Below, piece after piece: positions 1 through 64,000 of a stretch of DNA of 64,000 bases (the stretch's first letter is position 1; the number at the start of each line of letters is the position of its first letter). The position numbers and the translations under genes were made by a program. Below the pieces are notes generated by a model that was not told the DNA's origin, ran no database searches, and worked only from the letters and a program-made list of their open reading frames with translations. Origin of the DNA: Chryseobacterium gleum (lineage in GTDB: Bacteria; Bacteroidota; Bacteroidia; Flavobacteriales_D; Crocinitomicaceae); assembly GCA_945862165.1 (NCBI GenBank), contig CAMAXI010000010.1, forward strand, positions 1 to 64,000, given 5' to 3'.

Positions 1-29
1 TCCTGAGCCAGGATCAAACTCTCCGTTGT
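1..29 (-). rRNA. rrs: 16S ribosomal RNA, 5' end only
   Basis: The first bases are the reverse complement of the universal 16S 5' primer site (AGAGTTTGATCCTGGCTCAG on the minus strand, bases 3-22). Counting back from that site puts the mature 5' end near base 29. Only the first ~29 nt of the gene are inside the window; the rest of the rRNA operon lies to the left. The exact mature end is estimated by analogy with E. coli numbering. Confidence 0.95.
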
Positions 30-95
30 ATAAAACGTTGAATTTTTGTTGAGCTCATTCTATGTATTTCTACGCTGTTTCCTTATTTCCTAATA

Positions 96-108
96 TGTCA
101 AAGAACTA
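96..108 (-). promoter_or_regulatory. boxA-like antitermination site in the rRNA leader
   Basis: The minus strand reads TAGTTCTTTGACA, close to the rRNA boxA consensus of E. coli (TGCTCTTTAACA). It sits about 67 nt upstream of the 16S 5' end, where a NusB/NusE-dependent antitermination site would be expected. The motif is seen directly; the function is inferred from position and similarity. Confidence 0.65.
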
Positions 109-148
109 ATCTTTTGCCGTTATTCTAAACTTTCGCCTCAATAACTCA

Positions 149-164
149 AACACGCTGTCGTGTT
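149..164 (-). other. Small hairpin at the start of the rRNA leader
   Basis: A 6-bp inverted repeat, AACACG/CGTGTT with a 4-nt loop, lies just downstream of rRNA promoter P1. It would form near the 5' end of the P1 transcript. It has no U-tract, so it is not a terminator. It could stabilise the leader or act in processing; this is inference. Confidence 0.4.
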
Positions 165-172
165 GTGGGGTG

Positions 173-202
173 CAAAGATATGTATTAATTTTAATTAAAC
201 AA
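173..202 (-). promoter_or_regulatory. rRNA operon promoter P1
   Basis: On the minus strand there is TTG (200-202), a 19-nt spacer, and TATCTTTG (173-180), matching the Bacteroidota primary-sigma consensus (-33 TTG/TTTG and -7 TAnnTTTG). It is the promoter closest to 16S, leaving a leader of roughly 140 nt that contains the boxA-like site. Confidence 0.75.
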
Positions 203-276
203 CAAAATGTGAAAAAAATATTTTTTTGTCTAATTTAACATTTCAAAATCCCTGTCGCTTTCTCCGTTGAGAGCTG

Positions 277-306
277 CAAAGATAGAGTACTTATTTGAAT
301 TAACAA
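277..306 (-). promoter_or_regulatory. rRNA operon promoter P2 (upstream tandem copy)
   Basis: This is a second TTG (304-306), 19-nt spacer, TATCTTTG (277-284) on the minus strand, with the same boxes and spacing as P1 and 104 bp upstream of it. Both are followed by GCA. A weaker TAATTTTG (363-370) further upstream lacks a clear -33 box. With these elements the 30-404 gap is accounted for; I see no tRNA or extra ORF in it. Confidence 0.7.
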
Positions 307-404
307 TCGATTTTTGAATTAAAATTTAATTATTTCTTAATATACAGTAAATAAAGGCGTTGCAAAATTATTTTTTTGTTTTCGTTTTGTTAAATAAGCG
401 GGGA

Positions 405-1379
405 TTAGAACCTAGTGAGCATTTTCTTTAGGAGAACTAGTCGTTCCAAATCAGGTGTGCTATGTAATTTCATAGCTATTTCCAAGGAAGTGGTAATTAA
501 ATTATCCCCAGAAGAACCAATCATAACACCCTGTTGTCCCTCTAAAAGTAATTCAACAGCGTATGCCCCCATTCTAGTTGCTAATATTCTATCGAATGCG
601 GAAGGACTTCCTCCTCGTTGAATATGGCCCAAAACCGTTGGGCGCAAATCAAAACCTTCGAGCATAGGCGACACTTTATTAATAAGTTCCAAACTTCCCC
701 CCTCCTGCTCACCTTCTGCAACAATTATTATACTACTTCTTTTTCCTTTATTCTGGTCTTGGATTTGAGCGACTAATTTGTTCAAGTCCGGAACTTCTTC
801 TGGAATTAAAACACTTTCAGCACCACTTGCAAGTGCAGCGTTAATTGCAATAAAACCAGCATGCCTTCCCATTACCTCTATAAAGAAGATACGATGATGG
901 CTTGAAGCTGTATCTCTAATTTTATCTACCGCATTGATAACGGTATTCAAAGCGGTGTCATACCCTATTGTATGATCAGTTCCATATATATCGTTATCTA
1001 TTGTTCCTGGAATACCAATAACTGGAATTCCCATTTCTGACGATAGAACTGTTGCTCCTGTAAAAGTGCCATCACCGCCAATCACAATCAATCCATCGAT
1101 TTTATTTTCTTTCAAATTATCGATTGCTAAAGAACGTGTCGATTTATCTAGAAATTCTAAACATCTAGAAGATCCTAAAATAGTACCGCCCGTATGAATA
1201 ATATTATCCACATCTGCATATGCCATTTCAAACAAATCTTTTTGAACCATTCCTTTATAACCATCCCGAATACCAACTGGCACAATGTTATAAAACAAAC
1301 ATGTTTTAACAATTGCTCTTGTAGCAGCATTCATACCTGGACTATCCCCTCCGGAAGTTAATAATGCAATTCGTTTCAT
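405..1379 (-). CDS. pfkA: ATP-dependent 6-phosphofructokinase
   Basis: Phosphorylates fructose 6-phosphate to fructose 1,6-bisphosphate, the committed step of glycolysis, in the cytoplasm. The 324 residues match the usual ~320 aa of bacterial PfkA. Visible motifs are the N-terminal GGDSPGMN (ATP site), GGDGTFTG (phosphate/Mg binding), PGTIDNDI with the catalytic Asp, MGRHAGFIA, and GHIQRGGSPSAFDR in the C-terminal half. GGDGT with Gly after Asp is typical of ATP-dependent rather than PPi-dependent enzymes. The ATG start gives the canonical MKRIALLTSGGD N-terminus. The gene lies downstream of the terminator of the paaH-like operon, so it probably has its own promoter. No terminator is evident before the rRNA promoters. 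Confidence 0.97.
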   Translation of the reverse strand: MKRIALLTSGGDSPGMNAATRAIVKTCLFYNIVPVGIRDGYKGMVQKDLFEMAYADVDNIIHTGGTILGSSRCLEFLDKSTRSLAIDNLKENKIDGLIVIGGDGTFTGATVLSSEMGIPVIGIPGTIDNDIYGTDHTIGYDTALNTVINAVDKIRDTASSHHRIFFIEVMGRHAGFIAINAALASGAESVLIPEEVPDLNKLVAQIQDQNKGKRSSIIIVAEGEQEGGSLELINKVSPMLEGFDLRPTVLGHIQRGGSPSAFDRILATRMGAYAVELLLEGQQGVMIGSSGDNLITTSLEIAMKLHSTPDLERLVLLKKMLTRF

Positions 1380-1419
1380 TTGGAATATGTAATTAGTTAC
1401 TAGTTAAATATAACAAAAA

Positions 1420-1443
1420 AAGGTGAGTTATTCAACTCACCTT
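1420..1443 (-). terminator. Intrinsic terminator of the paaH-like operon
   Basis: A 10-bp stem, AAGGTGAGTT/AACTCACCTT, with a 4-nt loop. On the minus strand the stem is followed by a run of seven T, so it terminates transcription leaving the 1466-5865 operon and separates it from pfkA. Confidence 0.85.
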
Positions 1444-1465
1444 ACTTTTAAACTATTATTAACAG

Positions 1466-2623
1466 TTAATTACCAACTTGTAATTCACGAACTTTCCTTT
1501 TCAATAATGGATTTGGTCGATATCTATCCTCTCCGTATTCTTCAAATAAATCTGTTAACGTCGTAAGAACATTATCTACCCCAATCTCATCTGCCCATTC
1601 TAATAATCCTTTTGGATAATTAACTCCAAATTTCATAGCTGTATCAATATCTTCTCTTGAAGCAACCTGCATAAATAATGCATCATAGGCTTCATTAATC
1701 AACATTGCTAAAATTCGATTAAAAATTTTCTCTCCTAATTGAACATCTTCCTTTGGAGAAATAACGATCGCATTTTCTTGATAATCATAATACCCCTTCC
1801 CAGTCTTTCTTCCTAATAACCCAGCTTCTTTGTGTCGTTTTTGCGTGAACGAAGGTTTAAATCTAGGGTCATAGTAAAAGGCTTCAAATACGGTTTCAGT
1901 AACCGTATAATTAATGTCGTTACCAATATAATCCATTAAGGTAAAAGGCCCCATTTTAAAACCACCAAAATGGGTCATCGCCCAATCAATAGTTGCAAAG
2001 TTAGCTATCCCCTCTTCATAGATCCGTAATGCTTCCCCATAAAAAGGTCTTGCCACGCGATTAACAATAAAGCCAGGGGTATCTTTAACAAGTACTGATT
2101 TCTTTTTCCAAGAATCAATGATCGATTTTGCTTCAACAGTAACCTCATTACTTGTTCGCACTCCAGGAATAATTTCTACAAGCGCCATTAAAGGAGCAGG
2201 ATTAAAAAAATGAATACCTAACATACGCTCTGGATTTTTTAGTACAGAACTTATATAAGCTATTGATAATGAAGAAGTATTAGAAGCTAGGATACACTTT
2301 GGAGAAACAATTGACTCAATCTGACTAAAAACACTATGTTTAACCGAAATATTTTCAATAATTGCTTCGATTACCAAATCCGCACTTTTAAGCGCCTCGT
2401 AATTTGTTGTAAATTCTATTAAACGTAGTATTTTATTTGAATCCTCTTGGGTTATTTTTTGTTTTTCAACTAATTTAGTTAATGTTTTATCTAAATTAAA
2501 TTTTGCTTTATCGAGTACTTCTTGATTTGTATCGACTAAAACAACGTGATTCCAATTTTGAGCGGCAACTTGCGCAATTCCAATACCCATTGTACCTGCG
2601 CCAATAACTCCAATGTTTTTCAT
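1466..2623 (-). CDS. 3-hydroxyacyl-CoA dehydrogenase (PaaH/PaaC-like)
   Basis: NAD-dependent oxidation of 3-hydroxyacyl-CoA to 3-ketoacyl-CoA. The N-terminal Rossmann domain shows GVIGAGTMGIGIAQ (about residues 4-17). IHFFNPAPLM carries the catalytic His, and ASNTSSLSI and a PGFIVNRV segment are present. The first C-terminal 3HCDH domain spans about residues 190-285 and a second one about residues 300-380 (LINEAYDAL, GVNYPKGLLEW). This one-N, two-C layout is seen in PaaH of phenylacetate degradation and in 3-hydroxybutyryl-CoA dehydrogenases; 385 aa is shorter than the ~480-500 aa proteobacterial PaaH. Only 1 nt separates it from the paaG-like gene upstream, so they are co-transcribed. The family is certain. 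The phenylacetate assignment is inferred from PaaG next door; no paaABCDE or paaK is in the window. Confidence 0.85.
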   Translation of the reverse strand: MKNIGVIGAGTMGIGIAQVAAQNWNHVVLVDTNQEVLDKAKFNLDKTLTKLVEKQKITQEDSNKILRLIEFTTNYEALKSADLVIEAIIENISVKHSVFSQIESIVSPKCILASNTSSLSIAYISSVLKNPERMLGIHFFNPAPLMALVEIIPGVRTSNEVTVEAKSIIDSWKKKSVLVKDTPGFIVNRVARPFYGEALRIYEEGIANFATIDWAMTHFGGFKMGPFTLMDYIGNDINYTVTETVFEAFYYDPRFKPSFTQKRHKEAGLLGRKTGKGYYDYQENAIVISPKEDVQLGEKIFNRILAMLINEAYDALFMQVASREDIDTAMKFGVNYPKGLLEWADEIGVDNVLTTLTDLFEEYGEDRYRPNPLLKRKVRELQVGN

Positions 2624-2624
2624 T

Positions 2625-3404
2625 TTAATTTCCTTTAAAATTAGGTGCTCTTTTTTCTAAAAATGCCTGAACACCTTCTTTAAAGTCATGCGTTGTACCA
2701 GCTACCGTTTGTAATTCTTCTTCTACGGCTAATTGTGCACTTAAATCGTTTGAAAAAGATGCGTTTAAAGCTCTTTTTGTTAGGCCTAATCCTTTTGTTG
2801 GCATTTTTGCTAAATTTTGAACAAAAGCATTCACCACATCGTCAAAAGAATCATCTGCCACTGACTTGTAAATAAGGTTCATGTTTTCTGCTTGATTCGC
2901 TGAAACTTTATCTCCAGTCATCATCAAAGCAGTTGCTTTTTGCATTCCAATAATTCTAGGTAAAAAGAAAGTTCCTCCAGAATCCGGAATTAGTCCGATT
3001 TTTGAAAACGCTTGGATAAAACTAGCGGATTCTTTCGCAAATGTAATATCACATGCAAGCGCTATATTCGCTCCAGCACCAGCAGCTACGCCATTTACGG
3101 CAGCCACAACAGGTTTTTCAATGTTTCGTATTAATTCAATAATGGGATTATAATGCTCTTTTACAATCGATTGTAAAGTTGGTCCATCCGTAGCGGTTGC
3201 TTCTGCTAAATCTTGCCCTGCACAAAATGCTTTTCCTTCCCCTGTTAAAAGGATTGCTCTAACTTCATCGTTTAACACTGCTTTTTTTAATTCATCTTGC
3301 AATGTTAAGGCCATTTCCTTATTAAAGGAATTAAAAACAGTAGGTCTATTTAATGTTAGTGTTAATACACCATTTTCTAATTTTTTAAGAATTGTCATAT
3401 GCAA
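2625..3404 (-). CDS. paaG: Enoyl-CoA hydratase/isomerase, PaaG-like
   Basis: Crotonase-fold enzyme of 259 aa. PaaG isomerises 1,2-epoxyphenylacetyl-CoA to the oxepin-CoA in aerobic phenylacetate breakdown and also moves double bonds later in that pathway. The oxyanion-hole segments GKAFCAGQDL and NGVAAGAGANIALACD are visible. The signature FIQAFSKIGLIPDSGG contains the Asp that PaaG-type isomerases use as a base, where classical hydratases carry a Glu. MHM at the N-terminus leaves the start ambiguous: the second Met, two codons later, is equally possible. It lies 13 nt downstream of the WYL regulator and 1 nt upstream of the dehydrogenase. A general fatty-acid hydratase is the alternative, but the PDSGG segment favours PaaG. 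Confidence 0.82.
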   Translation of the reverse strand: MHMTILKKLENGVLTLTLNRPTVFNSFNKEMALTLQDELKKAVLNDEVRAILLTGEGKAFCAGQDLAEATATDGPTLQSIVKEHYNPIIELIRNIEKPVVAAVNGVAAGAGANIALACDITFAKESASFIQAFSKIGLIPDSGGTFFLPRIIGMQKATALMMTGDKVSANQAENMNLIYKSVADDSFDDVVNAFVQNLAKMPTKGLGLTKRALNASFSNDLSAQLAVEEELQTVAGTTHDFKEGVQAFLEKRAPNFKGN

Positions 3405-3417
3405 TAATGTTAATATT

Positions 3418-4431
3418 TTAAATATCGTAACGTTCGCTCATTTCAACGATTCTTTTTTTAATCGTATTTCTTAGCGTTTCTGGCTCAATAACCTCTAATT
3501 CCCCTCCATAACTTAACAGAGATCGAATTAATTCTTCGGAAATTATCACTTGTAACGAAAAAGTTGTTTTATTTTTTCCTTCTTTCACCATTTTTTGTGA
3601 TGTATGAAAGGGCTGGGAGTCAATATATTTAGAAGCAATATTATCTGCTTTAAAAATTACTAATTCAGGATTAGAATTATTTACTGTAATTCCAATGGCA
3701 TTTTGAAAAAATTTATCATTCTCAAAAGAAATAGATTCTGTTGCTACAACTTCGGAAACTTCAACGTTTTCCATCCGTTCAAGCGCGTATGTAATAATTG
3801 CTTCTTTGACACAATCGTGACAAATTAAATACCAACGATTTCTATATTCTTTCAATAAAAGAGGTACAACTTTGCGTGATTTCTTTCTTTCGGAAGTAAA
3901 ACCTCCATATTCAAAATACGTGTACTTTTTCTGACGAATACCAGATAAAAGTATGGAAAGAAACTCATTTCCTTTTACGGAATGTGCAGCTTCAAATTGA
4001 ACAAAAGTGTTCGATTCATCCACTAATGGATCATTGGATATAGCAACCTTTTCTACAATTTTATCTATCGCAAACCCAAATTGCTTAAACATTTCAACAT
4101 CCTTAAATTGGGACAATGTATTCGCTGCAAATCGAATTGCATCCATATCTTCATCCGTTAAAGGGATGTCATCCAAAGAAAAAGTATCTGAATTATAATA
4201 ATAGCCTCCATGTCTTTTGCTATACTTGATGGGGGCATCGTGTTCCATTCTCAAAAAGAACAAATCTTTTTCAATGGTAGAATCACAAATATTTTCTCCT
4301 TCATCACTTCCGAACAGTGCGTCTTCACACGCTTTTCTAAGTTCTGCTTTCGAAGGGAAAGGCTTATATTTATTGCGAATTGCTTTATCGATTACACGAT
4401 AACGAATTAGTGCATTCTTTAACTGGCCCAT
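3418..4431 (-). CDS. WYL-domain transcriptional regulator
   Basis: The 337-aa protein has an N-terminal helical region (about residues 1-75) that could be a divergent winged-helix DNA-binding part. A central linker follows, then a WYL domain (about residues 160-250) with the diagnostic RNRWYLICHD and YALERMENV segments and a C-terminal WCX-like extension ending in KKRIVEMSERYDI. WYL domains are thought to sense small ligands or nucleic acid and occur in regulators of DNA-damage, defence and metabolic genes. Here the gene is inside a four-gene operon between the 474-aa gene (9-nt gap) and paaG (13-nt gap), so it may autoregulate the operon; this is inference. The ligand is unknown. Confidence 0.85.
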   Translation of the reverse strand: MGQLKNALIRYRVIDKAIRNKYKPFPSKAELRKACEDALFGSDEGENICDSTIEKDLFFLRMEHDAPIKYSKRHGGYYYNSDTFSLDDIPLTDEDMDAIRFAANTLSQFKDVEMFKQFGFAIDKIVEKVAISNDPLVDESNTFVQFEAAHSVKGNEFLSILLSGIRQKKYTYFEYGGFTSERKKSRKVVPLLLKEYRNRWYLICHDCVKEAIITYALERMENVEVSEVVATESISFENDKFFQNAIGITVNNSNPELVIFKADNIASKYIDSQPFHTSQKMVKEGKNKTTFSLQVIISEELIRSLLSYGGELEVIEPETLRNTIKKRIVEMSERYDI

Positions 4432-4440
4432 TCGATTTAC

Positions 4441-5865
4441 TTAATGTGTAACTACTTCTTCTCTTTTTACATACCCAAAAAGCTCGAAAAATTTAATCGC
4501 TTTCACAACCTCCTCAGGAACATCATTCTCCCAGCTTGTAGATCCAGCGTTTATTTTACAAAGCACATCATCCGAAAGAATATGTAATAACTGTGTATCA
4601 AAATTTTGAATCGCTTCAATTTTATTGTTCTCTTTCAAGAATTGCAGTAATCCCTTAAATTTTTCTGGAATTTCTAATTTATCCAAGGAGTATAAATCTC
4701 CCGTTTCTACATCATTCGCAGGATAAACAAACATTTTAACATTGTGTCCAAAACCACGTCCAAATGCTTCTAAAATACCGCCTCGTAAATTATCATAATA
4801 ACGCTCATCAAAAATAGCATGCACATTATACACTCCTAAAATGACTCCCATTAATTGTTCGCGTGCAATCGTCGCAAGATAATCTATCATTTTGTAATGT
4901 TTCAGATAGTTTGAAATCATTACTGTATATCCTAAAGAACATAGTAATTCAGCGCGATCAATAAAATCCTTTTCAGAAATTTTACCATCCGCCGTTAAAT
5001 CTTTCAGCGTAAGCTCAAAAACTACCGCTACATTATCTTCTTTAACCCCATTTTCATTTAAAAACTGTTTGGTACCTTGCTCTATCATATCGATATGCAC
5101 CTTGGTAACTGGTCTGAAACGACCGCGCATCAAAAGAATGTTTTTCTTGTATAAAGCAGTTGCTGGTTGCAGAACTGTCCCACAAAGATCAAACATTGTT
5201 GCATCTGTTACTCCTCGTTTCACCAAATTCATTGCAATCACACGATTATCAATTCCTTCGAATGCAGGCCCTGACACGCGTAACATATCAATTTCAATAC
5301 GTTCTCTTGGCAAACGTGTAACAATTCCTGAAATGAAATCGTCAATATTGTCGTAATTGAAAAAACATGCATAAATTAAATTTACACCTAGAATTCCCAA
5401 TGCAGTTTGTTGACTTCTATTATTATTATCATGCATATTTACATGAAGTACAACATCATTATGTTCCTCTCCAAGCGCACGTTGAAAACGAATACCAATC
5501 CAGCCTTGTCCTTGGTTCGTTCTATGATAATTTAAAGATTCCACCGTATTACAAAAAGCGAAAAAACGGGTTGTTTTTTGTTTTTCAGGCAATCGGTATT
5601 TCATCGTTTCATATTCTGTTTCTAACATCGTAAGTAAACGATCTTCGCATACATAACGAGAAGCTGAACCATACATCGCATCTGACACTTTCATATCATA
5701 GGCAGATTGTGTGTAAGCAATAGTACCTGAACTACCGCCTGCTTTAAAAAAATTAGCCGCAACTTCTTGTCCTGCACCAATTTCAGCAAAACAACCATAA
5801 ATATCGGCTGTTAAATTAATTTTTAGTGCTTTATCTTCTGTTGTAAGTCTTGTACTGGATGTCAT
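4441..5865 (-). CDS. Conserved uncharacterised protein, 474 aa
   Basis: A soluble 474-aa protein with no signal peptide or membrane segment. Recognisable blocks are DIYGCFAEIGAGQEVAANFF near the N-terminus, a Met/His-rich stretch VVLHVNMHDNNNRSQQTALG, MFDLCGTVLQPA, RGRFRPVTKVHIDM and a C-terminal GGILEAFGRGFGHNV. I recognise it as a widely conserved family without demonstrated function. Public annotations of relatives sometimes carry labels such as TonB-dependent receptor or nicotinate-nucleotide adenylyltransferase. The sequence shows neither a beta-barrel/plug nor a secretion signal, so the receptor label cannot be right. The RFRPVTKVH block could recall a nucleotidyltransferase-like site, but that is speculative. 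It is first in the operon with the WYL regulator and paaGH, behind a TACATTTG promoter. Confidence 0.85.
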   Translation of the reverse strand: MTSSTRLTTEDKALKINLTADIYGCFAEIGAGQEVAANFFKAGGSSGTIAYTQSAYDMKVSDAMYGSASRYVCEDRLLTMLETEYETMKYRLPEKQKTTRFFAFCNTVESLNYHRTNQGQGWIGIRFQRALGEEHNDVVLHVNMHDNNNRSQQTALGILGVNLIYACFFNYDNIDDFISGIVTRLPRERIEIDMLRVSGPAFEGIDNRVIAMNLVKRGVTDATMFDLCGTVLQPATALYKKNILLMRGRFRPVTKVHIDMIEQGTKQFLNENGVKEDNVAVVFELTLKDLTADGKISEKDFIDRAELLCSLGYTVMISNYLKHYKMIDYLATIAREQLMGVILGVYNVHAIFDERYYDNLRGGILEAFGRGFGHNVKMFVYPANDVETGDLYSLDKLEIPEKFKGLLQFLKENNKIEAIQNFDTQLLHILSDDVLCKINAGSTSWENDVPEEVVKAIKFFELFGYVKREEVVTH

Positions 5866-5883
5866 AAGCTAAATGTATATAAA

Positions 5884-5891
5884 CAAATGTA
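5884..5891 (-). promoter_or_regulatory. Promoter -7 element of the 474-aa/WYL/paaGH operon
   Basis: TACATTTG on the minus strand, 18 nt before the ATG of the 474-aa gene; it matches TAnnTTTG. No clear TTG is seen at -33. The same element and a similar leader length recur in front of menA, sppA and accA in this window. Confidence 0.6.
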
Positions 5892-6019
5892 TGAAAAAAA
5901 TATGAAGTTTAATCTGCACGATTTATCTTGTTTAATCCATTAAAACGAATTTTATACTAGAAGTTTAAAATAGCTCTTTTGTAATACAAAAAACGTATGC
6001 ATAGATTTTGAGTAGTAAA

Positions 6020-9000
6020 TTATATTTCTTGTAATTGTAAGGAACCGGTATAAAAAAGAAACCCTTTTACATGCGTATAATTCATTTCGGTAAGTACTTT
6101 TTTATACATCGAAATTTGCTTTTCATTCTTTTTGGTAGATAGTCCTGTTTTAAAATCTAAAACAATCGTTTCTTTTTCTTTAAAGATTATTTTGTCTGGT
6201 CGTTTCGTTTCATTGGGTCCTATAATTATTGATTGTTCATTACTTATTTTACTTGCACCTGAAATTAACGTCTGGTAGGGAGCATGATTTAAAATGATAG
6301 TTAACTCTTTTGAAATTCGATCTAGAAATTCAATTTCAATTTTCCCTTCTTTATACATATACTCTAATGTCACTTCTATAGTATCGGGTGTGTTAATTAA
6401 AGCTAGTGCTTCGTGTAACTGATTCCCATATCTTCGAGCAGCACTTAAATCAGCATCTTGATGTAATAGATTAGAATTTAATGAAATATCTGGAAACCAT
6501 AAACGATCACTAAAATTAGTTGGTACAAAATTATCCATTTTTGTTGTTGTGTGTTCTTCCGTCTTCGTAGACTTTTCTCCAAAAATAAATTGTACTTCCG
6601 ATGTGTCAGAAGACCAAATTGTTGGTTCTAAACCTTGTATTGTTTGATGAAAAGTTGCTCCAAAGTTTCCTTTTTGATGCAAATTACCAATATACAAGCG
6701 TTCCACTGGACGTGTCATCATCACATAACAAAGGTTTAATTTATCAATGAAGTTTTGACTCTTCTCTTGTTTTGTAAAATTGGCAATACTTTTTATTGGA
6801 CTTTTTACAGATAATCCGGAATACAAAAAATAGCCATTATCTTCTATCAAATATTTTGCCTTTTTAGAATCGAGACTAAAATCTAAATTTGGTAATAATA
6901 CAATCGGGAATTCTAACCCTTTCGATTTATGTCCTGTCATTATTTTAATTGCTTCTTTATTCTCCGGAATTTGAATTGCACTGTTTTTTCCGGTTTTTTC
7001 GTACGCTTCTAAAAACAATTCCAAATTTGGACCAAACAAAACATCAAAGTTATGTAGCATATCCGACAAATGATGTAGATATGTGTTACTTAATTCATTT
7101 ATATTCAATATTTTGAAAAAACTTTGCAACAACATATATAAACTATCGTACTTAAAATAGAAGTTCTCTTCCGATCCGAAAATATCTACTATAAAATGTT
7201 TAGAATCAAAAAAAGTTACCGTTTTGTTCGATTTATTTATATAGGTTTTCCAATAATTATTTTGGCTTTCAATTTCATTCTCCGAAAAACAGGAAAAATA
7301 TAATTCACAAAATCTTTTTGCTTCTAATTCTCCTTTAGGATTCGTCCGCCATTTTAAAAATGCAATTGCTAATTTCACATAATGATCGGAATTGACTAAT
7401 AAACTATCGTCCGAAACGACTTTATATTTTTTAGACAATTCTATCGCCCAAGCATTACATTCTTTTTTTGTATTACCAAGAATACAGATATCTCCACCAT
7501 CATATCCTTCTTCGATGAGTTCATCTACCCATTTCACTAATTGAATGAGCGTTTTCTCTTTAATGTCCTCTGATATTTCTTGTGAAATAATTTCCACATA
7601 GCCACCAATACTTCCTTTTGGATCTTGATACACATCTTTGTAAAAATCCTTGTGATGGGAAGAAATATACTGCTGAATTTCTTGAAAAAACAAGTTGTTA
7701 AACTTTACAATTTCTTGCGCAGAACGATAATTACTAGTCAGTGGATTTTTAACTCCTAATGCTTCAAAATAGTTTGAAAGCAGCTCTGTTTTTGGATCAT
7801 TTTCAGGATTATATAAGGCAGGAAGAGCGACAAACTGTTCTGCCAACCCGTTTTTAAAACGATAGATGGATTGTTTTGCATCTCCAACAATTAAATTTTC
7901 ATATTTGTTAGCTAATGATTCATGTAAAAGGGGAACAATATTTTGCCACTGTAAACGAGAAGTATCCTGAAATTCGTCTAATAAAAAATGTTTAAATCGA
8001 TTTCCGATACGTTCATATATAAAAGGAGCATTTTCATCCCGAATTAAATCCGAAATTAATTTATTAAATTCCGATATGCGTAATATTTTATCTGTTTCCC
8101 GAACCCCCTCCAATTCTTTGGAAATACATTGTAAAAGGGCCATGTTATAAAAATTCTTATATGCCTCTTTCATTAAAAAATAGGATGCGATTTCTTGTGT
8201 AAAAAAAGTATTAAATGAAAGACTTTTTGATTTTAAAGTTTCTGGGAACTGTTTTGTTTTATTTCCGTTTTCAATGTTTCTTAACATCGCCTCGGAAAAA
8301 AAACCATTTTCAAAACCATCTCCTGCAAACAATTTCGTTGAAATCAACTTTCTATAGGCATTACCAGAGGTAGATCCTCCTGGCAACTCTTTTTCATCCA
8401 CAGATTCAAATACTTGATATAGTTCTTTAGCTAGGGTAGAAATATTTTCTTCAATCGTTTTAATAGCAGTCTTTAATGATACAAACGCATTTTTCGAATA
8501 ATCATTATTTATTAGCACTTCTATTTGCTTAAAATATTTTTCGTTGGTAAGAATTGTTGCAAAACTTCGTAATTGCGATTGAAAATTCCATGTCTCCTCA
8601 TCTTCCAGTTTTTCTTTGGAATAATTGATAATCAAAGAAGCAATCGCATTATTTCCTAATTCATCGATGCTATCCATTAGTTTTTCAATGATTTCACTTA
8701 ATACCTCATCCTCGTTCAATACAATTTTAGAATCAATTGGTAGATCTAATTCTTTTGAAAATGAGCGGATCAAACGAAGATTAAATTTATCGATGGTCAT
8801 TACATGAAAATCTTCGAATTGATGAAGGATCTGTTTCAGTGTCGTTTTAGCACGTTCAACAATTTCTTTTTCAGCAACATTCAATTCCTTTGAAAGTTGT
8901 GCAATCTTCATAATTCCTTTCTCTCGTCTTTTTCCAACTTCTATTTCTACGGATGAAATTTCATCGAGCGCATCTAGGATACGTTGTTTCATTTCAAAAG

Positions 9001-9157
9001 CAGCTTTATTCGTAAAAGTCATTGCCATTACATGACTAAAACTCTTTTCCGTTACGTGCGACAAAATGAGTTTCAAGTATTTTTGAACGAGACTATATGT
9101 TTTTCCACTTCCAGCAGAGGCGTTTAAAACTTCAAGGGGTTTGAAAGATTCAGACAT
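6020..9157 (-). CDS. UvrD/AddA-family helicase-nuclease (RecB-like)
   Basis: A 1045-aa superfamily 1A DNA helicase fused to a C-terminal nuclease, for double-strand break end processing. Helicase motifs in order are NASAGSGKTYSL (Walker A, about residues 11-22), MTFTNKAAFEM (Ia), LLDEFQDTSRLQW (II), VGDAKQSIYRFKNG (III), SNYRSAQEIV (IV), MTGHKSKGLEFP (V) and CYVMMTRPVERL (VI). The last ~130 residues hold a PD-(D/E)XK RecB-type nuclease with GNQLHEAL, DKIIF and LDFKTG, followed by Q.SMYK. This resembles AddA of AddAB. An AddB-type partner would be expected, but none is in the window. The ATG lies about 12 nt from the terminator of the cargo gene upstream, with only a weak TAAATTTA element between, so transcription may be low or rely on read-through. 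Confidence 0.9.
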   Translation of the reverse strand: MSESFKPLEVLNASAGSGKTYSLVQKYLKLILSHVTEKSFSHVMAMTFTNKAAFEMKQRILDALDEISSVEIEVGKRREKGIMKIAQLSKELNVAEKEIVERAKTTLKQILHQFEDFHVMTIDKFNLRLIRSFSKELDLPIDSKIVLNEDEVLSEIIEKLMDSIDELGNNAIASLIINYSKEKLEDEETWNFQSQLRSFATILTNEKYFKQIEVLINNDYSKNAFVSLKTAIKTIEENISTLAKELYQVFESVDEKELPGGSTSGNAYRKLISTKLFAGDGFENGFFSEAMLRNIENGNKTKQFPETLKSKSLSFNTFFTQEIASYFLMKEAYKNFYNMALLQCISKELEGVRETDKILRISEFNKLISDLIRDENAPFIYERIGNRFKHFLLDEFQDTSRLQWQNIVPLLHESLANKYENLIVGDAKQSIYRFKNGLAEQFVALPALYNPENDPKTELLSNYFEALGVKNPLTSNYRSAQEIVKFNNLFFQEIQQYISSHHKDFYKDVYQDPKGSIGGYVEIISQEISEDIKEKTLIQLVKWVDELIEEGYDGGDICILGNTKKECNAWAIELSKKYKVVSDDSLLVNSDHYVKLAIAFLKWRTNPKGELEAKRFCELYFSCFSENEIESQNNYWKTYINKSNKTVTFFDSKHFIVDIFGSEENFYFKYDSLYMLLQSFFKILNINELSNTYLHHLSDMLHNFDVLFGPNLELFLEAYEKTGKNSAIQIPENKEAIKIMTGHKSKGLEFPIVLLPNLDFSLDSKKAKYLIEDNGYFLYSGLSVKSPIKSIANFTKQEKSQNFIDKLNLCYVMMTRPVERLYIGNLHQKGNFGATFHQTIQGLEPTIWSSDTSEVQFIFGEKSTKTEEHTTTKMDNFVPTNFSDRLWFPDISLNSNLLHQDADLSAARRYGNQLHEALALINTPDTIEVTLEYMYKEGKIEIEFLDRISKELTIILNHAPYQTLISGASKISNEQSIIIGPNETKRPDKIIFKEKETIVLDFKTGLSTKKNEKQISMYKKVLTEMNYTHVKGFLFYTGSLQLQEI

Positions 9158-9168
9158 AGTTTAAATTT

Positions 9169-9197
9169 AAAAGGCTGCTTCATAGAAACAGCCTTTT
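9169..9197 (-). terminator. Terminator after the 1598-aa cargo gene
   Basis: A 9-bp stem, AAAAGGCTG/CAGCCTTTT, with an 11-nt loop. On the minus strand it follows the stop codon of the 9202-13998 gene by only a few bases and ends in TTTT. It separates that gene from the helicase gene. Confidence 0.75.
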
Positions 9198-9201
9198 GTT
9201 A

Positions 9202-12200
9202 TTACTTAATTAAGTTCACATGACCTGTGAGATAATGTTCTTTCTCGGTCATTTTTTCTTTAAATTGTAGTTTCCACGTAAAGGTCTCATTGCCTAATAA
9301 TTTATTCCCGTAGGTACCATCCCATCCAATCGCTGGATTATTAGACTCGAAAACTAAAACTCCCCAACGATTATATATTAAGAAATGATAATTCTGCGCA
9401 TCAAATCCACTTGTAAAAATAGGTTGGAAGGTATTGTTTTTCTCATCGCCATTTGGTGTGAAGGTATTAGGAATATAATAGATTTGTTCATCATCAATCG
9501 TAATCGTTGTACTCGTGGAATCCCAACAATCTTGATTTACATACGCGTACAATTCCACCACATATTTACCTGGATCTGGCAAGCCATTACTTCCTTGACC
9601 AATAAACGTATGTTTTGGATTTACTAAATTAGAGACTGGACTTCCATCCCCAAAAATCCATTTATAATAAACTGCATTGTTTGATGAAGAGTTTACAAAC
9701 TGAACTTCCGGGTCAATCATACTAATATTTGTGACTTTCGGTGAAAATTGAGCGATTGGTCTTTCTTTAACATGAATGTAGTCCGTTTTCATCATCGTAT
9801 CCGAACAACCATTTAATGTAGATTTAAACGTAATCGTAAAATCACCCGCTTTTTTAAATGTATAGGAAGTATACCCTAAATCTTTCGAAACAGGTGAACC
9901 ATCGCCAAAATCCCACTCTACTAATTTATTTAAAGTCGTAGATTTATCGGTGAAAATAACTTTAAACGGATAACAACCAATTGTTTGGTTTGCAGTAAAA
10001 ATAGGTGTCGGAACGGGAATAACTTGCATACTTACAGAATTATTCAAGGAAATGGTTTTGGAACAACCATTTTTATCTGTCACTTTAGTTAGAATGAATG
10101 TCGAATCCACAATAATATCATTTGTAGTAAAGTCATAAGTAAGTACACTTGATCCTACTAATGAAGAATCTTGTCTAGCGACACCATCTAAAGTATAATC
10201 AAATATATATGGTGCAATCCCTTTATTTCCTAGAAATGTTACTGAAATCAATTGACTAGCACCAACACATAACATCGCTGGGTCTGGATTAATTGAAATA
10301 GAAGCATTCGGCGATTCGTTTACCAAAATTTTAACAGGTAAAGTAGAGTCTTTACACACACCTGTTGCTTTATCTGTCACCACTAATTTCACGAAATTAT
10401 TGTTCATCAAAAACTTTGTCTTTGGAATGGAAATAGTAGATGGTAAAGTCGTAACGTCAAAATCAGGACCAGAAACATCTGACCAATTAACACCATCCGA
10501 TGAAATTCTCCATTTAAAACTTGATGCTACAGAGTTTGGATCTAAATTACCAATAATATTTAGAGATGCTCCTTCACAAACAGCAATCGGTGCAGTTAAT
10601 GCCAACGGAATAGGTTTAACACAATTTTTATTTGTTATAGAAGACATTGCTGAATTAGAACATGCTAATTTAGCTCCAGAAATGTCTTGCGGTGTAATTT
10701 TTATATGCGCTGTTTGACCTAAAGGAATATTGTTAAATGTAAATGTATTACCGTTTCCTCCTGTTGAATTAATTACAGTTCCTGCAGGAACCCATATGGA
10801 TGGAGGAGTTATAGAAACTAATCTAGCAGTATCTATCCCAAATTTACTTGCAGTTGGAATATCATTCCACGTAAATGTTGTAGCATTTGAAGTAACAGGT
10901 GTAGAAGTAATTACTACAGGAATGATGCTATCGTTAATAGTTACTTTAATCTCAGCATATGGTCTACAATTCACATCACTTGGAACAGGATCTAAAATTG
11001 CATAAACATAATAATCACCAGCAATCGAAACAGGGAAAGAACCAACGGAACCTAATGGAGGTAAATCAATCGTCGCAGTTCCAGCAGAAGCTGTAAGTTT
11101 GTTTGATATTGCTGCGCCCTTCGAACCAATTCCACTATAGATAGCTGCAGCATCTGCAGGTTTAAAAATAGCAGGATAAACCACAAAATAAATACCATTT
11201 GCTGCCGTTTCAGAAGTAGAAACAGTGAAAGGAGCTGGGTCAGATCCTTGACAAAGAATTTGAGCAGGCGATGGATTCGAAATGGTTTTACATCCAGGAA
11301 TAGTTACCGTAACTTGAATCGTATCATCACAACCTTTACTATCTGTGTAAATAATATTCGTATTTCCCGAAGCAACACCTGTTAGGGTAGCAGATTGTCC
11401 AGCACCAACAATAGTTCCATTAGCAATAGAGGTAGAAACCCAAGCATTTGAAGAAGCCGCAGTTCCAGAACCACCTGCAACAGTTATCGCTGAACTTGCA
11501 GAAACCAAAATGGAAGTTGGATTAGCAGTAAGTGTTGGGTTGCCGTTGACAGTGACCGTTACAGTTTTGGAACAACCAGAATTATCTTTATAAGTAATAT
11601 CAGAGGTGCCTGCTATTTTACCTACAACTGTTCTAGATTGACCAGTACCAGAAATTACAACATTAGTATTAGATACTGCCCAAGGGTTGGTCGTTGCGCT
11701 TGTTCCTGAACCTGTTAAAGTTACTTGATCACCAACACACATTACGAGTGTCCCATTAACAGTTGGAACAGTACATGGACAAAAATATTTACCTGTAACT
11801 TGTTTTGTACAACCAACACCATCCGTAATCGAAAGTGTAAATTGATCACCAGAATTTAAACCAGAAAGATATACAGAACCACCACTCGTAGCTAATGTAC
11901 TCGCATCAAGCGTACCTTTGTTCGTAGTAATTGTATATTTAGAACCAGCAACAAACTCTGGAGAACCACCTGAAATGCTTAATTTAAATTTTGAATTTGT
12001 ACAATCAGTTGCTGTATCTATTTTTATATCATTCAAATAGGTGACCTTATAAGATTCATTTTGATAATCCATGTGATAACATGTAGGATCATACCCACCA
12101 GCATTCGAGGTAGCGATTGGTACCCACCAAATAGTATTGTTTGTATAACTTAAACTTTGAGTTTTTAAGAAAGCTAATACAGGACTATTATTGCCTGTTG

Positions 12201-13998
12201 AAGTTTCGGAAAGTGCATTTAGAGTTTCTGCATAAAATCCAGTATAACAAACGTCTGTTGAAGGATCATTTTTTGTAGGTGCACATTTGTAAATTGCATA
12301 ATCAGTACTGGGATTAGCGCCTGTAGTAGTTATTTTTATATTATCTGAATTACATAATATATATTCTCTAGTAACAGGATTTTTAGATGCTGTAGGTGTA
12401 GCATTGTTAATCGTCACAGTATGAGTACCATTTGTTGCAGGACAGATAGTTCCAACGTTATAATAGCCTATTCCATGAAGTTCAACAGTACTACACAACA
12501 TATAAGGATCTGTTTTCATTTTAAAACAGAAGGTATAGTCCCCAGGAGGGATATTATCCCATTCAGGATTAAAACCACTTGAAACAGGAGGTTGTTGAGA
12601 ATTTGTTCTCGTAGGTAATTTTACAGCACCACAACCAACTGGTCGTAATTCATAAGTTACAATTTGGTCTGCAGGTTTTCCACATCCGCTTGGAGCTAGG
12701 GTAGTTCTCATTTTAAATCCTAAAGTTGTAGACCCTTGAGGTACAGTAACAGGCATACAAATGGTTGCTGTCTCATCTGGAACGAGTAACAAACCTCCAT
12801 ATTGATCACCTGCACTAGCTAATGCTGTAGAAATATCTGTTCTTGCTTTTGTTAATGTAGTAGCAGTAATTGAAGTAGCAGTACATATAGCGGTAGAACA
12901 ACTTGCACAGGAAGGTGGCGGTGTATAATTTATTTGTATTGGAGTACCTGTCTTAAAACAATTATCTCCATTTATGTCGATTCCAATATTAATATCCCCT
13001 GTTTTGCAACTAGCAGAAGATTTACTTGGTGAACATGCATCATCAAAAGTTATTGGCACCATCCAAAAAGTAGTAATACCTCCAAGTTGAACACCACCTG
13101 AATTTGTAGCAGTACCATCATTAATATCTGTATAGGAAGAACTGTAATGAAATCCACCAAAACATGGTTGTGTAGTAGCAGAGTAACTCTTTTTATCTGT
13201 CAAATCTATCGTTGATGGATCACACGTAAAAACAGCAAATCCAACGCCAGCAGCATCCGATCCTGACTTAGGTGGTAGAACAAAATCATTATTTGATGTT
13301 AAATCTAACTTATCTCCAGAAGCTAAATCAAATAAATTGCCAGCTACTGGGGTACCATTCACTTTTCCATTAAAAGTTCCTGGATTTGCTGAACAATTAT
13401 TAGGAGCAGGAGGATAAGTAGATAAAGATACGCTTGGAACAGAACAATCATTACTTAGATTCATTGTTATCACCAATGTATAGGTAGCGTTGGGTGTTAA
13501 TTTAGTCCATTCAGGATTAAATGTTGAGCTCAAATTTGTATTTTTCAACTTCGTATCGTAAGGAATACTTACAGTGCCAGCACAAGCATTTGCCGGTAAA
13601 AACAATTTACAATCTCTACTTGCACGTATAGTACCGCCACATGCTAGTAATTGAGACCCTGTCATGGAAGAGCCATCTGGAAACAAACAAGTTTTCGATG
13701 GATCATCAAATACAGATGGAGATGGACAATCATGAACTACAGACATAATAACACCAAGCGTACCATCAGCAGAAGCTGTTACTGTATAATAAAAAGTTAC
13801 TAAAGTCCCAGAACCTTGTTTCACAGTAGGAATTTGCTTTAATGGAAGCCCTGTAGATCCAGCAGCACTCATCGCTGTACGCCAAGCTGTTGTATCTGCA
13901 TACTTGTTCACATCTGTATTTGGTGCTCCACAATTGCCTTCTTGCGCTTTCACACTAATAAAAGTCAATAAAACCAGCAATAAACTTATATATTTCAT
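9202..13998 (-). CDS. Giant secreted protein with PKD domains and T9SS type-B C-terminal domain
   Basis: A 1598-aa exported protein. MKYISLLLVLLTFISVKAQ is a clear Sec signal peptide. The body is Ser/Thr/Asn-rich with many Cys pairs (CSTAIC, CSKTV) and at least two tandem Ig-like units of ~85 aa in the middle (compare GTGQSRTVVG with GAGQSATLTG). Two PKD domains follow (about residues 1325-1500) with WDFGDGSPVS and WIFGDGSPVS. The last ~90 residues start at YIPNTFTPNGDEKNN and contain YNRWGVLVFES and GWDGTYG, the gliding-motility-associated (CHU_C) domain that directs cargo through T9SS to the cell surface. An adhesin or surface-layer role is inferred. It is monocistronic, with a promoter upstream and a terminator downstream. 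The track ORFs on the other strand inside it are shadows. Confidence 0.92.
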   Translation of the reverse strand: MKYISLLLVLLTFISVKAQEGNCGAPNTDVNKYADTTAWRTAMSAAGSTGLPLKQIPTVKQGSGTLVTFYYTVTASADGTLGVIMSVVHDCPSPSVFDDPSKTCLFPDGSSMTGSQLLACGGTIRASRDCKLFLPANACAGTVSIPYDTKLKNTNLSSTFNPEWTKLTPNATYTLVITMNLSNDCSVPSVSLSTYPPAPNNCSANPGTFNGKVNGTPVAGNLFDLASGDKLDLTSNNDFVLPPKSGSDAAGVGFAVFTCDPSTIDLTDKKSYSATTQPCFGGFHYSSSYTDINDGTATNSGGVQLGGITTFWMVPITFDDACSPSKSSASCKTGDINIGIDINGDNCFKTGTPIQINYTPPPSCASCSTAICTATSITATTLTKARTDISTALASAGDQYGGLLLVPDETATICMPVTVPQGSTTLGFKMRTTLAPSGCGKPADQIVTYELRPVGCGAVKLPTRTNSQQPPVSSGFNPEWDNIPPGDYTFCFKMKTDPYMLCSTVELHGIGYYNVGTICPATNGTHTVTINNATPTASKNPVTREYILCNSDNIKITTTGANPSTDYAIYKCAPTKNDPSTDVCYTGFYAETLNALSETSTGNNSPVLAFLKTQSLSYTNNTIWWVPIATSNAGGYDPTCYHMDYQNESYKVTYLNDIKIDTATDCTNSKFKLSISGGSPEFVAGSKYTITTNKGTLDASTLATSGGSVYLSGLNSGDQFTLSITDGVGCTKQVTGKYFCPCTVPTVNGTLVMCVGDQVTLTGSGTSATTNPWAVSNTNVVISGTGQSRTVVGKIAGTSDITYKDNSGCSKTVTVTVNGNPTLTANPTSILVSASSAITVAGGSGTAASSNAWVSTSIANGTIVGAGQSATLTGVASGNTNIIYTDSKGCDDTIQVTVTIPGCKTISNPSPAQILCQGSDPAPFTVSTSETAANGIYFVVYPAIFKPADAAAIYSGIGSKGAAISNKLTASAGTATIDLPPLGSVGSFPVSIAGDYYVYAILDPVPSDVNCRPYAEIKVTINDSIIPVVITSTPVTSNATTFTWNDIPTASKFGIDTARLVSITPPSIWVPAGTVINSTGGNGNTFTFNNIPLGQTAHIKITPQDISGAKLACSNSAMSSITNKNCVKPIPLALTAPIAVCEGASLNIIGNLDPNSVASSFKWRISSDGVNWSDVSGPDFDVTTLPSTISIPKTKFLMNNNFVKLVVTDKATGVCKDSTLPVKILVNESPNASISINPDPAMLCVGASQLISVTFLGNKGIAPYIFDYTLDGVARQDSSLVGSSVLTYDFTTNDIIVDSTFILTKVTDKNGCSKTISLNNSVSMQVIPVPTPIFTANQTIGCYPFKVIFTDKSTTLNKLVEWDFGDGSPVSKDLGYTSYTFKKAGDFTITFKSTLNGCSDTMMKTDYIHVKERPIAQFSPKVTNISMIDPEVQFVNSSSNNAVYYKWIFGDGSPVSNLVNPKHTFIGQGSNGLPDPGKYVVELYAYVNQDCWDSTSTTITIDDEQIYYIPNTFTPNGDEKNNTFQPIFTSGFDAQNYHFLIYNRWGVLVFESNNPAIGWDGTYGNKLLGNETFTWKLQFKEKMTEKEHYLTGHVNLIK

Positions 13999-14027
13999 AG
14001 GATAGGATTGAATAAATTATTGTTTAC

Positions 14028-14050
14028 ATTAGAGACTTAAAAACTCTAAT
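14028..14050 (-). other. 5'-leader hairpin of the giant cargo gene
   Basis: A 7-bp inverted repeat, ATTAGAG/CTCTAAT, with a 9-nt A-rich loop lies between the promoter element (14059-14066) and the ATG (13998). The stem would form within the first bases of the transcript. A role in protecting the mRNA 5' end is a guess. Confidence 0.45.
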
Positions 14051-14058
14051 AAGGTTGC

Positions 14059-14066
14059 CAAATTTA
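14059..14066 (-). promoter_or_regulatory. Promoter -7 element of the giant cargo gene
   Basis: TAAATTTG on the minus strand fits TAnnTTTG and leaves a leader of about 60 nt, longer than the 15-20 nt typical of other genes here. No convincing -33 TTG is seen. Confidence 0.5.
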
Positions 14067-14094
14067 CCAAAAAAAATTAAAGAATTACGTAATA

Positions 14095-15150
14095 TCACAT
14101 ACCCAAATGTAGATAGCCATTTTTGATGTATAAGTTTGTCGCTGAATTGTTTTCATATAATCCACCTGTACCTAAACCTTGTGGTAATGAATTATCAAAA
14201 GTAGACGCGAATTGAGCAAGGCAATTTAAACCCACATTCGATTCTAGAGCAGATGTCATCCACCACGGAATATTATTCTTCATTGCAAGTTCAATCCATT
14301 CCGAAGTTCCTAAAATACCTCCATGTAAACTCGGTTTTAATATAATATACTGAGGTTGAATAGTTTCCAATAAAGCTGATTTTTGCGCGCTTCCAACAAC
14401 CCCTATTAATTCTTCATCTAATGCAATTGGTAGTGGGGTTACTTGACAAATTTTAGCCATTTCATTCCATTGACCAGCTTTGATCGGTTGTTCTATCGAA
14501 TGCAACTGAAATTTAGACAATCTTTCTAATTTATCTAAAACATCTGAAGTAGAAAATGCACCATTCGCATCTACCCGAAGTTCAATATCGGATGCATTAT
14601 ATCTTTTACGTATCGAGGCTAAAACTTCCAATTCCGTTTCAAAATCTATTGCTCCAATCTTCAATTTTAAACAGGAGAAACCTGCCTGTAATTTATCTTC
14701 TATTTGCTGCAACATAAATTCTTTAGAACCCATCCAGATCAATCCATTAATCGGAATACCTTCTTCCCCTCTTGTAAAAGGTGTATCAAAAAATAGTTTT
14801 TCGTTTTGACTTTTCATTCCTAATAACGCGGTTTCTAGACCAAATAAAATGGATGGATATGGCTCTAATTCGGAGAGATTTTCAATGTAATAATTTATAT
14901 TAACGCAGATTTCATTTAATTTATTCTCGTATTTCTCAAAACTATCGAAATCAGGAGATAATCCAGGAATAACAGAACATTCGCCAAGTGACTCTTCGAC
15001 AGGCTCAGAGTAACAATTTACGGGATAGGTATTGTTTAACTTAAAAAGTGAAATAAACCAAGCATGTTTTTCAGTCAGTACACCACGTGAAGTTCCGCTA
15101 GGCTGTTTGAACAGGAAAGTTTGTTTTTCGAAGGAGGCTTTGTAGGACAT
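14095..15150 (-). CDS. menC: o-Succinylbenzoate synthase, with an in-frame palindromic insertion
   Basis: Dehydrates SHCHC to o-succinylbenzoate in menaquinone biosynthesis; an enolase-superfamily enzyme. The N-terminal capping domain has PSGTSRGVLTEK. The barrel carries KLKIG (catalytic Lys), RVDANGA (metal Asp), SIEQP (metal Glu), ALDEE (metal Asp) and ILKPSL (catalytic Lys). All acid/base and metal residues are present, so it should be active. The unusual part is residues ~46-54, YSEPVEES(L), just before GECSVIPGLS. This is the translation of a 27-bp REP-like palindrome (14988-15014) inserted without shifting the frame. menA lies upstream on the same strand, 56 nt away across an iterated AGATTR tract. 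Confidence 0.93.
   Translation of the reverse strand: MSYKASFEKQTFLFKQPSGTSRGVLTEKHAWFISLFKLNNTYPVNCYSEPVEESLGECSVIPGLSPDFDSFEKYENKLNEICVNINYYIENLSELEPYPSILFGLETALLGMKSQNEKLFFDTPFTRGEEGIPINGLIWMGSKEFMLQQIEDKLQAGFSCLKLKIGAIDFETELEVLASIRKRYNASDIELRVDANGAFSTSDVLDKLERLSKFQLHSIEQPIKAGQWNEMAKICQVTPLPIALDEELIGVVGSAQKSALLETIQPQYIILKPSLHGGILGTSEWIELAMKNNIPWWMTSALESNVGLNCLAQFASTFDNSLPQGLGTGGLYENNSATNLYIKNGYLHLGM
14988..15014. repeat. REP-like palindrome inside menC
   Basis: A 27-bp imperfect palindrome with core CTCTGAGCCTGTCGAAGAG on the minus strand, outer arms GTtAC/GTcAC and a central CCTG. I know this core as a short dispersed repeat in many unrelated bacterial genomes. Here it occupies exactly nine codons of menC. 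I noticed no second copy in the window. Confidence 0.75.
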
Positions 15151-15151
15151 T

Positions 15152-15195
15152 AGATTAAAGATTGTCAGATTACAAATTAACAGATTGATCGATTC
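15152..15195. repeat. Iterated AGATTR tract between menA and menC
   Basis: Six hexamers of the form AGATTA, AGATTG, AGATTA, AAATTA, AGATTG, CGATTC follow one another at 7-8 nt spacing. The tract fills most of the 56-bp menA-menC gap. No function is apparent. It resembles degenerate slippage-derived repeats rather than a defined binding site. Confidence 0.5.
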
Positions 15196-15206
15196 GAATA
15201 TTGGAA

Positions 15207-16103
15207 TTAGTGGATGAATGAGAATATTGCGTAAAGTATTGAAATTCCGAAAGTTGTTAGTGCAACTTTTTTTAATTCTGGATCAAAATCTTTCTCTTCC
15301 TGTGTAGCAATTACTTTTTTCAGATGTGCGCTCAAGAGACCAACTGGTAACAAGAATACATACTGATAATAACCAAAGTGACTAATCGAAAAAATTAAAG
15401 CCGCGATAGCTATAAAAACTAAAAACAAATGATATTTCTTTGCCCGCTCCTTTCCTATTTTAACAACAATGGTATTTTTACCCGCATTTGCATCGTTAAT
15501 TCGATCACGCATATTGTTTAAATTAAGTACTGCAGTACTTAACATTCCTATAGTAATTGCAGGGAAAATAACTTCTACATTAAATTGTTTGGTATACAGC
15601 GTGTAACTACCAAGCACACTCACTAAACCAAAGAAAATAAACACAAACACATCCCCAAAGCCATGGTAACCGTAAGCACGTTTACCTACAGTATACATTA
15701 CCGCAGCAGCAATAGACAAAATCGCTAAAATACCATATGTCAAAACCATTTCTTGATGCATACCAACCGCACTAATTTTAATCAGAAATGCAGCGCAAAA
15801 CAAGGAAAGAATTGTAAAAACAATAACAGCTATTTTCATTTGCGATTGAGTTATCTCTCCAGACTGCACCGCACGCATAGGACCCACACGATGCTCATTA
15901 TCAGTCCCCTTTTGAGAATCACCTAAATCATTTGCAAGATTTGATAATACCTGAAAAAACAAGGTTGTCAATAATGCGAAAATAAAAATAGATAGATCCC
16001 AATACCCATTTTCCTTTGCTACAAATGAACCTAATATAATTCCGGATAATGATAACGGGAGCGTGCGTAAACGAAATGCACTTATCCAAGATTTAATTTT
16101 CAT
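15207..16103 (-). CDS. menA: 1,4-Dihydroxy-2-naphthoate polyprenyltransferase
   Basis: Attaches the polyprenyl tail to DHNA in the membrane, the penultimate step to menaquinone. It is a UbiA-superfamily protein of 298 aa with about eight or nine predicted membrane helices. The first Asp-rich prenyl-diphosphate/Mg motif is NLANDLGDSQKGTD, followed by HRVGPMRAVQSG; a second polar motif, NLNNMRDRINDANAGK, is in the middle. The track start (16148) adds 15 residues upstream of MKIKSWISAFRLRTLPLS. I use the ATG at 16103, because a canonical promoter (TTG-N20-TACATTTG) overlaps the extension. It is divergent from the nitronate monooxygenase gene and followed by menC. Confidence 0.93.
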   Translation of the reverse strand: MKIKSWISAFRLRTLPLSLSGIILGSFVAKENGYWDLSIFIFALLTTLFFQVLSNLANDLGDSQKGTDNEHRVGPMRAVQSGEITQSQMKIAVIVFTILSLFCAAFLIKISAVGMHQEMVLTYGILAILSIAAAVMYTVGKRAYGYHGFGDVFVFIFFGLVSVLGSYTLYTKQFNVEVIFPAITIGMLSTAVLNLNNMRDRINDANAGKNTIVVKIGKERAKKYHLFLVFIAIAALIFSISHFGYYQYVFLLPVGLLSAHLKKVIATQEEKDFDPELKKVALTTFGISILYAIFSFIH

Positions 16104-16119
16104 CGTACTTTTTTTTGCG

Positions 16120-16150
16120 CAAATGTACAAGTAATCGATGTTATACACAA
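16120..16150 (-). promoter_or_regulatory. menA promoter
   Basis: On the minus strand TTG (16148-16150), a 20-nt spacer and TACATTTG (16120-16127) lie 16 nt before the menA ATG. Both boxes and the spacing fit the Bacteroidota consensus. This is the clearest promoter in the window outside the rRNA leader. Confidence 0.8.
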
Positions 16151-16184
16151 TGTAGATCCCTAAAACTTATACCAAGCATAGGAG

Positions 16185-16212
16185 TTGATTTACGTTCTCT
16201 TTTGTATTTTCG
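16185..16212 (+). promoter_or_regulatory. Probable promoter of the nitronate monooxygenase gene
   Basis: TTG (16185-16187), a 17-nt spacer and TATTTTCG (16205-16212), one base off TAnnTTTG, precede the ATG at 16236. The TTG is the start codon used by the ORF track, which argues that the track start is not real. Confidence 0.45.
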
Positions 16213-16235
16213 TAGTCTGTTCACAAAATACAGGT

Positions 16236-17189
16236 ATGAAAAATAGAATTTGCACATTATTAAATATACAATACCCTATCATTCAAGCAGGTATGATTTG
16301 GTGCTCCGGATGGGAATTAGCATCTGCAGTAAGTAATGCTGGTGGACTTGGAATTATAGGTGCAGGATCTATGTATCCGGAAGTTTTAGACAATCAAATC
16401 ATACGTTGTAAAGAAGCGACCGATAAACCATTTGGGGTAAACCTTCCCATGTTATATCCGGATATAGAAAAACATATCGAAACAATTATAAAGCATAAAG
16501 TTCCAGTTGTCATTACTTCAGCAGGAAATCCAAAAATTTGGACAAAAAAACTGCAAGAAAACGGATGTATTGTAATCCATGTGGTTTCTAGTCTCAAGTT
16601 TGCCTTAAAAGCCCAAGAAGCTGGAGTAGATGCAATAGTTGCAGAAGGTTTTGAGGCTGGCGGACACAATGGTAGAGACGAAACCACAACCTTATGTTTA
16701 ATCCCAAATGTTGCGCAACACATTCAAATACCGTTAATTGCTGCTGGAGGGATAGGAACAGGAAAAACGATGCTTGCAGCTATGAACCTAGGTGCAGACG
16801 GCGTACAAATTGGAAGCAGATTCGTAACTTCCACGGAATCCAGTGCACACCCCTCCTTTAAAGAGGCTATACTAAAAGCAAACGAAGGAGACACTCTGCT
16901 AACTCTCAAAGAATTAACGCCAGTAAGACTGCTTAAAAATGCGTTTTTTGACCAAGTAGTAGCTGCCTATAAACAAGAAGCATCTACCCAAGAATTAGAA
17001 GAAATATTAGGAAGAGGTCGTGCCAAAAAAGGAATGTTTGAAGGGGACCTCGAAGAAGGTGAACTAGAAATTGGTCAAATAGCAAGTTTAATTCATGAAA
17101 TAAAACCTGCAAAAGAAATTATTACCGAAATTATTACCGAATTTCAGCAAACGATAAAAGAACAACATTCCTCTAAATATCAATTTTAA
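16236..17189 (+). CDS. Nitronate monooxygenase / FabK-like flavoprotein
   Basis: An FMN-dependent TIM-barrel enzyme of 317 aa. NMO oxidises alkyl nitronates; the related FabK reduces enoyl-ACP in fatty acid synthesis. The N-terminus ICTLLNIQYPIIQAGM, then NAGGLGIIGAGS, EGFEAGGHNGRDE (active-site His), PLIAAGGIGTG (phosphate binding) and GVQIGSRFVTSTES are all present. Sequence alone does not separate NMO from FabK. The start is moved from TTG (track 16185) to the ATG at 16236, giving MKNRICTLL; the extension overlaps the promoter. The gene abuts the M16 peptidase pair, with the last base of its stop shared with the next ATG, so it is the first gene of a plus-strand operon. Confidence 0.85.
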   Translation: MKNRICTLLNIQYPIIQAGMIWCSGWELASAVSNAGGLGIIGAGSMYPEVLDNQIIRCKEATDKPFGVNLPMLYPDIEKHIETIIKHKVPVVITSAGNPKIWTKKLQENGCIVIHVVSSLKFALKAQEAGVDAIVAEGFEAGGHNGRDETTTLCLIPNVAQHIQIPLIAAGGIGTGKTMLAAMNLGADGVQIGSRFVTSTESSAHPSFKEAILKANEGDTLLTLKELTPVRLLKNAFFDQVVAAYKQEASTQELEEILGRGRAKKGMFEGDLEEGELEIGQIASLIHEIKPAKEIITEIITEFQQTIKEQHSSKYQF

Positions 17190-18424
17190 TGATACAATTT
17201 GAACGATTTACACTAGAAAATGGATTACGCGTTATTTTCCACAAAGATGTTACTACACCACTTGCGGTTGTAAATACCTTATACGATGTAGGAGCAAGGG
17301 ATGAAGATGAAAACAAAACAGGATTTGCGCATTTATTTGAACACCTAATGTTTGGAGGATCCGTAAATATTCCTGATTTTGATGCACCACTTCAAAATGC
17401 CGGAGGAGAAAGCAATGCGTTTACTTCTAATGACATAACAAATTACTACGATATAATCCCTGCACAAAATTTAGAAACAGCATTATGGCTGGAATCCGAC
17501 AGAATGTTATCCCTAGCGTTTACGGATAAAAGTCTCGAAACACAACGTAGTGTTGTTATGGAAGAATTCAAACAACGTTACTTGAATCAACCCTATGGCG
17601 ATGTCTGGTTGGAATTAAGACCACTAGCATATGAAGTTCACCCGTATAAATGGGCAACAATTGGAAAGGAATTAAAACACATCGAGGACGCAACTATGGA
17701 AGATGTGAAAAGTTTTTTCAAAAAACACTATTGTCCAAGTAATGCTATTCTTTGTATCGCAGGGAATTTCGAAGTTGAAACGATCAAAACACTTACCGAA
17801 AAATGGTTTGGGAATATTCCAAGTGGGATCAAACCTGCGCGCTTGTTACCTCAAGAACCAAAACAAAGCAATAAAAAAGAAAAAACAATCGAACGAAATG
17901 TTCCATCTGATGCTTTTTATTTCGCTTTCAAAATGCCTGAACGTAAATCGGTTGAATATTATGTGGTTGACGTACTTTCAGATGCATTAGGCCGTGACAA
18001 ATCTTCTAGGCTTTACACTAAAATTCAAAAGGAACAAAAATTAGTAACCGAAATAAACGCATACATTTCTGGTTCGTTGGACAATGGATTATTAGTAATC
18101 GAAGGAAAATTATCCGAAGGAAAAACATTCGAAGAAGTCGAAAATGCAATTTGGGCTGTTTTATCTGAAATTAAAAACATCCAATTATCAAACGAAGAGC
18201 TAAATCGATTAAAAAATAAGATTCGTACCGCAAAAGAATTTCAAGAACAAGGATTATTGAATAGAACCATGAATCTATGTTATTTTGAATTACTAGGAGA
18301 CGCAAATGGAATTAACGAAGAGGCTATTTTGTATGAAAACATTCAAGCGGAACACATACATGCAGTTGCTAATGAAATACTGCAAGAAAACAACTGTACT
18401 TTATTAAAAGTTAAAGCAATTTAA
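17189..18424 (+). CDS. M16 family zinc peptidase, catalytic subunit
   Basis: 411 aa, pitrilysin/insulinase family. GFAHLFEHLMFGG contains the inverted zinc motif HXXEH, and the third zinc ligand is the Glu in SVVMEEFKQR about 75 residues later. The second half (from about residue 165) is the inactive C-terminal M16 domain. No signal peptide is seen, so it is cytoplasmic or exported by another route. It overlaps the preceding gene by 1 nt and the next gene starts 1 nt after its stop. The partner encoded there lacks the zinc motif, so the two probably form a heterodimer like other bacterial M16B pairs and mitochondrial processing peptidase. Substrate unknown. Confidence 0.92.
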   Translation: MIQFERFTLENGLRVIFHKDVTTPLAVVNTLYDVGARDEDENKTGFAHLFEHLMFGGSVNIPDFDAPLQNAGGESNAFTSNDITNYYDIIPAQNLETALWLESDRMLSLAFTDKSLETQRSVVMEEFKQRYLNQPYGDVWLELRPLAYEVHPYKWATIGKELKHIEDATMEDVKSFFKKHYCPSNAILCIAGNFEVETIKTLTEKWFGNIPSGIKPARLLPQEPKQSNKKEKTIERNVPSDAFYFAFKMPERKSVEYYVVDVLSDALGRDKSSRLYTKIQKEQKLVTEINAYISGSLDNGLLVIEGKLSEGKTFEEVENAIWAVLSEIKNIQLSNEELNRLKNKIRTAKEFQEQGLLNRTMNLCYFELLGDANGINEEAILYENIQAEHIHAVANEILQENNCTLLKVKAI

Positions 18425-18425
18425 A

Positions 18426-19694
18426 ATGATAAATAGAACATTACAACCGCCAATTTCTCCAATTACTAAAATTAATTTTGTAGAACCAACGATTATTCCT
18501 ATCAATGCTTTTGCGAAAATGTATTGGATGAAAGCTGTATTGGATGAAACGACACGTATCGAATTTCACTTTAACGCAGGATCCATTAGAAGTAGCGACA
18601 AAATTGCAGGTAGCGTTAACAATTTAATATTCTCCGGTACTCCCACTAAAACGAGCACGCAAATTCATGAAGAATTAGATGGTCTAGGCGCTTTTATCGA
18701 TCAAGAATTAGGACAAGAAGTAGCAATTATTTCCCTGTATTGTCTTCGTAAAAATGCAAAAGAAGCAGTTGAAATAGTGTTAGATTCGATTCAAAACGTT
18801 TGTTTCCACGAACAAGAGGTAGCAGATAATATTCGTGAAAAGAAACAACAATACTTAATTTCAAGTGAGAAAGTAAATATTTTAGCCCGAAGAGAATTTC
18901 AAAAACAACTTTTCGCTAATTCACCAAACTATGCACGTCAAATTGAATTAAAAGATTACGATGCAATTACGGTGGAAAGTCTTCAAAAATTTCATCAAGA
19001 ATTTTACCTTAATGGATTATTAAAGGTTGTATTAGTAAGTAATATGGAACTTGAATTTGTAAACTACTTACAAAGTAAAATCACCCCATTTGCTATTCAA
19101 ACAACAACAACATACGAACAACAATTCATCAACAATAAAGGTGCTTTTCATGTTGAAAAAGCAGATGCTGTGCAAACTGCAATTCGCATAGGAATGCCGT
19201 TATTCAATAAAACCCATCCTGACTTTATTGATTTTCAAATACTACAAACCATCCTTGGAGATTATTTTGGAAGTAGATTAATGTCTAACATTCGGGAAGA
19301 TAAAGGATATACCTACGGTATTGGAAGTGGACTTTCAGAAGCGAACAAAACTGGCTATTTTATTATCGCTACCGAAGTGGGAAAAGAATTTGTTTCTGCT
19401 ACACTGCATGAAATAAAATTAGAAATTGAACGTTTACAAAATGAACTAATAGAAGAAGAGGAATTAACCTTGGTGAAAAATTATGTGCTAGGTCAATTAC
19501 TAAAACATGCGGATGGACCAAATGCAATGATGGATTTATTTATGGCAGTTCAACTACAAGGTTTAGGTTTTGAATTTTATGACACTTTTATACAGCGAGT
19601 TAATACAATCACTGCGGAAGATTTAAAACAAATAGCAACAAAATATTTAACTTGGGATTCATTAACGATCATAACAGCGGGTTCTAGTAACTAA
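18426..19694 (+). CDS. M16 family peptidase, non-catalytic subunit
   Basis: 422 aa with the M16 fold but no HXXEH: the equivalent region reads FNAGSIRSSDKIAGSVNNLIFSG. It keeps the C-terminal R/Y pair segment SNIREDKGYTYGIGSGL, which in M16B dimers completes the active site of the catalytic partner in trans. It follows the catalytic gene by one base, so expression is coupled. The absence of zinc ligands is normal for this subunit and does not indicate a broken gene. Confidence 0.9.
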   Translation: MINRTLQPPISPITKINFVEPTIIPINAFAKMYWMKAVLDETTRIEFHFNAGSIRSSDKIAGSVNNLIFSGTPTKTSTQIHEELDGLGAFIDQELGQEVAIISLYCLRKNAKEAVEIVLDSIQNVCFHEQEVADNIREKKQQYLISSEKVNILARREFQKQLFANSPNYARQIELKDYDAITVESLQKFHQEFYLNGLLKVVLVSNMELEFVNYLQSKITPFAIQTTTTYEQQFINNKGAFHVEKADAVQTAIRIGMPLFNKTHPDFIDFQILQTILGDYFGSRLMSNIREDKGYTYGIGSGLSEANKTGYFIIATEVGKEFVSATLHEIKLEIERLQNELIEEEELTLVKNYVLGQLLKHADGPNAMMDLFMAVQLQGLGFEFYDTFIQRVNTITAEDLKQIATKYLTWDSLTIITAGSSN

Positions 19695-19700
19695 TTTTTC

Positions 19701-21761
19701 ATGAAACGTGTGTTAGAAAAAATATGCATCATTTTCGTTTGTTCTTTGTCAATCTTCTCGATTGCACAGAGTTCCAACCCAATGCGTGGATGTGCTTTAC
19801 CTGGGCCAAGTTCGATGTGTACGAAAATGGAGTCGAATGGTGACCTAACACTTTCCTGGACTAAACCTACAGATCCTAACAATATTTTTGTTCGGTATGA
19901 AGTGTATAGATTAGGCACGAATGGTGCAATTGTTTCTATTCCGACTTTCACAAACAACAATACTACTACTATAAATAGTTTCTTTGCCAATAGTGAATTT
20001 TATGTCGGAATAGTTTCTTTATGTGGTGGCGCAGAAGTAATAAACTATGGAGATACGGTTAAAACAATTGATTTAAAATTAAGCAATCAAATGGATGGTC
20101 GCGCTTCTTTAGAATGGTCTACCCCATCCACAAGAAACACACGTTACTTTCAGGTAGAGCGTGAACATCCAAAATTTGGATGGAGTAAGCGAGACTCTGT
20201 TAAGAATTCGCTTTACACGTATATAGACACGATTGATGTGTGTTCTGCTCTCCTCAATTATCGAATCTCCATAAAACATGAGGGATGTATTTCCTATTCC
20301 AATAGCATTGGAGATAACTTCAAAGATGTTATTCCTCCAACTATTCCGATAATAAAGTCGATTTCTTACGACACTTTATTAAAAGGGATCACAGTAAACT
20401 GGTTTAAAAATCCAGCAAGAGATGTACAAGGATATCTACTAAAAATTGGATTCGACAATTCTCCGCTCTCATTTTTAGACAGTGTTGAAACAAAAAAAAA
20501 CATAGAACCTTTAGCGTATAATTTAGTGAATGCACCGTATAATTCTGCAATCACTTTTAGTATAGCAGCTTACGATTCATGCTTATCTTCTAGCCCTCCA
20601 AACAATCAATTATCGGGAAATTCACAACCACATACTGGCTTCAATTTAAAAAACACCTACACCATTTGTAATCGCGCAATCTCACTTAATTGGTCCAAAT
20701 ATATTGGTTGGGATGAAATTAAAAACTACAAAATTTACTGTAAAATCGATAATGGTTATTGGATATTAAGAGATTCAACCCTAAATCAAAGTTATAGTGA
20801 CACATTAATTGGATTTAAAAACTATGCATTTATCATCGAAGCAATAAATAATGAAAATGTAAAAGCTTTTTCAAATCCGATTTTTTTATTCGCAAAAGCG
20901 CCTAGCCTTCCAAAATTCAACTACACGAAAGTTGCAAAGGTGATGCAAAATGTAATTCAAATTGAGCACCTGATCGATAAAGTTGGTGGTGTTTCTAAAA
21001 TTATTCTAGAACGAAAAAATAAATCAGGTGTTTTTAAAGAAATTGCACGTAAAGATGTCACGAATCCGATTCTGTTTTTCACCGATTCTGTCGTAGAAAC
21101 AAATTTCGAAACTTATACGTATCGTACTAGAATTATCGATAGTTGTGGAAATAAAACATCGTATGGTAACGAAGTGACAAGCATGTTACTGAAAATTGAA
21201 AACAAACAAAATGAGAATGAAAATTTAAAAGTAAACCTTTCCTGGTCTCCATATATAGGTTTTAATGGGACTATTCTAAACTATGCTATCTATCGAAAAT
21301 TAAATGGTGTATATGATCCAAATCCTTTGGCGATTTTACCAAATTATCAATTAACCTACCAAGATAACCTTATTAACTTAAGCGATTTTAAAGGGAATGT
21401 TTGTTACTATATCACAGCAATAGAATCTGAAAATAATTACAAACAACCAGCAATTGCAAATACAAATGAAATTTGTTGCACTTTTGACCCTTTAATTTTT
21501 GTTCCAAATGCATTTACACCAAATGGGAAAAACCCAATTTTTCTACCTGTTATATCTTTATTTGAACCAAAAGATTACAGTTTAACAATTATCAATCGAT
21601 GGGGACAACCGGTATTTAGAAGTGTTGATTATAAAATTGGTTGGGACGGAAATTTTGGAAATGAAATGTCGCCAAATGGCAATTATATGTACGTAATTCG
21701 ATATTTAGATGGAGATTATAAAGAATTCATCGAACATGGATTTGTAACTTTAATCAATTAA
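19701..21761 (+). CDS. Secreted protein with Fn3-like repeats and T9SS type-B C-terminal domain
   Basis: 686 aa. A signal peptide (MKRVLEKICIIFVCSLSIFSIAQ) is followed by several fibronectin type III-like modules: LTLSWTKPTDPN, ASLEWSTPS, ITVNWFKNPARDVQGY, ISLNWSKYIGWDEIKNY and VNLSWSPYIGF. The last ~85 residues, from FVPNAFTPNGKNP through INRWGQPVFRS and GWDGNFGNEMSPNG to the end, form the CHU_C-type T9SS sorting domain. It is shorter than the 1598-aa cargo but of the same export class. It follows the M16 pair by 6 nt and precedes the DUF3817 gene by 1 nt. Surface adhesion or scaffolding is the likely role; no enzymatic domain is seen. Confidence 0.9.
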   Translation: MKRVLEKICIIFVCSLSIFSIAQSSNPMRGCALPGPSSMCTKMESNGDLTLSWTKPTDPNNIFVRYEVYRLGTNGAIVSIPTFTNNNTTTINSFFANSEFYVGIVSLCGGAEVINYGDTVKTIDLKLSNQMDGRASLEWSTPSTRNTRYFQVEREHPKFGWSKRDSVKNSLYTYIDTIDVCSALLNYRISIKHEGCISYSNSIGDNFKDVIPPTIPIIKSISYDTLLKGITVNWFKNPARDVQGYLLKIGFDNSPLSFLDSVETKKNIEPLAYNLVNAPYNSAITFSIAAYDSCLSSSPPNNQLSGNSQPHTGFNLKNTYTICNRAISLNWSKYIGWDEIKNYKIYCKIDNGYWILRDSTLNQSYSDTLIGFKNYAFIIEAINNENVKAFSNPIFLFAKAPSLPKFNYTKVAKVMQNVIQIEHLIDKVGGVSKIILERKNKSGVFKEIARKDVTNPILFFTDSVVETNFETYTYRTRIIDSCGNKTSYGNEVTSMLLKIENKQNENENLKVNLSWSPYIGFNGTILNYAIYRKLNGVYDPNPLAILPNYQLTYQDNLINLSDFKGNVCYYITAIESENNYKQPAIANTNEICCTFDPLIFVPNAFTPNGKNPIFLPVISLFEPKDYSLTIINRWGQPVFRSVDYKIGWDGNFGNEMSPNGNYMYVIRYLDGDYKEFIEHGFVTLIN

Positions 21762-21762
21762 A

Positions 21763-22062
21763 ATGAATCAAAAAAAACGATTGTCAATCTTGAAGCTTGT
21801 TGCAATCCTAGAAGGTACTAGCTACTTACTATTTGCAATTACCGTTCCTCTAAAAAAAATATACCACTACCATATGCCGAATAAAATTGTTGGTATGAGC
21901 CATGGAATATTATTTATCCTATACATGCTACTCGTGTATGTTAATTCAAAAACACAAACATGGACTTGGAAAACAAAGGTATTGTTATATCTTGCTTCAG
22001 TAATACCATTTGGAACGTTTATAGCGGACAAAAAGATTTTAAAAAATGAGCAAAGAAAATAG
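21763..22062 (+). CDS. DUF3817 family small membrane protein
   Basis: 99 aa with three predicted membrane helices. The family signature is visible as LKLVAILEGTSYLLF near the N-terminus, a central KIVGMSHGILFILYMLLVY and a final PFGTFIADKKIL. The function of DUF3817 is unknown; it is common next to unrelated housekeeping genes. It starts 1 nt after the cargo gene and overlaps comB by 17 nt, so translation is probably coupled. Confidence 0.85.
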   Translation: MNQKKRLSILKLVAILEGTSYLLFAITVPLKKIYHYHMPNKIVGMSHGILFILYMLLVYVNSKTQTWTWKTKVLLYLASVIPFGTFIADKKILKNEQRK

Positions 22063-22771
22063 AAAACGCATTGAAGTTTGCTTCACCCCCGGTGGATACG
22101 AACATTTTAAAAAGGATTTTAACATTGTAGTTGTAATTGATGTTCTTCGTGCAACATCTGCAATTTGCGCTGCGTTTGAATATGGTGTGAATTCCATCAT
22201 TCCAGTGCCAACAATCGAAGAAGCTTGGGAATATAAACAAAAAGGATTTTTAGCTGGAGCAGAACGAAAAGGACAAATTGTAGAAGGATTTGATTTCGGC
22301 AATTCACCATTTAGTTATATGAATCCTGATTTCAAAGGAAAAGATATTGTTTTAACAACAACCAATGGAACACGGTCTCTCGATGTAGCAAAAGATGCTG
22401 ATATTGTTTTAGTTGCCTCATTTTTAAATTTAGATGCAATTTGTAATTGGATCATAAAACAAAACAAAGATGTAGTTTGTTTATGTTCCGGATGGCAAGA
22501 TAATTTCAATCTAGAGGATACCATTTGTGCAGGAGCGATAGCAGAAAAATTAATAAAAACTGGAAATTATTACTCAACAGAAGACTCTTCCATCGCTGCA
22601 AAATATTTATTCCAATCTGCAAAAAAAAATCACCTAGGATTTATAAAATCGAGTTCTCATCGAAGAAGATTGAAAAATTTAAACCTAAATAAAGATGTTC
22701 ATTACTGCCTGACTCCAAATCAAACATCTGTAATTCCAATACTGAAAGATGGCAAATTGGTCAAACTCTAA
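22046..22771 (+). CDS. comB: 2-phosphosulfolactate phosphatase family protein
   Basis: 241 aa, ComB family: hydrolyses 2-phosphosulfolactate to sulfolactate in archaeal coenzyme M synthesis. In bacteria lacking coenzyme M the role is unclear (sulfolactate or a related sulfonate has been proposed). The signature segments VVVIDVLRATSAICAA, LAGAERKG, FDFGNSPFSY, TTTNGTRSL and CSGWQDNFNLEDTICAG are all present. It overlaps DUF3817 by 17 nt at its start and the next gene by 23 nt at its end. No other sulfolactate genes are nearby. Confidence 0.9.
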   Translation: MSKENRKRIEVCFTPGGYEHFKKDFNIVVVIDVLRATSAICAAFEYGVNSIIPVPTIEEAWEYKQKGFLAGAERKGQIVEGFDFGNSPFSYMNPDFKGKDIVLTTTNGTRSLDVAKDADIVLVASFLNLDAICNWIIKQNKDVVCLCSGWQDNFNLEDTICAGAIAEKLIKTGNYYSTEDSSIAAKYLFQSAKKNHLGFIKSSSHRRRLKNLNLNKDVHYCLTPNQTSVIPILKDGKLVKL

Positions 22772-23732
22772 ATATATTTTAGTTGCACTAATAGTATCCT
22801 TCACTAGTGGATTGATAAGTATATCTTTACCCTGGGGATTTTATGGTCATAAAAAAATCAATCGACTAGCAGTATTTACTTTGCCTCCGAGTATATTTCC
22901 GTTCTATAAAGAAAATTTAAATTACATTACAGAACATGCCGTTGATCCTGACAAACGAAGGTATATCGTCCCAACGGAAGGTCCTTGTCATTTTATTGAT
23001 TTAGACCACTACCAAAATCCTTTCGATAGTATTCCGCATACTTGGAAAAAAGCAGTAGAAAAATTTTCAGAAGATAGCTTACTTAAACATGGTATAGTTC
23101 CATGGCATATATATAGCACAAAATTGAATTTACAAAAAGCATTCGAAGAAAAAAATCTAGACAAAATATTAAAATATTCTGCAGATATAGGACATTATAT
23201 CGGTGATGCCCATGTTCCACTGCATACAACACATAATTATAATGGACAATTAACCAATCAAAAAGGGATACATGGATTATGGGAAAGTAGGTTAGTAGAA
23301 TTATTTTCGGAAGAATACAATTACTTTGTCGGTAAAGCGTCCTATATTTCTAACATCCATAAGGAAACTTGGAAAACCCTAAAAGAATCCCATCTAGCGC
23401 TTGATTCTGTTTTTAAATTTGAAGCCGAAATTAGTGCTGAAAATTTAATCCCTAAATATAGTTTCGAACAACGAGGAACAACAACGATAAAAGTCTATTC
23501 TCGCGAGTTTTCGTTAGCATATCACAAGCGATTAAATAAAATGGTTGAACGAAGATTAACTGCAGCAATTCACATGACAGGAAGTATTTGGTATACTGCC
23601 TGGGTAGATGCTGGTCAACCAGACTTAAGTAACCTACTTAACCGAAAACCATCTAAAAAGTTTTTACTAGAAATGGAAAAATTAGAAAAGAAACATACTA
23701 CGAATCATCTCTCTGGCAGAGATTGTGATTAA
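22749..23732 (+). CDS. Zinc-dependent phospholipase C / S1-P1 nuclease-like protein
   Basis: 327 aa. After a hydrophobic N-terminus (about residues 9-27) the mature chain would begin at LPWGFYGHKKIN. In this superfamily the N-terminal Trp and a following His bind zinc, and that pattern fits W29 and H34. Other ligands are visible in CHFIDLDHY (His/Asp) and GHYIGDAHVPLHTTHNYNG, the HxxxD..H..H core of the fold. Export to the periplasm or cell surface is likely. It could hydrolyse phospholipid or nucleic acid; the sequence does not decide. The start overlaps comB by 23 nt. A shorter start would lose the signal peptide, so the long form is preferred. Confidence 0.8.
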   Translation: MANWSNSKYILVALIVSFTSGLISISLPWGFYGHKKINRLAVFTLPPSIFPFYKENLNYITEHAVDPDKRRYIVPTEGPCHFIDLDHYQNPFDSIPHTWKKAVEKFSEDSLLKHGIVPWHIYSTKLNLQKAFEEKNLDKILKYSADIGHYIGDAHVPLHTTHNYNGQLTNQKGIHGLWESRLVELFSEEYNYFVGKASYISNIHKETWKTLKESHLALDSVFKFEAEISAENLIPKYSFEQRGTTTIKVYSREFSLAYHKRLNKMVERRLTAAIHMTGSIWYTAWVDAGQPDLSNLLNRKPSKKFLLEMEKLEKKHTTNHLSGRDCD

Positions 23733-23739
23733 TAAAAAA

Positions 23740-23762
23740 AGGCTGATCCAATGAATCAGCCT
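23740..23762 (-). terminator. Terminator of the OmpA-like/TPR lipoprotein gene
   Basis: An 8-bp stem, AGGCTGAT/ATCAGCCT, with a 7-nt loop lies between convergent genes. On the minus strand it is followed by a run of seven T, so it serves the 23785-25488 gene. It may also stop plus-strand transcription weakly. Confidence 0.8.
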
Positions 23763-23784
23763 CTAATCTATTTAAAATTGTAGT

Positions 23785-25488
23785 TTACTTTGAGATTGCA
23801 ACAAAATTTTCATTTGTGACAAACTTCAAAAACTCACGATCTCTAATCATTTTTGCTTTAAATGAAGCGTCTTTTGCTATAGAAGCTTGTAAAGCTTTAA
23901 CACACTCGTCTACTTTATCTTGATGAGCAAATGCAATAGCTTTCAAATAATGACCTTGTGCGGAAGAAACATCTGAAGACGCATTAATCGTAGCGATAGC
24001 AGCTTCAAAATCTTTATTTAACACCTGTGCTAATGCTTTGTTAAAGGTCTTACTATCCCCAAAACTAGAAATTGCAGATGAATAATTTCCTTGAACAATA
24101 CTAATAATTCCTTTGTTGTAATTTCCTTCAGCACCAGCACCACTCGATTTTTCTAATAATTCTTTTGCCTTTTTCAAATCACCTTTAGCTCCAGCTAAGG
24201 CTGCCAAGTTATTTTTAGTTATTCCGCTTTCTTGAATTGAAATAGATTTTTCAAATTTTGATTCCGCTTCCGCTAATTTACCTTGTGTAAAATATAAAAC
24301 ACCTTCATTATTAAAAGCTCTATTATCCGAAGGATACAACTTTTCGCAAGCAGTGTATATCAATGCTTTTTCCGCTAAATTTGATTGTAATGAAGCAGCA
24401 TACAAAAGTTCTTCAACACCTAATTTTTCAGGATTTGTTTTTGCTATTACTAAATAGGTTTCATCGGAATGTCCTGTTGTTTCGTAGCTTACTTTAACTT
24501 CAGCACGACGTAACTTTGGAAAAATCGTTTTATCTAAAAAAGTAAAGGTTTTAGCCATGTTGCGCATTTCAGTTTCTCGTTGAATAGGATCTTTATACAT
24601 TTCTAAAACACGAATAACCAATTGTTTTTCATCTTGATCCATCGCAGACTTTTCTAACTCCACTTTGAATCCATCAAAATCTTCTCCACGTCCAAACAAA
24701 GAATATATTTCCTTATTAGCAGCTTCATTTTTAGCATTTTTAGCAAGTAAAAGCGTAGTTGTTTTACCAGTAGTCGCTCTATCAGAAGATAAGGTATTAT
24801 TTTTATTTTCTTCCCCTTCAGGAGATGCATACCCTACAATTTGAATGGACTTAATTTTAATTTTAGGATTGTTTTGTGCTTCAATAAGCCATTTTTCAAA
24901 AGATTTCAAAGATTCTTTATCTAATTCTCCTGCTTGTAAGTCTGATTTTCCTTTTAAATAATTGATTTGTGCAGTGTAAACCTCTTCCCGAACATTTACA
25001 TGCTTATCTTTCTCGATTGCAACTTTAAAATCTTTATTTACTAAGTATGGAGTAATAATAGTCCCATCCGCAATTTTCTTTGTTGGAGTCATCATTTTTT
25101 CAACTCCACCTTTCATTACGCGACCTGAAACTGTTAATTCTGCATTTTCCATGTCCGGTTTGTAAGCGATTACGTCTTCATAGCTTACAACGCCTCCAGG
25201 CTTATATAAAATTGTAGTACCATTACCAGTAGATTTTTCACCCATAATTAATACAGAGTTCAATGCATTATTACCCAACATTGGCGTAATTTCGATAGAT
25301 GCTTTCTTGTTTAATCCTTTTTGAGGAAAAGTCACAGCTACTTTTACACGAACACTATCACCATGCACCTCTAAAGGACTAGGAGTAACGGTATAATTAA
25401 CATCTTTTATCAAGCTACAGCTTGCAACTAGTGAACTAGCAATTGTCAACATTGCTATACTTTTGATAGTAGGATTTTTCATACTCAA
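23785..25488 (-). CDS. Lipoprotein with central OmpA-like domain and C-terminal TPRs
   Basis: 567 aa. The N-terminus has a lipoprotein signal with lipobox VASC at about residues 21-24 (SSLVASCSLIKD), so it is probably outer-membrane anchored. About residues 30-150 form a beta-rich domain. About residues 170-260 look like an OmpA-type peptidoglycan-binding fold with IQIVGYASPEGEENKNNTLSSDRA, the ASPEG variant. The last ~200 residues contain TPR-like helical repeats (NRAFNNEGVLYFTQGKLAEAESKFEKS, then AEGNYNKGIISIVQGNYSSA). The OmpA domain is in the middle rather than at the C-terminus, which is atypical. Likely a cell-envelope structural or assembly protein; no specific function is known. It is monocistronic, with a terminator just downstream. 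Confidence 0.8.
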   Translation of the reverse strand: MSMKNPTIKSIAMLTIASSLVASCSLIKDVNYTVTPSPLEVHGDSVRVKVAVTFPQKGLNKKASIEITPMLGNNALNSVLIMGEKSTGNGTTILYKPGGVVSYEDVIAYKPDMENAELTVSGRVMKGGVEKMMTPTKKIADGTIITPYLVNKDFKVAIEKDKHVNVREEVYTAQINYLKGKSDLQAGELDKESLKSFEKWLIEAQNNPKIKIKSIQIVGYASPEGEENKNNTLSSDRATTGKTTTLLLAKNAKNEAANKEIYSLFGRGEDFDGFKVELEKSAMDQDEKQLVIRVLEMYKDPIQRETEMRNMAKTFTFLDKTIFPKLRRAEVKVSYETTGHSDETYLVIAKTNPEKLGVEELLYAASLQSNLAEKALIYTACEKLYPSDNRAFNNEGVLYFTQGKLAEAESKFEKSISIQESGITKNNLAALAGAKGDLKKAKELLEKSSGAGAEGNYNKGIISIVQGNYSSAISSFGDSKTFNKALAQVLNKDFEAAIATINASSDVSSAQGHYLKAIAFAHQDKVDECVKALQASIAKDASFKAKMIRDREFLKFVTNENFVAISK

Positions 25489-25561
25489 TTTATGAATCTT
25501 AATTTACTTATTTACAAACTATTAATTATTAATCGTCAAGTTAACAATCAATAATAACTGA

Positions 25562-26053
25562 CTAATTTAGTATTTTTTTTAATAATGAAGCGTCTGAACA
25601 CATATTTAATAGTTCTTTCATTGATTTATGAACCATTGTATCTATAAAATTTGGCGCAATTTCAACCATGGGTTCAAGCACAAAACGACGATCGTAAATA
25701 CGTGGATGCGGTATTTCCAAACCGTTCATAGTGATTATTTTATCCCCATAATACAAAATATCTAAATCAATTAATCGATCAGTGTAGACTGTGGTGGTTT
25801 TTTCTTTTCGCCCTAAATCACACTCAATTTTTTTTAAACCAACTAATAGCAATTCTGCAGAAAATTTAGTGTATATTTCTAACACGCCATTCACAAACAT
25901 TTCTGATGATTCAAACCCCCAAGGCTCTGATTCATAGAGTGAAGACTGACGCACCACAATCCCTAATTCATTATTAATCAAATTAATAGCAAGTTTGATA
26001 TTTACTAATTTATCCCCTAAATTCGACCCGAAACCAATAAAAACTTGCACCAT
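25562..26053 (-). CDS. folK: 2-amino-4-hydroxy-6-hydroxymethyldihydropteridine pyrophosphokinase
   Basis: Transfers pyrophosphate from ATP to 6-hydroxymethyl-dihydropterin in folate synthesis. 163 aa, standard length. Seen: FIGFGSNLGDK at the N-terminus, SLYESEPWGF, VNGVLEIYTKFSAELLL, RLIDLDILYYGD (Mg-binding Asp pair) and IPHPRIYDRRFVLEPM (His/Arg substrate contacts). The track start (26071) adds six residues (MINSKY). I chose the Met directly before VQVFIGFGSN, which matches the usual N-terminal length, though the longer start cannot be excluded. It is divergent from sppA across a ~90-bp gap. Confidence 0.93.
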   Translation of the reverse strand: MVQVFIGFGSNLGDKLVNIKLAINLINNELGIVVRQSSLYESEPWGFESSEMFVNGVLEIYTKFSAELLLVGLKKIECDLGRKEKTTTVYTDRLIDLDILYYGDKIITMNGLEIPHPRIYDRRFVLEPMVEIAPNFIDTMVHKSMKELLNMCSDASLLKKILN

Positions 26054-26120
26054 ATACTTGCTATTTATCAAATGATACGTTCTTTATAAAACTGGGTTAC
26101 ACAATTTCAAAATCGTTACG

Positions 26121-26128
26121 TACATTTG
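26121..26128 (+). promoter_or_regulatory. sppA promoter -7 element
   Basis: TACATTTG lies 16 nt before the sppA ATG, matching TAnnTTTG and the spacing seen for menA. A -33 TTG is not obvious. Confidence 0.6.
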
Positions 26129-26144
26129 CTCTAAATTAAGGATT

Positions 26145-27944
26145 ATGATAGAAAAAAGATTTTCTTATTGGAAGATATTTTGGCCAACTTTCACCGCAAT
26201 AATTGTCGTATCTGCTATATACGCGTTGATTTTCTTTGGAATAATTGGAGCGATGCTAGCAGGACTATCAAACGAAGAAGCAGATGAAAATTCATCTAAA
26301 ACAATCCTGCACATGACTTTAGACGGTGTTATTTCAGAAAACAGTTCCTCGAAACTAAATGCCTCCACTTTTTCAATTGAGAAAAAAATTGGATTAAGCG
26401 ACATTTTATTTGGACTTGAAAAAGCAAAATCAGACCCAAATATAAAAGGACTTTATATAGAATTAAAAGGGATAAATTGCGGTATTTCTACTGCTCGAGA
26501 AATTAGAAGAGCAATTGCTGACTTTCAAAAATCCGGAAAATTCGTTATCGCCTATACCAGCGGTGAAATGATTTCACAAAAACAACTGTACTTAACTTCT
26601 GTTGTGAAAGAAAATTACGGTTTTCCTGGTACTATGGTAGAATTTTTAGGGCTAGGGACGGAGCCAATGTTTTTCAAAAATACTTTGGATTTACTTGGCG
26701 TAGAAATGCAAGTAATTCGTGGTCGTAGCAATGATTTCAAAAGTGCTGTTGAACCATTTTTATACACCAAAATGTCTGATTCCAGCAGATTACAAACTAC
26801 CTTACTATTAAAAAATATTTGGAAAGAAATTCGTTGTGAAATTGCAAACGATATTCATACAGATACTGCGACATTATCTAAAATTGCAAATAAGGCACTC
26901 GTAACATCTGTGGAACAAGCAGTGAAATTTCGCTTCTTCAAAGCAAGCAAATATGAAGATGAAATTTTAAAAATTTTAACCCGAAAAGTAAATGTTGAAA
27001 CATCCGACGACTTAGATTTGTTAGCATTTGAAAAATACGCACGTAAAAACTTTTACAACCAACAGATTAGTAACAATTTATCCAAGCCAAACATAGCCAT
27101 CATTTTAGCGGAAGGAGATATAAGTGTAGATGGGGATGAATTAACTTCCGACAATGTTGCTAAATATATTCGGGAAGCGCGACTAGACAATAATATTAAA
27201 ACGATTGTTTTACGTGTAAATAGTCCAGGAGGTAGCGCACTAGCAAGTGACATTATCTGGAGAGAAGTTGTTTTAGCAAATAAATCCAAAAAAGTGATCG
27301 TATCTATGGGGGATGTAGCTGCTTCTGGCGGATATTATATCGCAACAGCCGCTTCCAAAATCTTTGCAGAACCAACAACAATTACAGGTTCTATTGGTGT
27401 TTTTGGAATCATACCATATACAGGTAAATTCTTTCAAGATAAATTAGGAATAACTTTTGATAAAATAACAACCAACAAGCATGCTTCTTTATCCTTAAAT
27501 CATAAATTATCATCTGAAGAACTAATGCTTATCCAAAAACAAGTAGATAAAATTTACACCGATTTCATTCGAAAAGTTTCTGATGGTAGAAAAATGAGTC
27601 CCGAATTAGTTCATCGTTATGCACGTGGACGAGTTTGGACAGGTATTGATGCGAAAAAAATTGGCTTAGTAGATGAATTAGGTGGATTAAATGATGCTAT
27701 CGCATATGCTGCAAAGCAAGCGAAAATAAATAAGGTTATTCCACGTTATTGGCCGGAAAAAAAATTAGAACCCATCGAAGAAATTTTAGATCAATTAGAA
27801 GATTTAAAAGAAAATAAAACTTCAGCAAATACGGTGACTACAAAAATTCCTGCAAGTATTCAAAAATATTATACTGAATTACTAAAATTAGAAAATATGC
27901 AAGGAATTCAGATGCGTATGCCATTTAATATAGAAATACATTAA
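26145..27944 (+). CDS. sppA: Signal peptide peptidase SppA, long (67K) type
   Basis: A membrane-anchored serine protease (S49) that degrades cleaved signal peptides. 599 aa, the double-domain form. One N-terminal helix (about residues 9-37) anchors it. The N-terminal S49 repeat carries the general-base Lys in GRSNDFKSAVEPF. The C-terminal repeat carries LRVNSPGGSALASD and the nucleophile Ser in GDVAASGGYYIATAA, then TITGSIGVFG. The split Lys/Ser dyad across two repeats is as in E. coli SppA, so the enzyme should be active. It heads a plus-strand cluster with murB (8 nt after) and truA. Confidence 0.94.
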   Translation: MIEKRFSYWKIFWPTFTAIIVVSAIYALIFFGIIGAMLAGLSNEEADENSSKTILHMTLDGVISENSSSKLNASTFSIEKKIGLSDILFGLEKAKSDPNIKGLYIELKGINCGISTAREIRRAIADFQKSGKFVIAYTSGEMISQKQLYLTSVVKENYGFPGTMVEFLGLGTEPMFFKNTLDLLGVEMQVIRGRSNDFKSAVEPFLYTKMSDSSRLQTTLLLKNIWKEIRCEIANDIHTDTATLSKIANKALVTSVEQAVKFRFFKASKYEDEILKILTRKVNVETSDDLDLLAFEKYARKNFYNQQISNNLSKPNIAIILAEGDISVDGDELTSDNVAKYIREARLDNNIKTIVLRVNSPGGSALASDIIWREVVLANKSKKVIVSMGDVAASGGYYIATAASKIFAEPTTITGSIGVFGIIPYTGKFFQDKLGITFDKITTNKHASLSLNHKLSSEELMLIQKQVDKIYTDFIRKVSDGRKMSPELVHRYARGRVWTGIDAKKIGLVDELGGLNDAIAYAAKQAKINKVIPRYWPEKKLEPIEEILDQLEDLKENKTSANTVTTKIPASIQKYYTELLKLENMQGIQMRMPFNIEIH

Positions 27945-27952
27945 AAAAAACG

Positions 27953-28954
27953 ATGCAAAAAAATATTGATTTAAAAGACTTTACAACCTTTGGAGTTTCT
28001 GCTAATGCGCGTCATTTTGCAGCTTTTTCAACAGAAGAGGAGGCGCGTACATTAACAGAAAATAATACAGAAGAATTATTGATTCTAGGCGGAGGTAGCA
28101 ATTTATTGTTAACCCAGGATTTTAATGGACTTGTTCTAAAAAATGAAATAAAAGGTATCACGGTAAGCGCGAAAGAAGATACTTCTGTGGTATTGAAAGT
28201 CGGTGCAGGCGAAGTTTGGCATGACTTAGTACTTTACACAATCGAACATGGTTACCACGGCTTAGAAAACATGTCATTAATTCCAGGTAGTGTAGGTGCT
28301 AGTCCAATGCAAAATATTGGCGCATACGGTGTGGAAATTAAAGATGTGTTTGAAAAATTAGAAGCACTTGAAATTCAAACTGGAGAAATGCAAACTTTCT
28401 CGAAAGATGCATGTGCATTTGGGTATAGAGAAAGTGTATTCAAACGCGCATTAAAAGGAAAATACATAATTACACACGTATATTTTCGTTTGTCCTTATC
28501 GGAAAAAGTAAGCACACATTATGGCGCAATCGAAAGTGAATTAACGAAACAAGGCATATCTAATCCAACCAGTAAAGACGTTAGTAATGCTGTAATTGCA
28601 ATTCGTTCAAGTAAATTACCTAATCCAAAGGAACTTGGTAATGCTGGAAGTTTTTTTAAAAATCCAGTTGTTCCAATTGAAACGTACAATAGAATCAAAG
28701 AAGTATACCTTGACGCTCCATCCTACCCTATTGACGAAAAATCCGTTAAAGTTCCCGCAGGTTGGTTAATTGAAACTGCGGGTTGGAAAGGAAAACAAGT
28801 AGGTGCATGTGGAGTGCATAAAAATCAAGCGTTGGTATTGGTAAATTATGGCGGGGCAACGGGCAATGAAATATACAAACTTTCAACTGAAATTATAGAA
28901 GATATTGTCCAGAAATTCGGCATTACACTTGAACGTGAAGTGAATATTTTATAA
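27953..28954 (+). CDS. murB: UDP-N-acetylenolpyruvoylglucosamine reductase
   Basis: FAD-dependent NADPH reduction of UDP-GlcNAc-enolpyruvate to UDP-MurNAc in peptidoglycan synthesis. 333 aa. FAD-binding LILGGGSNLLLTQDFNG, then GLENMSLIPGSVGASPMQNIGAYG, CAFGYRESVFK (catalytic Tyr/Arg region) and LGNAGSFFKNP with the proton-donor Ser are all present. The length and the presence of the Tyr-loop (YRESVFK) fit type I MurB, as in E. coli. It overlaps truA by one base. Confidence 0.96.
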   Translation: MQKNIDLKDFTTFGVSANARHFAAFSTEEEARTLTENNTEELLILGGGSNLLLTQDFNGLVLKNEIKGITVSAKEDTSVVLKVGAGEVWHDLVLYTIEHGYHGLENMSLIPGSVGASPMQNIGAYGVEIKDVFEKLEALEIQTGEMQTFSKDACAFGYRESVFKRALKGKYIITHVYFRLSLSEKVSTHYGAIESELTKQGISNPTSKDVSNAVIAIRSSKLPNPKELGNAGSFFKNPVVPIETYNRIKEVYLDAPSYPIDEKSVKVPAGWLIETAGWKGKQVGACGVHKNQALVLVNYGGATGNEIYKLSTEIIEDIVQKFGITLEREVNIL

Positions 28955-29694
28955 TGGAAACACTACGTTATTCGATTGAATTAGCATATAATGGCAATGA
29001 TTTCTTTGGTTGGCAAATTCAACCTAGGCAAATCAGCGTTCAAGAAACTATTGAAAAAGCGCTTTCAAAATTATTTGATGCGAAAAAAATTGACATCGTT
29101 GGTTGTGGAAGAACAGATACAGGAGTTCATGCAAAACATTATATAGCCCATGTCGATTTACCATCAAAATGGGAAGAAGAAGTATTAACGTATAAACTTA
29201 ATCGTATTCTTCCGGATTCCATTGTAATCTATACGATTCAAAAAGTAAATGAAGACTTTCATGCGCGTTTCCATGCAAAAGCAAGAACCTATCGTTATTT
29301 CATTCATACACAAAAAGATCCATTCTTAAATAATACTAGTCTTTACTATACAAAAACGCTAGACATGGATAAAATGAACAAAGCTGGATTGTTGTTATAT
29401 GGGAAAAAAGACTTTACTTCTTTTTCTAAACTACATACAGATGTTTTTACTAATATTTGTACCGTAAGTAACGCTAAGTGGACTAAAGTAAATGAACATG
29501 CATTCTATTTTGAAATAACCGCCGATCGATTTCTTCGCAATATGGTTCGTGCGATAGTAGGAACATTACTAGAGGTAGGTGAAGGAAAAATAACACCAGA
29601 TGAAATTACAAGCATATTAGATAAAAACAATCGTTGTGAAGCAAAAATGTCTGTTCCCGCACATGGATTATTCCTCTGGAAAATAAGCTATTAA
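28954..29694 (+). CDS. truA: tRNA pseudouridine(38-40) synthase
   Basis: Isomerises uridines 38-40 in tRNA anticodon arms. 246 aa, usual length. The catalytic Asp is in GCGRTDTGVHAKHY. YNGNDFFGWQIQP at the N-terminus, ARTYRYFIHT, DFTSFSK and FLRNMVRAIVGTLLEVG are also family hallmarks. Its ATG overlaps the murB stop by one base (TAATG), so translation is coupled. Confidence 0.96.
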   Translation: METLRYSIELAYNGNDFFGWQIQPRQISVQETIEKALSKLFDAKKIDIVGCGRTDTGVHAKHYIAHVDLPSKWEEEVLTYKLNRILPDSIVIYTIQKVNEDFHARFHAKARTYRYFIHTQKDPFLNNTSLYYTKTLDMDKMNKAGLLLYGKKDFTSFSKLHTDVFTNICTVSNAKWTKVNEHAFYFEITADRFLRNMVRAIVGTLLEVGEGKITPDEITSILDKNNRCEAKMSVPAHGLFLWKISY

Positions 29695-29742
29695 AGGTAT
29701 ATAAAGATATAAAATTTGATTATTAACAAAATTATACCTTTA
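29692..29742 (+). terminator. Possible terminator after truA
   Basis: A perfect 10-bp inverted repeat, TAAAGGTATA/TATACCTTTA, begins within the truA stop codon and has a 31-nt loop. It is followed by TTTATG rather than a strong U-tract. The large AT-rich loop makes it a weak candidate. It separates the sppA-murB-truA unit from the TPR gene. Confidence 0.35.
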
Positions 29743-29797
29743 TTTATGCTTATATTTTATTCATATTTAACAAAAATTCAACACGAAAATTGAAGCG

Positions 29798-31321
29798 ATG
29801 AAAAATTTAGTAGTTGTATTTATTCTAATTTTAATGAGCCTTGGCGTTTCTAGTCAAACTGCTATGGATTTTTATAATGCAGGGAATGATAAATTAGATC
29901 GAAAAGATTTTAAAGGTGCTTTAGAAGAATATTCAAAAGCAATACAATTAAATCCCAGCAAAGCAGAATTCTTTATAAATCGAGGTGTCGTTAAATCTGA
30001 ATTAGGAGAATATAAAACTGCTATTGAGGATTTTAGTAGCTCCATAAATATAGATACTACAAATAAACTTGCCTATTTTAATCGAGGGAATACGCAACAC
30101 ATGTTACGAAATTATACTGGTTCGATTGAAGATTTTGATAAAGCAATTGAAATAGACACGCTTTTTGTACCTGCCTATTTTAATCGTGCACAGGCGGAAT
30201 CAGAGATTGGTAATTACAGGGATGCCATAGAAGACTATGAAAAATGTATTTTGATTGACTCAACGCATGAAAAAGCATTTAGAAATAAGGGAGCGTTATA
30301 TATTAAATTACAAAAATATGATCTAGCTGCAGACGATTTCACCTATGCCATTCAGTTGGCTCCAAATGATCCTACCGCTCACTATAATCGTGCATTAGCC
30401 TACGTTGAATTAGCAAATATCCGCGCTGCTTTGATTGATTTAAATAAAGTAATAGAATTGGATCCAAAACATACCTATGCATATTTTCATCGAGCAACCA
30501 TAAGGTATAAATTAAATGATAAACCCGGTGCAATTGTAGATTACAACCATATCTTATCGGTAGATCCAACATTTGAAGATGCATTTATTGCCCGTGCAGA
30601 CATCAAAAAAGAATTAAAAAATTACAGCGAAGCAATTGAAGATTACACGCATGTTTTATTACAAGACACCTCCGTATTAGAAGTGTATTTAAGTCGTGGT
30701 GATGCTTATTTAGGAAGTGGTGATACTAAAGCTGCAAATCATGATTTTTTATATGTCTTAAAAAATGACACTGCAAATTCAAATGCTGCTTATTACATGG
30801 GGGTTTTAAAGTGTAAATTAAATGAGTTTGCAGAATCTATTGAATACATGAATAAAGCAATTACACGCGACTCAAATAACGCACAAGCCTATTTTGGGAG
30901 AGGTAACACATATCATGCAATGCGAAATTTCTCCGGAACGATTGAGGATTATTCGAAAGCAATTGAATTAAATCCAAGCTACTTGGAAGCATACAAAAAC
31001 AGAGCAATAACACGTTCTGAACTTGGCGATTATCGTGCAGCAATTATGGATAATAACAAAGCGATAGATTTAGACCCATCTAATTTGGAATTATATTTAA
31101 ACAATGTTAATTTGAAATTAGCACTTGATAAATTTGCGGATGCAATTGTAGATTTAGATAAATTAATTGAACTAGATTCCCTTAATCCTTTAAATTACAT
31201 GAAACGTGCGGATGTCAAAATCAAAATGAATGATAAATCTGGCGCTTGTAAAGATTGGCATAGTGCAGTGGAACTTCGGTACCAAGAAGCGGTACAAAAA
31301 ATTCTAGATAATTGTAATTGA
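29798..31321 (+). CDS. Exported tetratricopeptide-repeat protein
   Basis: 507 aa. A signal peptide (MKNLVVVFILILMSLGVSSQ) is followed by about 13 TPR units that cover the rest of the protein. Consensus runs include AYFNRGNTQHMLRNYTGSIEDFDKAIEID, repeated almost unchanged later as AYFGRGNTYHAMRNFSGTIEDYSKAIELN. That suggests internal duplication of a block of repeats. It is probably periplasmic and protein-protein binding; no enzymatic domain. Downstream, ispE converges with only one base between the two stop codons. Confidence 0.88.
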   Translation: MKNLVVVFILILMSLGVSSQTAMDFYNAGNDKLDRKDFKGALEEYSKAIQLNPSKAEFFINRGVVKSELGEYKTAIEDFSSSINIDTTNKLAYFNRGNTQHMLRNYTGSIEDFDKAIEIDTLFVPAYFNRAQAESEIGNYRDAIEDYEKCILIDSTHEKAFRNKGALYIKLQKYDLAADDFTYAIQLAPNDPTAHYNRALAYVELANIRAALIDLNKVIELDPKHTYAYFHRATIRYKLNDKPGAIVDYNHILSVDPTFEDAFIARADIKKELKNYSEAIEDYTHVLLQDTSVLEVYLSRGDAYLGSGDTKAANHDFLYVLKNDTANSNAAYYMGVLKCKLNEFAESIEYMNKAITRDSNNAQAYFGRGNTYHAMRNFSGTIEDYSKAIELNPSYLEAYKNRAITRSELGDYRAAIMDNNKAIDLDPSNLELYLNNVNLKLALDKFADAIVDLDKLIELDSLNPLNYMKRADVKIKMNDKSGACKDWHSAVELRYQEAVQKILDNCN

Positions 31322-31322
31322 T

Positions 31323-32138
31323 TTAAGAAAGAAGTACAATTTCTTCGAAGAACAAATCAAAATTCTTAAACATCCCTTTTTCCGGACATGTTTTAAAAAT
31401 CCCATACATCGTAGATCCACTTCCTGACATGGCAGCATAAACTGCACCTTCCGCAAAAAATATAGACTTTATTTCATTTAATATCGGATAACTATCAAAT
31501 ACCGAAGATTCAAATGAATTTATCAATTCATCCTTTATTTGATCAAACGGATTCTTTATTAGTTCTGAAATTGTTTCTTGCTTCTTATAAAATGCAACCT
31601 TATAAAAGGCCTGCGCAGTAGATACATGTATCCCAACATTTACCATGTATAAATACATGCCTTGTAAACTAAAATCAACAGCTGCTAATACCTCTCCTCG
31701 TCCAGTAGCAACTTGCGGTACTGCCTTTACAAAAAACGGACAATCACTGCCCAATTGCGCTGCTAATTCTTGTAAACGTTCTTCCGTCAAGTCAAGATTA
31801 AACAAATCATTTATCGCACGTAATGTGTAAGTGCCATCCGAAGAACCACCACCTAACCCTCCTCCCATTGGGATAACTTTATGTAAATGAATTTTAATCG
31901 GAGAAATTCCATATTCTTTCTGCATTAAATGAAACGCTTTAATACAAATATTCATTTGTCCATCCCCAGGTATCGTAATCCCACTGTTAGTAAATTCAAA
32001 AGTATCACTTTTAATAACTTCAAGTATATCACAAATGGATACAGGATACATTAATGAATCTATGGCATGGTAACCATCATTACGTTTATGCAATACATGT
32101 AATCCAATATTAATTTTACACGGTGGAAATAATATCAT
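31323..32138 (-). CDS. ispE: 4-diphosphocytidyl-2-C-methyl-D-erythritol kinase
   Basis: Phosphorylates CDP-ME in the MEP isoprenoid pathway; a GHMP kinase of 271 aa. PPCKINIGLHVLHKR supplies the catalytic Lys, IPMGGGLGGGSSDGT is the ATP loop, and QLGSDCPFFV carries the catalytic Asp. AMSGSGSTMYGIF is the C-terminal GHMP motif. The start is probably right, since MILFPPCKIN is the normal N-terminus. A TAACTTTG promoter element ends only 4 nt before the ATG, so the mRNA may be leaderless. It diverges from accA. Confidence 0.95.
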   Translation of the reverse strand: MILFPPCKINIGLHVLHKRNDGYHAIDSLMYPVSICDILEVIKSDTFEFTNSGITIPGDGQMNICIKAFHLMQKEYGISPIKIHLHKVIPMGGGLGGGSSDGTYTLRAINDLFNLDLTEERLQELAAQLGSDCPFFVKAVPQVATGRGEVLAAVDFSLQGMYLYMVNVGIHVSTAQAFYKVAFYKKQETISELIKNPFDQIKDELINSFESSVFDSYPILNEIKSIFFAEGAVYAAMSGSGSTMYGIFKTCPEKGMFKNFDLFFEEIVLLS

Positions 32139-32142
32139 AAAA

Positions 32143-32150
32143 CAAAGTTA
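32143..32150 (-). promoter_or_regulatory. ispE promoter -7 element, very close to the start codon
   Basis: TAACTTTG on the minus strand is separated from the ispE ATG by just TTTT. If the element is used, transcription would begin at or next to the A of ATG. No -33 TTG is evident at the expected distance. Confidence 0.5.
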
Positions 32151-32170
32151 ATCGTTCGCAACAAAATTTG

Positions 32171-32178
32171 TACATTTG
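32171..32178 (+). promoter_or_regulatory. accA promoter -7 element
   Basis: TACATTTG 19 nt before the accA ATG (32198) matches TAnnTTTG. It lies inside the N-terminal extension of the track ORF, supporting the later start. Confidence 0.6.
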
Positions 32179-32197
32179 CATCCACAATTTTATAGCT

Positions 32198-33151
32198 ATG
32201 AGTACCTATTTAGATTTTGAAGAACCGATCAAAGAACTTGAAGAGCAAATCGCTCAAACAAAACAAATTGGGTTGACGACAGAAGTAGATATGACAGAAC
32301 AAGTCAAAAAACTTCAAGAAAAATTAGACCTTAAAACAAAAGAAATATTCTCAAACCTTACTCCTTGGCAACGTGTACAATTGTCTCGTCATCCAGACAG
32401 ACCATATACATTAGCTTATATCAATGCGATCAGCGATGGTACTTTCCAAGAATTACATGGAGACCGAAGTGTGAAAGACGACAAAGCAATGATTGGTGGT
32501 TTTGGATTATTAGATGGTAAATCTGTAATGTTTATTGGGCAACAAAAAGGAATCAATACAAAAATGCGTCAGTACCGTAATTTCGGAATGGCAAATCCGG
32601 AAGGTTACCGTAAGGCATTACGCTTAATGAAATTAGCGGAAAAATTCGATAAACCAATCGTTACAATAATCGATACTCCAGGTGCATTTCCAGGTTTAGA
32701 AGCAGAAGAAAGAGGACAAGGAGAAGCAATTGCACGTAACATTTATGAAATGATGCGTTTAAAAGTCCCTGTGATTTGTATCGTAATTGGTGAAGGAGCT
32801 TCTGGTGGCGCATTAGGTATAGGTGTTGGTGACAAAGTTGTTATGCTTGAAAACACATGGTATTCAGTTATTTCTCCTGAATCTTGTTCTTCGATCCTAT
32901 GGAGATCATGGGATTTCAAAGAAAAAGCAGCAGAGGCACTTAAATTGACTTCTACGGACATGAAAGATCTAAACTTGGTAGACGAAGTTATTCAAGAACC
33001 AATCAATGGTGCACATCGAAGCCAAGATGAAATGTTTGAAATCACCAAGCAATACATCAAAAAAACTATTACGGAATTAGAAAAAATAAAACCAGAAGTA
33101 AGAATTAACGATCGTATCGATAAATTCTGCAAGATGGGAGTTTGGAAATAA
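32198..33151 (+). CDS. accA: Acetyl-CoA carboxylase carboxyltransferase subunit alpha
   Basis: Transfers carboxyl from carboxybiotin-BCCP to acetyl-CoA to make malonyl-CoA, together with AccD. 317 aa from the ATG at 32198 ([18 protein letters not shown]), a standard AccA length. The track's TTG start at 32168 lies upstream of the promoter element. The N-terminal coiled helix is followed by [31 protein letters not shown], the carboxyltransferase core [20 protein letters not shown] and [17 protein letters not shown], and [14 protein letters not shown]. accD is not in the window. A strong bidirectional terminator follows. Confidence 0.96.
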
Positions 33152-33164
33152 TCCAAAATTATAC

Positions 33165-33211
33165 GCATAAAAAAAGAGGGTTTTCAAATTGAAAACCCTC
33201 TTTTTTTATGC
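33165..33211. terminator. Bidirectional terminator, 47-bp perfect palindrome
   Basis: The two arms are perfect complements over 23 bp around a single central A: outer GCATAAAAAAA/TTTTTTTATGC and inner GAGGGTTTTCAA/TTGAAAACCCTC. Each strand reads a GC-containing stem followed by seven T. It lies between convergent accA (plus) and the coiled-coil gene (minus) and should terminate both. Confidence 0.9.
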
Positions 33212-33224
33212 TCTGAAGAGTAGT

Positions 33225-34193
33225 TTATTTTAGTGTGAAACTATCCGTTCCAATAACCTGACCATCACAATATATCTTCACTTTATAATTACCTTTTGTT
33301 GCTTCATCCTCTTTTAAATCATAGTATATAGAAACATCCACATTATTATTCGTGTATTCAATTTCTTTACGATCTGAAAACGCCACAGAGCTTCCATCCA
33401 TCGTAACTACATTATTTTCGCGCGCTTGCAATACAACACCATCTGGAGATGTAATTTGCATATATAATTTCTTCACACCAGCTCTCGTCAAAGGATTAGC
33501 AGATATTGTGAAAGAAGATTTTAATTGAACTGCACTTTTAGACTTGTTAGTTGGTTCAGTCGTATTATTTAATTTCATACGCAATGCTCCAGAGTTGAAA
33601 CCTAAAGCCTGTAAACGAGAGCCTTTTTTTACTAACTCTGTGCTTTCCTCTGCTTGTTGTCTATATTGATCTCTTTCGGAAGCTGTAGAAGTTAATTCTT
33701 GTGTTTTAGTATCTAAATCGGAAGATAATTTCACATTCATCGTATTCAAAGAGTCAATTTGTTTAACATAACCTTTCATAATACTTCGCAAAGTCTCATT
33801 TTCTTTACGTAAAGTATATAACTGTCTAGCGGTTAATTTTTTCCCACTCTCAAGTTGCGATAATAAACCTTTAATTTTTTGTTTTTGTTCTTCAACATTT
33901 TTAGCCTGAACAGAATCTTTCACTTTTAAAGCATCATATTGATTTAACATTTTTTGAAAATCATTCTTTAAATCAACACCTACATTCCCTGTATATCCAG
34001 ACATCATTTCATTCATCCCTTGCATGTCTGCTTCCAACTCTTTATTGAAATTAGAACATTCATTTAATTCTTTATTTTTCTTTGACCAAGAATAGGACAT
34101 ATATGCTAATGCAACAAGTAGTGCTAATAATATCAATAATAAAGCACCATTACTTTTTGGAGCTGTTGATTTTTGATCTTGAATTTCAGACAT
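33225..34193 (-). CDS. Membrane-anchored coiled-coil protein, unknown function
   Basis: 322 aa. A short cytoplasmic N-terminus is followed by one membrane helix (about residues 17-36, ALLLILLALLVALAYM). A long Lys/Glu/Gln-rich coiled coil then runs over about residues 38-190, and a beta-rich C-terminal domain of ~120 aa ends in TDSFTLK. The layout suggests a periplasmic, single-pass envelope protein. I recognise it as a type seen in other Bacteroidota but know no function. It is monocistronic, with a promoter (TATTTTTG) and the 47-bp terminator on either side. It diverges from nadC. Confidence 0.8.
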   Translation of the reverse strand: MSEIQDQKSTAPKSNGALLLILLALLVALAYMSYSWSKKNKELNECSNFNKELEADMQGMNEMMSGYTGNVGVDLKNDFQKMLNQYDALKVKDSVQAKNVEEQKQKIKGLLSQLESGKKLTARQLYTLRKENETLRSIMKGYVKQIDSLNTMNVKLSSDLDTKTQELTSTASERDQYRQQAEESTELVKKGSRLQALGFNSGALRMKLNNTTEPTNKSKSAVQLKSSFTISANPLTRAGVKKLYMQITSPDGVVLQARENNVVTMDGSSVAFSDRKEIEYTNNNVDVSIYYDLKEDEATKGNYKVKIYCDGQVIGTDSFTLK

Positions 34194-34213
34194 AGAAGTA
34201 AAATTTTGTCTAA

Positions 34214-34221
34214 CAAAAATA
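34214..34221 (-). promoter_or_regulatory. Promoter -7 element of the coiled-coil gene
   Basis: TATTTTTG on the minus strand fits TAnnTTTG and is 20 nt from the ATG at 34193, the same leader length as purL and nadC. Confidence 0.55.
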
Positions 34222-34273
34222 GAAATAATTACTGAAAACTTATGGAAAAGTAGAAAGTTCTAAAATTCAACAT

Positions 34274-34281
34274 TACTTTTG
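34274..34281 (+). promoter_or_regulatory. nadC promoter -7 element
   Basis: TACTTTTG lies 20 nt before the nadC ATG and fits TAnnTTTG. It is divergent from the coiled-coil gene promoter about 50 bp away. Confidence 0.55.
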
Positions 34282-34301
34282 CATAAACAAAAACCAACAT
34301 C

Positions 34302-35141
34302 ATGACAGTAGATGAAATAATCGAATTAGCTTTATTAGAAGACATAGGAGATGGTGACCACTCAAGTCTCGCTTGTGTGCCAGAATTCGCTAAAGGTAAA
34401 GCTACTTTATTTATCAAGGATGATGGAATCTTGGCAGGTGTTGATTTGGCTGTGAGAATTTTTAAAAAATTAGACCCTTCTCTTGAAATAAATATTTTAT
34501 TAATCGATGGTACTCCAGTAAAAAAAGGAGATGTAGCATTTACAGTAATCGGCTCTTCAAGATCAATCTTAGCAACAGAACGTTTAGTATTAAATTTCAT
34601 GCAACGCATGAGTGGAATTGCTACACAAACACATAAAATAGTTTCTTTATTGGAAGGGACAAATACACGCTTACTAGACACAAGAAAAACTACGCCTTGT
34701 ATACGATACATGGAAAAATGGGCAGTTCGTATAGGAGGTGGTGAAAATCATCGTTTTGCACTGTACGACATGATCATGTTGAAAGATAATCATATTGATT
34801 ATGCAGGAGGAATTAAACCAGCAATTGAAGGTACTTTAAACTATTTAAAAGAAACTGGTAAAAAACTAAAAGTGGAAGTGGAAGTACGAAATCTAAATGA
34901 GTTAAAACAAGTACTAGAAGTTGGCGGTATTGACCGAATTATGTTAGATAATTTTACCCCTTCAGAACTTGAAACTGCATTAAAATTAATCCCTACCAAT
35001 TACGAAACAGAAGCCTCTGGGGGAATTACTTTAGAAACAATAAGAGAATTTGCTGAAACGGGCGTTGACTTCATATCCGTTGGTGCATTAACACATAGCT
35101 TTAAAAGTCTAGATATGAGTTTGAAAGCAGAATTTAAGTAG
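34302..35141 (+). CDS. nadC: Nicotinate-nucleotide diphosphorylase (carboxylating)
   Basis: Quinolinate phosphoribosyltransferase: converts quinolinate and PRPP to nicotinate mononucleotide in de novo NAD synthesis. 279 aa, usual length. LALLEDIGDGDHSS is the N-terminal dimer segment. MQRMSGIAT, LLDTRKTTPCIRYMEKWAV and GGGENHRFALYDMIMLKDNH form the active site with conserved Arg, His and Lys. VEVEVRNLNE, DRIMLDN and SGGITLETI complete the barrel. nadA and nadB are not in the window. Confidence 0.96.
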   Translation: MTVDEIIELALLEDIGDGDHSSLACVPEFAKGKATLFIKDDGILAGVDLAVRIFKKLDPSLEINILLIDGTPVKKGDVAFTVIGSSRSILATERLVLNFMQRMSGIATQTHKIVSLLEGTNTRLLDTRKTTPCIRYMEKWAVRIGGGENHRFALYDMIMLKDNHIDYAGGIKPAIEGTLNYLKETGKKLKVEVEVRNLNELKQVLEVGGIDRIMLDNFTPSELETALKLIPTNYETEASGGITLETIREFAETGVDFISVGALTHSFKSLDMSLKAEFK

Positions 35142-35147
35142 AGTGTA

Positions 35148-35171
35148 AAGTTTAGAATTTAGAATTTAAAG
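35148..35171. repeat. Short AT-rich iterated tract after nadC
   Basis: The sequence AAGTTTAGAATTTAGAATTT repeats a TTTAGAA unit and is roughly palindromic. It sits between convergent nadC and the mazG-like gene. There is no GC-containing stem, so it is a poor terminator. Confidence 0.35.
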
Positions 35172-35191
35172 TACTCCAAATCTTTCGAATT

Positions 35192-35527
35192 TCAACTTTT
35201 GTCTTTTAACTTACTATTCTCTTTATGCCGTTGGAAATCTCTTCCGGTTTTTTTGTCTAAATTCTTTTGAAGCGCCTCCGTAAGATCTACACCTGTTTGA
35301 TTCGCTAAACAAATAAGTACAAATAATACATCTGCAAATTCATCCCCTAGATCTTTCCCTTTATCACTCTCTTTTTCTGATTGTTCTCCATATCTACGAG
35401 CAATTATACGTGCTACCTCCCCTACTTCTTCCGTCAACACTGCTAAATTTGTCAATTCATTGAAATAACGAACTCCATGTTCTTTGATCCATTGATCAAC
35501 AATTAATTGCGCTTCCTTGATTTCCAT
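35192..35527 (-). CDS. MazG-like nucleotide pyrophosphohydrolase
   Basis: 111 aa, an all-alpha NTP pyrophosphatase. The metal-binding motifs are LTEEVGEVAR (EExxE) and DLGDEFADVLF (ExxD). The short single-domain form resembles the house-cleaning phosphatases that hydrolyse non-canonical or excess dNTPs; it is not full-length MazG. Its ATG overlaps the dtd stop by one base, so it is the last gene of the rsgA-dtd-mazG-like unit. The exact substrate cannot be read from the sequence. Confidence 0.88.
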   Translation of the reverse strand: MEIKEAQLIVDQWIKEHGVRYFNELTNLAVLTEEVGEVARIIARRYGEQSEKESDKGKDLGDEFADVLFVLICLANQTGVDLTEALQKNLDKKTGRDFQRHKENSKLKDKS

Positions 35528-35976
35528 TATTCCTTGTTTTTTGAATCTATAATAATCGTTACTGGTCCATCATTCACTAACTCAATTTGCATATTTGCAC
35601 CAAAAACTCCTGTTTGTATCTTTATGTCATACTGTTTTAGTTCATCTATAAATTTTTCATACATAGGGATTGCGATTTCTGGTCTTGCAGAAGCTACAAA
35701 ACTTGGTCTATTGCCTTTTTTAACAGAAGCAAATAAAGTAAATTGACTAACTATTAAAATTTCACCGTTAATATCTTGAATCGAACGATTCATTTTACCT
35801 AGTTCATCTCCAAATACGCGAAGGTTAATTATTTTCTGTGTCAACCATTCAATATCATCGTACCTATCGTCATCGCAAATACCTATCAAAACTAAAAATC
35901 CATAATTTATTTCACTATATAAATTTCCAGCAATTGATACGGAGGCTTTTGAAACACGTTGCACTACAATACGCAT
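35527..35976 (-). CDS. dtd: D-aminoacyl-tRNA deacylase
   Basis: Removes D-amino acids (and glycine from tRNA-Ala) mischarged onto tRNA. 149 aa, standard length. MRIVVQRVSKASVSI is the typical N-terminus. The two active-site motifs are IVSQFTLFA (SQFTLF) and NDGPVTI (NxGPVT), which place the cross-subunit Gly-cisPro. It overlaps rsgA at its start and the mazG-like gene at its end by one base each. Confidence 0.95.
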   Translation of the reverse strand: MRIVVQRVSKASVSIAGNLYSEINYGFLVLIGICDDDRYDDIEWLTQKIINLRVFGDELGKMNRSIQDINGEILIVSQFTLFASVKKGNRPSFVASARPEIAIPMYEKFIDELKQYDIKIQTGVFGANMQIELVNDGPVTIIIDSKNKE

Positions 35977-36926
35977 TACATTTCTTTTTTTCGATGGACC
36001 TCGTTTTCATCCTCGGTCATTAACTGAATATAAGTCTGATACCGAGATTCAGAAATAACGCCTGACTCCACCGATTTTTTAATATTACAATGAGGCTCAT
36101 TCAAATGTTGGCAATTATGATATTTACATGTCCCCAATAAAGCACGCATCTCTGGGAAATAATGTGATATAACTTCCTTGTCCAAATCAACAATACCAAA
36201 CGCACGAATACCAGGTGTATCAATAATATAACCTCCAGATTGTAATTTATGCATTTCTGCAAATGTAGTAGTATGCTGTCCTTGCTGATGATATTCAGAA
36301 ATCTCTCCAGTTCTTAGGGATAAGTTGGAATCTAAACGATTAATAAGTGTTGTTTTTCCAACACCACTATGACCAGAAATCATTACTTGTTCATTTTTGA
36401 TTTGTTCGTGGAGAAAAACAATATTTAATGAATTTTCTGCACTAATTTTGTGACAAGGATAACCAATCGAGGTATATAAATCAATTAAAGCTTCTAAATA
36501 AAACAATTCATCCTCTGAATATGTATCTACTTTATTGAATAATATTGTAACGGGAACACGAAAAGATTCTGCTGAAACCAAAAAACGATCAATGAATGCT
36601 AAATGTGTTACTGGTGATTTCAGGGTAGCCATTAAATAAGCTCTATCAATATTCGCTGCTAAAATTTGAGACTGTTTACTTAAATTTGTTGATTTTCTAG
36701 CGATATAGTTTTTTCGTAAATCTACCGAAACAATTACTCCTTTACCTTCTTCGTCGCGGTCACTAGAAATCTTCACTTGATCTCCAGCAGCAACAGGATT
36801 TGTAGTCCTAAGGCCATCTAAACGTATTTTACCGCGAATTCTACAATCTACAATAGATCCATCGATTAATTCTACGATATACCATTTACCAGTTGATTTT
36901 AAAACTGTACCATTCTGTAAAGTCAT
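35976..36926 (-). CDS. rsgA: Ribosome small-subunit-dependent GTPase
   Basis: A circularly permuted GTPase that assists 30S maturation. 316 aa from the ATG at 36926 (MTLQNGTVLKSTGKWY). The track start adds 18 residues that overlap the leader and terminator region. An OB-fold N-terminus is followed by G4 (LFNKVD), then G1 GHSGVGKTTLIN, G2 in the HTTTF segment and G3 (IDTPGI), the permuted order diagnostic of RsgA. The C-terminal zinc finger CKYHNCQHLNEPHC is intact. It leads a minus-strand unit with dtd and the mazG-like gene, each overlapping by one base. Confidence 0.95.
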   Translation of the reverse strand: MTLQNGTVLKSTGKWYIVELIDGSIVDCRIRGKIRLDGLRTTNPVAAGDQVKISSDRDEEGKGVIVSVDLRKNYIARKSTNLSKQSQILAANIDRAYLMATLKSPVTHLAFIDRFLVSAESFRVPVTILFNKVDTYSEDELFYLEALIDLYTSIGYPCHKISAENSLNIVFLHEQIKNEQVMISGHSGVGKTTLINRLDSNLSLRTGEISEYHQQGQHTTTFAEMHKLQSGGYIIDTPGIRAFGIVDLDKEVISHYFPEMRALLGTCKYHNCQHLNEPHCNIKKSVESGVISESRYQTYIQLMTEDENEVHRKKEM

Positions 36927-36967
36927 ATTACTAAAATAAGCAATTAAATTAATATTTCTGCATAAAA

Positions 36968-36995
36968 AAAGCCGCTTCAAAAATGAAGCGGCTTT
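36968..36995 (-). terminator. Terminator of the OmpA-family porin gene
   Basis: A 12-bp perfect stem, AAAGCCGCTTCA/TGAAGCGGCTTT, with a 4-nt A loop. On the minus strand it is followed by seven T. It lies 28 nt after the stop of the 37023-38342 gene and upstream of rsgA. Confidence 0.9.
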
Positions 36996-37022
36996 ACATA
37001 GAAATTTATATTTAGTATACTA

Positions 37023-38342
37023 TTATTTTGACTTAACAATAAACTCAACACGACGATTAGCAGCTCTTCCTCTTTCAGTATCGTTAGATAATTTTGGATT
37101 AGCAATACCAAATCCTTTCGTTGAAATTCTTGAATCAGAAACTCCTTTTGAAACAAGATAATCTTTTACAGATTTAGCTCTATCTTCAGAAAGTTTATTG
37201 TTTAACATATCCTCTCCAACATTGTCACAATGACCATGTAAAACAAAAACTAATGAAGTATTTTCATTTGCAATTTTAGCTAAAGCATCTAATTGCTTTT
37301 TGAATGCACCTTTAACGGATACATTTTTAGTGTCAAAGTTGATATCTTTCGTAAGTGCAGCAACTTTGTTTTTCAAATCTCCTGATAAATCAGCTCCTGT
37401 GATTTCGTTATCTACCGCTTTAACTTCTTGAAAGAAAGCAATTGGACATCCTTTAAACTCAGTTGTACCTTTAACAGTTGGACAGAAATCTTCTGAATCA
37501 ACGATACCATCACCATCCATATCTACTATCGCTTGACCTTTAGCATTAACTAAAGAACCTGCAGGAGTATTTGGTTCAATATCTAAAAAGTTAGCAACTC
37601 CATCGTTGTCTGTATCTACTAATTTAGCTTCAGTTGCGCTTAATTTAGCACGTAATGCTTCTAATTCTTTTTTAGACGCATTTTCTTTTGGTGACCAATC
37701 AGCATGTGTTTTAGATTTGTTCTTTCCAATACCATAATAAGAAACACCTACAGTAGCATAACCAAAGTTGTTTGATAAACCTGCAGTGTTAGTTCTTGAA
37801 GCTAAATCAAATGATACTTGTTGTTTTAAATTAAGATTAAAACCTAAATCTAAATTAATAGATAAATTGTTGTTCAATTTATATTGTGGTGTAATACCAC
37901 CGATAAAGCTAATAACATTATCACGAACTTTGATATTATTTACCTTCCCATTCATTGTACTTAAACCAGCACCTGTGTGAATAAGTAATCCGAATTTATC
38001 TGTAAATTCAGAAAAATTAAGTAAATTAGTCAAACTAGCGTAAGCTTGTAAGGAAGAACTAATATTGCTTGTTTGGAAATCAATGGATTTTTTTGATGAA
38101 CTGATATTATCATATCCTAAAACCCATGCTGCTCCAAAGATATTGTTAAACATATATCTAGCTCCTACTCTAACAGAAAGTGGATCAAAAAGGTTTTGAT
38201 TATAACCTTTAGTGAAATTAGGTGACATAACGTTACAAGCTCCAACACCTAAATCAATAGACAGCTTATTATAAGAAGTGTCTTTTTGAGCAAATGCAGA
38301 ACCACATAATAAAAGTGCTGCAGATAAAATAATTTTTTTCAT
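37023..38342 (-). CDS. OmpA-family outer-membrane protein with TSP3 repeats
   Basis: 439 aa. A signal peptide (MKKIILSAALLLCGSAFAQ) is followed by an N-terminal beta-barrel of ~200 aa. Next come calcium-binding thrombospondin type 3-like repeats (DTDNDGVANFLDIEPNTP and DMDGDGIVDSEDFCP), then a C-terminal OmpA domain with VLHGHCDNVGEDMLNNKLSEDRA and RGRAANRRVEFIVK. The OmpA domain binds peptidoglycan; the canonical Asp and Arg contacts are present. This is a typical abundant Bacteroidota porin-like anchor. The strong terminator and isolated promoter fit a highly expressed single gene. Confidence 0.93.
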   Translation of the reverse strand: MKKIILSAALLLCGSAFAQKDTSYNKLSIDLGVGACNVMSPNFTKGYNQNLFDPLSVRVGARYMFNNIFGAAWVLGYDNISSSKKSIDFQTSNISSSLQAYASLTNLLNFSEFTDKFGLLIHTGAGLSTMNGKVNNIKVRDNVISFIGGITPQYKLNNNLSINLDLGFNLNLKQQVSFDLASRTNTAGLSNNFGYATVGVSYYGIGKNKSKTHADWSPKENASKKELEALRAKLSATEAKLVDTDNDGVANFLDIEPNTPAGSLVNAKGQAIVDMDGDGIVDSEDFCPTVKGTTEFKGCPIAFFQEVKAVDNEITGADLSGDLKNKVAALTKDINFDTKNVSVKGAFKKQLDALAKIANENTSLVFVLHGHCDNVGEDMLNNKLSEDRAKSVKDYLVSKGVSDSRISTKGFGIANPKLSNDTERGRAANRRVEFIVKSK

Positions 38343-38373
38343 AAATGAATAGTTTAATTCAAAATTTCTTATG

Positions 38374-38381
38374 CAAAAGTA
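38374..38381 (-). promoter_or_regulatory. OmpA-family porin promoter -7 element
   Basis: TACTTTTG on the minus strand fits TAnnTTTG and leaves a leader of about 31 nt before the porin ATG, longer than most here. No perfect TTG is seen at -33. Confidence 0.5.
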
Positions 38382-38495
38382 ATTAAATAATTGAACTTTA
38401 AATTATTTTCATTAAAAAAAATAGTGTTTAGTTATATAAATCAAATGATTATTCGATTCGAGTAGGAATTTAATCGTTTATAATTTGATATAAAT

Positions 38496-38503
38496 TATAT
38501 TTG
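38496..38503 (+). promoter_or_regulatory. Promoter -7 element of the sugar dehydratase gene
   Basis: TATATTTG fits TAnnTTTG and ends 15 nt before the ATG at 38519. The TTG inside it is the start codon of the track ORF, which is therefore unlikely to be the translation start. Confidence 0.55.
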
Positions 38504-38518
38504 TACAAAAAATGTTTG

Positions 38519-40396
38519 ATGCTATTCCCATTATCTAAAACCCCAAATTGGATTATTTTTTTAATCGATATTATATTATCTATAATAGCATTGATTTTAG
38601 CTTATTTTATCCGATTTGAATTTCAATTGAAAACTATTGAAATTGAGTTTTGGCATACATCTTATTTATATCTTGCTAGTTTCATTCTAACTAAGTGCAT
38701 TGTTTTCTTTGCATTTAAAATTTACCAAGGTCACATTCGCCACACGTCTATTCTTGATGTCAAAAGACTTCTACTAACTATTGGGGCATCAACTAGTATT
38801 CTTTTTCTAATGAACCTAATTAGAATAAGCTTTATAGATGACAGGTATTATTTGCCAACTTCTATCATTATAATGGAATTTTTCATTAGTTATTCATTAA
38901 TTATCGGATTTCGATTTGCAGTCAAAATCTTTTACATTGAATCTATTCATAAAATAAATGCCGAGAATAAAGAACGGGTTTTAATCTATGGTGCTGGAGT
39001 ATCTGGCTTGATTACGAAACGAACTATTGAAAAAGATTCTCAATCACCTTTTGAAGTTATAGGATTCATTGACGATAATATTAAATTAAAAAATACACGA
39101 CTTCAAGGAACTAAAATTTTCAACAGCAAGGACATTGAAAAATTAATCCTAACAAAAAAAATCAATAAATTAATCGTTGCGATACAAAAGCCAAATTATG
39201 AAAGCCAAAAAATTATTTTAGACATATGTCTTAAAAATTCTGTTTCCGTTCTGCAAGTACCTAGTTCAAAAAGCTGGATAAATGGTGATTTTACTACTTC
39301 GCAAATAAAAAACATTAAGATAGAGGATTTATTAGGTAGAAATCCTATTTACCTGCAACCAGAAAAAATACAACAAGAATTAAACAATCAAATAATTTTA
39401 GTATCAGGTGCTGCCGGATCTATTGGAAGCGGCATTGTAAAACAATTAGTCCATTACAACCCAAAGCAAGTCATCTTACTTGACCAAGCAGAATCTGCTT
39501 TATATGATTTAGAACAAGAACTGCTTTTCAACTATGCAGATTTCAACTTCTCGATTGTTGTTGGCGATATAAGTAATTTCAAACGCATGGAAAGGCTTTA
39601 CGACTACTTTCAACCAAACTATGTTTTTCATGCTGCAGCCTACAAACATGTCCCGTTAATGGAAGACAATCCTTCGGAAGCAATCTATACGAATATTCTA
39701 GGCACCAAAAATTTGGTCGACCTATCTATCAGCTATGCGGTTAAAAAATTTGTGATGATTTCTACAGATAAAGCAGTTAACCCAACCAATGTAATGGGAG
39801 CTTCCAAACGCATTGCAGAAATTTATGCGCAATCAAACAAAAGCGCTAAAACAAAATTCATTACTACTCGATTTGGAAATGTTTTGGGTTCAAACGGTTC
39901 TGTAATTCCGCTTTTCAAGAAACAAATTGAACAAGGTGGACCTATTACAATTACGGATAAACGCGTTACCCGATTTTTCATGACTATTCCTGAAGCATGT
40001 CAATTAGTATTAGAAGCATGTTCGATGGGTAATGGTGGGGAAATCTTTGTGTTTGACATGGGAGAATCCGTTAAAATCATTGATTTAGCAAAAAAAATGA
40101 TCAAACTTTCTGGATTAATCGAAGGTAAAGACATTGAAATAAAAGTCACAGGATTAAGACCCGGAGAAAAATTATACGAAGAATTATTAGCAAAAGATGA
40201 AAACACTATTCCTACACATCATCCTAAAATTTTAATTGCTAACGTAAGAGAATCAAATGACGCTATAAAAGAGAAAATAGAAGAACTCATCAGTTTATAT
40301 GACATGCAAAACAATCAGAATATTGTTAAATTGATGAAAGAAATAGTACCTGAATACATAAGCAATAACTCAGAATTTACTACACTCGATAAATAA
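38519..40396 (+). CDS. Membrane nucleotide-sugar 4,6-dehydratase (PglF/WbpM/CapD family)
   Basis: 625 aa from the ATG at 38519 (track TTG start rejected). Four N-terminal membrane helices (about residues 10-140) are followed by a first Rossmann domain with RVLIYGAGVSGL. The catalytic SDR domain then has LVSGAAGSIGSGIV, FHAAAYKHVPLMEDNP and STDKAVNPTNVMGASKR, where Met replaces the usual catalytic Tyr as is normal in this family. It converts UDP-GlcNAc (or a similar UDP-sugar) to a 4-keto-6-deoxy sugar at the membrane, for surface polysaccharide or glycoprotein synthesis. T9SS type-A cargo in Bacteroidota is anchored to such glycans. It overlaps the YwqK-repeat gene by one base. Confidence 0.9.
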   Translation: MLFPLSKTPNWIIFLIDIILSIIALILAYFIRFEFQLKTIEIEFWHTSYLYLASFILTKCIVFFAFKIYQGHIRHTSILDVKRLLLTIGASTSILFLMNLIRISFIDDRYYLPTSIIIMEFFISYSLIIGFRFAVKIFYIESIHKINAENKERVLIYGAGVSGLITKRTIEKDSQSPFEVIGFIDDNIKLKNTRLQGTKIFNSKDIEKLILTKKINKLIVAIQKPNYESQKIILDICLKNSVSVLQVPSSKSWINGDFTTSQIKNIKIEDLLGRNPIYLQPEKIQQELNNQIILVSGAAGSIGSGIVKQLVHYNPKQVILLDQAESALYDLEQELLFNYADFNFSIVVGDISNFKRMERLYDYFQPNYVFHAAAYKHVPLMEDNPSEAIYTNILGTKNLVDLSISYAVKKFVMISTDKAVNPTNVMGASKRIAEIYAQSNKSAKTKFITTRFGNVLGSNGSVIPLFKKQIEQGGPITITDKRVTRFFMTIPEACQLVLEACSMGNGGEIFVFDMGESVKIIDLAKKMIKLSGLIEGKDIEIKVTGLRPGEKLYEELLAKDENTIPTHHPKILIANVRESNDAIKEKIEELISLYDMQNNQNIVKLMKEIVPEYISNNSEFTTLDK

Positions 40397-41424
40397 TGAA
40401 ATTAATCATCCTATCATTCCTTTTAGGGATTTCCAGTTTCATTTTAGGACAAAGTGATATTGAAAGAAAAAAATGCTATCAGGGAAATTTAAAAAACGGG
40501 CAGAAATATATTGAATGGCAATGTGGCAAAACCCCGGGGGTAGTAGACTGTAATGCTAAAATTGAGTTAGATGATCGAAGTAAAACATTTGTCTCTGCCT
40601 CAGGTGGAAAACCATATACTGGCAAATGTGAAACATGCTATGAAAATGGGATTAGAGAACGTTACATTAATTTTTTGAATGGAAAAGAAAATGGAACTGA
40701 CACAACTAAATATATGTCCGGATGTCCAATGGTTGTAAGAACACATGTCGAAGGATTTGAAAATGGAAAATGGACATATTATTACGATAGCACAAACATA
40801 ACTGCCTGGGAAATGAACTATATGATTGGTCAAAAGCATGGGAAATTTGTCTATTTCAATCCGGTTGGAGACACTACATTACTTGAAAATTATGCCTTAG
40901 ACCAACTACATGGAGAGAAACGTATATTTTATTCCAATGGGAAAATTAAACGATCTATTCATTATACAAAAGGAAATATCGATGGGAATTTTATAAGTTA
41001 TAACAAAGAAGGGAAAATCACAGAAAAATTGACCTATAAAAACGGAAAAAAGGATGGGATGTTAACTTACTATTATGATGATGGAACATTATTGAAAACT
41101 GAATATTGGTTAAACGATATTAAAAATGGACCATTTACTTCCTATTATTATCAAGGATTTGTTCAAACCTTAGAAAATTATAAAAAAGGGATTAAAGACG
41201 GCTGGTTTGAAGCGTATTTTCCTAATAGAAAATTAAGAATTCGTTCTCTTTATAAAAAAGGCACTTTGTTAGAAGAGCATGAATTTAATGAAAAAGGTAA
41301 AGAAATAAGAACCTTCCCAGAAGTAATAAAAGAAGAAACGAAATCTGAAGATGATGAGATTCTATTAGAAGAAGAAAAACCAAAAAAGAAAAAAAAGAAA
41401 AATAAAGAAGAAGATGCTAAATAG
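40396..41424 (+). CDS. Exported MORN/YwqK-repeat protein
   Basis: 342 aa. A signal peptide (MKLIILSFLLGISSFILG) is followed by a run of MORN-2/YwqK-type beta-hairpin repeats. Examples are LHGEKRIFYSNGKIKRSIHY, IDGNFISYNKEGKI, KDGMLTYYYDDG and KNGPFTSYYYQGF. The tail is extremely Lys/Glu-rich (PKKKKKKNKEEDAK). Such proteins are often labelled antitoxin by homology to B. subtilis YwqK; the signal peptide and lack of a toxin gene argue against that here. Its ATG overlaps the dehydratase stop by one base, so the two are co-translated. The next gene converges with no base between stop codons. Function unknown. Confidence 0.8.
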   Translation: MKLIILSFLLGISSFILGQSDIERKKCYQGNLKNGQKYIEWQCGKTPGVVDCNAKIELDDRSKTFVSASGGKPYTGKCETCYENGIRERYINFLNGKENGTDTTKYMSGCPMVVRTHVEGFENGKWTYYYDSTNITAWEMNYMIGQKHGKFVYFNPVGDTTLLENYALDQLHGEKRIFYSNGKIKRSIHYTKGNIDGNFISYNKEGKITEKLTYKNGKKDGMLTYYYDDGTLLKTEYWLNDIKNGPFTSYYYQGFVQTLENYKKGIKDGWFEAYFPNRKLRIRSLYKKGTLLEEHEFNEKGKEIRTFPEVIKEETKSEDDEILLEEEKPKKKKKKNKEEDAK

Positions 41425-42045
41425 TTATTCTCTTCCTAATTTCCCAGCTTTCCAAGAATTTATAAATGAATTCCATGATGCTGGATTAAATAAATTATTT
41501 ACTGGACTTTGCCCCATGGTATAAATCTTTGTGTATTGCTGATTTTGTTGCCAAGAATAAGTTAAACCAGGATCAGTTGAAACACTCGCTGCAATAAACG
41601 CCAAATTTGCTCCTGACAGTTGTTTTTGAGCGCGTCTAAGTGCATCATCATAAGGATGCATCTCTAAAAATGCTTTAGCAAACTCCTCTCTAGAAGGCCA
41701 CGGATATATGATTGCAGCTGGTAATTCTTTGTAATCACCTTGTAAAACATGAATTATTGAATACCGGTCCTCTTTTAATGTATCTGGTACTATATAGGAA
41801 GATGTTTTATAACCATAATTTTTAAATAGAAGCGTATCACCCGGCATAACTACGATGGAGAAATAACCATAATAGTCAGATACTGTTCCACGTTTACTGC
41901 TTTTATGAATGATAGTTGTAAACGGAAGGTTATCAAGACTATCTGAAGATACAATTACTCCTGACAATTGAATTAATGATTTTTCTTTTTGTTGACAAAA
42001 AACATAATTAGCAACTAGAAATATTAATAAAAGATATGTCTTCAT
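41425..42045 (-). CDS. Exported protein with carboxypeptidase-regulatory-like domain
   Basis: 206 aa from the ATG at 42045 (MKTYLLLIFLVANYVFCQ, a signal peptide); the track start adds seven residues. About residues 25-110 form a CarboxypepD_reg-like beta-sandwich (LSGVIVSSDSLDNLPFTTI, RGTVSDYYGYFSIVVMPGDTL), the domain found at the N-terminus of many TonB-dependent receptors. Here it stands alone with a ~90-aa helical C-terminus. Similar short proteins are common in Bacteroidota envelopes; function unknown. It converges on the YwqK-repeat gene with no intergenic base and is divergent from guaB. Confidence 0.8.
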   Translation of the reverse strand: MKTYLLLIFLVANYVFCQQKEKSLIQLSGVIVSSDSLDNLPFTTIIHKSSKRGTVSDYYGYFSIVVMPGDTLLFKNYGYKTSSYIVPDTLKEDRYSIIHVLQGDYKELPAAIIYPWPSREEFAKAFLEMHPYDDALRRAQKQLSGANLAFIAASVSTDPGLTYSWQQNQQYTKIYTMGQSPVNNLFNPASWNSFINSWKAGKLGRE

Positions 42046-42129
42046 GAGATAACAATTTGATAACAATACAATATTACATTGTTTTTTGTTTAATAATTGT
42101 TAAAATCAATAAATGATGAGAATTATTAA

Positions 42130-43638
<1,509 letters not shown>

Positions 43639-43644
43639 GATAAA

Positions 43645-45594
43645 ATGAAAAAAAACATTCTATTATTCATTTCCTGTGTTGTATCAATCTTATTACACGC
43701 ACAAGACCAAGACTATGTAATTGAGATCAATAATAAAAAAATCTCCAAAAATGAATTTCTTCAGATTTATTTAAAAAATAATCAACAACCAAAATTCGAC
43801 AAGAAATCGATTGATGAATATTTAGAATTGTATAAAAAATTCAAAATGAAAGTTTTAGAAGCAGAATCTCAAGGATACGATACACTTCCAAAACTTAAAA
43901 AAGAATTATTAGGATACCGAAAAAGTTTATCTACTCCTTATTTAATTGACAAACAAGAAAATATTAAAGTAGTCGAAGAGGCATACAACCGACTTCAAAA
44001 AGAAGTAAAAGCTTCACATATACTTATTCGTTTAGAACAAAATGCTAGTCCGGAGGATACGATGAAAGCTTTTGAGAGAATTGAAGCTATTAAAAAACGT
44101 ATTGAAAATGGTGAGGATTTTGCAAAGATAGCTAAAGAAGTTTCTGAAGATCCTTCTGCTGTAACAAATGGTGGTGATTTAGGGTATTTCACTGCTTTCC
44201 AAATGGTTTTTCCATTCGAAGAAGCAGCATACAATACACCAATAAATCAACTTTCATCCATTGTTCGTACACGTTTTGGATATCATCTGCTAAAAGTAGT
44301 TGATAAGCGTGCCGCAAGAGGGATTATGAAAACAGCACACATTATGATTGCCGTAAAGCGTGATGGAAACAAATCGGATATTGAAGTAGCGAAAAAGAAA
44401 ATTGAAGAAATATATTTAAAATTAAAAGCTGGTGAAAAATTTGAAGAATTAGCTTTAAATTTTTCAGATGATCCTGGTTCAAGCGAAAAAGGTGGAAAGT
44501 TACCCGAATTTGGAAGTGGAACAACTACTCGTATGGTGCCTGAATTTGAAGAGGCTGCATTTCAAATAACTAAAGATGGAGAATTCTCCGCACCGATACA
44601 AACTGACTTTGGCTTTCACATAATCAAAAGACTTGATTTGAGTCCTTTAGCCTCATTTGAAAGCATGAAGAAAGAGCTTCAATCTAAAGTAAATAGAGAT
44701 GATAGATCTAAAAAAACACAAACTGCTTTGATCAACAAACTAAAAATAGAATACAATTTTCAGGATTTAAGTAAAAAAGGCTTAAAATGGTTTGTGAAGA
44801 ATATCGATTCAAATTATTACAAAGGAAAATGGACTGCCTCCAAACTTAAAAAAGATGAAGTACTTTTTAATTTAAAAAATCAATCTTTCACACAAAAACA
44901 ATTTGCGAATTATATTAACTCTAACTACAGAGTGCCAAAAACGGATGCAAAAAATCTAATTAACAAACAGTATCAAGCATGGGTTTCTCAAGAAATATTA
45001 ACATATGAGGACTCTCAGCTAGAAACAAAATACCCAGAATTTAAAGCATTGATGCAAGAATATCATGATGGTGTTTTATTGTATGAAATCATGACGGATA
45101 AAGTTTGGAATAAAGCGAATAAAGATACTATTGGACTAAAGAATTTTTATGAAAGTCATAAATTTAATTACCAATGGAAAGATCGTATTGATGCGATGAT
45201 CTATGAATGTTTAGACAAAAACATAGCTAATCAAGTGATAAAAATGTTAAAATCTGACACTATTACATCCAAACATATACTTGAAAAATTAAACGCTAAA
45301 TCTGAACTTAATTTAAAAGTAAAAACAAATAAATATGAGATTAGTGAGATACCTTATTTAAAAGGAAGAACTTTTAAAAAAGGGACAAATCCTTCTTATG
45401 AATTTGGAGGAAAATATTATGTCATAAAAGTAGACGAATTAATTCCTGCTGGACCTAAATTACTTTTAGATGCTAAAGGATTAATTACATCTGATTATCA
45501 AAATTATTTGGAACAAGAATGGTTAAAAGAATTAGCAAAAAAATATGCCTTTAAAATAAACGACAAAATTATTTATTCATTAGATTCCAACTAA
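43645..45594 (+). CDS. Periplasmic peptidylprolyl isomerase with two parvulin domains
   Basis: 649 aa. A signal peptide (MKKNILLFISCVVSILLHAQ) precedes a SurA/PrsA-like N-terminal helical region. Two tandem PpiC domains follow: the first at about residues 120-225 (VKASHILIRLEQ, GGDLGYFTAFQMV, TRFGYHLLKV), the second at about 227-337 (KTAHIMIAVK, GGKLPEFGSGTT, TDFGFHIIKRL). A ~300-aa C-terminal region of mixed helices is unassigned. It probably folds outer-membrane or secreted proteins. It sits between guaB and a second SurA-like gene (17-nt gap), followed by MoxR; I recall this order from other Flavobacteriia. Confidence 0.92.
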   Translation: MKKNILLFISCVVSILLHAQDQDYVIEINNKKISKNEFLQIYLKNNQQPKFDKKSIDEYLELYKKFKMKVLEAESQGYDTLPKLKKELLGYRKSLSTPYLIDKQENIKVVEEAYNRLQKEVKASHILIRLEQNASPEDTMKAFERIEAIKKRIENGEDFAKIAKEVSEDPSAVTNGGDLGYFTAFQMVFPFEEAAYNTPINQLSSIVRTRFGYHLLKVVDKRAARGIMKTAHIMIAVKRDGNKSDIEVAKKKIEEIYLKLKAGEKFEELALNFSDDPGSSEKGGKLPEFGSGTTTRMVPEFEEAAFQITKDGEFSAPIQTDFGFHIIKRLDLSPLASFESMKKELQSKVNRDDRSKKTQTALINKLKIEYNFQDLSKKGLKWFVKNIDSNYYKGKWTASKLKKDEVLFNLKNQSFTQKQFANYINSNYRVPKTDAKNLINKQYQAWVSQEILTYEDSQLETKYPEFKALMQEYHDGVLLYEIMTDKVWNKANKDTIGLKNFYESHKFNYQWKDRIDAMIYECLDKNIANQVIKMLKSDTITSKHILEKLNAKSELNLKVKTNKYEISEIPYLKGRTFKKGTNPSYEFGGKYYVIKVDELIPAGPKLLLDAKGLITSDYQNYLEQEWLKELAKKYAFKINDKIIYSLDSN

Positions 45595-45611
45595 ATATAC
45601 CTACTGTTCGC

Positions 45612-46955
45612 ATGAAATATACTTTTCTGTTATTCTTTATCACTTCGTTAACATTTGCACAACAAAAACCATTAACATTAGAGAAAATTGTTGCCCAAAT
45701 TGGAGAAAATGTAATACTAAAATCAGATATTGAATCTCAAAAAGCGCAAGATATTGATAGTGTAAACCATAAAACGCCTAATCAAGATTGCGAAATATTG
45801 GAGAAATTATTAATGCAAAATCTTTTTTTAAACCAAGCCGAACTAGATAGTATCAAAATTTCAGATGCACAAGTAGATGGAGAAATGGAAAATCGATTAC
45901 GTGTGATTGAACAGCAAATTGGCGGTCGACAAAAAATGGAAGAATTTTACAATAAAACTGTAACCCAAATAAAAAACGAATTTCGACCTCTGATAAAAAA
46001 GAGATTAATGACCGAAGAAATGCAACGGCAAATTGCTGGTGCAACAAACATTACACCAAAAGAAATAGAAGAATATTATAAAAATTTGCCCAGCGATAGC
46101 ATACCATTTATCAATGCAAAAATTAGTATTCAACAAATTGTCGTTTTCCCAAAAATCACGCAAGAAGATCGTCAAATTACCATCAATAAACTAAAAGATA
46201 TACGAGCGGATATTCTTCAAGGAAAAAGCTTTGAAACACAAGCTAGAATTCATTCCCAAGATCCAGGAAGCGCATTACAGGGAGGGCAAATGACTGCATC
46301 CAGAGGAATGATGGTGCCGCCGTTTGAAGCAGCTGTATTTGGATTAAAACCAGGAGAAATAAGTAATGTTTTTGAAACAGATTATGGATATCATATTGTA
46401 CAACTTATAGAACGAAAAGGAGATGATTATACATGCAGACACATTCTGTTAGTCCCAGAATTTAATCGTCAAAGTTTAACAGATGCGAGCTCAAAAATGG
46501 AAGAGTGTTACTCTAAACTTAAACAAAATCAAATAACCTGGGAGCAAGCAGTTTTACAATATTCTAATGACAATAACACAAGACATAATAAAGGGATTAT
46601 AACCAACCCAATTACAGGAGAGCAAGGATGGAGCATGGAAGATTTAAACCAAATTGATCAACAAATTTTTATATTAACAAATGCATTAAATGCAGGTGAT
46701 CTGACCACACCAAGTTTGTATTTTGATTTTAATGAAAAAAAACAAGGTATAAGAATAGTACGTTTAATGAATCGTGTCGGACCACATAAAGCAAATTTAG
46801 AGCAGGATTATACTTTAATTCAACGAGCAACTGAAAACGATAAAAAAGAGAGGATACTTTCTAATTGGATTAAAACAAAAATTGGTAATGCCTATATTCG
46901 AATTGATAAAGAATATGAAAATTGCAACTATAAATATTCTTGGAAAACGAATTAA
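45612..46955 (+). CDS. SurA-like periplasmic chaperone / peptidylprolyl isomerase
   Basis: 447 aa. A signal peptide (MKYTFLLFFITSLTFAQ) precedes the SurA N-terminal chaperone domain (KIVAQIGENVILKSDIESQ, then LEKLLMQNLFLNQAELDSI). Two PpiC domains lie at about residues 172-270 (ISIQQIVVFPK, GGQMTASRGMMVPPFE, TDYGYHIVQLIERK) and 272-375 (YTCRHILLVPEF). Overall length and order match E. coli SurA (~428 aa). It likely escorts beta-barrel proteins across the periplasm. The MoxR ATPase gene begins 8 nt after its stop. Confidence 0.93.
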   Translation: MKYTFLLFFITSLTFAQQKPLTLEKIVAQIGENVILKSDIESQKAQDIDSVNHKTPNQDCEILEKLLMQNLFLNQAELDSIKISDAQVDGEMENRLRVIEQQIGGRQKMEEFYNKTVTQIKNEFRPLIKKRLMTEEMQRQIAGATNITPKEIEEYYKNLPSDSIPFINAKISIQQIVVFPKITQEDRQITINKLKDIRADILQGKSFETQARIHSQDPGSALQGGQMTASRGMMVPPFEAAVFGLKPGEISNVFETDYGYHIVQLIERKGDDYTCRHILLVPEFNRQSLTDASSKMEECYSKLKQNQITWEQAVLQYSNDNNTRHNKGIITNPITGEQGWSMEDLNQIDQQIFILTNALNAGDLTTPSLYFDFNEKKQGIRIVRLMNRVGPHKANLEQDYTLIQRATENDKKERILSNWIKTKIGNAYIRIDKEYENCNYKYSWKTN

Positions 46956-46963
46956 ATCAAATT

Positions 46964-47917
46964 ATGGGAGATGTTGAATTAGCAAAAACATTTGTAGAAG
47001 ATTATCATCGATTAAAAAATGAAATCCACAAAATAATTGTTGGACAAGATGATGTAGTAGATCAAGTATTAATCTCTATTTTCTCGAGAAGTCATGCGTT
47101 ATTAATTGGTGTACCTGGATTAGCAAAAACCCTACTTGTAAATACAATCGCACAATCCCTTGGGTTAGACTTTAATCGAATTCAATTTACCCCAGACTTA
47201 ATGCCTTCTGATATTATCGGTTCAGAAATATTAGATGAAAGTAAAACATTTAAATTCATTAAAGGTCCATTATTCAGCAATATAATTTTAGCGGATGAAA
47301 TTAACCGAACACCGCCAAAAACACAAGCAGCTTTACTAGAGGCAATGCAAGAAAAATCGGTTACAGCAGCGGGGATAACCCATAAATTACCGAATCCATT
47401 TTTTGTACTTGCTACACAAAACCCAATTGAGCAAGAAGGTACCTATCCCCTACCTGAAGCACAACTAGATCGATTTATGTTTAATATTTGGGTTGACTAC
47501 CCTTCTTATCTAGAAGAACTTGCAATTGTGAGAGCTACAACTGAAGATAAAGAAGTAATCGTTAATCAGGTATTAAACGCGGAACAAATTATTTCGTATC
47601 AAAATTTAATACGAAAAGTTCCAGTAACAGATAATGTTTTAGAATATGCTGTTCAACTTGTTTCGAAAACAAGAAAAGATAACCAATACAGTACTTCTAT
47701 TTCAAACAATTATATCTCTTGGGGAGCAGGACCACGTGCTTCGCAATTTTTAATCATAGGAGCTAAATGTCATGCCTTATTGAAAGGGAAACTTTCTCCA
47801 GATATTGAAGATGTAAAAGCTGTTGCAAAACCTATTTTACGCCATCGTTTAGTACGTAATTATCGTGCCGAAGCAGAAGGGTATACGATGGATAAAATCA
47901 TAGAATCATTACTTTAA
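46964..47917 (+). CDS. MoxR-family AAA ATPase
   Basis: 317 aa from the ATG at 46964; the track start (46940, TTG) overlaps the surA-like gene. Walker A is in GVPGLAKTLLVNT, followed by FTPDLMPSDIIGSEI. Walker B is ILADEINRTPPKTQAALLEAMQE, sensor 1 is LATQNPIEQEGTYPLPEAQLDRF, and the C-terminal lid carries sensor 2. MoxR ATPases act as chaperones that activate or assemble partner complexes, usually with DUF58/vWA proteins encoded next door. No such partner is present here; the gene is instead linked to two parvulin chaperones. Confidence 0.93.
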   Translation: MGDVELAKTFVEDYHRLKNEIHKIIVGQDDVVDQVLISIFSRSHALLIGVPGLAKTLLVNTIAQSLGLDFNRIQFTPDLMPSDIIGSEILDESKTFKFIKGPLFSNIILADEINRTPPKTQAALLEAMQEKSVTAAGITHKLPNPFFVLATQNPIEQEGTYPLPEAQLDRFMFNIWVDYPSYLEELAIVRATTEDKEVIVNQVLNAEQIISYQNLIRKVPVTDNVLEYAVQLVSKTRKDNQYSTSISNNYISWGAGPRASQFLIIGAKCHALLKGKLSPDIEDVKAVAKPILRHRLVRNYRAEAEGYTMDKIIESLL

Positions 47918-47983
47918 TTTCCAATTAACAACATTACTTTTATAAGTAAATCTTGTTTAAATAAATAAGAAGTATTATCCTAG

Positions 47984-47991
47984 TACTTTTG
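47984..47991 (+). promoter_or_regulatory. Promoter -7 element of the SirB1-like gene, 4 nt from the ATG
   Basis: TACTTTTG is separated from the ATG at 47996 by just TTTC. It repeats the arrangement seen at ispE. If functional, the transcript would be leaderless or nearly so. Confidence 0.45.
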
Positions 47992-47995
47992 TTTC

Positions 47996-48874
47996 ATGTT
48001 AAACAATGATTCTATACAAGCATTAATTAATCTTCTCGATGATCCAGATGAAGAGATTGTAGTGCATATTCAGTCTAAAATTCGGTCCTATGGAATAGCA
48101 ATTATACCATATTTAGAAAGCGCATGGGAAAATCACGAAATGAGTACTTTACATCAAGCGCGAATTGAACAAATCATCCATGAAATTCAATTTAATACGA
48201 TAAAAACAGCACTTGAAGATTGGAAAAAATCGAAGGTATTCGATCTAATTGATGCATGGACTATCATTAGCAAATGGCAATACCCTGGTATTATAGAAAA
48301 AGTACTTCGCGCAAAAATTGATGAAATTCGGCAAGATGTTTGGATGGAAATAAATGATAAGCAAACTGCTTTTGAAAAAGTAAAAATTTTAAATAAAATA
48401 TTTTACACACGCTACCTATTTAAGGGGGATAATAAAAATTATCATTCACCTCTTAACTCTTTTATAAATACCGTCTTGGAAACAAAACACGGAAATCCTT
48501 TAAGTTTAAGCATACTATATAGTACAATTGCTCAAAGTCTTAAAATACCAATCTATGGAGTAAATCTCCCTAATCATTTCATCCTTGCCTATATGGATGA
48601 AAACCATGTAAATCAGTTGATTGGAAATAACACTAATTCAGGCGTATTTTTTTATATAAATGCCTTTTCTGAAGGAAGTATTTTATATGAAAATGACATC
48701 CGTAAATTTTTGACGGATTTAAAACTTCCTGACGAAAAAGGATTTTTCGAACCATGTAGCCATACTACTATTGTTCAACGTATTATAATTAATTTAATAA
48801 GTTCGTATCAATCTCTAGGGAAATCGGATAAAGTAAAAGAATTATTAGAATTAAAAGATATTATTACTGCATAA
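47996..48874 (+). CDS. SirB1-like transglutaminase-fold protein
   Basis: 292 aa, cytoplasmic. An N-terminal helical region with HEAT-like character (LINLLDDPDEEIVVHIQSKI) precedes the SirB1 core. In the core, FINTVLETKHGNPLSLSILYSTIAQSL and PIYGVNLPNHFILAYM correspond to the degenerate transglutaminase-like fold. The Cys of true transglutaminases is replaced in this family (HGNPLSLS), so enzymatic activity is doubtful. Proteins of this family lie near prfA/hemK in proteobacteria, but the role is not established. No in-frame alternative start is close. It is followed by the purL terminator. Confidence 0.85.
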   Translation: MLNNDSIQALINLLDDPDEEIVVHIQSKIRSYGIAIIPYLESAWENHEMSTLHQARIEQIIHEIQFNTIKTALEDWKKSKVFDLIDAWTIISKWQYPGIIEKVLRAKIDEIRQDVWMEINDKQTAFEKVKILNKIFYTRYLFKGDNKNYHSPLNSFINTVLETKHGNPLSLSILYSTIAQSLKIPIYGVNLPNHFILAYMDENHVNQLIGNNTNSGVFFYINAFSEGSILYENDIRKFLTDLKLPDEKGFFEPCSHTTIVQRIIINLISSYQSLGKSDKVKELLELKDIITA

Positions 48875-48875
48875 A

Positions 48876-48904
48876 AAAGGTCGTACCAAATAAGTACGAC
48901 CTTT
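48876..48904 (-). terminator. purL terminator (probably also used by the SirB1-like gene)
   Basis: An 11-bp perfect stem, AAAGGTCGTAC/GTACGACCTTT, with a 7-nt loop lies between convergent genes. The minus strand has six T after the stem, so it mainly serves purL; the plus strand has only CTTTGAATAATTTT. Confidence 0.85.
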
Positions 48905-48923
48905 GAATAATTTTAACAAACTA

Positions 48924-51161
48924 TTATTTTTCTAATTTCATCGCTAACGCATTATCGAAGATATCTTTCGCCTCGTGACAGAAACCATAATGTTCATCAT
49001 CAATAACAAATTTTCCTTTTGTTACGTGACCAAGCAAGGTGAAATTAACACCAGTTGTAAGCATATATTCAATAAATACTTCTTCTTGATCTTCAGACAA
49101 AGCTACTACTGCTCTACCTTGAGATTCTCCAAATAAGAAAGCATCTTCGCGTATCTCAGAATCTGTTACAATATCAAACCCTAATCCTCTTGGAAAAGAC
49201 ATTTCTGCTAACGTCACAAACAAACCGCCATCGGAACAATCGTGAACAGCATTTACGAGTCCGTTGTTGATTAATCCTTTAATCGATTGATGTAAAGCAT
49301 ATTCTTTCTCTAAATCAAAATGCGGAGCTGGTGAAGCTTGTATTTTATGGTAAGAAGCCAAATATTCAGATGAAGCAATATCTTCCACTGTATCTCCTAA
49401 AATAAAAATTAAATCTCCTTTTTGTTTAAAATCTAGGGTCATTAATTTAGATTTATCGGCTAAAACTCCAATCATACCAATTGTTGGTGTAGGAAATACA
49501 GGAACCTCAACCCCACCAATTACGGATTGATTATAAAAAGAAACATTTCCACCTGTAACAGGGGTAGCAAATTTTAAACAAGCTGTAGACATACCCTTAA
49601 TTGCACCAACAAATTGCCAATAAGATTCTGGATTATACGGATTTCCAAAATTCAAACAATTGGTGATAGCACTAGGTTCTCCACCTGAACATGTAATATT
49701 TCTAGCTGCTTCAGAAACAGCAATCATCGTACCAACTTCAGGGTCCGCATTCACATAGCGCGAGTTGCAATCTACTGTCATCGCTAATGCTTTGTTAGTC
49801 CCTTTAATATTAACAACACCCGCATCCGATGGTTGATTTGTCACCATGTTTTTAGTCCCAACCATCGAGTCGTATTGCTCATATACCCATCTTTTAGATG
49901 CAATATTTGGATGTTGTAATAAAAACATTGCAACTTCTTTTAAATCTTCAGGTTGTTGAACGTTATTAATATTGAATTTTTTATATTCTTGGTAATAAGC
50001 AGGTTCAGAATATTCACGTTGGTTTTGCGGAGCTCCTCCACCTAAAACTAATGATTCCGCTGGAACGTCTCCAACAATTTCACCATGCATGTGGTATCTA
50101 ACGCGACCAGTATCTGTAACTACACCAATTTCTTCCGCATGTAAATCCCATTTGTCAAAAATTGATTTTACAACTGCTTCCTCCCCTTTTTTAACAACTA
50201 CAAGCATTCTTTCTTGAGATTCAGACAATAAAATCTCATATGGTAACATATTTTCTTGTCTAGTTGGAACTTTATCTAAATAAATTTCCATTCCTACACC
50301 TCCACCAGCACTCATTTCACAGGTTGAACAAGTAATTCCTGCAGCACCCATATCTTGCATTCCAACAATCGCATTTGTTTCCGCTAATTCCATAGTAGCT
50401 TCTAACAACAATTTTTCTTGAAATGGATCCCCCACTTGAACAGATGGTAAATCGGAAGCTGAATCTTCCGTAATATCTTTCGAAGCAAAAGCTGCTCCAG
50501 CAATACCGTCTTTACCAGTTGCAGAACCAACAATATAAACAGGATTTCCTGGGCCTTTCGCCTTCGCTGAAATAACTTTTTTTGTATCGATTAGTCCAGC
50601 TGAAAAAGCATTAACTAATGGATTTTGATTATAGGAACTATCAAAGAATACTTCTCCACCAACAATTGGAATACCGAATGAATTTCCGTAATCACCAATC
50701 CCCTTTACAACCCCTTTTACTAACCACTTTGTACGTTCTGAATCAATATCTCCAAAACGTAAAGAATTTAATTGGGCAATAGGTCGCGCTCCCATGGTAA
50801 AAATATCACGATTAATCCCTCCAACACCTGTAGCAGCGCCTTGATAAGGCTCTAGGGCACTTGGATGATTATGTGACTCTATTTTAAAAACACAACCAAT
50901 CCCATCTCCTAAATCAACAAGTCCAGCATTTTCCTCACCTGCTTTCACTAACATATGTGGCCCATCTTTCGGTAATTGTTTCAACCAAAAAATAGAATTT
51001 TTATAGGAACAGTGTTCCGACCACATTACAGAATATACACTTGTTTCTGTGAAATTTGGAGTTCGACCTAGAATTTTCTTAATCATTTCAAATTCGTCAG
51101 CGCGTAATCCAAGTTCAATCGCTTGTTCTACTGTTGCTTCTTGATGTAAAGTACTTTCCAT
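48924..51161 (-). CDS. purL: Phosphoribosylformylglycinamidine synthase subunit PurL
   Basis: Makes FGAM from FGAR, glutamine-derived ammonia and ATP in purine synthesis. 745 aa from the ATG at 51161 ([19 protein letters not shown]). The track start adds 18 residues that overlap the promoter. It is the small PurL of the PurL/PurQ/PurS system: [60 protein letters not shown] and [17 protein letters not shown] are visible. No PurQ-type glutaminase domain is fused, so purQ and purS should be elsewhere. Confidence 0.96.
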
Positions 51162-51181
51162 GCTTATGTTTTTAAGAGTAA

Positions 51182-51215
51182 CAAAAATACACATATAGTA
51201 TTTTAATGCTACCAA
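51182..51215 (-). promoter_or_regulatory. purL promoter
   Basis: On the minus strand TTG (51213-51215), a 23-nt spacer and TATTTTTG (51182-51189) precede the ATG by 20 nt. Both boxes fit the consensus at the long end of its spacing range. Confidence 0.6.
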
Positions 51216-51272
51216 GATTTTATAAAAATATACACAGAGTTATTAAAAAATAGCGAAATGAAAAGTTCTTTC

Positions 51273-51280
51273 TAACTTTG
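51273..51280 (+). promoter_or_regulatory. Promoter -7 element of the tandem membrane-protein operon
   Basis: TAACTTTG fits TAnnTTTG. Its last three bases are the TTG used as start by the ORF track; a GTG 15 nt downstream (51296) has the normal leader distance. Confidence 0.5.
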
Positions 51281-51295
51281 AAAAAAATTAAAGTT

Positions 51296-52717
51296 GTGGA
51301 ATACTTCATCTTTCTTATTAGTATCATCGGTTTTTCTACCCTTATAATTAAAACCCAAGCTTTTAAAACAGATGATGTTTCGCTAAAATTCATCGTATTA
51401 TCTTTTCTTTTTAAACTAATTTCAGGAATAGCACTTTGGTATATTTACACCTATTATTATTCAGATACATCTGTAAATGATATTTATAAATACTTTATAG
51501 ATGGTAAACAATTAGCGAACATCTTTAAAAACAATCCGTCTGACTTCATCGCCATTCTTCGAGGTAAAAACATTGAAAATCAACAAAATATTCTACTATT
51601 TAAAGAAATGATTTTTTGGGTTAAACCAAACTCCTACGGATTTTATAATGACAACCAAACAATTATTATACTATCCAGTTTTTTAAATTTAATATCAAAT
51701 AACAATCTGCTTATTGCAATTTTATACATGAGTTGTATTTCATTTACAGCAACATTTACATTGTATAAAACACTGTCCCCATATTTAGAATGGAAAAAAA
51801 TATTTTATCTAATATTATTTCTCTCTCCTTCTATTGCATTATGGACAACTGGATTACTTAAAGAAACAATCATTTTATGTTCACTGACCATTGTTATCTA
51901 TTTTACCGTAAAATTAATTACTAAAATAAATACTTTAAACATAGTTGGTTTTGTTGTAGGCCTTCTATTATTATTACTATCAAAACCTTACCTTTTTGGT
52001 TTTATACTACCATCGGTTTTATGTTTTGGCATTATAAAACTATTTAAAACAACACGTATTAAACTAGTGTTTTTCTCGACTTATGCATTTTTTTTAGTGT
52101 CATTTATAACATGGAGCTATACACACAATCCCGTTATTTACAATTTCAAAAACAAAACAGAAATAGAAAAAAGAAATGAATACAAACGGGTCAACCATAT
52201 TTCTTATGAAAAGAATGTACTTGGGAATAATTACAATATTCTAGAGATGTTACGCTTCAAGCAGGCTGATTATAAACATGAAGCAAGATTAGCAAAAGCA
52301 AAAAGTTTAATCTCCACAAAGAAATTGGATGGACAATTATCCAATTTCTTTGCGTGTCTGCCTTATGGGTTAAGCAACGGATTTGCAAGACCACATTTAT
52401 TAGAATTACATGCTTCAAAACTAATTTTACCCGCATTAGAAAACTTTTTATGTATAATACTTGTTTTGCTCATGGTTCTTTTTCCAAGAAAATTAAATAT
52501 TGAACAGCGATTTCTTGTATTTTACTTGGGTACTTTTATCGTCATTACTTTTATTTTTTTAGGATTATTAGTACCTGTAATAGGTAATTTAGTACGATAT
52601 AAAGCACCTTTATTACCACTATTGTTTTTTTGTTTGTTAACTCTAATTGACAAGTCGAAAGCTAACATATTTTATAAAAAAACGTTTCAACGTATTCAAA
52701 CCCTCTTTCAAAAATAA
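51296..52717 (+). CDS. Multi-pass membrane protein, unknown family (tandem copy 1)
   Basis: 473 aa from GTG 51296 (MEYFIFLIS...); the TTG at 51278 is the alternative. About ten hydrophobic helices. Conserved blocks shared with the next gene: YIYTYYYSD...DIYKYF near the N-terminus, FWVKPNSYGFYNDN, PSIALWTTGLLKETI, a soluble loop of ~80 aa with RFKQADY, then NGFARPHLLE, ENFL and VPVIGNLVRYKAPLLP near the end. No named domain is recognised. The W..G.LKE and RYK.P..P features and helix count recall polysaccharide polymerase or GT-C-like integral membrane proteins; that is speculation. It is 2 nt upstream of its paralogue in a three-gene operon and looks more AT-rich than its neighbours. Confidence 0.8.
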   Translation: MEYFIFLISIIGFSTLIIKTQAFKTDDVSLKFIVLSFLFKLISGIALWYIYTYYYSDTSVNDIYKYFIDGKQLANIFKNNPSDFIAILRGKNIENQQNILLFKEMIFWVKPNSYGFYNDNQTIIILSSFLNLISNNNLLIAILYMSCISFTATFTLYKTLSPYLEWKKIFYLILFLSPSIALWTTGLLKETIILCSLTIVIYFTVKLITKINTLNIVGFVVGLLLLLLSKPYLFGFILPSVLCFGIIKLFKTTRIKLVFFSTYAFFLVSFITWSYTHNPVIYNFKNKTEIEKRNEYKRVNHISYEKNVLGNNYNILEMLRFKQADYKHEARLAKAKSLISTKKLDGQLSNFFACLPYGLSNGFARPHLLELHASKLILPALENFLCIILVLLMVLFPRKLNIEQRFLVFYLGTFIVITFIFLGLLVPVIGNLVRYKAPLLPLLFFCLLTLIDKSKANIFYKKTFQRIQTLFQK

Positions 52718-52719
52718 AA

Positions 52720-54039
52720 ATGCATTCTATTTTAGAACTTTCCTGTGTCCTTTTCTATTATTCAATGCTATTATTGATCCTAAAAAAATGGTCTTTTTTT
52801 AAAAATTCAGGAATTCCATTCAAAACATTAGGTCTATTATTCACACTCAAATTTATTTTTGGATTAAGTCTCTATTTCATTTATACCTATTATTATACAG
52901 ACCGAAAAACAGCGGACATTTTTAAATATTTTGATGATGCAAAATATCTTTACGAAAATGTATATAAAATTTCACCAATCCAGTTTTGGAAAATAATCTT
53001 TGGAATTCAAAATCAATCCGCTGAAATACATAATTTATTAGTTAAAACGAATTATTGGTTCAAACCTTTTACAAGCAATGTTTTTAACGATAATACAACT
53101 ATAATTCGATTTAATGCAGTAATTTATCTTTTTTCTTTTGGTTGTTATCATGTACACACATTGGTATTATCAATGCTTTCATTTATAGGGTTAACTAGTA
53201 TTTTTAGAATATATAGTGAAAAATTTAGCACACGCAAAACAGAACTAATAATTGCCTGTTTTCTAATTCCTTCCTTATTGTTTTGGGGGTCAGGTGTATT
53301 AAAAGAAAGTATTTTATTATTTGGAATTGGCGTATTTCTTTTTGCTTTTACACGACTTATTTATACAAAAAACAAAAGCTTATACATTGGCATAATTGTT
53401 CTAACGATAGGTCTATTAGCAATTACAAAAACCTATGTGCTAATATTGTTGATTCCTAGTATATTTTCCTGGATTTTATCGCATTACACAAAGACAAAAA
53501 AAGTGGGATTAGTATTTATCTTATTTAATATTGGACTAATGATAATTGCTTTCAACGTAGGGAAAATTGATGCTAGACTTGACTTTCTATCGGACTTAAA
53601 ATACAAACAGAAAGATTTTATAAATGTTGCTAATTACACAAAAGCAGGCAGTACAATTCATGTAAAAGCGCTCACCAATTCTTCTTGGTCATTTGTAAAA
53701 ACGATGCCAGAAGCATTTATTAATGGGTTACTTCGCCCCACGATATTTGAAATAAAAAACGTGTTTTTTGCGTTCTCAGCATTTGAAAATTTCAGCATTT
53801 TAGTCCTTATTCTTCTTGTAATTCTATTTTTTAAAAAGCCGACTCGCGCGCAACTTCCATACCTCTATTTTGGCATCTACTTTAGTGTGTTATTATCGAT
53901 ACTAATCGGCTGGACAGTTCCTGTACTTGGGGCTATTGTAAGATATAAAATTCCCTGTTTACCATTTGCATTCAGTTCCTTATTACTTTGCATAGACTTT
54001 CCCAAATTAAAAAATTATCTTAAAAAACAGATACAATGA
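52720..54039 (+). CDS. Multi-pass membrane protein, unknown family (tandem copy 2)
   Basis: 439 aa, about ten membrane helices. It is clearly homologous to the preceding gene over its whole length: FIYTYYYTD...DIFKYFDDAK, YWFKPFTSNVFNDNTTII, PSLLFWGSGVLKESI, LKYKQKDF, NGLLRPTIFE, AFENFSILV and VPVLGAIVRYKIPCLP. The two copies are diverged, so this is an old duplication. The invariant residues (YTYYY, Asp, FxxK/N, LKES, RP, ENF, VRYK, P) probably mark the active or transport site. The downstream lipoprotein overlaps it by 4 nt (ATGA), so translation is coupled. Confidence 0.8.
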   Translation: MHSILELSCVLFYYSMLLLILKKWSFFKNSGIPFKTLGLLFTLKFIFGLSLYFIYTYYYTDRKTADIFKYFDDAKYLYENVYKISPIQFWKIIFGIQNQSAEIHNLLVKTNYWFKPFTSNVFNDNTTIIRFNAVIYLFSFGCYHVHTLVLSMLSFIGLTSIFRIYSEKFSTRKTELIIACFLIPSLLFWGSGVLKESILLFGIGVFLFAFTRLIYTKNKSLYIGIIVLTIGLLAITKTYVLILLIPSIFSWILSHYTKTKKVGLVFILFNIGLMIIAFNVGKIDARLDFLSDLKYKQKDFINVANYTKAGSTIHVKALTNSSWSFVKTMPEAFINGLLRPTIFEIKNVFFAFSAFENFSILVLILLVILFFKKPTRAQLPYLYFGIYFSVLLSILIGWTVPVLGAIVRYKIPCLPFAFSSLLLCIDFPKLKNYLKKQIQ

Positions 54040-55076
54040 GACTAACAAACATGAATTATTTTATCCTTTGCCTAAGCGTTCTTCTAACTAGCTGTATGAA
54101 AGGTAAAAAAGTAGACCAATTGTTTCACAATGCATCGATTATTTGTTTAGATGATAATAACACCACAGGCGAAGCGATGGCAATAAAGAATGGAAAAATT
54201 GTTGAAATTGGTCCTGAACGCCAAATATTGAACAAGTATCGATCCGAAGAAACAATTGACGTTGAAGGAAGAGAAATAGTGCCAACTTTTTCGGATTGCA
54301 ACATGCATTTGGATTCAACAATAAAATTAAATACAACCATACTAGAAGAATTTGAAACACAAGAACTCGAACAAGGAATTATAGAAGTTTTTGTTCATGG
54401 AATAAGCTATAAACAACTCATTGAACTTGTCAAATTCTCTTCTAAAATGGAGGTATTATGGCACATTTATTTAATCCCCTCAAAACAGAATATTCAGTAT
54501 GTAAGAAGACTAAAAAAAATAAAAAATAAAAATCTTACGATAGCAGGATTCACGCTTTCAAACGAAGAAGAATCAACTGTTTTAGAAGCTTGTTCAATTG
54601 CTAAAAACAAGTTATTACAAATTGGTCTTGATTTCAAAAATGGGCAAAAAAACATACCAAAAATTATACAATCACTTCAAAGCCATAAACAAGATCATCG
54701 ATGGTTTGTATTCAATATCGATGAAAATCAAACTAATGCATTAAAATTATTAGAAGAAAATAATTTTTTTCTTTGTTTTAACGAAACAAATAGAGCTTCA
54801 CTTCCGATTTATACATTTGGTTCAGGAAGTACAAAGCATGGCTTATTAGATAGACTAAAAAAATATAGCCATTTAAATGGATTAGAATTATTAACAACCC
54901 TAAAATCAATAACAAATTGGGCGCAATATGTATCCTATTCGGAAAGAAAAAATGGAACACTTGAAAAAGGTAAAAATGCAAATTTTACAATTTTAGAAAC
55001 TCCTATTAATAATAGCGGTCCTATTTACGCAAACACAACTTTTTTGAACGGAAAAAAAATATATAGTATAGAATAA
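54036..55076 (+). CDS. Lipoprotein, degenerate YtcJ-like amidohydrolase
   Basis: 346 aa. A lipoprotein signal (lipobox LTSC near residues 18-21) is followed by the N-terminal beta-sandwich of amidohydrolases: DQLFHNASIICLDD, AMAIKNGKIVEIG, IDVEGREIVPTFSDCNMHLDS. The C-terminus returns to that sandwich with NGTLEKGKNANFTILE and FLNGKKIYS. The metal-binding HxH is replaced by NMH, and I see no further His/Asp ligands. The chain is ~200 aa shorter than typical YtcJ (~540 aa). It therefore looks like a reduced pseudoenzyme, intact as an ORF. An outer-membrane or inner-membrane binding role with the two membrane proteins is inferred from the 4-nt overlap. Confidence 0.7.
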   Translation: MRLTNMNYFILCLSVLLTSCMKGKKVDQLFHNASIICLDDNNTTGEAMAIKNGKIVEIGPERQILNKYRSEETIDVEGREIVPTFSDCNMHLDSTIKLNTTILEEFETQELEQGIIEVFVHGISYKQLIELVKFSSKMEVLWHIYLIPSKQNIQYVRRLKKIKNKNLTIAGFTLSNEEESTVLEACSIAKNKLLQIGLDFKNGQKNIPKIIQSLQSHKQDHRWFVFNIDENQTNALKLLEENNFFLCFNETNRASLPIYTFGSGSTKHGLLDRLKKYSHLNGLELLTTLKSITNWAQYVSYSERKNGTLEKGKNANFTILETPINNSGPIYANTTFLNGKKIYSIE

Positions 55077-55129
55077 CAAGCTATTATAAATAAAATAATT
55101 ATATTTATTTAAACCGTTAAATTAAAGTT

Positions 55130-56887
55130 ATGAAACGACTATTCGACATTCCTTACCATCAATTAAACAAGTTTCCGAAATCAGATATGTTTTCGACAAA
55201 AACAAATGGTATTTGGAATCCTATTTCTACAAAGGAATTTATGGAACTTGTTAGTAAAACAGCAAAAGGGTTAGTGGCTTTTGGAATAAATCCTGGGGAT
55301 AAAATTGGGATAATTTCAACAAATCGCTATGAATGGGATGCTTTTGATATAGCCGTATTACAAATTGGCGCTATTGTTGTTCCAATCTATCCAAATATTT
55401 CTTCGGAAGATTATAAATACATTTTTAATGATTCTAAAATCAATTTGTGTGTTGTTGGTGATACAACCCTTTTCAATAAGATAAACGAATTAAAATCTGA
55501 ATTACCAGCATTAGAACATTTATTTAGTTTTACAAAAGAAGACTCGATTCCGCATTGGACTGAATTACATATAAATGAATCAACCATTAGCGATACTATT
55601 ATCGAAGACAGGAAAGCTGGGATTCAAAATTCTGATTTAGCAACCATCATTTATACTTCAGGAACAACAGGAAATCCAAAAGGAGTAATGTTGTCCCATA
55701 ACAATATATTATCGAATGTTATCGCATGTATTGACCGTATGCCTTGTGACGAACACTCACGCGTACTAACCTTTCTACCTGTATGTCATGTGTATGAACG
55801 AATGTTACACTATTTATATATCTACATGGGTTGCTCCATCTATTTCGCGGAATCCATGGATACAATAGGAGAAAATATTAAAGAAGTAAAACCTCATATG
55901 TTTACCGCTGTTCCTAGATTAATTGAAAAGGTATATGACAAAATAATTTCAAAAGGTGAAGAATTAACCGGGATAAAAAGAAAATTATTTTTTTGGGCAG
56001 TAAAAATTGGCGATCAATACGATGTAGTAAATCGATCTTTTTGGTATAACATCAAACTTGCAGTTGCACGAAAATTGATTTTCTCTAAATGGCAAGAAGC
56101 ATTAGGTGGAAATACACGTGCAATCGTGTCCGGTAGTGCAGCATTACAACCAAAATTAGCTAGAATGTTTTTAGCTGCAAATATCACTATTCTAGAAGGA
56201 TATGGATTAACAGAGACATCTCCAGTAATATCTGTTAATTGTTTAAAAAATGGCATTCGAATCGGCACGGTTGGAACATTGATACATGATGTTCAAGTGA
56301 AAATTGCAGAAGATGGAGAAATATTAGTAAAAGGGCCAAATGTAATGATGGGTTACTACAATTTACCGGAAAAAACAGCGGAAGATATCGATAAAGAAGG
56401 TTGGTTTCATACTGGTGATATTGGTACTTTTGTTGAAGAGAAATTTTTAAAAATAACAGACCGTAAAAAAGAAATTTTTAAAACTTCAGGTGGAAAATAT
56501 ATTATCCCACAGGCAATGGAAAATAAATTCAAAGAATCTCGATTTATTGAACAAATAATGGTTGTAGGAGAAGGACAAAAATTTCCTGGTGCACTTATTA
56601 TTCCAAACTTTAACTACATAAAAGAATGGGCAAATAATAAGAAACTTCAAATAAAAGACAACTCGAATTCAGGCTTAATAAACAATCAAGAAATTCAAGC
56701 ACGAATTCAAGTAGAGGTAGATACGTTTAATCAACATTACGGTGGATTTGAACAAATTAAAAAATACACATTATTAGACCACGAATTTTCAGTAGAAGAA
56801 GGAGAATTGACACCTACTTTAAAATTAAAACGAAAAATAATACTTGCGAAATACGCTAAAGAAGTTGAACAAATTTATACCTATTAA
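55130..56887 (+). CDS. Long-chain acyl-CoA synthetase (AMP-forming)
   Basis: 585 aa, ANL superfamily. Activates fatty acids to acyl-CoA through an acyl-adenylate. The P-loop TIIYTSGTTGNPKGVMLSHNN (here read in two parts), the adenylate-binding EGYGLTETSPVISVN, GWFHTGDIG, and the hinge DRKKEIFKTSGGKYIIPQAMEN with catalytic Lys distal to it are all present. The overall form is like FadD15/long-chain synthetases of actinobacteria and Bacteroidota. It is separated from the upstream operon by 53 nt; rsmG starts 2 nt after its stop. Confidence 0.92.
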   Translation: MKRLFDIPYHQLNKFPKSDMFSTKTNGIWNPISTKEFMELVSKTAKGLVAFGINPGDKIGIISTNRYEWDAFDIAVLQIGAIVVPIYPNISSEDYKYIFNDSKINLCVVGDTTLFNKINELKSELPALEHLFSFTKEDSIPHWTELHINESTISDTIIEDRKAGIQNSDLATIIYTSGTTGNPKGVMLSHNNILSNVIACIDRMPCDEHSRVLTFLPVCHVYERMLHYLYIYMGCSIYFAESMDTIGENIKEVKPHMFTAVPRLIEKVYDKIISKGEELTGIKRKLFFWAVKIGDQYDVVNRSFWYNIKLAVARKLIFSKWQEALGGNTRAIVSGSAALQPKLARMFLAANITILEGYGLTETSPVISVNCLKNGIRIGTVGTLIHDVQVKIAEDGEILVKGPNVMMGYYNLPEKTAEDIDKEGWFHTGDIGTFVEEKFLKITDRKKEIFKTSGGKYIIPQAMENKFKESRFIEQIMVVGEGQKFPGALIIPNFNYIKEWANNKKLQIKDNSNSGLINNQEIQARIQVEVDTFNQHYGGFEQIKKYTLLDHEFSVEEGELTPTLKLKRKIILAKYAKEVEQIYTY

Positions 56888-56889
56888 AA

Positions 56890-57525
56890 ATGAATGGAGT
56901 TGAACTTATTTTCAAACACTTTACTGAACTTTCTGAAAAACAAAAAAATCAATTTTCTAAATTAGCAGAACTATATACTTTTTGGAATGAACAAATAAAT
57001 GTAATTTCAAGAAAAGATATGGATCATTTCTACGAAAGACATGTACTTCATTCACTTGCAATAGCAAAGATACAATCTTTTAAAGATGGTTCTCGCATTT
57101 TAGATATTGGAACAGGTGGTGGTTTTCCTGGAGTACCACTAGCAATCTTATTTCCAGAATGTAATTTTGTTTTAGTAGATTCTATCGGGAAAAAAATTAA
57201 AGTGGTTAATGAAGTTTGTGAAGCGCTTGATATTAAAAATGTAACTACCTACCACTCCAGAGCCGAGGAAATAAAAGAACAATTTGACTTTATAGTAAGT
57301 AGAGCTGTTACAGCTATGCCAGAATTCTTAAAATGGGTAAAGGGAAAATTTTTAAGCGAAAATAAAAATAAACTTAGAAACGGTATTTTGTACCTTAAAG
57401 GCGGTGATTTAACAGAAGAAATGAAGCCAATTAGACAAAAGCCAAAGTATAACAATATTACAAAGTTCTTTGATTATGAATTTTTCGAAACCAAAAAGGT
57501 AGTTTATTTAGATATGAATAAGTAA
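56890..57525 (+). CDS. rsmG: 16S rRNA (guanine527-N7)-methyltransferase
   Basis: SAM-dependent methylation of G527 in 16S rRNA. 211 aa, usual length. The SAM site ILDIGTGGGFPGVPLAILFP is followed by VLVDSIGKKIKVV, SRAEEIKEQFDFIVSRAV and a C-terminal LYLKGGDLTEE. The N-terminal FWNEQINVISRKDMDHFYERHVLHSL is diagnostic. It probably shares a transcript with the acyl-CoA synthetase gene. Loss of RsmG is known to give low-level streptomycin resistance in other bacteria; here it is intact. Confidence 0.96.
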   Translation: MNGVELIFKHFTELSEKQKNQFSKLAELYTFWNEQINVISRKDMDHFYERHVLHSLAIAKIQSFKDGSRILDIGTGGGFPGVPLAILFPECNFVLVDSIGKKIKVVNEVCEALDIKNVTTYHSRAEEIKEQFDFIVSRAVTAMPEFLKWVKGKFLSENKNKLRNGILYLKGGDLTEEMKPIRQKPKYNNITKFFDYEFFETKKVVYLDMNK

Positions 57526-57534
57526 AAATATCTT

Positions 57535-58071
57535 TTAAAGCTTATACTTTTTAAAGAACACATCCCAATCCCAAATAAAGTTACTCATAACTTCATCCAT
57601 TCGCTTTAGAAACAATGGATTTGGTGCCTGCATACGCTTAAAATAATCATCCTGAAAATCATTCAGATTATATTTATGGAAAATTGCTTTTGACATGCCA
57701 TAAAGCATGTTTTTAGAAGGATGATTTACCCTAGAAATAAAATTTTTATAATCTTTAATCAAATTTTCGAAACTCGTTTCATCCATTGAAAAAATGGTAG
57801 CAAATTTTCGGTAAATTAGTTTCTCTACTCGAAAAGCTTGATCAGAATCAAAGCTCGATTCAAGTGTAACTAAATTACCAACAATTATGATTAAGGTAAA
57901 TTCAGAATTAGCTTCAGAAGTAATATTTGGTGTAGATTCAAACGCAGGATCTTCATTAATTAATAAAGCAACATCTTTAAATCCGTTATCAATTACTTCC
58001 AACAAACCATTAACAAAAATATTTGCTAATTGATTGTCTGTTAATTTACGTTTTAAAAATGAGCGTATCAT
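57535..58071 (-). CDS. Hypothetical protein, 178 aa
   Basis: I do not recognise this protein by function. It is soluble, mixed alpha/beta, with no signal peptide, Cys pairs or nucleotide-binding motif. Features are a basic N-terminus (MIRSFLKRKL), a beta strand FTLIIIVGNLVTL and a Trp-rich C-terminal end SNFIWDWDVFFKKYKL. It converges with rsmG (9 nt between stops), and a 240-bp AT-rich gap follows upstream. The ORF is uninterrupted and has ordinary composition, so it is likely real. Confidence 0.65.
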   Translation of the reverse strand: MIRSFLKRKLTDNQLANIFVNGLLEVIDNGFKDVALLINEDPAFESTPNITSEANSEFTLIIIVGNLVTLESSFDSDQAFRVEKLIYRKFATIFSMDETSFENLIKDYKNFISRVNHPSKNMLYGMSKAIFHKYNLNDFQDDYFKRMQAPNPLFLKRMDEVMSNFIWDWDVFFKKYKL

Positions 58072-58311
58072 CCCTTAATAATCTAGTTAAAAACTAATAA
58101 ACACAAAATTACATTAAAAAAAGGGACTAAACGAATTCATAAAAACCGATTAATCAACAAGTTATTAACACATGTAAACAACTGATAATTAACATCATAA
58201 AAAATATATACTACACCAAAAACAAGTCTAAGATTAAATCCTAAAACCTAAAAATTGAATGAATATTATTAAATAAACAAAAAAAAGTATCTTTAAAGTA
58301 GAATTAAATCC

Positions 58312-59310
58312 GTGAAACTAAAAATTTACATATCAATCTTTTTAATCATCCCTATAATTGGTTATACACAAGATATACATTGGTCACAAACAAACGAAAA
58401 TGCACTTTATCAAAATCCCGCAAATAGTGGGTTTATGTCCGAAGATTATAGAATAACTTTAAGTACCAGAGATCAGTGGAGAAATGTTACAAAACCATTT
58501 CAGACACAAGCATTTACTTTTGATATGGTAAACAAATTCAATCGTAAATTAGCATATGGAGGAAGTATATTACACGATGTTACAGGCGATGGTATATTTA
58601 GAACAATTGAAGGACGTATAAATGTTGCGTATACTTTTCTTGAAGCTAAAAATCAAAAAGATAAACTTAGAATTGGTCTAGATATAGGTTGGAAAAATAA
58701 TCAAATGAACTTTTCCAACTACATGTTTGATAATCAATTTGATGGATTTATTTATTCTAGTTATATTGCAAGCAATGAAAAATATACTACACAACAAAAA
58801 TCAAATTTAAATGTAGGAACTGGTCTACTTTTCAATAAAGAAATTTCCGATAAATTTTCATTTGTTGTTGGGACTGCTATATTCAATATTAATAAACCAA
58901 ATCAAGGCTTTTATAATGATAATGTACCTCGATATAGAAGATTTAATAATTACATTCAAGGGATATGGTCGATAAACAATAAAATGAAAATTTATCCTAC
59001 TATCAATTTCACAAATCAAAATTCGTATTCAGAAATAATTATTGGCACTAAATGCACTATAAACCTGTCGAATACAAATAAGAAAAATGATCTCTTGTTT
59101 GGAATTTATTCCCGAAACAAAGACGCTTTATTAACGCAAATAGGTTTGAAAATAAACAGATTAACAACATCTATTAATTACGATGTGAATACTTCTAAAT
59201 TAGTAAAGGCCAGTAATGGAAGAGGTGCCTTAGAGATTAATATCCAATACCTTTGGTCGCGAAAACCAGAAAATAACTTAATGCATAAAAAATGTTTAGA
59301 TTATTTATAA
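58312..59310 (+). CDS. PorP/SprF family T9SS-associated outer-membrane protein
   Basis: 332 aa starting at GTG (58312); no nearby in-frame ATG gives the signal peptide MKLKIYISIFLIIPIIGYTQ. The mature start DIHWSQTNENALYQNPANSGFM is the hallmark of PorP/SprF, followed by RDQWRNVTKPFQTQAFTFD and an outer-membrane beta-barrel ending in LWSRK. SprF-type proteins help secrete or anchor SprB-like adhesins, and PorP is part of the T9SS attachment complex with PorE. It overlaps the next gene, a PorE-like protein, by 19 nt. No SprB-like giant gene is adjacent. A near-consensus TATCTTTA lies ~14 nt before the start. Confidence 0.88.
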   Translation: MKLKIYISIFLIIPIIGYTQDIHWSQTNENALYQNPANSGFMSEDYRITLSTRDQWRNVTKPFQTQAFTFDMVNKFNRKLAYGGSILHDVTGDGIFRTIEGRINVAYTFLEAKNQKDKLRIGLDIGWKNNQMNFSNYMFDNQFDGFIYSSYIASNEKYTTQQKSNLNVGTGLLFNKEISDKFSFVVGTAIFNINKPNQGFYNDNVPRYRRFNNYIQGIWSINNKMKIYPTINFTNQNSYSEIIIGTKCTINLSNTNKKNDLLFGIYSRNKDALLTQIGLKINRLTTSINYDVNTSKLVKASNGRGALEINIQYLWSRKPENNLMHKKCLDYL

Positions 59311-61247
59311 TAGTACTTTTTTTAAATTTATCAATTGTTGTTTTAGGGCAAACAAGTAAACGCATATTAAAATACCGCGCGCAACAAAATATTGAACAAG
59401 AAGATTATATAGAAGCGGCAAAATATTATGACTCAATTGTCCAAAGAGATAGTACTGATTATCAAACATTACAAACATATTCGGAAATATTAATTAAAAC
59501 AAAGTATTTTGTTAAAGCCGATCTAATTTTAAAAAAAATAATCTCCTTATCGAATAAGCAAATAAATAAACAAAATCTATTATTACAACTCGCTTACGTA
59601 AACAAACAACTCGGAAAATATACGGAAGCATTAAATTATTTGAACAATTGTTCAAGCGAAATAAAAAAATCAAATGATTTAAAAGCATTAAACAAAGTAA
59701 CACGTGAAATAGAATCTTGTCAATGGGCAATGATGAACCTCACTGACACAGTAGAATATAGTATTCATAAAATACATGGTATTTCTAATGAAGATTCAGA
59801 ATTTGGCCATGCAGTGGTTGGTCCGCTTTTAATAGTAAGCGCCTTGAAATGCGAAAATTGCAATGACTCAATCGGATTTTCAAAAGAAGGATATACCAAT
59901 AAATTATATTCGATTTTAAAAGAAAATGGCAGTCAATTAAAAGAAATTAAATCCATTAACTCCAATATCAATCACAGTTCCAATGGTACTTTTTCTAGTG
60001 ATAAAAAGAAATTCTACTTCAGTTCTTGCGCTATTTTACCAGAAAATAAAAAATGTAAAATACTTGTAAGTAATTACATAAATGGCAGTTGGTCAACTCC
60101 TGACACCTTAAAAGGGGAAATTAATAGTAATGAATACGCTTATACAATGCCTGCATTTGCAAAAATACAAGGTAAGGATTATCTGTTTTTTTGCTCGGAT
60201 AATAAAAACAGTCAAGGTGGACTAGACATTTTTTATGGATCAATTAATCAAAACACGATTAAAGAAGTAAAACCAATAAATTATATTAACTCCATAGAAG
60301 ATGATATTGCTCCGTTTTATGATGACGCCACGTTAACCTTATATTTTTCTTCTATTTGGTTTAACGGATTCGGTGGATACGATTTACAGAAAACAAATTT
60401 CAAACCGAATAAAACAAGTAAAATTGAAAACCTAGGAATCCCTTTTAATAGTTCAAACAATGATACTTATTTGGTAAAAGATTCCATGAACTACTTCATC
60501 TCAAGTAACCGAAATCATGCATCTTTAAACAAGAATTGCTGTACAGATATATACCAATTAAAACCAAAATTTATTATTAATGAAACGATAAAAATAGACA
60601 CCACTTTTAATCGTTTGAAAGAGGTGACCAAAATTAATTCAGAAAAAAATATCGGAATATTAGAAAAACTAATACCAATATCACTCTACTTCCACAACGA
60701 TATTCCTAATCCAAAATCATCCGATTCGACTACTCATGTAAATTATTTAGAAACCTATGAAAATTATAACCAATTAAATACAGTTTATCAAACTAATTAT
60801 GGATCTGGATTAAAAGAAGAAAAGAAAAATATTGCCAAAATGGAAATAAATGAATTCTTCATCAACAATCTTCAAAAAGGCAAAAAAGATTTAGATGAAT
60901 TTTTAGATATTTTAGTGGAAGAACTTAAAAAAGGCGAGAAATTTGAACTAATATTTAAAGGTTACGCAAGTCCATTAGCTAAAAATGAGTATAACAAATT
61001 CCTGAGTAAACGCAGAATTAATTCTGTAAGAAATTACATAGCAATCTATAAAAATGGTATATTATTAAAATACTTAATCCCTGATATTAATAATACTACA
61101 GCTTTATCTTTCAAAGAGGAAAGTTTTGGAGAATTTTTATCCGATAAATTAGTTAGTGACAATCCAAATGACAAAAGAAATTCAATATATTCTAAAAAAG
61201 CAGCACTCGAACGAAAAGTAGAAATTATCGGATTTAGAATTCGATAA
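59292..61247 (+). CDS. PorE-like TPR/PD40-propeller/OmpA protein
   Basis: 651 aa. A signal peptide (MFRLFIIVLFLNLSIVVLGQ) precedes an N-terminal TPR region (about residues 20-150, YIEAAKYYDSIVQRD...). A beta-propeller with PD40-like repeats follows (about residues 160-420; GTFSSDKKKFYFSSC, DYLFFCSDNKNSQGGLDIFYG, LTLYFSSIWFNGFGGYDL). The C-terminal OmpA-like domain carries KGYASPLAKNEYNKFLSKRR. This order matches PorE of T9SS, without the carboxypeptidase-regulatory domain of PorE between propeller and OmpA. It probably links the PorP-like barrel to peptidoglycan. It overlaps the porP-like gene by 19 nt. Confidence 0.85.
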   Translation: MFRLFIIVLFLNLSIVVLGQTSKRILKYRAQQNIEQEDYIEAAKYYDSIVQRDSTDYQTLQTYSEILIKTKYFVKADLILKKIISLSNKQINKQNLLLQLAYVNKQLGKYTEALNYLNNCSSEIKKSNDLKALNKVTREIESCQWAMMNLTDTVEYSIHKIHGISNEDSEFGHAVVGPLLIVSALKCENCNDSIGFSKEGYTNKLYSILKENGSQLKEIKSINSNINHSSNGTFSSDKKKFYFSSCAILPENKKCKILVSNYINGSWSTPDTLKGEINSNEYAYTMPAFAKIQGKDYLFFCSDNKNSQGGLDIFYGSINQNTIKEVKPINYINSIEDDIAPFYDDATLTLYFSSIWFNGFGGYDLQKTNFKPNKTSKIENLGIPFNSSNNDTYLVKDSMNYFISSNRNHASLNKNCCTDIYQLKPKFIINETIKIDTTFNRLKEVTKINSEKNIGILEKLIPISLYFHNDIPNPKSSDSTTHVNYLETYENYNQLNTVYQTNYGSGLKEEKKNIAKMEINEFFINNLQKGKKDLDEFLDILVEELKKGEKFELIFKGYASPLAKNEYNKFLSKRRINSVRNYIAIYKNGILLKYLIPDINNTTALSFKEESFGEFLSDKLVSDNPNDKRNSIYSKKAALERKVEIIGFRIR

Positions 61248-61275
61248 TCTTCCAACTTTTTCTATATTTATAATT

Positions 61276-62676
61276 ATGGAAAAACCCAAAAGAATATTAT
61301 TTCTTGATTTAATGCGTGTTTTAGCATTATTTATGATGATACAAGGTCATACTACCTATGATTTTTTGGATTTATCTATTCGCGATGGTCATAGCACTGG
61401 AATCAAAATATGGACAATGTTACGAGGTTATACAGCCCCTTTTTTTATGATGGTATCAGGAGCAGTATTCACATTTTTAATGCTTTCACAAGAACAAGAG
61501 GATGGTTCTAATCCAAGAGTTAAAGCAGGAATTAATAGAATATTTACCCTTTTATTTTGGGGCTATTTATTAAATTTTCCTATTTATGAAATAGGGCAAA
61601 TTTTCACAAAAGAAGGATTAAATCACTTTTTATCAGTGAGTATTGGAGAAACATTTTTTACTATTTTTTGGATTTCCTTGTGTATATACATCTACAAATC
61701 CATAACGAATAAAGAAGCTGTTTACCAAGATAATGAAATTAAAAAATTATTTAGAGAAGGTGCCCTCAAGCATATTAGATTTAGAGAAGCGCTATTCAAT
61801 AAGAACTATTTTGAACAAGAAGATAAAAAGAAAAGATTACTAACATCCGTTTTTGGAGGGGTTATAATAAGTATTCCATTTTTAATCATATCTAATGTAT
61901 TAACACTTGAAGAGAAACAAAGAGCACTACGTGTAGATGTACTTCATATTATCGCGCTAGGTTTACTTACAATTATGTTTGTATACTTTATTTCTAGGCA
62001 CAAAAAATGGATTATGACATCCGTTTATTTTGTATTAATGCTGATAATAATATCCTCATTTCCGCTACTTAACAATGTTGATTTATCGCACCTTCCAATA
62101 TTTGTAGCTCCTTACTTAAATGATTTTGAAACAAAATCTATGTTTCCTCTTACTCCTTGGCTTGCATATATTTTTGCTGGAGCATTACTCGGTTTGTGGT
62201 TAAATTATGAAATTAAAAAACCTAATTTCGAGAAAATAATTGGAATAAAATTAGCCTTTGTGGGACTTGGATTTATTTTTTTATCGGAAATTGGTAATCA
62301 TTTTGAAATGTATTATTATGGTAAAAGTTACTTTTGGCACGATAGTCCAAATCTAATTTACCACAGGATTGGCATTGTTATCAGTGTTGGAGCTATTATG
62401 GCCTTTTTAAGTTTAATTGTAAAAGACCTGCCAAAGTTTATGAAACAAATGAGTAGAAATACTTTATGGTTGTATGTAGGTCATTTGATAATCATCTACC
62501 AATTTGTAAAACCAATAATCGGATATAAAACAAGATTTAATGTACCAATAACACTTGTTTGTATTACACTTATGTTTGTTTTAATGTATCTACAAACACG
62601 TATTATACTTTATGTACAAAAGAATGAAGGTTACCGAGAAACTATCAAGAAATTACTCAGATACAAAACAAATTAA
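61276..62676 (+). CDS. DUF1624/HGSNAT-like membrane acyltransferase
   Basis: 466 aa with about ten membrane helices. The N-terminus RILFLDLMRVLALFMMIQGHTTYD is the signature of the heparan-alpha-glucosaminide N-acetyltransferase catalytic domain (DUF1624), with the His of QGHT proposed to accept the acetyl group. FFMMVSGAVFTFLML, VLHIIALGLLTIMF, LTPWLAYIFAGALLGLW and SRNTLWLYVGHLIIIYQF follow. It is likely to acetylate a surface sugar or cell-wall component; the acceptor is unknown. It starts 28 nt after the PorE-like gene, so it may be in that transcript, and it converges with the HIT gene across 60 bp in which I see no strong terminator. Confidence 0.85.
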   Translation: MEKPKRILFLDLMRVLALFMMIQGHTTYDFLDLSIRDGHSTGIKIWTMLRGYTAPFFMMVSGAVFTFLMLSQEQEDGSNPRVKAGINRIFTLLFWGYLLNFPIYEIGQIFTKEGLNHFLSVSIGETFFTIFWISLCIYIYKSITNKEAVYQDNEIKKLFREGALKHIRFREALFNKNYFEQEDKKKRLLTSVFGGVIISIPFLIISNVLTLEEKQRALRVDVLHIIALGLLTIMFVYFISRHKKWIMTSVYFVLMLIIISSFPLLNNVDLSHLPIFVAPYLNDFETKSMFPLTPWLAYIFAGALLGLWLNYEIKKPNFEKIIGIKLAFVGLGFIFLSEIGNHFEMYYYGKSYFWHDSPNLIYHRIGIVISVGAIMAFLSLIVKDLPKFMKQMSRNTLWLYVGHLIIIYQFVKPIIGYKTRFNVPITLVCITLMFVLMYLQTRIILYVQKNEGYRETIKKLLRYKTN

Positions 62677-62736
62677 ATGCTACACGTGAAGTATTTTAAT
62701 AGGATAAAACTACTCCTGTAATACTTAATCTTTATG

Positions 62737-63126
62737 TTAGAAAGATTTAATATTATTTGCAATTTGTTCTAACTCTAAAGAATCAAGTTTCAATTTAGCT
62801 GCTGAAAAATTCATATCAGCCAAAGCATTCATTGGTACTAAATGAATATGCGCATGAGGAACTTCTAATCCTATTACAGTAACTCCAACTTTTTTACAAG
62901 GATAAGCTAACTTAATCTTATGTGCAACTTGTTTACTGAAAATCATCATTTTACCCAACAAATCATCTTCAAGATCAAATATATAATCAACTTCAACTTT
63001 AGGGATAACTAAAACATGGCCCTTTGTCAATGGCTGAATATCTAAAAAAGCTAAAAATTGATCGGATTCCGCAACTTTATAGCAAGGGATTTCACCATTA
63101 ACTATTTTAGAAAACAACGTAGCCAT
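62737..63126 (-). CDS. HIT-family nucleotide-binding hydrolase
   Basis: 129 aa, standard for the HinT branch. The N-terminus FSKIVNGEIPCYKV, FLDIQPLTKGHVLVIPK and the histidine triad EVPHAHIHLVPM (HxHxHxx) are visible. HinT enzymes hydrolyse nucleoside phosphoramidates and acyl-adenylates. It is the second gene after greA, with the greA stop and this ATG overlapping by one base (TAATG), a pairing I have seen in other Bacteroidota. Confidence 0.95.
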   Translation of the reverse strand: MATLFSKIVNGEIPCYKVAESDQFLAFLDIQPLTKGHVLVIPKVEVDYIFDLEDDLLGKMMIFSKQVAHKIKLAYPCKKVGVTVIGLEVPHAHIHLVPMNALADMNFSAAKLKLDSLELEQIANNIKSF

Positions 63127-63599
63127 TATCTAGATATATCCATTATTTCAAACTGAATAATACCATTAGGCGTTGTAACATCTGCAATTTCTCCTAATTT
63201 TTTACCTAATAAACCTTTTCCTATTGGAGAATCAATGGAGATTTTTTTTGCTTTTAAGTCTGCTTCGTTTTCAGCAACAATTGTGTATTGCATTTCCATT
63301 CCATTGGAAATATTTTTAATTCTAACTTTTGTAAGAATAAAAACTTTAGAAGTATCAATTGTTGACTCATCAATTATACGCGCATTAGATAAAATACCTT
63401 CCATTTTAGAAATCTTCATCTCTAATAAGCCTTGAGCTTCCTTCGCTGCATCATATTCCGCATTTTCAGACAAATCACCTTTGTCTCTTGCTTCTGCAAT
63501 TTGATCAGAAATAGATGGGCGCATTACGGTCTTCATTTCGTGTAATTCATCACGAAGTTTTTTTAAACCCTCTTCTGTATAATAAGTAATTTGAGACAT
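63126..63599 (-). CDS. greA: Transcription elongation factor GreA
   Basis: Rescues backtracked RNA polymerase by stimulating transcript cleavage. 157 aa. The N-terminal coiled coil (TYYTEEGLKKLRDELHEMK) includes the acidic tip DKGDLSENAEY that inserts into the secondary channel. The C-terminal FKBP-like domain has ISIDSPIGKGLLGKKLGE. It follows a terminator after the porV-like gene and is translationally coupled to the HIT gene. Confidence 0.96.
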   Translation of the reverse strand: MSQITYYTEEGLKKLRDELHEMKTVMRPSISDQIAEARDKGDLSENAEYDAAKEAQGLLEMKISKMEGILSNARIIDESTIDTSKVFILTKVRIKNISNGMEMQYTIVAENEADLKAKKISIDSPIGKGLLGKKLGEIADVTTPNGIIQFEIMDISR

Positions 63600-63624
63600 A
63601 TATTGAAATTATATAAAAAACGAA

Positions 63625-63642
63625 GAGAGCCATACGACTCTC
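63625..63642 (-). terminator. Terminator after the PorV-like gene
   Basis: On the minus strand a short stem, GAGAG/CTCTC with an 8-nt loop, is followed by TTCG and six T. It lies between the PorV-like stop (63666) and greA. The stem is short, so efficiency is uncertain. Confidence 0.55.
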
Positions 63643-63665
63643 AACATTTTACAAAATTATAAAAA

Positions 63666-64000
63666 TTATTTTAAACTAATAGAAACTCCAAAACTGTGAA
63701 TCAATCCAAATGGATTTGACATTCTAACAGCGTATTCTAAACCAATAGCTGATTGCTTTTTAACTCCTTCAGCTGTTGTTTTTCTAGAAATCAAGTCAAC
63801 AGACATACCAGCAGTTAATCCGGATAAAGCATTAGTCCTATTTGCGGAATTTGTGATGTTTTTTTCATAAACATATCCAGCACGTACATTGAAAGCAGCT
63901 ATTCCAGTATTAAAAAGATAATCTAATCCAAGTCTATATTGATCATTTGAAAATGAATTTGCTGTAAAAGCAAATGCTGCAGTAAATTTATTGTCACTAA
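63666..64000 (-). CDS. PorV/PorQ-family outer-membrane protein, C-terminal part
   Basis: Not in the ORF track because the start lies beyond the right edge. The minus strand from 64000 to 63666 is open for 111 codons and ends in TAA. The translation contains DQYRLGLDYLFNTG, FNVRAGYVYEKN, LSGLTAGMSVD, IGLEYAVRMSNPFGLIHS and ends FGVSISLK. Alternating beta strands, RAGY.YE and a terminal NP.G.HS.G..ISL are typical of PorV (LptO) and the wider PorV/PorQ family of T9SS barrels. PorV shuttles T9SS cargo at the outer membrane. PorV itself versus a family member cannot be decided from the fragment. Confidence 0.7.
   Translation of the reverse strand, partial: SDNKFTAAFAFTANSFSNDQYRLGLDYLFNTGIAAFNVRAGYVYEKNITNSANRTNALSGLTAGMSVDLISRKTTAEGVKKQSAIGLEYAVRMSNPFGLIHSFGVSISLK

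Follow-up and report, generated by a model that had tools for sequence, protein, structure and literature searches.

The GT-C glycosyltransferases follow a 1-6-4 plan of membrane helices with a cytoplasmic N-terminus, of which variants are known at the C-terminus and in the centre. Typical of the superfamily are two large luminal loops with six central helices in between, four luminal motif positions and an R-x(4-14)-P signature (PMC6801728). All GT-CA enzymes depend on an Asp in the first external loop, where it marks the tip of juxtamembrane helix 1 (JM1) (PMC12041299); PimE requires the corresponding Asp, the Tyr at +4 and a Lys that binds phosphate (PMC12041525). Also within GT-CA are the three-component enzymes of the GT136/GtrII type, which act in the periplasm and decorate surface glycans (PMC11127046). 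Polymerases, as far as they have been classified, belong to GT-CB or have no assignment (PMC10920833).

Here we describe two adjacent genes in a stretch of 64,000 nucleotides, which is called the window in the following (Table 1). Both are predicted, with good support from the fold and the catalytic positions, to code for GT-C glycosyltransferases that are embedded in the inner membrane and have a GT-CA-like fold. To our explanation as a whole, which includes this assignment, the mechanism, separate enzymes in tandem and the roles of the two clades of the family, we give a probability of about 0.88. An earlier, sequence-only reading had noticed ordered blocks shared over the full length of the two proteins (P0001 and P0002), and indeed they align end to end with 31% identity (E=3e-48); this likeness is far above chance and marks them, at the sequence level, as full-length paralogs. 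All of the motif blocks quoted in that reading were found, but PS..LW has to be written PS..[LF]W, with PS..FW in P0002. Its start for the first gene, GTG 51296, is the start position seen in the ortholog L095. Both genes are under purifying selection (dN/dS 0.15 for P0001, 0.10-0.24 for P0002), and the 3' end of P0002 shares an ATGA overlap with the third gene, which encodes a shrunken amidohydrolase lipoprotein.

Table 1. Genes and predicted active-site codons of the locus in window positions; conservation counts refer to 123 sequences from both clades, in P0002 numbering
Feature	Position	Strand	Remarks
purL (FGAM synthase)	48924..51215	-	named from sequence; divergent conserved neighbour marking the clade II locus
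First paralog (P0001)	51278..52717	+	479 aa from TTG 51278, 473 aa from GTG 51296; GT-C type membrane protein, clade II
Asp68 codon, P0001	51479..51481	+	counterpart of the catalytic Asp in GT-C enzymes, at the JM1 tip; invariant; model helix starts at 68
Lys195-Glu196 codons, P0001	51860..51865	+	luminal loop 2 motif
Lys236 codon, P0001	51983..51985	+	luminal loop 3 motif
Arg440 codon, P0001	52595..52597	+	Arg of last luminal loop (R...P motif)
Second paralog (P0002)	52720..54039	+	439 aa; GT-C type membrane protein, clade II; copy nearest to the single gene of other families
Asp66 codon, P0002	52915..52917	+	proposed catalytic Asp, 123/123; Tyr/Phe at +4 (position 70), 123/123; aligned to EL1 Asp of PMT_2
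Lys195-Glu196 codons, P0002	53302..53307	+	luminal loop 2 motif; K 122/123, E/D 123/123
Lys237 codon, P0002	53428..53430	+	luminal loop 3 motif; K/R 123/123; aligned to conserved Lys of PMT_2 'tKg' motif
Arg408-Tyr409-Lys410 codons, P0002	53941..53949	+	RYK of last luminal loop, then P412 and P415; R/K408 123/123
YtcJ-type amidohydrolase lipoprotein, shrunken	54036..55076	+	346 aa compared with ~545, without catalytic motifs; overlaps P0002; conserved clade II neighbour

Members of the family were found in 51 of 59 close relatives and in 16 of 198 genomes drawn evenly across the Bacteroidota. A GTDB scan yielded 329 relatives, of which 80 were kept, and within the scans made the family occurs in Bacteroidota only. 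It is a coherent family of at least several hundred Bacteroidota homologs, nameless in Pfam and NCBIfam. The maximum-likelihood tree resolves two deep clades, I and II (a clade of 24 has 100/100 support). The genome of the window itself holds four members; besides the pair, one lies on contig C15 and another on C4, the latter beside polysaccharide genes as read from sequence. By label, all of the 80 relatives kept belong to the Bacteroidota except one MAG labelled Actinomycetota. On its contig (L122, CALPOI020000200.1; deposited as 'Candidatus Planktophila lacus'), purL is accompanied by a tandem of three family genes that closely resemble the genes of a relative from the Bacteroidota (L040/L103); the contig is probably mis-binned or mislabelled.

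The sequence-only reading knew of no named domain that fits, and this was right: neither P0001 nor P0002 matched Pfam or NCBIfam even at E<=10, and scans of 27 and 74 relatives gave few, scattered weak matches. Two of the 74 relatives matched PMT_2 (PF13231; best E 1.1e-5), one relative matched GtrII at 5e-4 and three matched Wzy_C (best 4.6e-3). Since no Pfam or NCBIfam model exists, automatic annotation has no basis for naming these proteins. Searching PDB sequences with the family profile returned only a chance match to a ribosomal protein, viral contigs and a viral structure library gave nothing significant, and no earlier description of the family was found in the open-licence literature. 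GtrII members, sought as a comparison set, were found neither in the phylum nor in the control genomes.

The same reading had likened the proteins to oligosaccharide polymerases or GT-C enzymes and proposed a profile comparison with both. By hhalign, in which PMT_2 was represented by a profile made from members of the class, the family matches PMT_2 with 79.6% (E=1.5e-5) and EpsG (PF14897) with 63-85% over a partial stretch of ~95 columns, compared with 0.3-0.9% for Wzy_C (PF04932) and at most 1.1% for the controls (Wzy_C, an amino-acid permease and reversed profiles). With clade I alone the values were 52% for PMT_2, 14% for EpsG, 2.2% for Wzy_C and 1.7% for the permease, the last two being the highest controls. 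D66 and K237 of P0002 are placed on conserved residues of PMT_2 (Table 1), and K195-E196 near its conserved Asp. As to membership, the window proteins stay below the Pfam threshold of PMT_2, do not match EpsG over its whole domain and do not match Wzy_C.

AlphaFold2 gave confident models, the first protein with a pLDDT of 91.8 and a pTM of 0.91, and the second with 95.6 and 0.94. In the P0002 model, with membrane helices assigned from helix lengths and charge, TM1 (2-23) and TM2 (34-57) come first, and residues 58-143 then form a large loop on the periplasmic side that contains short helices. The six helices of the centre span 143-282, and after another large loop (283-347) the chain ends in three helices. 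Measured against the 1-6-4 plan, the centre has its six helices, but there is an additional helix at the N-terminus and the C-terminal bundle has three helices where the plan has four, both of which are unusual. In 74 sequences, the loops assigned as cytoplasmic are positive in net charge; the polar positions that are invariant lie on or near the opposite, periplasmic face (D66, N123-D124, W189, K195-E196, K237-Y239, K296-Q297; further S311, P340, E356 and R408-Y409). A positive charge is likewise found at the C-terminal RYK turn, in keeping with a phosphate site.

When both models were compared with the PDB by Foldseek, every match at a probability of at least 0.4 was a GT-C enzyme, while other proteins reached at most 0.10. 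P0002 matched ArnT (1.00), AftB (0.95), STT3 (0.89 and 0.66), Pmt1-Pmt2 (0.69-0.72) and Pmt4 (0.57-0.60), and P0001 matched STT3 (0.99/0.94/0.93), DPY19 (0.93 and 0.84), EmbC (0.51) and PglB (0.47). Both models therefore resemble solved GT-CA enzymes, but with best E-values of 0.06-0.08, TM-scores of 0.37-0.40 and an rmsd of 10 Å or more for the top matches the similarity is remote, and such fold matches alone are insufficient for an assignment. The residues agree with the fold. In the P0002 model D66 is the first residue of helix 66-82, directly after the membrane helix 34-57, as expected for the JM1 Asp, and K195-E/D196, K/R237 and R/K408...P415 occupy luminal loops 2, 3 and the last loop. 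P0001 retains every one of these near-invariant positions.

From the position and invariance of these residues we infer a putative mechanism. A polyprenyl-phosphate(-phosphate)-linked sugar donor would be used on the periplasmic face, where Lys195, Lys237 and Arg408 (Lys195, Lys236 and Arg440 in P0001) may hold the lipid phosphate and the sugar. Asp66 (Asp68 in P0001), at the tip of the first periplasmic helix, would act as the base that activates the hydroxyl group of a presumed acceptor.

Among described systems, the PMT_2/ArnT-type enzymes (GT39, GT83) come close, as ArnT is the best structural match of P0002 and the PMT_2 profile match is accompanied by a shared Asp at the catalytic position with Tyr at +4, a loop 3 Lys and R...P in the last loop. 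Unlike them, the window proteins have no Pfam match, an extra N-terminal helix precedes the core, the C-terminal periplasmic domain is absent and the family has motifs of its own (PSxxxWxSGxLKE, KQxD, NGxxRP, RYKxP). STT3/PglB (GT66) and the DPY19 C-mannosyltransferases share the same four luminal motif positions (PMC6801728), and STT3 and DPY19 are the top structural matches of P0001 (0.93-0.99); however, their eight central helices compare with six in the family, which also lacks a soluble domain at the C-terminus and has no PDB sequence match. The similarity to EpsG extends over TM3-TM6, and a similar role is proposed below for clade I, but the aligned stretch leaves out the catalytic Asp and the EpsG-type proteins found here have 340-388 aa. 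Wzy_C/WaaL and SEDS proteins (GT-CB) are likewise periplasmic, multi-pass and dependent on polyprenyl-linked donors; the family shows no profile similarity to them and has its first large loop near the N-terminus, and none of them is among the structure matches listed. The one GtrII match links the family to GT136/GtrII-type enzymes, whereas neither a GtrB-like nor a flippase partner was recognised among the neighbour families at the clade II locus.

The genomic context differs between the clades. Neighbourhoods were counted within 15 kb in 23 genomes (24 clade I and 26 clade II loci), with Wzy_C as the sole polymerase family searched and with draft contig ends limiting the count. The Wzx flippase (PF01943) was found at 8 of the 24 clade I loci compared with 0.9 expected, a number that 0 of 200,000 simulations reached, and Wzy_C at none of the 24. 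In several of the Wzx-linked stretches (~14 kb) the clade I protein is, by hydropathy count, the only multi-pass protein besides the flippase. Judged from this context, clade I most likely provides a candidate polymerase for Wzx-type clusters without a recognised Wzy. Two clade I genes (L090:7868-8719 and L094:5572-6423) lie directly beside an ABC-2 exporter (PF01061 for L094, with which L090 clusters). At ABC-2 exporter loci no Wzy is expected, so decorating transferases may occur within clade I, which suggests more than one role for this clade. Beside another clade I gene, L084:4966-6510 encodes a multi-pass protein of 514 aa with a GT-C-like 'PDEMRYF' motif and no Pfam match; by this motif it perhaps represents another unnamed GT-C family.

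At the clade II loci, neither Wzx nor Wzy_C was found within 15 kb (0 of 26). In several families these loci share a neighbourhood of divergent purL, an SDR, a YtcJ-type amidohydrolase, an acyl-CoA ligase and rsmG. The neighbours purL, SDR, amidohydrolase and acyl-CoA ligase include no glycan genes and are uninformative on the substrate; clade II would act outside large polysaccharide clusters.

Of the alternatives, it is highly improbable that the window proteins are multi-pass transporters or flippases: although they are multi-pass proteins whose role as enzymes is a prediction, and transporters do appear in the Foldseek lists, these reach probabilities of at most 0.10 compared with 0.9-1.0 for GT-C enzymes, and the invariant Asp, Lys, Glu and Arg residues all lie on one face, in published GT-C positions. 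From two different copies side by side, the sequence-only reading had considered a heterodimer or two related substrates and asked whether the tandem is conserved. It is: two or three family genes stand next to each other in 13 of 13 genomes of the genus searched, and adjoin divergent purL wherever the flank was read. This adjacency, together with Pmt1-Pmt2 among the structural matches of P0002, would agree with an obligate heterodimer of the Pmt1-Pmt2 kind. Outside the genus, however, most relatives have one gene at the purL locus, so that no heterodimer needs to be assumed; within the genus some genomes carry three copies, and the invariant residues are complete in each paralog. We therefore found the heterodimer idea unsupported; it is unlikely for this pair, and as a general property it was rejected because most relatives are single-copy at the locus. 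In the tree the single genes of other families cluster with the second gene, and the first gene and the third copy stand together in a clade apart. This third copy is missing from 7 of 13 genomes of the genus and is the most drifted one (R408 changed to K in some, R339 changed). Duplication and diversification explain this pattern better than an obligate complex does, and the tandem copies are probably separate enzymes with related specificities. Retention of the full invariant set by both window paralogs fits two active enzymes of this kind.

A further question is what such enzymes transfer. The window proteins themselves could polymerise or ligate polysaccharides (Wzy/WaaL-like), with lipid-PP-oligosaccharides as substrates, instead of transferring monosaccharides, in line with the linkage of sister clade I to Wzx without a nearby Wzy_C, with the EpsG profile similarity and with lipid-PP donors that occur in GT-CA too (GT66, PMC10920833). 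We consider this doubtful for clade II itself, as its loci lie away from Wzx and Wzy_C, similarity to Wzy_C is at background level and neither WaaL nor RodA is among the structure matches listed. Of the two possibilities named in the sequence-only reading, GT-C enzyme or oligosaccharide polymerase, the former is well supported by the fold and the predicted catalytic residues, and the latter is a reading of the genomic context of sister clade I. Nor do we expect clade II to serve the type IX secretion system (T9SS), e.g. by anchoring secreted proteins to a lipopolysaccharide: the family is restricted to Bacteroidota in the scans made and T9SS-type genes, their family guessed from sequence, lie nearby in the window (58312-61247), but GldM is present in eight of eight relatives without any family member, which makes such a link very unlikely. 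At 58312-61247 the gene for a PorP/SprF-like outer membrane protein precedes one for a protein of the OmpA/PD40 type, which from sequence we take to be a typical T9SS/gliding-associated pair.

With both genes read as GT-C glycosyltransferases, candidate polymerases become available for Bacteroidota surface-polysaccharide clusters that have a flippase and no Wzy_C, and a conserved, unstudied glycosylation step is indicated at the purL locus. If clade I is indeed a polymerase, polymerisation would take place on a GT-CA active site, in contrast to the GT-CB or unassigned polymerases classified so far. Tentatively, and with less than even odds, we go one step further: the family may be new to GT-C at the level of CAZy families, with a GT-CA-type active site (Asp at the JM1 tip) that has turned polymerase. 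Clade I would then be the Wzy that many Bacteroidota Wzx clusters lack, and clade II, with the duplicated window genes, a conserved housekeeping glycosyltransferase of a surface glycoconjugate.

Some variation was seen around the clade II genes and within the family. In the amidohydrolase next to P0002 the HxH, GDGA.GS, downstream His and GTDFP motifs are gone; across the genus it is shortened to varying degrees (445, 427-429, 375 and 343-350 aa). With a dN/dS of 0.14, indicating purifying selection, and a lipobox present, it is possibly a repurposed non-catalytic lipoprotein. In the single-copy clade II proteins from other genera of the family (L042-L054) the second large periplasmic loop is longer by ~85 residues, which follow KQ.D..NV (e.g. 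'GGIFFITDSSFCAF') and are absent in the window copies; this insert may perhaps be an acceptor-binding element. An N-terminal fusion region of ~600 aa occurs in five members (L082, L083, L091, L106, L117), among them the C15 copy of the window's own genome (L082:5939-9043; PF13229, 5e-9). In the two that were scanned (L082 and L106) it is a right-handed parallel beta-helix matching PF13229 and, more weakly, DUF1565, NosD or chondroitinase B, so that these fusions combine the GT-C core with a polysaccharide-type domain.
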